In this document: positions 1 through 14,145 of the stretch, piece by piece
How positions within the stretch are numbered: the stretch's first letter is position 1
Layout of the letters: each line of letters opens with the position of its first letter
DNA from: Acidimicrobiia bacterium
GTDB taxonomy: Bacteria > Actinomycetota > Acidimicrobiia > Spongiisociales > UBA5794
NCBI GenBank assembly: GCA_013001485.1
Contig: JABDMN010000289.1
Location: 1 to 14,145 of the forward strand
Direction: 5' to 3'
Length of the DNA stretch: 14,145 bases
The notes under the pieces: model-generated
What the model was told of the DNA's origin: nothing
The model's input: only the letters and a program-made list of their open reading frames with translations
Databases searched by the model: none
Position numbers and translations under genes: made by a program

Positions 1-293
1 GAAATGACCCACTTCGGCTCGGCCATCTGGTCGTACACCTGGCGGAGCACCGGAGCCATCTTCTGGGACAGGCGGCCGGCCACGATCATCAGGTCGGCCT
101 GACGGGGCGACGCCCGAAAGACCTCCATGCCGAATCGGGCGAGGTCATTGTGAGCCGCGCCCGTAGCCATCATCTCGATGGCGCAGCAGGCAAGGCCGAA
201 CGAGACGGGCCACATCGACTGGGTGCGCACCCAGTTCACGGCTTTGTCGAGGTTTGTGGTCAGGAAGCCTGGAGGAGTCGGTTCGCCCGCCAT
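1..293 (-). CDS. nuoB: NADH-quinone oxidoreductase subunit B (NuoB), N-terminal part, cut by window edge
   Basis: The first 97 codons of the complex I subunit that carries iron-sulfur cluster N2, the last cluster before quinone, in the peripheral arm at the membrane surface. The translation contains the family stretch [18 protein letters not shown] with the tandem cysteines C36-C37 that bind N2, followed by [22 protein letters not shown] and the conserved [15 protein letters not shown] region. The other two N2 cysteines lie beyond the edge. The start is the ATG at 293-291, which shares one base with the nuoA stop (TGATG), so translation is probably coupled to nuoA. There is no sign of damage. 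Identity is certain from sequence and position; only completeness is unknown. Confidence 0.97.
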
Positions 294-712
294 CAAGCCG
301 CTTCCTCGGTGACGTCGGGAGCTACCACCTGTCGGTACCTCTCACGGCGGGCCACGTTCCAGTCGAGGGCACCGCGCTTCCACACGTAACCCAGAGTCTC
401 GATGAGCAAGGCGACGAACAGGCCAACGGCGGCAACTCCTGCCCAGCCCAGCTGTTCGAACCGCACTGCCCACAGGAACAGGAAGACGATCTCGACGTCG
501 AAGATCACGAACAGCATCGCAACCAGATAGAACTTGACCGGGAACCTCTGCGCCGGCTCCTGGAGGGGGACGATTCCGCACTCGTACGGGGCCAGCTTCT
601 CGGGTGTGGGATTCCGGGGTGCCAGCCACCACGAGAGGGTGAGAGCGACGGCAGAGAACCCGAGTCCGATCAGGAAGGTAAGCGCGATTGGAAGGTAGTC
701 AGCGAGGGTCAT
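293..712 (-). CDS. nuoA: NADH-quinone oxidoreductase subunit A (NuoA)
   Basis: Small membrane subunit of complex I that helps form the quinone-binding region at the junction of membrane and peripheral arms. The 139-residue length is normal. Three membrane helices are predicted at about residues 5-30, 59-83 and 89-112. Between helices 1 and 2 lies the hallmark loop with YECG (43-46), whose cysteine is the conserved loop cysteine. Helix 2 carries FDVE (71-74) with the conserved acidic residues. The ATG at 712 gives the usual N-terminus, although no convincing Shine-Dalgarno precedes it. It is the first nuo gene, overlaps nuoB by one base, and follows the giant gene across a 135-bp spacer with repeats, so it probably has its own promoter. 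Confidence 0.96.
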
Positions 713-736
713 CTGCTCTGAAAGGCGACACGAGTC

Positions 737-764
737 AGCTTAGGCACGGCGAGCGCCGTGCAAG
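737..764 (-). promoter_or_regulatory. Candidate nuoA promoter overlapping a GC-rich dyad
   Basis: Reading toward nuoA there is a TAAGCT hexamer (742-737, fits TANNNT) 24 bases before the ATG, and a TTGCAC-like hexamer (763-758) 15-16 bases upstream. The spacer between them is almost filled by a 7-bp inverted repeat (744-761), so a regulator or the hairpin itself could affect use. This is pattern matching only. The same dyad could instead act as a terminator for the upstream gene. Confidence 0.25.
744..761. repeat. GC-rich inverted repeat between giant gene and nuoA
   Basis: GCACGGC (744-750) and GCCGTGC (755-761) form a perfect 7-bp stem with a 4-base loop. It lies downstream of the heptamer cluster and upstream of nuoA. 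It could be a terminator stem (no T-run follows on the minus strand) or a protein-binding dyad in the nuoA promoter. Confidence 0.5.
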
Positions 765-829
765 TTGTCAGTTGTCAGTCGTCAGTCGTCAGTTGCCAGA
801 CCGGCGACTGGTAGCTGGTAGCTGACAAC
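764..829. repeat. Palindromic heptamer-repeat cluster, copy A
   Basis: Five tandem seven-base units run on the plus strand from 764 to 798: GTTGTCA twice, GTCGTCA twice, then GTTGCCA. They are followed by related units in the opposite sense (CTGGTAG CTGGTAG CTGACAAC, ending near 829), so the whole cluster can fold on itself imperfectly. The first 28 bases match copy B (8203-8230) at 26 positions in the same orientation. The spacing is too short and has no unique spacers for a CRISPR array. It resembles the short tandem heptamer repeats known from some other bacterial genomes; its function here is unknown. Confidence 0.85.
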
Positions 830-859
830 CGTGTTTGTAGGCAACGCCTACAAACACGG
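829..859 (-). terminator. Perfect 14-bp hairpin containing the stop codon of the giant gene
   Basis: Bases 829-842 and 846-859 are perfectly complementary (14 bp) around a 3-base loop. The TAG stop of the giant gene (850-848) sits inside the stem, as do the preceding two codons. No T-tract follows on the minus strand, so it is not a textbook intrinsic terminator. U-tract-poor terminators or mRNA 3'-end protection are possible roles. The structure is directly visible; the role is inferred. Confidence 0.6.
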
Positions 860-3800
860 AGTAACCACACCCAGGCCTTGCGGGCCCTGGACCAGGCGAT
901 AGTGGAAGTCGGCGATGTTGTTGCCGGTGTCGACACAGCTGCCAGCGGCCCCACCGAGCAGCCGCTCGTAGGTGTGGGTGCCACGGCCTTCGAACTTGGG
1001 CAGCGGAGTGCCCTCTGCGGGAGCGGCGACCATGCCGACCAGGTCGATGGTCGCCAGGCTGCCATCCATCAGGCGCACTGCCCCATCGCCAGTCAGCTCT
1101 GCCGGTCCCGGGATCCCGAAGGGGTTCAGCCCGGACCCGGATCCATAGGGGGCGTCGGCGACAGTGGGGGCCAAAGAGCCTGCGGCGAGGGGTGTCGCCA
1201 GCAGGAAGTGCTCAAACGGGCCAAGAATTGCGGCCGCTCCGAAGCTGAAAGCCGTGCCCCAAGCGCCGCTGTATACCTCGAGCGTCCAACCGTCGAGCGA
1301 CACTGTCGCACTAGTTGCGTTGAACAGCTCGATGAATTCGTCTCCGTCACCCAATGGTCCGTCGCTGCGGAACTCGGAGATCACGACGCTCGATGCCGAG
1401 CTCGGTGGCACGGTCGCGGGGATCGAGCACGGCTCCGCCCCGTCTGTCGTCCCCTCCGGGTTCACTGCCAAGCCGAGCTGATGGCGGAAGTTGTCTGCGT
1501 TGTCACCGGTGTCGACACACGACCCGTGACCAACTCCGGCCCAGTCGGTGCCGTGGAGGCGCTCCATCGATTGGACAGCCGCACCTGGCGCCATTGGTGG
1601 CACGCCCGTGCCCTCTCGAGACGCTGCGCCGCCCTCGGTGGCCGGGGCACCTCCCGGTCGGGGCTCCGTGCCGACTCCGTCGACAACGGCTCCGCCCGAC
1701 GTCACCAGCTCGGCACCGCCGTACAGAGCGACGTCGAAGACAACGTCGCTGTCGGCGTTGGCAAACGTGACCAGGTTGGCGAACAAGTAGTGCGTGGACG
1801 GGGCCAGCGAAGTTGCCGCGGGCACGGTAGCGACCGTGACGAAGGCGGCAGTTCCGTCGGGCGGGTAGACCCTCAAAGTCCAGTTCGAGATGTCGATTGC
1901 TCCACTGGTCGGGTTGTAGATCTCGACGAAATCGTCAGCTCGATCAGTGCTCAGTTCTGAGATCACCACGTTGGCCGCTGGGGTGATCGACCGGGCGAAA
2001 CCGATGCCGTCGTTGTTGAAGGGATCGGGGTCGGTCGAGGTCGTCGATCCGGTGATGATGTAGGGCGTCGACCCGGTGGCCAGAGGGATCACCGCGATGG
2101 TTGCCGAGGCATCGGCGCCGTTGGCCACGTCTCCGATCGTGCAGTCGATGATGTCTGGTCCGACGATGAACACACATCCCGGTGAGCTGTTGGCGGCGTC
2201 GAACGATGCAAGGGCCGGATCGATGGGCATGGTTGCCCGCACGCCTCGAGCCAGGTCGGGACCGTCGTTGTGGAGATAGGCGGTCTGGATGAACGGCGTA
2301 CCCGGGAAGATGATCACTGGATTGTCGACGTCACTCGCCGGAGCGATCCCGATCATCCGGATGTCTGCGATCGGATCGGTCACGGCGATCGTGAAGCTCT
2401 TGGCAGCAGACGTGTCACCGGGGGCTCCACCATCGTCCACTACCTGGATGTCGTAGGTGGCAGTGCCCGTCTCGCCGGCGGCAGACTCGAAGGCCAGCGT
2501 CCCTGCGGCATCGACGGCCGGAGCCGTGGCGAACAAGGCTGGGTTCGAGGTGCCGGTCTGGGCGAGGACGTACGAGTCGACGGCCTGACCTGCCGTGTCC
2601 TCGTCAGGAGTGCCGGCCGTCGTCATCGAGACGAACCCGGCGATGCTCTGCGGCCCGGCGTCGGTGATGACGTCAATGTCGGTGGGATCGCTGATCGTCG
2701 GCGGGTCGTTCACCTCGTTGATCGTCAACGGGAAGGTGATCACCTGGCTGACGTCGTCTGCGTCACCGCGGGTGTTGTTGTCACCCCAATCCAGCAGGGT
2801 GAGGCTGATCGTTACCGTTCCCGATCGATCGGCAACCGGGGTGAAGACGAGGTCGGCCGTGGCATTCGGTGAGGTATACGTGATCGTGGCGTCAGACACG
2901 ATGGACAGATCGCCAGAGGTCGCCGAGACCAGCTCGATGGTCGAAGGAATCTCGACCCAGAGACCAGAGCCGCCGGCGTCGATGCCACCGATTGTGATCG
3001 CCTGGGCGCCACCGTCCTCGTCGATGGAAGGAGTCCCCGGTGCGGCGTTTGGTGGGTCGTCGAGCGGGTTGACCTTGATACTGAAGTCCCGCGAGAACGA
3101 TAGAGCCGGGCCGCCCATGGTGGCGTCGTCGGTGAGCGTTGCGGTCAGGTTTGCAGTGCCATGGGCGTCGGCCTTCAACGTGAAGGTCAGGTCGCCAGTA
3201 GCGGCGTCGATGGCCGGGAGACCGGCTGGATCGAACATGTCGAGATCGCCTGGTCCTTGTGGATCGACCGTGAAGGTCAGCACCTGGCTCGACTCGTCCC
3301 ACAGTCCCGGTGGAGCGTCGGTGGCGGTTTCGATGTTGATGGCCCAAGCCGGGAACGTGTGAGGGCCGGTGTCCTCGTCGACCTCAGGGTCGGCGGAGTC
3401 GTCGAACTTCGGCTCGTCGTTGACGGGATCCACTGTGATGTCGAACGAAACCGTTGGGCTCTCGTCGACGCCTCCATTGGCGGTGCCGCCATCGTCACGC
3501 AACGACACCACCACCGTCGCCGTGCCATGGACGTACTTCTCATACTGGAACGTGAGCTTGCCGTTCTTGTCGATCTCCGGGAGGTCGCGGAAGTAGGCAG
3601 CTTCAGTCGCGTTGGGGACGTTCACCTCGAACTTCTCGTCACCCGCAAGATTGTCCAGCGCCTGGTCGGCCTCGTTGGCGGGACCCAGGACGATGTCGGT
3701 CGCCCAGGGGTCGACGCTCTGGCCACCATCGCTCTCCAAAATGCCGGTGATGTCGGTCCCTGGCGTGAACGTTGGGACGTCGTTGCGCTCGAGGATGGTG

Positions 3801-6800
3801 ACAGTCACGCTCTCGGTGGAGCACTCGGCATTGGTGTCACAGATCTCGTACACGAACACGTCGACGCCGAACATGTCCGCGTCGAGCACATAGGTGACCG
3901 TCCCGTCGGGGAACGCCGTGATGGTCCCCAGCGAGAGATCCGCCGGGGTGGGATCGCCGTCGTGGGGGTCGTCGGGGTCGAGATCGGTCCGAATCATCAG
4001 CGACGTCAGGTCGATGTCGGTGTCGATGTCGTTCGCCGCGACATCGATGGTGACCGTCGACAGGTCGTCCTCTATGTAGTCGGGGTCGCTTGGTCCCGGG
4101 TACAGGTCGGGGTTGGTCGCCGGAGGCAGGTTGGCTGCCGTGTACACGAAACGGCTCGGATAGTCGGCGGTGGTGGCGATCCATAGATCGCCGTGCTTGA
4201 CGATGACCTTGGCCACGAGCGCTCGGCCCACACCAACCGTATGGGTCAGCGTGTCGAGGTTGAACTGGTGATTGACCCAGTCGGCGACTCCGTCGTTCCA
4301 GTTGTTCTTGTGGACGTCCTCTTCGACAAGCAGCGTGCACGATGTCGGAACGAGCGCGTCGCAGTCATAGATGCCCACGCCGATGTGGCCAGCTTCACCG
4401 AGCGTGAAGTCGGCAATGGTGCTCCACAAGTCGAGGCTGAGCGGCCCGTCGAGCTCGAGCGGGACGGCGGGCGTGATCGACCAGGTGACGAACTCGCCTG
4501 GACCGGCGGTATCGAGATCGAATTCGCCTGCGACGACGGTGAACCCCGGATTGGAGTCGCCGTCGACATCGGGCACCGGGTCTGCAGCCGCCGGAGGAGT
4601 GCCCACCATCATGAACCCGCCGTACGGATCGAGTGAGTCGCCGAGATACTGGAAGCCACCGAGGACGCCTGAGTTCACGGTGACGGTGACGAGGGCGACA
4701 TCGGACAGGCCCGTGCCGTCGAGCACCTCATATTCGAACGTGTCCGACCCCGAGAACCCGAGGTTCGGGTCGTACGTGAAGCCGCCGTCGGCAAACAGGG
4801 TCAGAGTTCCGTCGGTCGGAGCCGTGAAAGGAACCGTGTTGACCGTCATCGGGTCCTCGTCGTGATCGACGTCGTTGCCGATGACCCCGGGTGCGGCGAC
4901 CGTCAGGAGTTCATCCATGCCGGTGAGGTACCCGTCGTTGCCGGCCTCGGGGCTATCGGGGATCGGGTTGACCACGATTTCGACGGTGCCTGTCGTGCTC
5001 AGCGCTGACGTGTCAACGATGTCATACGTCCAGGTGATGACGCCGTGGTGGTCTTCGGGGAGGGCGTACTCGAAGACACCGTCACCGAGGTGAGTCACCG
5101 CGCCCTCGCTGACACCGCTGTCGTCGTAGCCAGAGAACGTGATCGAGTCGCCGGTGTCGGGATCCCAGTCGTTGACCAGCGCGTCGATTGTGATTGTCGT
5201 CACCGAGTCCTCGTCGACCGTGGTGCCATCCGGTTCGGCAACCGGGGCATCGGGCGAAGGCGTGACAGCGAGGGTGACCGAGCCCGCGCCGACTCCACCA
5301 TTGCCATCTGCGATGCCGTAGGTGAACGCCTCGGATCCGTCGAAGTCGGGGTCCGGCGTATAGGTGAATGATCCGCCGCCGAGCGGAGTCAAGGTCCCGT
5401 TGAGGATGAAGGCGTCGTCGTGGCCAGCGAGGGTGACTGGGTCGCCGTCGACATCTGTGTCGTTGGCGAGAACGTCGAAGGTGACGCTGCCGTCTTCAGG
5501 CACCGCCGGCGCATCGGCAACGGCAACCGGGTCGTCGTTGACGTTCGACACTGTGACGGTCACCGAAGTCGTGACTGGGAACATGCCGTCGGACACGGTG
5601 ACGTCGAACGTGTCGCCCCCGACGAAGTCGGCAGGCGGTGTGTAGGTGACGGTTCCGTCCGGGTTCACCACTGCAGTGCCATGAATCGGCGCCGTCACCG
5701 CCACCGCACCCACCGGGTCGAGATCGGCGTCGGAGAACGAGTCGCCAGGCGCGAAGGTCGATGCCATGTCCTCGGTGACCGAAGCCACAACCGGGCCTTC
5801 CTGGACCGGCGGATGGTCGACGTTGGTGACATCGATCAACACGGTGACCGGGACGGTCGCTGTGCCGTCCGTCACCTGATAGGTGAACGAGTCAGGCCCC
5901 GTGTAGTTGAGGGGCGGCGAGTAGATCAGGCTGCCTTCAACGATCGAGCCACCACTCACCGAGACGGCGTCGAACCCGGACATGCTGAGGGTGTCACCAT
6001 CGACATCGGTGGCACCGCCCAGCGGGTCGAACTCAAACGTTTCGTCCTCGGTGATGGCCGCGGGGCCCGGGCCGGGAACGACTGGTGCGTCGTTGACTGC
6101 GGAGACAGTGACGAAGGCGGATGCAGTGCCACAGGCGCCGTCAAAGTCGCATACCGAGAACGCAAATCCGTCGACACCGTTTGCGTCGGCAGATGGCGAA
6201 TAGGTGATCACGCCGGCCGGAGACACGGTTGCGCTACCGAAGGCGGGCGCCACAACGATGCTGACGGAGGATGGATCGATGCCGTCGTCGACGTCGGAGG
6301 CGAGCGCCACCGCATCGATCGTCACCGAGCCATCTTCCGCCATCGAGCGAGAAGCGTCCTCGACGACTGGCACGTCGTTGACGGGTTCGACAGTGACGGT
6401 CACCACGGCGTCGTCGACGAGACCTTCGGGGTCGGCGAGCTCATAGGTGAAGGCGTCGACGCCGGCGAAGTCAGGGTTGGGTGTGTACAGGATCGTCCCG
6501 GTTTCGGCGTCGACCTCGACGAGGCCGTTGACCGGGTCGACGGTGATAGTCACCAAAGTGGGATCGATCTCCGCCTCATCTGAGTCGTTGGCAAGCACGA
6601 AGGCGATGACATCGGTGTCCTCGTCGGTGGTCACAGCGTCGTCCTCGACAACCGGTGGCTCATTGGCAGCAACCACCGACAGCACAACCGTGGCAGGTGC
6701 CGAGACTCCGCTGTCGTCGGCGATTGCATACACGAAGGAGTCCTCACCCGAGAACCCCTCGTCCGGGATGTAGGTCACGGTGCCGTCGATGTTGATGATC

Positions 6801-8137
6801 ACGGCGCCGAAATCGGGCACTCGGGCGATCGAGATGACACCGCCGGCGGCGATTGCGTCGTTGGCCAGAACAGCTAGCTCGGCCGGTTCTCCGCCCGCGA
6901 TCTCGAAGGCGTCGTCGGCAGGAATCGTGACGTCGGCGGTGCGGGCAACCGGCACGTACACGGGCTCGTCGGATTCGAACTGGGCGAGCACCGGCGGCGG
7001 CTCCGGAAGGGGCAAGGGATCCTCGCCGGGGATGTCGACGACACCGGTCGAGATGGCGCCAACCGCGCCGACCGCGGCTACACCGGCGACGCCGACGGAC
7101 GTTCCAACTGACTGGATGGCGCCGGCGAAGTTGAGGAAGGGCAACTGACCCAACCACGACAATGGCCCGGCGACCCAGCGCAGCCGTCCCATCGAGAGAC
7201 CAAGGAAGGCACGGACTACGTGCGGGTCGAACTGGCTGCCGGCGTGCCTGGCCAGTTCCTCGCGAGCCACGGCGTTGGGGAGCGGCTTCTTGTACGAACG
7301 CACCGTCGTCATCACGTCGTAGGCGTCGGCAACGCACACGACCCGGCCGGACATCGAGATCTCCTCGCCCTTCTTTCCGTTGGGATAGCCGTTGCCGTCG
7401 TAGCGCTCGTGATGGTCGAGGATCGCTCCGTTCCATTCCCCGAGCCACTCCCACAACGGCTCGCAGATCTCTTTGCCATAAACCGGGTGCTTCTTGATCT
7501 CCATCCACTCGTCGTCGTCGAGCTTGCTCGGCTTGTTGAGGATGTCGGTGTCGACCTTCAGCTTGCCGATGTCATGGAGGAGAGACGCCCACCGCAACTT
7601 GGCGCGGTCCAACTCGGAGAGACCCATCTCCTCCGCGAGCATGTCGGTGTAGGCGCGCACCCGTTCGGCGTGGCCGCGAGTACGCGGATCGTGGGTATTG
7701 AGAGCAGTCGTCAGCTGGAGGATCAGTTCGACGGCGTGGGTGATGTCGTCGTCCTTGCCGAGAGCCTCCGCCTCGGCCAGCGTCGCCTTGATCTGTTTGA
7801 CCGAAGAGCCGGACCGCAACGCGGTCTTGAATCGAGACGGCGACTTGTCGGGGAAGACCATCGTCATCGACAGCAACGCGGCGAGGGGGAGGAACCGTCG
7901 GGCGATCTTGTCCACGGTGAACAAGACAGTTGTCGAGGCAGCGATGATGATCGCCCACCATCCGAGAAGGCCCCAGACCGTCGTGGCCGGCGGTAGCTGA
8001 CGCGACAACCAGATCGAGAACAGGATCGAGGCGAGGATGGGGACAATGAGGATGACTGCGCGAACAACGAACGCAAGGATCGGCTTTCCCGACCACTTGC
8101 TGTCCTCGGCTACACCCTTGAATTTCTCGTCAGCCAT
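848..8137 (-). CDS. Giant membrane protein: cytoplasmic HD-GYP phosphodiesterase domain fused to extracellular cadherin/Ig-like repeats and lamin-tail domains
   Basis: A 2429-residue protein. Helices at about 19-45 and 53-77 are followed by a short hydrophobic stretch (82-95) and the motif VFPDKSPSRF (94-103), which I recall from actinobacterial HD-GYP proteins. The HD-GYP domain (about 130-320) is complete: H156, H188-D189, H217, the DHHERYDGNGYP motif (241-252) and D271. Known HD-GYP enzymes hydrolyse c-di-GMP in the cytoplasm. A third hydrophobic segment (332-364) should carry the chain outward. Then come eight ~95-residue cadherin/Ig-like repeats (about 400-1155), a jelly-roll-like insert (1160-1335), five more cadherin-like domains (1338-1921), a DUF11-like domain (1923-2053) and two lamin-tail domains (from 2055 and 2249). 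No LPXTG or other C-terminal anchor is seen. The ATG at 8137 gives a charged N-terminus before helix 1; upstream GGGGAA is a weak ribosome site. No frameshift is apparent. A single-chain adhesin/signalling role is inferred. Confidence 0.9.
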   Translation of the reverse strand: MADEKFKGVAEDSKWSGKPILAFVVRAVILIVPILASILFSIWLSRQLPPATTVWGLLGWWAIIIAASTTVLFTVDKIARRFLPLAALLSMTMVFPDKSPSRFKTALRSGSSVKQIKATLAEAEALGKDDDITHAVELILQLTTALNTHDPRTRGHAERVRAYTDMLAEEMGLSELDRAKLRWASLLHDIGKLKVDTDILNKPSKLDDDEWMEIKKHPVYGKEICEPLWEWLGEWNGAILDHHERYDGNGYPNGKKGEEISMSGRVVCVADAYDVMTTVRSYKKPLPNAVAREELARHAGSQFDPHVVRAFLGLSMGRLRWVAGPLSWLGQLPFLNFAGAIQSVGTSVGVAGVAAVGAVGAISTGVVDIPGEDPLPLPEPPPVLAQFESDEPVYVPVARTADVTIPADDAFEIAGGEPAELAVLANDAIAAGGVISIARVPDFGAVIINIDGTVTYIPDEGFSGEDSFVYAIADDSGVSAPATVVLSVVAANEPPVVEDDAVTTDEDTDVIAFVLANDSDEAEIDPTLVTITVDPVNGLVEVDAETGTILYTPNPDFAGVDAFTYELADPEGLVDDAVVTVTVEPVNDVPVVEDASRSMAEDGSVTIDAVALASDVDDGIDPSSVSIVVAPAFGSATVSPAGVITYSPSADANGVDGFAFSVCDFDGACGTASAFVTVSAVNDAPVVPGPGPAAITEDETFEFDPLGGATDVDGDTLSMSGFDAVSVSGGSIVEGSLIYSPPLNYTGPDSFTYQVTDGTATVPVTVLIDVTNVDHPPVQEGPVVASVTEDMASTFAPGDSFSDADLDPVGAVAVTAPIHGTAVVNPDGTVTYTPPADFVGGDTFDVTVSDGMFPVTTSVTVTVSNVNDDPVAVADAPAVPEDGSVTFDVLANDTDVDGDPVTLAGHDDAFILNGTLTPLGGGSFTYTPDPDFDGSEAFTYGIADGNGGVGAGSVTLAVTPSPDAPVAEPDGTTVDEDSVTTITIDALVNDWDPDTGDSITFSGYDDSGVSEGAVTHLGDGVFEYALPEDHHGVITWTYDIVDTSALSTTGTVEIVVNPIPDSPEAGNDGYLTGMDELLTVAAPGVIGNDVDHDEDPMTVNTVPFTAPTDGTLTLFADGGFTYDPNLGFSGSDTFEYEVLDGTGLSDVALVTVTVNSGVLGGFQYLGDSLDPYGGFMMVGTPPAAADPVPDVDGDSNPGFTVVAGEFDLDTAGPGEFVTWSITPAVPLELDGPLSLDLWSTIADFTLGEAGHIGVGIYDCDALVPTSCTLLVEEDVHKNNWNDGVADWVNHQFNLDTLTHTVGVGRALVAKVIVKHGDLWIATTADYPSRFVYTAANLPPATNPDLYPGPSDPDYIEDDLSTVTIDVAANDIDTDIDLTSLMIRTDLDPDDPHDGDPTPADLSLGTITAFPDGTVTYVLDADMFGVDVFVYEICDTNAECSTESVTVTILERNDVPTFTPGTDITGILESDGGQSVDPWATDIVLGPANEADQALDNLAGDEKFEVNVPNATEAAYFRDLPEIDKNGKLTFQYEKYVHGTATVVVSLRDDGGTANGGVDESPTVSFDITVDPVNDEPKFDDSADPEVDEDTGPHTFPAWAINIETATDAPPGLWDESSQVLTFTVDPQGPGDLDMFDPAGLPAIDAATGDLTFTLKADAHGTANLTATLTDDATMGGPALSFSRDFSIKVNPLDDPPNAAPGTPSIDEDGGAQAITIGGIDAGGSGLWVEIPSTIELVSATSGDLSIVSDATITYTSPNATADLVFTPVADRSGTVTISLTLLDWGDNNTRGDADDVSQVITFPLTINEVNDPPTISDPTDIDVITDAGPQSIAGFVSMTTAGTPDEDTAGQAVDSYVLAQTGTSNPALFATAPAVDAAGTLAFESAAGETGTATYDIQVVDDGGAPGDTSAAKSFTIAVTDPIADIRMIGIAPASDVDNPVIIFPGTPFIQTAYLHNDGPDLARGVRATMPIDPALASFDAANSSPGCVFIVGPDIIDCTIGDVANGADASATIAVIPLATGSTPYIITGSTTSTDPDPFNNDGIGFARSITPAANVVISELSTDRADDFVEIYNPTSGAIDISNWTLRVYPPDGTAAFVTVATVPAATSLAPSTHYLFANLVTFANADSDVVFDVALYGGAELVTSGGAVVDGVGTEPRPGGAPATEGGAASREGTGVPPMAPGAAVQSMERLHGTDWAGVGHGSCVDTGDNADNFRHQLGLAVNPEGTTDGAEPCSIPATVPPSSASSVVISEFRSDGPLGDGDEFIELFNATSATVSLDGWTLEVYSGAWGTAFSFGAAAILGPFEHFLLATPLAAGSLAPTVADAPYGSGSGLNPFGIPGPAELTGDGAVRLMDGSLATIDLVGMVAAPAEGTPLPKFEGRGTHTYERLLGGAAGSCVDTGNNIADFHYRLVQGPQGLGVVTPCL
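851..1975 (-). other. Tandem lamin-tail modules at the C-terminus of the giant protein
   Basis: Two related modules. Module 1 (residues 2055-2239, 1975-1421) starts VVISELSTD and has WTLRVY. Module 2 (residues 2249-2429, 1393-851) starts VVISEFRSD and has WTLEVY. Each ends in a shared tail, ERL(H/L)G...GSCVDTG(D/N)N...(N/D)F, and a final PC pair. The core matches bacterial lamin-tail (LTD) domains, usually found on secreted or surface proteins. The pairing indicates an internal duplication. The two cysteines per tail (2207 and 2237; 2401 and 2428) could form one disulphide in each. Confidence 0.75.
2375..4126 (-). other. Second set of cadherin-like domains in the giant protein
   Basis: Residues 1338-1921. 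One ~115-residue cadherin/Ig-like repeat (DLSTVTIDVAANDIDTDIDL, ending ERNDVP) is followed by four longer (~105-120 residue) domains. Their boundaries are marked by VDPVNDEP, VNPLDDPP, INEVNDPP and AVTDP. The VND(x)P linkers and D-rich stretches are typical of calcium-binding extracellular cadherin-like folds. These four differ from the first array in length and motif pattern (for example HGTATV and HGTANL), so they are a separate sub-family. Confidence 0.7.
4133..4660 (-). other. Jelly-roll-like insert between the two repeat arrays of the giant protein
   Basis: Residues 1160-1335 have no cadherin-type boundary. The segment begins GGFQYLGDSLDPYGGFMM and contains alternating strand-like segments such as PLSLDLWSTIADF, HIGVGIYDCD and ALVAKVIVKHGDLWIATTAD. 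It includes the cysteine pair C1259/C1267. The beta-rich pattern resembles a carbohydrate-binding or other beta-sandwich module, but I do not recognise a named family. Confidence 0.4.
4673..6940 (-). other. First array of eight cadherin/Ig-like ~95-residue repeats in the giant protein
   Basis: Residues 400-1155 hold eight successive repeats. Boundaries read PPVVEDD, VPVVEDA, APVVPGP, PPVQEGP, DPVAVAD, APVAEPD and SPEAGND. Most units contain an acidic DED/EDG start, an (A/V)ND(x)D turn, a (T/S)YxP strand and an (F/Y)TY or FxY strand before (A/S)D. This is the pattern of bacterial tandem-95/Big_9-type extracellular domains, which are often calcium-stiffened. The copies are clearly diverged, so the array looks old rather than recently amplified. 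Confidence 0.8.
7178..7750 (-). other. HD-GYP domain of the giant protein
   Basis: Residues 130-320. All expected metal- and substrate-binding positions of HD-GYP phosphodiesterases are present: H156, the HD pair 188-189 in LLHDIGKLKV, H217, H242-H243 and D271. The GYP signature is complete (RYDGNGYP) and is followed by GEEI and VADAYD. Known members cleave c-di-GMP to pGpG or GMP. Nothing suggests a dead enzyme. Its place between the second and third predicted helices puts it in the cytoplasm. Confidence 0.9.
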
Positions 8138-8202
8138 GTTCCCCGCACTAGAAGCGTCCAGTGAGAGGTATCGACGCCCGAAGCGGGATTCTTGACCGGT
8201 GA

Positions 8203-8266
8203 GTTCTCAGTTGTCAGTCGCCAGTCGTCAGCAAGAACTGGCAACTGTGGACTGACAACTGACAAC
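8203..8266. repeat. Palindromic heptamer-repeat cluster, copy B
   Basis: Plus-strand units GTTCTCA, GTTGTCA, GTCGCCA and GTCGTCA (8203-8230) are followed by a short spacer and the opposite-sense units TGACAAC (8253-8259) and TGACAAC (8260-8266). AGTTGTCAGTC (8209-8219) is perfectly complementary to 8250-8260, and GCCAGT (8220-8225) to ACTGGC (8237-8242), so the region folds into a two-step hairpin. The first 28 bases equal copy A at 26 positions, in the same unit order. It lies between the reductase gene and the giant gene. Confidence 0.85.
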
Positions 8267-8270
8267 TCGT

Positions 8271-8295
8271 TGATCGCCAGCCAAGCTGGCGATCA
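8271..8295 (-). terminator. Perfect 11-bp hairpin containing the stop codon of the polyprenyl reductase gene
   Basis: Bases 8271-8281 and 8285-8295 pair perfectly around a 3-base loop. The TGA stop of the reductase gene (8295-8293) forms the base of the stem. As with the hairpin at 829-859, there is no T-run, the loop is 3 bases, and a heptamer cluster follows in the direction of transcription. It may terminate or protect the reductase transcript; the role is inferred. Confidence 0.55.
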
Positions 8296-9528
8296 GCGGG
8301 GTTCGGGGCCCAAGGCCACGATCTGCTCTATTGCCCGGTACACCCGCTCGGATGTGCCCAGATCCTCGGGCTCGAGCAGGTTGGCCATCACCTTGAGCAC
8401 CCACTCCATCAAAGGCCGCGAACGCAGCCCGGCGTGGACCAGTGCCCGCATCATGGCGGGCCGGCCGATGGCGATGGCGAACGCCCGGGCAACGCGGTGG
8501 TAGCGGCCGTAAATGTCGTCCAGAGCCTGCGGATACTCGAGCAGCGCACCATCATTGCCGGCGAGGTACTCGGCAATGTACCCCGCGGCCATCCGGCCGG
8601 TCTCGTAGGCGTAGTCGATGCCCTCCCCGTTGAACGGGTTCACTCCCCCGGCGGCGTCACCAACGAGCACCCAGTTCGGTCCGGCCTTGGGGCCGATCGA
8701 GAACGACATCGGCAGCTTGCCTCCGGTCGGTTCGAGAACCACGTCGTCGAGACTCGTCTGCCAATGCTCGGGCAGACCTTCCACGTACGCCTCGAGCACC
8801 CGCGAGGTGTTGACGTCCTTCCACCCCTTGAAGGTGGACAAGACGCCGACACCGATGTTGATGGTCCCGTCGCCCAGCGGGAATATCCAGCCATAGCCAG
8901 GCAGCGATCGCCCATCGCGGTCACGGATGTCGAGCTGGCTCTCGAGGTAGGTGTCAGTGGAGTTGGGGCTTGAGTAGTAGCCGCGCACCGCAAGCCCGAA
9001 CGGGTAGTCGCGTCGGCGATAGGCACCGAGCGCTCGACCAAACCGGGAATTCGAACCGTCGGCGACCACGACCACCCGCGGTTCGATCCGTTCCACGTCC
9101 CCGTTCTCGCGGAGCTCGACCGCGGCGAGCTTGCCTCCCTCGACGATCGGCTTCGCCTCCACGCCGGTGCGGACAACCGCCCCTTGCTTCTCGGCGAGCA
9201 TCGCGACCTGATGGTCGAGGTCGAGACGTCTCATCACCGCACCCCAATTGGGGAAGACCGAGTGTTCGGGCCACGGGAGTTCGATTGAGTGGTCGCCCGC
9301 GAAAGCGCGGAGACCGGTGATCTTGTGGAGTTCTGGAACGTCGAAGTCGAAGCCCATTTCGATGAGTTCGTGGATCGCCCGTGGGGTCAACCCGTCGCCA
9401 CAGGTCTTGTGGCGGGGAAAAGTCTTCTTCTCGACGACGACGGCATCGATGCCGTTTCGGGCCAGCCAATGACCGGCAGCGGCACCTCCTGGTCCGCCAC
9501 CAACGATCAGAACGTCGGGATCCGCCAT
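8293..9528 (-). CDS. FAD-dependent geranylgeranyl/polyprenyl reductase, likely MenJ-like menaquinone-chain saturase
   Basis: A 411-residue flavoprotein of the geranylgeranyl reductase family. The N-terminal dinucleotide fold has VLIVGGGPGGAAAG (6-19). KTCGDGLTPRA (41-51) is the family signature. VVADGSNSRFGRALG (154-168) is the DG motif, and GDAAGGVNPFNGEGI (290-304) is the second FAD contact. Family members reduce isoprenoid double bonds. In actinobacteria a member near nuo genes acts on the menaquinone tail (MenJ), which fits the nearby nuo and cytochrome genes, but archaeal-type lipid or chlorophyll-chain relatives look similar, so the substrate is inferred. The ATG at 9528 precedes the FAD fold by four residues. 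No Shine-Dalgarno is seen; a TANNNT box seven bases upstream suggests a leaderless start. No damage is visible. Confidence 0.88.
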   Translation of the reverse strand: MADPDVLIVGGGPGGAAAGHWLARNGIDAVVVEKKTFPRHKTCGDGLTPRAIHELIEMGFDFDVPELHKITGLRAFAGDHSIELPWPEHSVFPNWGAVMRRLDLDHQVAMLAEKQGAVVRTGVEAKPIVEGGKLAAVELRENGDVERIEPRVVVVADGSNSRFGRALGAYRRRDYPFGLAVRGYYSSPNSTDTYLESQLDIRDRDGRSLPGYGWIFPLGDGTINIGVGVLSTFKGWKDVNTSRVLEAYVEGLPEHWQTSLDDVVLEPTGGKLPMSFSIGPKAGPNWVLVGDAAGGVNPFNGEGIDYAYETGRMAAGYIAEYLAGNDGALLEYPQALDDIYGRYHRVARAFAIAIGRPAMMRALVHAGLRSRPLMEWVLKVMANLLEPEDLGTSERVYRAIEQIVALGPEPR

Positions 9529-9535
9529 GGCGCTG

Positions 9536-9541
9536 AGGTTA
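9536..9541 (-). promoter_or_regulatory. Candidate -10 box for a leaderless reductase transcript
   Basis: TAACCT (fits TANNNT) ends seven bases before the ATG, the spacing typical of leaderless actinobacterial messages. The preceding bases (CCCCTCC on the message strand) are the reverse of a ribosome site, so a leadered start would be poorly placed. No good -35 is seen. Confidence 0.3.
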
Positions 9542-9563
9542 GGAGGGGCGATCGAGCTAGCAG

Positions 9564-9575
9564 GAGCCGCGGCTC
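9564..9575. repeat. 12-bp perfect palindrome overlapping the cytochrome c stop codon
   Basis: GAGCCGCGGCTC reads the same on both strands and includes two bases of the TGA stop at 9576-9574. As RNA it could only make a short stem. It may be chance in GC-rich DNA, or a third example of stop-proximal dyads in this window. Confidence 0.3.
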
Positions 9576-10449
9576 AACCAGCAGCTTCGACCGCTTCGTC
9601 CGTCAAGCCACAGGCACCCTGAGCTGTGCCGAAGTCCTCGCCACCGAAGGCGACGCGTTCGTAGAGCACTACCGAGGCAAGCTCTTCGGGAGTCAGGTCC
9701 GGATAGCCGGGCATGGCGGCACCGGAGCCAAGCACAGGCTTGGCTGTGTCGCCGTAGGTCGCGTCGGGCCAATCGTTCGATCCGATAGCGACCCATTCCA
9801 CGTGATCGACGCATTGGCTGAAGACCTCGACGATGGCCCCACCGGTGAATGCCGGCCCGGTGCCACCGCCACCTGCGCTGCCGTGGCACGACGCACATGC
9901 CGCTCCGCGGGAGCCAAGCCCGTTGTCGTAGATGTCTCTGCCGATGGTGAAGAAGTTGACGACCTCGAAGCCGTAGGCCGTGCCGTCGCAGTTCTCGGCG
10001 ACACCGGTCGCCGGGTCGATGGCCAGCTGACCCGCCGTGCCGCAGTCGGGACCGTTGGGCCCGGTCATGCCGTACAACAACGCAAGCGCCGGGATGATCA
10101 CGAATGCGGCCACGAGCCACCGAGGGAGACCAGGCGACTTCACCGGTTCGGGCTCAGGCTCGGAAACCGGCGCAGCTTCGGCCAGGGGTTCGAGCACCTC
10201 CACGACAGGTCCGGCGTCGGCGACCTCGCCCCCGGGATCGGCCGGGGCGGCGTCTGCCACAGGCGTAGGGGTGGCCGGCTCTGCTGCTGGGACCGACGCA
10301 GCCCCCGCAGGGACTTCTTCGCCAGCCCATTCGGCAATCACGACCTCGACCGGCTTGCCTTCGGCTCCGGCCCGCGCATATGCAGACCGCATCACCATGT
10401 CGACGGGATAGCCGTGGGCTTCGGCGATCTTGGCGGCTAGCTCTTGCAT
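9574..10449 (-). CDS. Membrane-anchored mono-heme cytochrome c with cytoplasmic N-terminal extension
   Basis: A 291-residue protein. The ATG at 10449 overlaps the stop of the upstream fusion gene (TGATG), so this start is preferred to an in-frame ATG at 10533 inside that gene. Residues 1-45 look like a compact helical domain (LAAKIAEAHGYPVDM, RSAYARAGAEG, VEVVIAEWAG) that I do not recognise. A Pro/Ala/Glu-rich linker (46-108) follows, then one membrane helix (about 109-128). The outer domain has heme motif CASCH (185-189) and probable axial M246 in AAMPGYPDLT. Extra cysteines 136, 154, 213 and 280 may form disulphides. It probably carries electrons in the same chain as the upstream CcoNO-like protein, in the position where CcoP would sit, but it has one heme motif rather than two. 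Confidence 0.88.
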   Translation of the reverse strand: MQELAAKIAEAHGYPVDMVMRSAYARAGAEGKPVEVVIAEWAGEEVPAGAASVPAAEPATPTPVADAAPADPGGEVADAGPVVEVLEPLAEAAPVSEPEPEPVKSPGLPRWLVAAFVIIPALALLYGMTGPNGPDCGTAGQLAIDPATGVAENCDGTAYGFEVVNFFTIGRDIYDNGLGSRGAACASCHGSAGGGGTGPAFTGGAIVEVFSQCVDHVEWVAIGSNDWPDATYGDTAKPVLGSGAAMPGYPDLTPEELASVVLYERVAFGGEDFGTAQGACGLTDEAVEAAG

Positions 10450-12389
10450 CAGTCCTCCAGAGTGCCCAAGTAGGCGACGAGAGCGCTCATCTCGGCGTCG
10501 GACAGATAATCGTATGAAGGCATCGTCGACCACGACCGGGCCGCCTGCGGATCGGCGAGGTGGGCAGCGAGAGCAGCTGGGTCGTTTGTGCGCTCGGCAA
10601 GATGCATCAGGTCGGGCCCCATCCGCTGCTCCCCGAGCAACCCCGGGGTCTCATACGCGTAGTCACCAGGAAGGCTGACACCACCGAGGCCCACGTCGGA
10701 CACGGCTGCCCGCACCTGCTGCGTGTGGCAGTACCAGCAACCCTCGGCGAGATAGACACGGCGGCCGTCGGCGGCATCTCCTTCATATTCCCGAGCGGCA
10801 TCGGCGAGCAGCGTCGGAGAGGTGTGATCCCCCTCGAGCATGGGGAAGAGTCCGACAAAAAGGAACGACGCCAAGAACAGGCCGACTGCGCCAACAGTCA
10901 CCCGGCGGCGTCGCATCGGCCCGACGGTGACGATGTCCTCGAAGAGATCTTCTTCGACCTCCTCGTCGGCGTCTTCGGCGTCATCGGCTTCGCCACCGAG
11001 CTCCCCAACAGCTGCAACAGAGGCTCCCCGCCCCAACAGCACCATGAGGAACACGAGCGTTCCGACGAAGTACAAACCAATCCCGATGACGCGAACGACG
11101 TGGTGAGCTGCCAACGGAGCGACGAAGCCAAGAGCGCCGTCACCAACGGGCAGGGCCTCTTGGGCGTTGGCAGCTCCAACCCAGTAGAGACCTTGCTGGA
11201 GGCCTGCCACCCACATCGACCCGAGAGCCAGAGCGAGTCCGACGGTGGACAGGCGCAGGTGGAACGTCGCTGCTCGAGTGGCCACCGCACCGGTGTGCTT
11301 CGCCATCTCGTGGTACCCGAAGGCGAACAGCCAGAACGAGAACGCTCCCAGATAGAGCAGCCAGTCGTATGCGGACATCCACTCGGTGAACTGGACGATC
11401 CCGCCGGCCGACCGGAGAGACTGAACGAGGTTCACGATCACGGCAAGGGCAAACATCCCGGCGCCGGCAAGGGCGAACTTCAGAGGCACAGAAGCAAAAG
11501 CCTTATCCCAGCTCCCTCGCATGGTGACGGCGATGTCGGCGAGAACGATGAGAGCGGGCACGACGAGCCCGATGGAGAACATCGTGCCGATGGTTTCGAG
11601 CCAGTCGGGCGCTGGGCTGAACACGAGGAAGCGGGGAGCCGTCCACGCCCACACGAACGCCAGCGACCAGAAGCCGAGCCTCGTGAGTTGACGGTTGTTC
11701 GGCGCGCTGGCTCCGGTCTCGGCGGGAATCAGATAGGCGACGATGCCCAGCCCGGCGATAGCGAGGAACATGCCAACGAGGCCGGCACGGTAGAACGACG
11801 TCAGGATTGCGGAGTTGACACCCGTGATGCCGGGAATGTTGCCGACGATATGGAGCAGCACCAGCCACCACATCGCCGCAACGAAGAACCAGGCCGGGGC
11901 GGTGAGGTCGCGGTCGCGGCCCGCAGTGGCGCTTACGACCCGCGCCGCTGCGATCAAGCCGACGAGCACGATGGCGTCCGCCCACAACGGGAGCTCGAGC
12001 AGATACCTGCCCTCGGATCCACCAAAGAGGACGGCCAGGCCGCCCGCCAGGTATCCGAGCGTGGTCATCCCGAGCGCGACGAACGCCGTGGTCGGGCTGG
12101 CCAGTCGCGCTCCAGTGACACGCGGGACGATGGCAAACGCAGCAGCAATCGAGCCGAGGACGAGCCAACCATTGACCACGTCGGACATGGCGTTGGGCAG
12201 CATGCGCCCGTAGGAGAGGAAGCCGACTCCGCCGAGGAACCCCGGAGCAACGAGCTGGATCGAGATGATCAGAAGCCCCAGAGTGCCGAACACGAGAAAG
12301 ACGCCAGCGATGATCAATTGGAGCCGCGCCACGGGCCGTTCTTCGGGCGCAGCGGACTGCACCTCGTCGATGATCTCGGTGACGCTCAT
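10449..12389 (-). CDS. CcoN-like/CcoO-like fusion protein lacking the oxidase metal ligands
   Basis: A 646-residue protein. Residues 20-455 hold about 12 hydrophobic segments that align with cbb3-oxidase subunit I. Anchors are YGR..P (60-65), PDW.ET.G.MFSI (261-273), GSWDK (292-296) and FTEW (334-337). The six histidines of CcoN that bind low-spin heme b, heme b3 and CuB fall on A67, A202, R253, F254, Y341 and W343, and the cross-linked tyrosine falls on W247. An acidic linker (465-486) and one helix (497-515) lead to a CcoO-like domain with EGCWYCHTQQVR (549-560; heme motif CWYCH 551-555), MGPDLMHLA (590-598) and axial M623 in STMPSYDYL. Oxygen or NO reduction by this chain is unlikely. A membrane electron-transfer or structural role is inferred. 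The gene heads a coupled pair with the downstream cytochrome c. The alignment was made from memory. Confidence 0.85.
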   Translation of the reverse strand: MSVTEIIDEVQSAAPEERPVARLQLIIAGVFLVFGTLGLLIISIQLVAPGFLGGVGFLSYGRMLPNAMSDVVNGWLVLGSIAAAFAIVPRVTGARLASPTTAFVALGMTTLGYLAGGLAVLFGGSEGRYLLELPLWADAIVLVGLIAAARVVSATAGRDRDLTAPAWFFVAAMWWLVLLHIVGNIPGITGVNSAILTSFYRAGLVGMFLAIAGLGIVAYLIPAETGASAPNNRQLTRLGFWSLAFVWAWTAPRFLVFSPAPDWLETIGTMFSIGLVVPALIVLADIAVTMRGSWDKAFASVPLKFALAGAGMFALAVIVNLVQSLRSAGGIVQFTEWMSAYDWLLYLGAFSFWLFAFGYHEMAKHTGAVATRAATFHLRLSTVGLALALGSMWVAGLQQGLYWVGAANAQEALPVGDGALGFVAPLAAHHVVRVIGIGLYFVGTLVFLMVLLGRGASVAAVGELGGEADDAEDADEEVEEDLFEDIVTVGPMRRRRVTVGAVGLFLASFLFVGLFPMLEGDHTSPTLLADAAREYEGDAADGRRVYLAEGCWYCHTQQVRAAVSDVGLGGVSLPGDYAYETPGLLGEQRMGPDLMHLAERTNDPAALAAHLADPQAARSWSTMPSYDYLSDAEMSALVAYLGTLED

Positions 12390-12398
12390 GCGGCCGGG

Positions 12399-12404
12399 AG
12401 CCTA
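12399..12404 (-). promoter_or_regulatory. Candidate -10 box for the CcoNO-like gene
   Basis: TAGGCT (fits TANNNT) ends nine bases before the ATG at 12389, and no Shine-Dalgarno lies between, which suggests a leaderless or near-leaderless message. No clear -35 is visible. Weak evidence. Confidence 0.22.
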
Positions 12405-12453
12405 GCGGCAGCGACCCCTCGGCAATCAGCTCTCCTCGGGGCACACGATGGAA

Positions 12454-12483
12454 TCTCGGTCGACGAGAACGGATGCATAGAAT
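12454..12483 (+). promoter_or_regulatory. Candidate promoter with adjacent dyad for the ferredoxin/cytochrome b operon
   Basis: TAGAAT (12478-12483) is a good -10 match 24 bases before the ATG at 12508. Just upstream is an imperfect dyad, TCTCG (12454-12458) and CGAGA (12464-12468), around a GTCGA centre. It sits where a -35 or a regulator site would be, in the 118-bp gap shared with the divergent CcoNO-like gene. There is no convincing -35 hexamer, so an activator may be needed. Inferred from pattern only. Confidence 0.3.
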
Positions 12484-12507
12484 GCCGCCACCCAGGTACC
12501 GGAGATC

Positions 12508-13104
12508 ATGACCGATCGACAGCGACAACTCCTTGGCATTGGCGCGGCTGCCATCGGCGTCGCCCTGATCTTCATCGGGGCCCTCTTCGCCCACTTCACC
12601 GGTCTGCCCGAAACCAACAACCTCGGAGTCGAGATCTACTCGTTCATGCCTCGCGGATGGGGTTGGCAATTGCTCGGCCAGGTCGTGGCAGTCACCGGCT
12701 CCCAGATCGCGCTGGCCGGTGTCGCCATCGGGTTCTTGTGGAAGCGAGATCTCACCTGGGCTCGGGCAACGATCGGTGCGTTCCTGTTCACTGCCGAGAT
12801 GCTCATCCTGTTCGGGATCGTGCCCAACCAGTGGTTGACGCTGGCCCAGACGACCTGGCAATGGACGCCCCAGAAGATCTTCATCACGCTGCCTAGCTGG
12901 CTCACGCTGAACAACGAGGTGTCGATCTCGTATTCTGCCCTGAAGGACATCGTGTCTGGCACCTACGCCGCAGTCCTCCTCGGCGCGATCGCGATCACGA
13001 TGGTGAGGTGGCAGGACTACCAGAAAGAGGCCGCCGCGAAGGCCAAGGAGACTCAGGTCTCGATCTATGGCCGGCCGCTGCGAGCCCCGGGAGAACAGAG
13101 CTGA
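12508..13104 (+). CDS. Four-helix membrane protein of unknown function, first gene of the ferredoxin/cytochrome b operon
   Basis: A 198-residue protein I do not recognise. Predicted membrane helices lie at about 9-30, 53-78, 83-104 and 147-167. The C-terminal 30 residues are charged (YQKEAAAKAKETQ) and probably cytoplasmic. It has no cysteine and a single histidine (H29), so it cannot itself bind two hemes in the manner of a b-type cytochrome. The loop between helices 3 and 4 is rich in tryptophan (NQWLTLAQTTWQWTPQK, SWLTLNN) and presumably faces out. The ATG at 12508 follows GGAG (12501-12504). Its stop shares a base with the ferredoxin start (TGATG), implying coupled translation and a membrane-anchor or assembly role for the ferredoxin or cytochrome b. 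That role is inferred from context alone. Confidence 0.85.
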   Translation: MTDRQRQLLGIGAAAIGVALIFIGALFAHFTGLPETNNLGVEIYSFMPRGWGWQLLGQVVAVTGSQIALAGVAIGFLWKRDLTWARATIGAFLFTAEMLILFGIVPNQWLTLAQTTWQWTPQKIFITLPSWLTLNNEVSISYSALKDIVSGTYAAVLLGAIAITMVRWQDYQKEAAAKAKETQVSIYGRPLRAPGEQS

Positions 13105-13550
13105 TGGCGAAGAACGACGTCTGGTTCGAGACGCCTCCCATGCGAGACGACTATCAGCTCGCCCCGGTCTCGGCGGATTACCTGAAGAACGCGGTGAAGC
13201 CGAAGCAGTTCCTCCACATCGACCAGGCGGAATGCATCTTGTGCGAAGGGTGCGTGGACATCTGCCCCTGGAAGTGCATCCACTACATATCGGTGGACGC
13301 GGTGGCCGAAGCCACCGACGTGGCCGACCCTCGCGAGGGGAACGAAGGCCTTGGGATGTTCATCGTCGATGAGGACGAGTGCACTCGGTGCGCCCTGTGC
13401 ATCGATCGGTGCCCGACCGGCGTGATCACGCTCGGCAAGTTCGAGGGCTCTCTCGCCGCACAGGCGCAGCAGATCGACATCGCGCCGTGGGAGGTCGACA
13501 CCGGACAGCGGGATCACAAGAACGGATACCTGTACGGGGTGCGCTGGTGA
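13104..13550 (+). CDS. Two-[4Fe-4S] ferredoxin subunit encoded with a b6-type cytochrome b
   Basis: A 148-residue iron-sulfur protein with two complete cluster motifs. [12 protein letters not shown] gives C44, C47, C50 and C54; [12 protein letters not shown] gives C93, C96, C99 and C103. An extra cysteine (C58) follows the first motif. The clusters are separated by about 38 residues, longer than in small bacterial ferredoxins, and a 40-residue N-terminal arm plus a 45-residue tail suggest a dedicated complex subunit rather than a free carrier. No signal peptide is seen, so it should be cytoplasmic. It starts in the overlap with the upstream membrane protein gene and ends 52 bases before the cytochrome b gene. 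Feeding electrons to, or taking them from, the cytochrome b complex is a reasonable inference. It is not a Rieske protein: no CTHLGC-type motif is present. Confidence 0.92.
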
Positions 13551-13589
13551 GATTTATCGTTGCCCACGAGCGGCGAGACTGAGGGCGAG

Positions 13590-13594
13590 AGGAG
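13590..13594 (+). promoter_or_regulatory. Ribosome-binding site that fixes the cytochrome b GTG start
   Basis: AGGAG lies eight bases before GTG at 13603. No in-frame ATG occurs before residue 53, which is too far into the conserved region, so this site decides the start. Confidence 0.75.
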
Positions 13595-13602
13595 TACGAC
13601 CG

Positions 13603-14145
13603 GTGGCTAACGGGAACGGACGTATCGGCTTGGCGGAGCGGGCTGCGGAGGCAGCCAGCAAGCTCCGTGGCAGCCAGGTGTGGTCGAGCATCTTCCGGCC
13701 GGGCTCGCCGTTCCGGGAGGGATACACCGACAGCCCCCGGAACCGCTCATACGTCATCATGAACAACGTGCTCTATCACCTTCACCCGGTGAAGGTGAAG
13801 CGGCACGGAGTCCGGCTTTCCTACACGTTGTGTCTGGGAGGCATGTCGTTCTTCCTCTTCATCCTCTTGACGATCACAGGCATCTTCCTGATGTTCTATT
13901 ACCGGCCCACGTCACCCCAGGCCTACATCGACATCCAGGCTCTCGCCACCGACGTGCCCTTCGGCCAGCTCGTACGCAACATGCATCGGTGGGGCGCCCA
14001 CGCCATGGTGCTCGTGGTGTTCCTGCACATGGCCCGGGTCTTCTATCACGGCGCCTACAAGCCGCCACGCGAGTTCAACTGGGTCGTGGGAATCATCCTC
14101 TTGCTGCTGACGCTGCTCCTCTCGTTCACCGGCTACCTGCTGCCG
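13603..14145 (+). CDS. b6-type cytochrome b of a quinol-oxidising bc complex, N-terminal part, cut by window edge
   Basis: The first 181 residues of a membrane cytochrome b, starting at GTG with a strong ribosome site. Helices are predicted at about 72-98, 130-147 and 158-176. H128 (NMHRWGAH) and H142 (VFLHMARV) are 14 apart, as required for one ligand to each heme b. FYYRP (98-102), HRW (128-130) and [11 protein letters not shown] (153-163) match cytochrome b6 and its relatives. C77 in LCLGG aligns with Cys35 of chloroplast b6, which covalently binds heme c_n. The N-terminal extension (about 1-70, ending HPVKVKRHG) is longer than in b6. The complex should oxidise menaquinol and pass electrons to a cytochrome c. 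The Rieske partner and subunit IV are not in the window and may lie downstream. Confidence 0.93.

Follow-up and report, generated by a model that had tools for sequence, protein, structure and literature searches.

In C-type (cbb3) oxidases, six histidines of subunit I, CcoN, bind heme b, heme b3, and CuB, and CcoP carries two CxxCH motifs. In the bc1-cbb3 supercomplexes, CcoN is an active oxidase. Nitric oxide reductases (NORs) keep the six histidines of the superfamily, which there serve heme b, heme b3, and FeB. To our knowledge, the actinobacterial bcc-aa3 supercomplex has no CcoN-like subunit, no 4Fe-4S protein, and no split b6/subunit IV. We found no description of a CcoN lacking its ligands in the open-licence literature. 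One study credits cbb3 oxidases to Acidimicrobiales MAGs (PMC8357290), and a superfamily classifier study states that sequences without the six histidines were discarded (PMC3084760); filters of this type may explain why the family described here escaped notice.

We analyzed a stretch of 14,145 nucleotides from an Acidimicrobiia bacterium (referred to as the window). Its reverse strand encodes a protein of 646 amino acids (positions 10449 to 12389) in which a CcoN-like domain, termed pseudo-CcoN, is fused to a CcoO-like part, a layout seen in the open reading frame (ORF), in Pfam matches to COX1 (residues 21 to 406; E value, 5.5e-30) and FixO (residues 515 to 635; E value, 2.3e-20), and in the fold model with its structural match. 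The CcoN-like domain (approximately residues 20 to 450; 11040 to 12332, reverse strand), as aligned with separate profiles and in joint alignments, lacks the six histidine ligands and the cross-linked tyrosine. The CcoO-like part (approximately residues 490 to 646; 10452 to 10922, reverse strand), recognized by the FixO match and by CcoO matches in the PDB, combines a single transmembrane helix with a monoheme cytochrome c domain. Its heme c attachment site, CWYCH (residues 551 to 555; 10725 to 10739, reverse strand), is intact, as an earlier note on this DNA had stated: C551, C554, and H555 are invariant in all 35 fused sequences, as is M623, the candidate methionine ligand, so that the CcoO monoheme feature is present. 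The top NCBIfam model for the ORF was the bifunctional cbb3 subunit I/II, with 229 bits far below its cutoff of 1080. NCBI and JGI records label genes of this family as cbb3 oxidase subunit I, an annotation that is corrected here.

The loss of the ligands was read from an hhalign alignment of two independently built profiles, one of the 35 fused relatives and one of true CcoN (probability, 100; E value, 3.1e-67). In this alignment H60, H207, H257, H258, H345, and H347, which we take to be the ligands in the Pseudomonas stutzeri structure, are paired with A67, A202, R253, F254, Y341, and W343 of the window protein, respectively, and Y251, presumably the cross-linked tyrosine, is paired with W247; the earlier note had named exactly these positions. 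All six histidines are present in 76 of the 77 true CcoN sequences, the remaining one being truncated at the first histidine. For the ligand-less set, seven fragments or CcoO-only ORFs were left out before counting, and an initial alignment of 70 rows included two duplicates (L227 and L241), leaving 68 distinct sequences, which are the homologues with the same losses that the earlier note had proposed to look for. None of the six histidines was found in 66 of these and a single one in the other 2, with one column unread in 4 rows; none of the 68 has tyrosine at the cross-linked position. Pocket and proton-path residues of true CcoN were also lost, Y317, Q323, and G324 being kept in fractions of only 0.07, 0.12, and 0.03 of the 68 rows. 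Since the same residues are missing in 68 distinct sequences while C551, C554, H555, and M623 are invariant in the 35 fused ones, the loss amounts to more than chance. Misalignment masking real ligands was ruled out by the separate-profile alignment, by the fold match, and by the columns of H180, H360, H365, H377, H429, and H430 of the window protein, which in true CcoN hold mainly Y, Y, I/M/L, S, I/V, and W, respectively. These histidines thus fall off the canonical ligand columns, and the claim that all ligands are lost withstood this comparison.

The window protein belongs to an old and widespread family and is no lone curiosity. (i) The ligands are missing in the fetched members of eight families of the same order (f1 to f8), of three further families of the same class (f12, f13, and f15), and of three families elsewhere in the phylum (f61, f65, and f91). 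(ii) In an unrooted tree made by a quick method, with long branches and odd compositions flagged, the ligand-less sequences form one branch; the tree comprised 61 of the 70 ligand-less and 31 of the 77 true rows, after removal of near-copies (more than 85% identity) and of some of the true rows by sampling. (iii) The predicted fold of pseudo-CcoN is very near that of CcoN in the fold model and its structural match, the cytochrome c part of the same model being poorly predicted (pLDDT blocks of 29 to 70). (iv) Thirteen sequence pairs gave dN/dS ratios of 0.07 to 0.22, with several dS values near saturation. Among the best 80 of 122 relatives from a contig scan, all but three of the ligand-less loci carried the label Acidimicrobiia or Actinomycetota; the exceptions were L034 (Acidobacteria), L036 (bacterium), and L101 (Acidimicrobiaceae, with an isolate name of Acidobacteriota). 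In the tree, L034 and L036 group inside family f8, so misbinning is a possibility for both.

The gene lies at a conserved locus. A membrane-anchored, CcoP-like monoheme cytochrome c with one CxxCH follows it (9574 to 10449, reverse strand); as read directly, its ATG, behind GGAGG, overlaps the stop codon of the fused gene (TGATG). CcoP chains are its best PDB matches, over short stretches, and FixP_N was detected in 10 of 34 relatives, below its cutoff, and not in the window protein; descent from CcoP is a possibility. A divergent bc operon starts on the forward strand with TM198 (12508 to 13104), a protein with approximately four hydrophobic segments and no Pfam family over the cutoff, the stop codon of which overlaps the start of a gene for a protein with two 4Fe-4S motifs (13104 to 13550; Pfam Fer4 models). 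A cytochrome b6-like subunit (13603 to 14145; Pfam Cytochrome_B, 1.5e-28) is cut by the window end. On the reverse strand are also a geranylgeranyl/menaquinone reductase-like flavoprotein (8293 to 9528; NCBIfam GG-red-SF over and MenJ below the cutoff), a frequent neighbor found in 29 of the 53 stretches compared, and a partial nuoB with nuoA (3 to 712; Pfam), which occur in 15 and 17 of the stretches, respectively. The linkage of pseudo-CcoN with b6, subunit IV, Rieske protein, and diheme cytochrome c is complete in 37 of the 53 stretches, and most genes missing from the others lie at contig or stretch ends. In G004 and G018, pseudo-CcoN was not found where the bc operon meets the contig end at TM198 (L225 and L226), and in L147 the diheme cytochrome c and TM250 were not seen in the 3.8 kb remaining on the contig. 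The gene set also varies: in two loci (L125 and L228) TM198 is followed by cytochrome b with no 4Fe-4S gene in between, and two others (L223 and L224) have no recognizable TM198.

One motif is common to subunit IV and cytochromes of the pseudo-CcoN module. It is alanine-rich, and HMMER flags its composition bias; it is absent from the CcoO part of every fused member, has no convincing match in G440, and gives only weak ones in G064. In G105, it is also carried by an ORF that looks, on visual inspection, like a 2-oxoacid:acceptor oxidoreductase (L267). Gene linkage and a common motif, both read from sequence, suggest a common complex but fall short of proving one.

A true heme-copper oxidase is encoded elsewhere in most genomes examined. 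Of the 19 genomes in which this operon holds the sole cytochrome b, 3 lack a strong PF00115 match, namely, G017 and G030 (completeness of 56 to 60%) and G026 (95%).

We consider it fairly likely, with a probability of roughly 0.6, that the cofactor-free CcoN fused to CcoO, together with the CcoP-like protein, descends from a cbb3 oxidase (N-O-P), no longer performs its oxygen chemistry, and now serves the Rieske/cytochrome b complex as an accessory module. Pseudo-CcoN is probably now a frame for electron-carrying cytochromes, because all metal-holding residues are lost and yet evolution has kept the gene beside another respiratory complex. In this model, the cytochrome b6/subunit IV/Rieske core would oxidize menaquinol, and the diheme cytochrome c would take the electrons onward; pseudo-CcoN, as a block of many helices, would anchor and position the hemes c of the CcoO and CcoP-like proteins, which may act as a relay to a separate aa3-type oxidase. 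The earlier suggestion of a repurposed scaffold rather than decay gains support from the ligand loss across families, the dN/dS ratios, and the CcoN-like fold model, and that of a quinol-complex partner from the conserved neighborhood and the common motif. The third proposal of the earlier note, an electron wire, may hold for the hemes c that CcoO and the CcoP-like protein carry but not for the CcoN domain, in which no histidine, cysteine, or internal methionine is invariant across the 35 fused sequences. More speculatively, an entire lineage of Actinomycetota that counts an abundant marine group among its members may respire via an obligate bc/dead-cbb3/aa3 supercomplex. A whole cbb3 oxidase (N, O, and P) would then have given up its chemistry in a single event in the distant past and stayed on as the wiring hub linking complex III to the aa3 oxidase; a 35-residue docking motif on the cytoplasmic side, repeated on subunit IV, CcoO, the CcoP-like protein, and, in some families, on a membrane protein encoded in the aa3 gene cluster, would join the parts. 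On the accessory-module reading, the case illustrates how a respiratory enzyme can turn into a structural component next to another complex, and whether bc and oxidase modules form obligate assemblies in Acidimicrobiia becomes a testable question.

Alternatively, pseudo-CcoN may be an assembly factor that aids insertion or maturation of c-type cytochromes or of the bc complex and is no lasting subunit. Its CcoN domain without conserved redox ligands would suit this role, as would two more distant loci in which genes resembling cytochrome c maturation genes, as judged by eye, lie between both halves (Ccm-like ORFs in L253, ResB/CcsA-like in L223). We regard this as unlikely, since in many members the domain is joined to a cytochrome c whose heme and methionine residues are invariant, which suggests a redox complex. 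It is less likely again that the module cytochromes accept electrons from a donor in the periplasm and deliver them to the bc complex, in reverse flow, with the 4Fe-4S protein as a low-potential exit: 50 of the 53 stretches encode this protein and the oxidoreductase-like ORF of G105 bears the motif, but most of 60 genomes carry an aerobic oxidase, two loci retain the module without the 4Fe-4S gene, and no linked donor enzyme was seen. That the heme-free domain still performs membrane work, as a quinone site or proton/ion path, is improbable; R62, E132, Y218, D262, and R326 are nearly invariant polar residues in the fused sequences, but residues that line the channel in true CcoN have disappeared, and since several of these polar positions are also conserved in true CcoN (columns of R55, E125, and R330), they may be structural. 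A heme or metal center with new ligands is very improbable. In its favor, the H377 and H360 columns hold histidine in 51 and 46% of 70 rows; it was rejected because the 35 fused sequences have no invariant histidine, cysteine, or internal methionine in the domain, and CcoS/FixS was matched in 0 of 60 genomes, by a model of just 44 positions that as a control gave a match in 2 of 14 genomes, one over the cutoff. A decaying oxidase gene or sequencing artefact, suggested by one relative with the gene split over two frames (G027, L148), is contradicted by the dN/dS ratios, by the lack of internal stops in almost all listed matches, and by the conserved locus.

Among known systems, the cbb3 oxidases (3mk7, 6xkw, and 8smr) have the same fold and are the closest sequence relatives of pseudo-CcoN, with the same gene order of N, O, and then a CcoP-like cytochrome and the same CcoO heme c site. 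They differ in that the protein described here is devoid of the heme and copper ligands and of the cross-linked tyrosine and has lost channel residues, and its CcoP-like partner has one CxxCH, without a CcoS match, at the locus of a bc complex. The bc1-cbb3 supercomplexes of Rhodobacter capsulatus (6xkw) and Pseudomonas aeruginosa (8smr) have a CcoN/O/P module that works together with a bc complex, the arrangement proposed here, but pseudo-CcoN cannot be an active oxidase, and its contact with the bc complex is predicted. The Mycobacterium smegmatis bcc-aa3 supercomplex (6adq and 6hwh) likewise has a diheme cytochrome c with a bc core and an aa3 oxidase, and its cytochrome c subunit is weakly similar to the CcoP-like profile. 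Affiliation with NorB (4xyd and 3o0r) was rejected, as the profile scored 64 and 30 bits against 193 for CcoN; the columns homologous to the histidines of NORs, in an alignment made to CcoN and not to NorB, hold none here. Finally, Core 1 and Core 2 of mitochondrial complex III are likewise a case of an enzyme retained for a structural role, the role proposed here for pseudo-CcoN, but they descend from a processing protease and not from an oxidase.

The gene on the minus strand at positions 10449 to 12389 of the window encodes a protein of 646 amino acids that matches the Pfam domains COX1 and then FixO. The top-ranking NCBIfam model, that of the bifunctional cbb3 subunit I/II, scored far under its cut-off, and a sequence search identified cbb3 CcoN and CcoO chains as the closest solved structures. 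The source is an incomplete metagenome-assembled genome (83% complete, 405 contigs, 2.25 Mb); the closest named relative among the matches listed, with 85% identity, belongs to an Acidimicrobiia bacterium. To read the ligand sites, two profiles built apart, one from 35 fused relatives and the other from true CcoN, were aligned with hhalign (probability 100, E 3.1e-67). Residues H60, H207, Y251, H257, H258, H345, and H347 of Pseudomonas stutzeri CcoN, which we take to be the six histidine ligands and the cross-linked tyrosine (Y251), were paired with A67, A202, W247, R253, F254, Y341, and W343 of the window protein, respectively. These are exactly the residues that an earlier note had named in claiming that all six heme/copper histidines are replaced. 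The six other histidines that it had named as possible counterevidence are all located in non-ligand columns.

We sorted the 147 alignment rows according to the number of histidines in the six ligand columns, which was zero in 68 rows, one in 2, five in 1, and six in 76, without intermediates; the single row with five is a sequence truncated at the first ligand column. The 70 ligand-less rows correspond to 68 distinct sequences (66 with no histidine and 2 with one; 4 have one ligand column unread), and five of the true-CcoN rows represent other families of the same phylum. The histidine set was missing in 18 of the 19 proteins of the first homology list (including that of the window; two retain a single histidine), the remaining protein, P0020, being a true CcoN with all six. 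It was also missing in 120 of 120 proteins among the matches listed, of 284 found, in the third homology search (one with a single histidine). Across the 35 fused rows, no invariant His, Cys, or internal Met was found in the CcoN domain, whereas in the cytochrome domain C551, C554, H555, and M623 are all invariant.

The ligand-less domain, referred to here as pseudo-CcoN, showed dN/dS values of 0.067 to 0.220 in 13 pairs; 7 of those pairs also allowed a measurement for the CcoO domain, with values of 0.053 to 0.163. Two groups of true-CcoN invariants were followed in 68 rows. (i) The structural ones are retained, namely, W245 (fraction of 0.99), G403 (0.97), G407 (0.94), W410 (0.93), T339 (0.93), and W267 (0.91). 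(ii) Those of the pocket and channel are gone, namely, Y251 (0), W203 (0.01), N208 (0.01), G324 (0.03), Y317 (0.07), and Q323 (0.12). An unrooted tree was built by a quick method from 61 ligand-less and 31 true-CcoN rows after the ligand columns had been taken out. It contains some long branches, and the two groups are separated by one branch (SH-aLRT of 100), corresponding to one change. In one genome (G027, locus L148), the pseudo-CcoN/CcoO gene is in two frames, reflecting a frameshift or an assembly error.

The window protein was matched in 51 of 60 relatives. At the class level, the family profile had matches in 136 of 296 genomes at an E value of 1e-3 (the weak matches possibly being other oxidases), and at the phylum level in 14 of 296 genomes at 1e-15, true CcoN among them. 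Ligand columns were read in fetched rows only. Among these, the ligands are missing in members of families f1 to f8 within the order, of f12, f13, and f15 within the class, and of f61, f65, and f91 from other parts of the phylum; the rows of f71, f72, and f80 are true CcoN. Genomes of family f12 are about 1 Mb in size with loci of 34 to 37% G+C, and Tara names are attached to two homologues of the protein of this family; these traits presumably fit Candidatus Actinomarina. The same locus was observed in AT-rich, probably marine genomes of about 1 Mb (L218 to L222), with separate ccoN and ccoO genes and a strongly diverged pseudo-CcoN whose close homologues are named cbb3 oxidase subunit 1 by JGI.

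Linkage, module, and partners are evident from the loci. A complete set of nine genes was present in 37 of 53 stretches, the window counted. One strand carries the genes for CcoO/pseudo-CcoN and a CcoP-like cytochrome c, and the opposite strand carries those for TM198, a 4Fe-4S protein, cytochrome b6, subunit IV, Rieske, a diheme cytochrome c, and TM250. The window covers the first half and the start of the second. Both halves are divergent in 50 of the 53 stretches, the other 3 having lost one half to a contig end, and absent genes were mostly at contig or stretch ends. There were a few exceptions. At L125 (G050) and L228 (G295), TM198 and cytochrome b are adjacent, without a 4Fe-4S gene between them, and pseudo-CcoN is kept; TM198 was not recognizable at L223 and L224, and the diheme cytochrome c and TM250 were not found within the remaining 3.8 kb of L147. 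Pfam supports subunit IV, Rieske, and the diheme cytochrome c at L126. The pseudo-CcoN/CcoO stop codon and the CcoP-like ATG overlap in TGATG, with GGAGG ahead of the start, and the TM198 stop overlaps the start of the 4Fe-4S gene. Of the 60 relatives, 47 have both pseudo-CcoN and the 4Fe-4S protein of the locus (scored at E below 1e-60), 7 have neither, and 6 are discordant. Among the discordant genomes, two (G004 and G018) are explained by contig ends, in three (G012, G036, and G052) the gene is a fragment or close to a contig end, and G050 lacks the 4Fe-4S gene.

Several neighbouring genes were also observed. Within the Rieske/cytochrome b operon, window positions 13104 to 13550 encode a protein with two 4Fe-4S motifs. 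A menaquinone/geranylgeranyl reductase-like gene (8293 to 9528) is a neighbour in 29 of 53 stretches, in keeping with a menaquinol-using chain. As judged by eye, cytochrome c maturation-like genes of the Ccm type (L253, 9200 to 16500) or the ResB/CcsA type (L223, 9446 to 12454) are located between the divergent halves. The minus strand of the window also holds a giant open reading frame (ORF) of 2429 amino acids (848 to 8137), which by eye starts with membrane helices and a stretch similar to HD-type phosphohydrolases and continues with many cadherin-like repeats; L032 and L114 have ORFs resembling its first 400 residues at this locus.

The CcoP-like partner contains a single CxxCH and an invariant Met. 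A profile of 34 partners, compared with PDB sequences, matched CcoP chains best, over short stretches, followed closely by the cytochrome c subunits of actinobacterial bc1, and a FixP_N anchor was detected below cut-off in 10 of the 34. The cbb3 N-O-P set may thus be complete at the locus, the descent of the partner from CcoP being putative on sequence grounds.

A motif of about 35 residues (P-E-x-L-x-x-R-S-A-E-A-R-A-x-A-x-G-x-x-V-E-x-V-L-A-E-W-x-G) is located near the N terminus of subunit IV; motif-bearing sites include window 9574 to 10449, L126 6009 to 6710, L263 9313 to 10512, and L267 7040 to 9439. A subunit IV-derived profile detected the motif in 38 of 49 CcoP-like cytochromes and, as follows from its construction, in all 47 subunits IV, with no match on cytochrome b, Rieske, diheme cytochrome c, TM250, TM198, the 4Fe-4S protein, NuoA, NuoB, or the reductase. 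Separate CcoO proteins carry the motif at 16 distinct loci, of 20 with a recognized separate CcoO ORF, and fused CcoO proteins lack it; at L142, CcoO and the CcoP-like protein have identical copies across the compared stretch. At the HMMER inclusion threshold, 43 of 46 CcoP-like N-terminal parts and none of their own shuffles passed, with a noticeable composition bias. The motif is rare in 12 whole genomes: G056 has it in the two expected places only (at E 0.1), G064 showed weak matches, and G440 no convincing one. In G037, G051, G044, G041, G285, and G105, it is also found on an ORF of 366 to 432 codons with hydrophobic stretches, at a distance of 1.5 to 4.3 kb from a CtaD-like gene. G105 has it additionally on an ORF resembling, by eye, a 2-oxoacid:acceptor oxidoreductase. 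Pfam provided no convincing family. We regard the motif as a possible docking tag that would hold the bc core and the pseudo-cbb3 module together and, in some families, the aa3 oxidase as well.

PF00115 matches above 150 bits, a line higher than every pseudo-CcoN (best, 125), were present in 53 of 60 genomes, and all 30 fetched strong proteins carry the GHP[EH], HH, and H[FY]H motifs. COX2 was detected in 54 genomes (over cut-off in 53), and a search with the short CcoS/FixS model gave no match in the 60 genomes. The locus cytochrome b is the sole PF13631 match in 19 of the 60, including the single-contig G056; 16 of these have a strong PF00115 match, the exceptions being G017, G026, and G030.

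Since the CcoN domain lacks heme ligands, CcoO and the CcoP-like protein must pass electrons elsewhere. The simplest path would lead from menaquinol via cytochrome b/Rieske and the diheme cytochrome c to the CcoO and CcoP-like hemes and on to CuA of an aa3 oxidase, with pseudo-CcoN as an anchoring block; physical contact, direction, and necessity form part of this proposal. A classifier study reports having discarded sequences without the six histidines (PMC3084760). A search of open-licence papers retrieved nothing on ligand-less CcoN. The conversion of an enzyme subunit into part of another complex is known in principle from other complexes, and we know of no oxidase subunit of this superfamily that has followed this path; pseudo-CcoN, as an oxidase subunit probably turned into part of another complex, is to our knowledge new for the superfamily.
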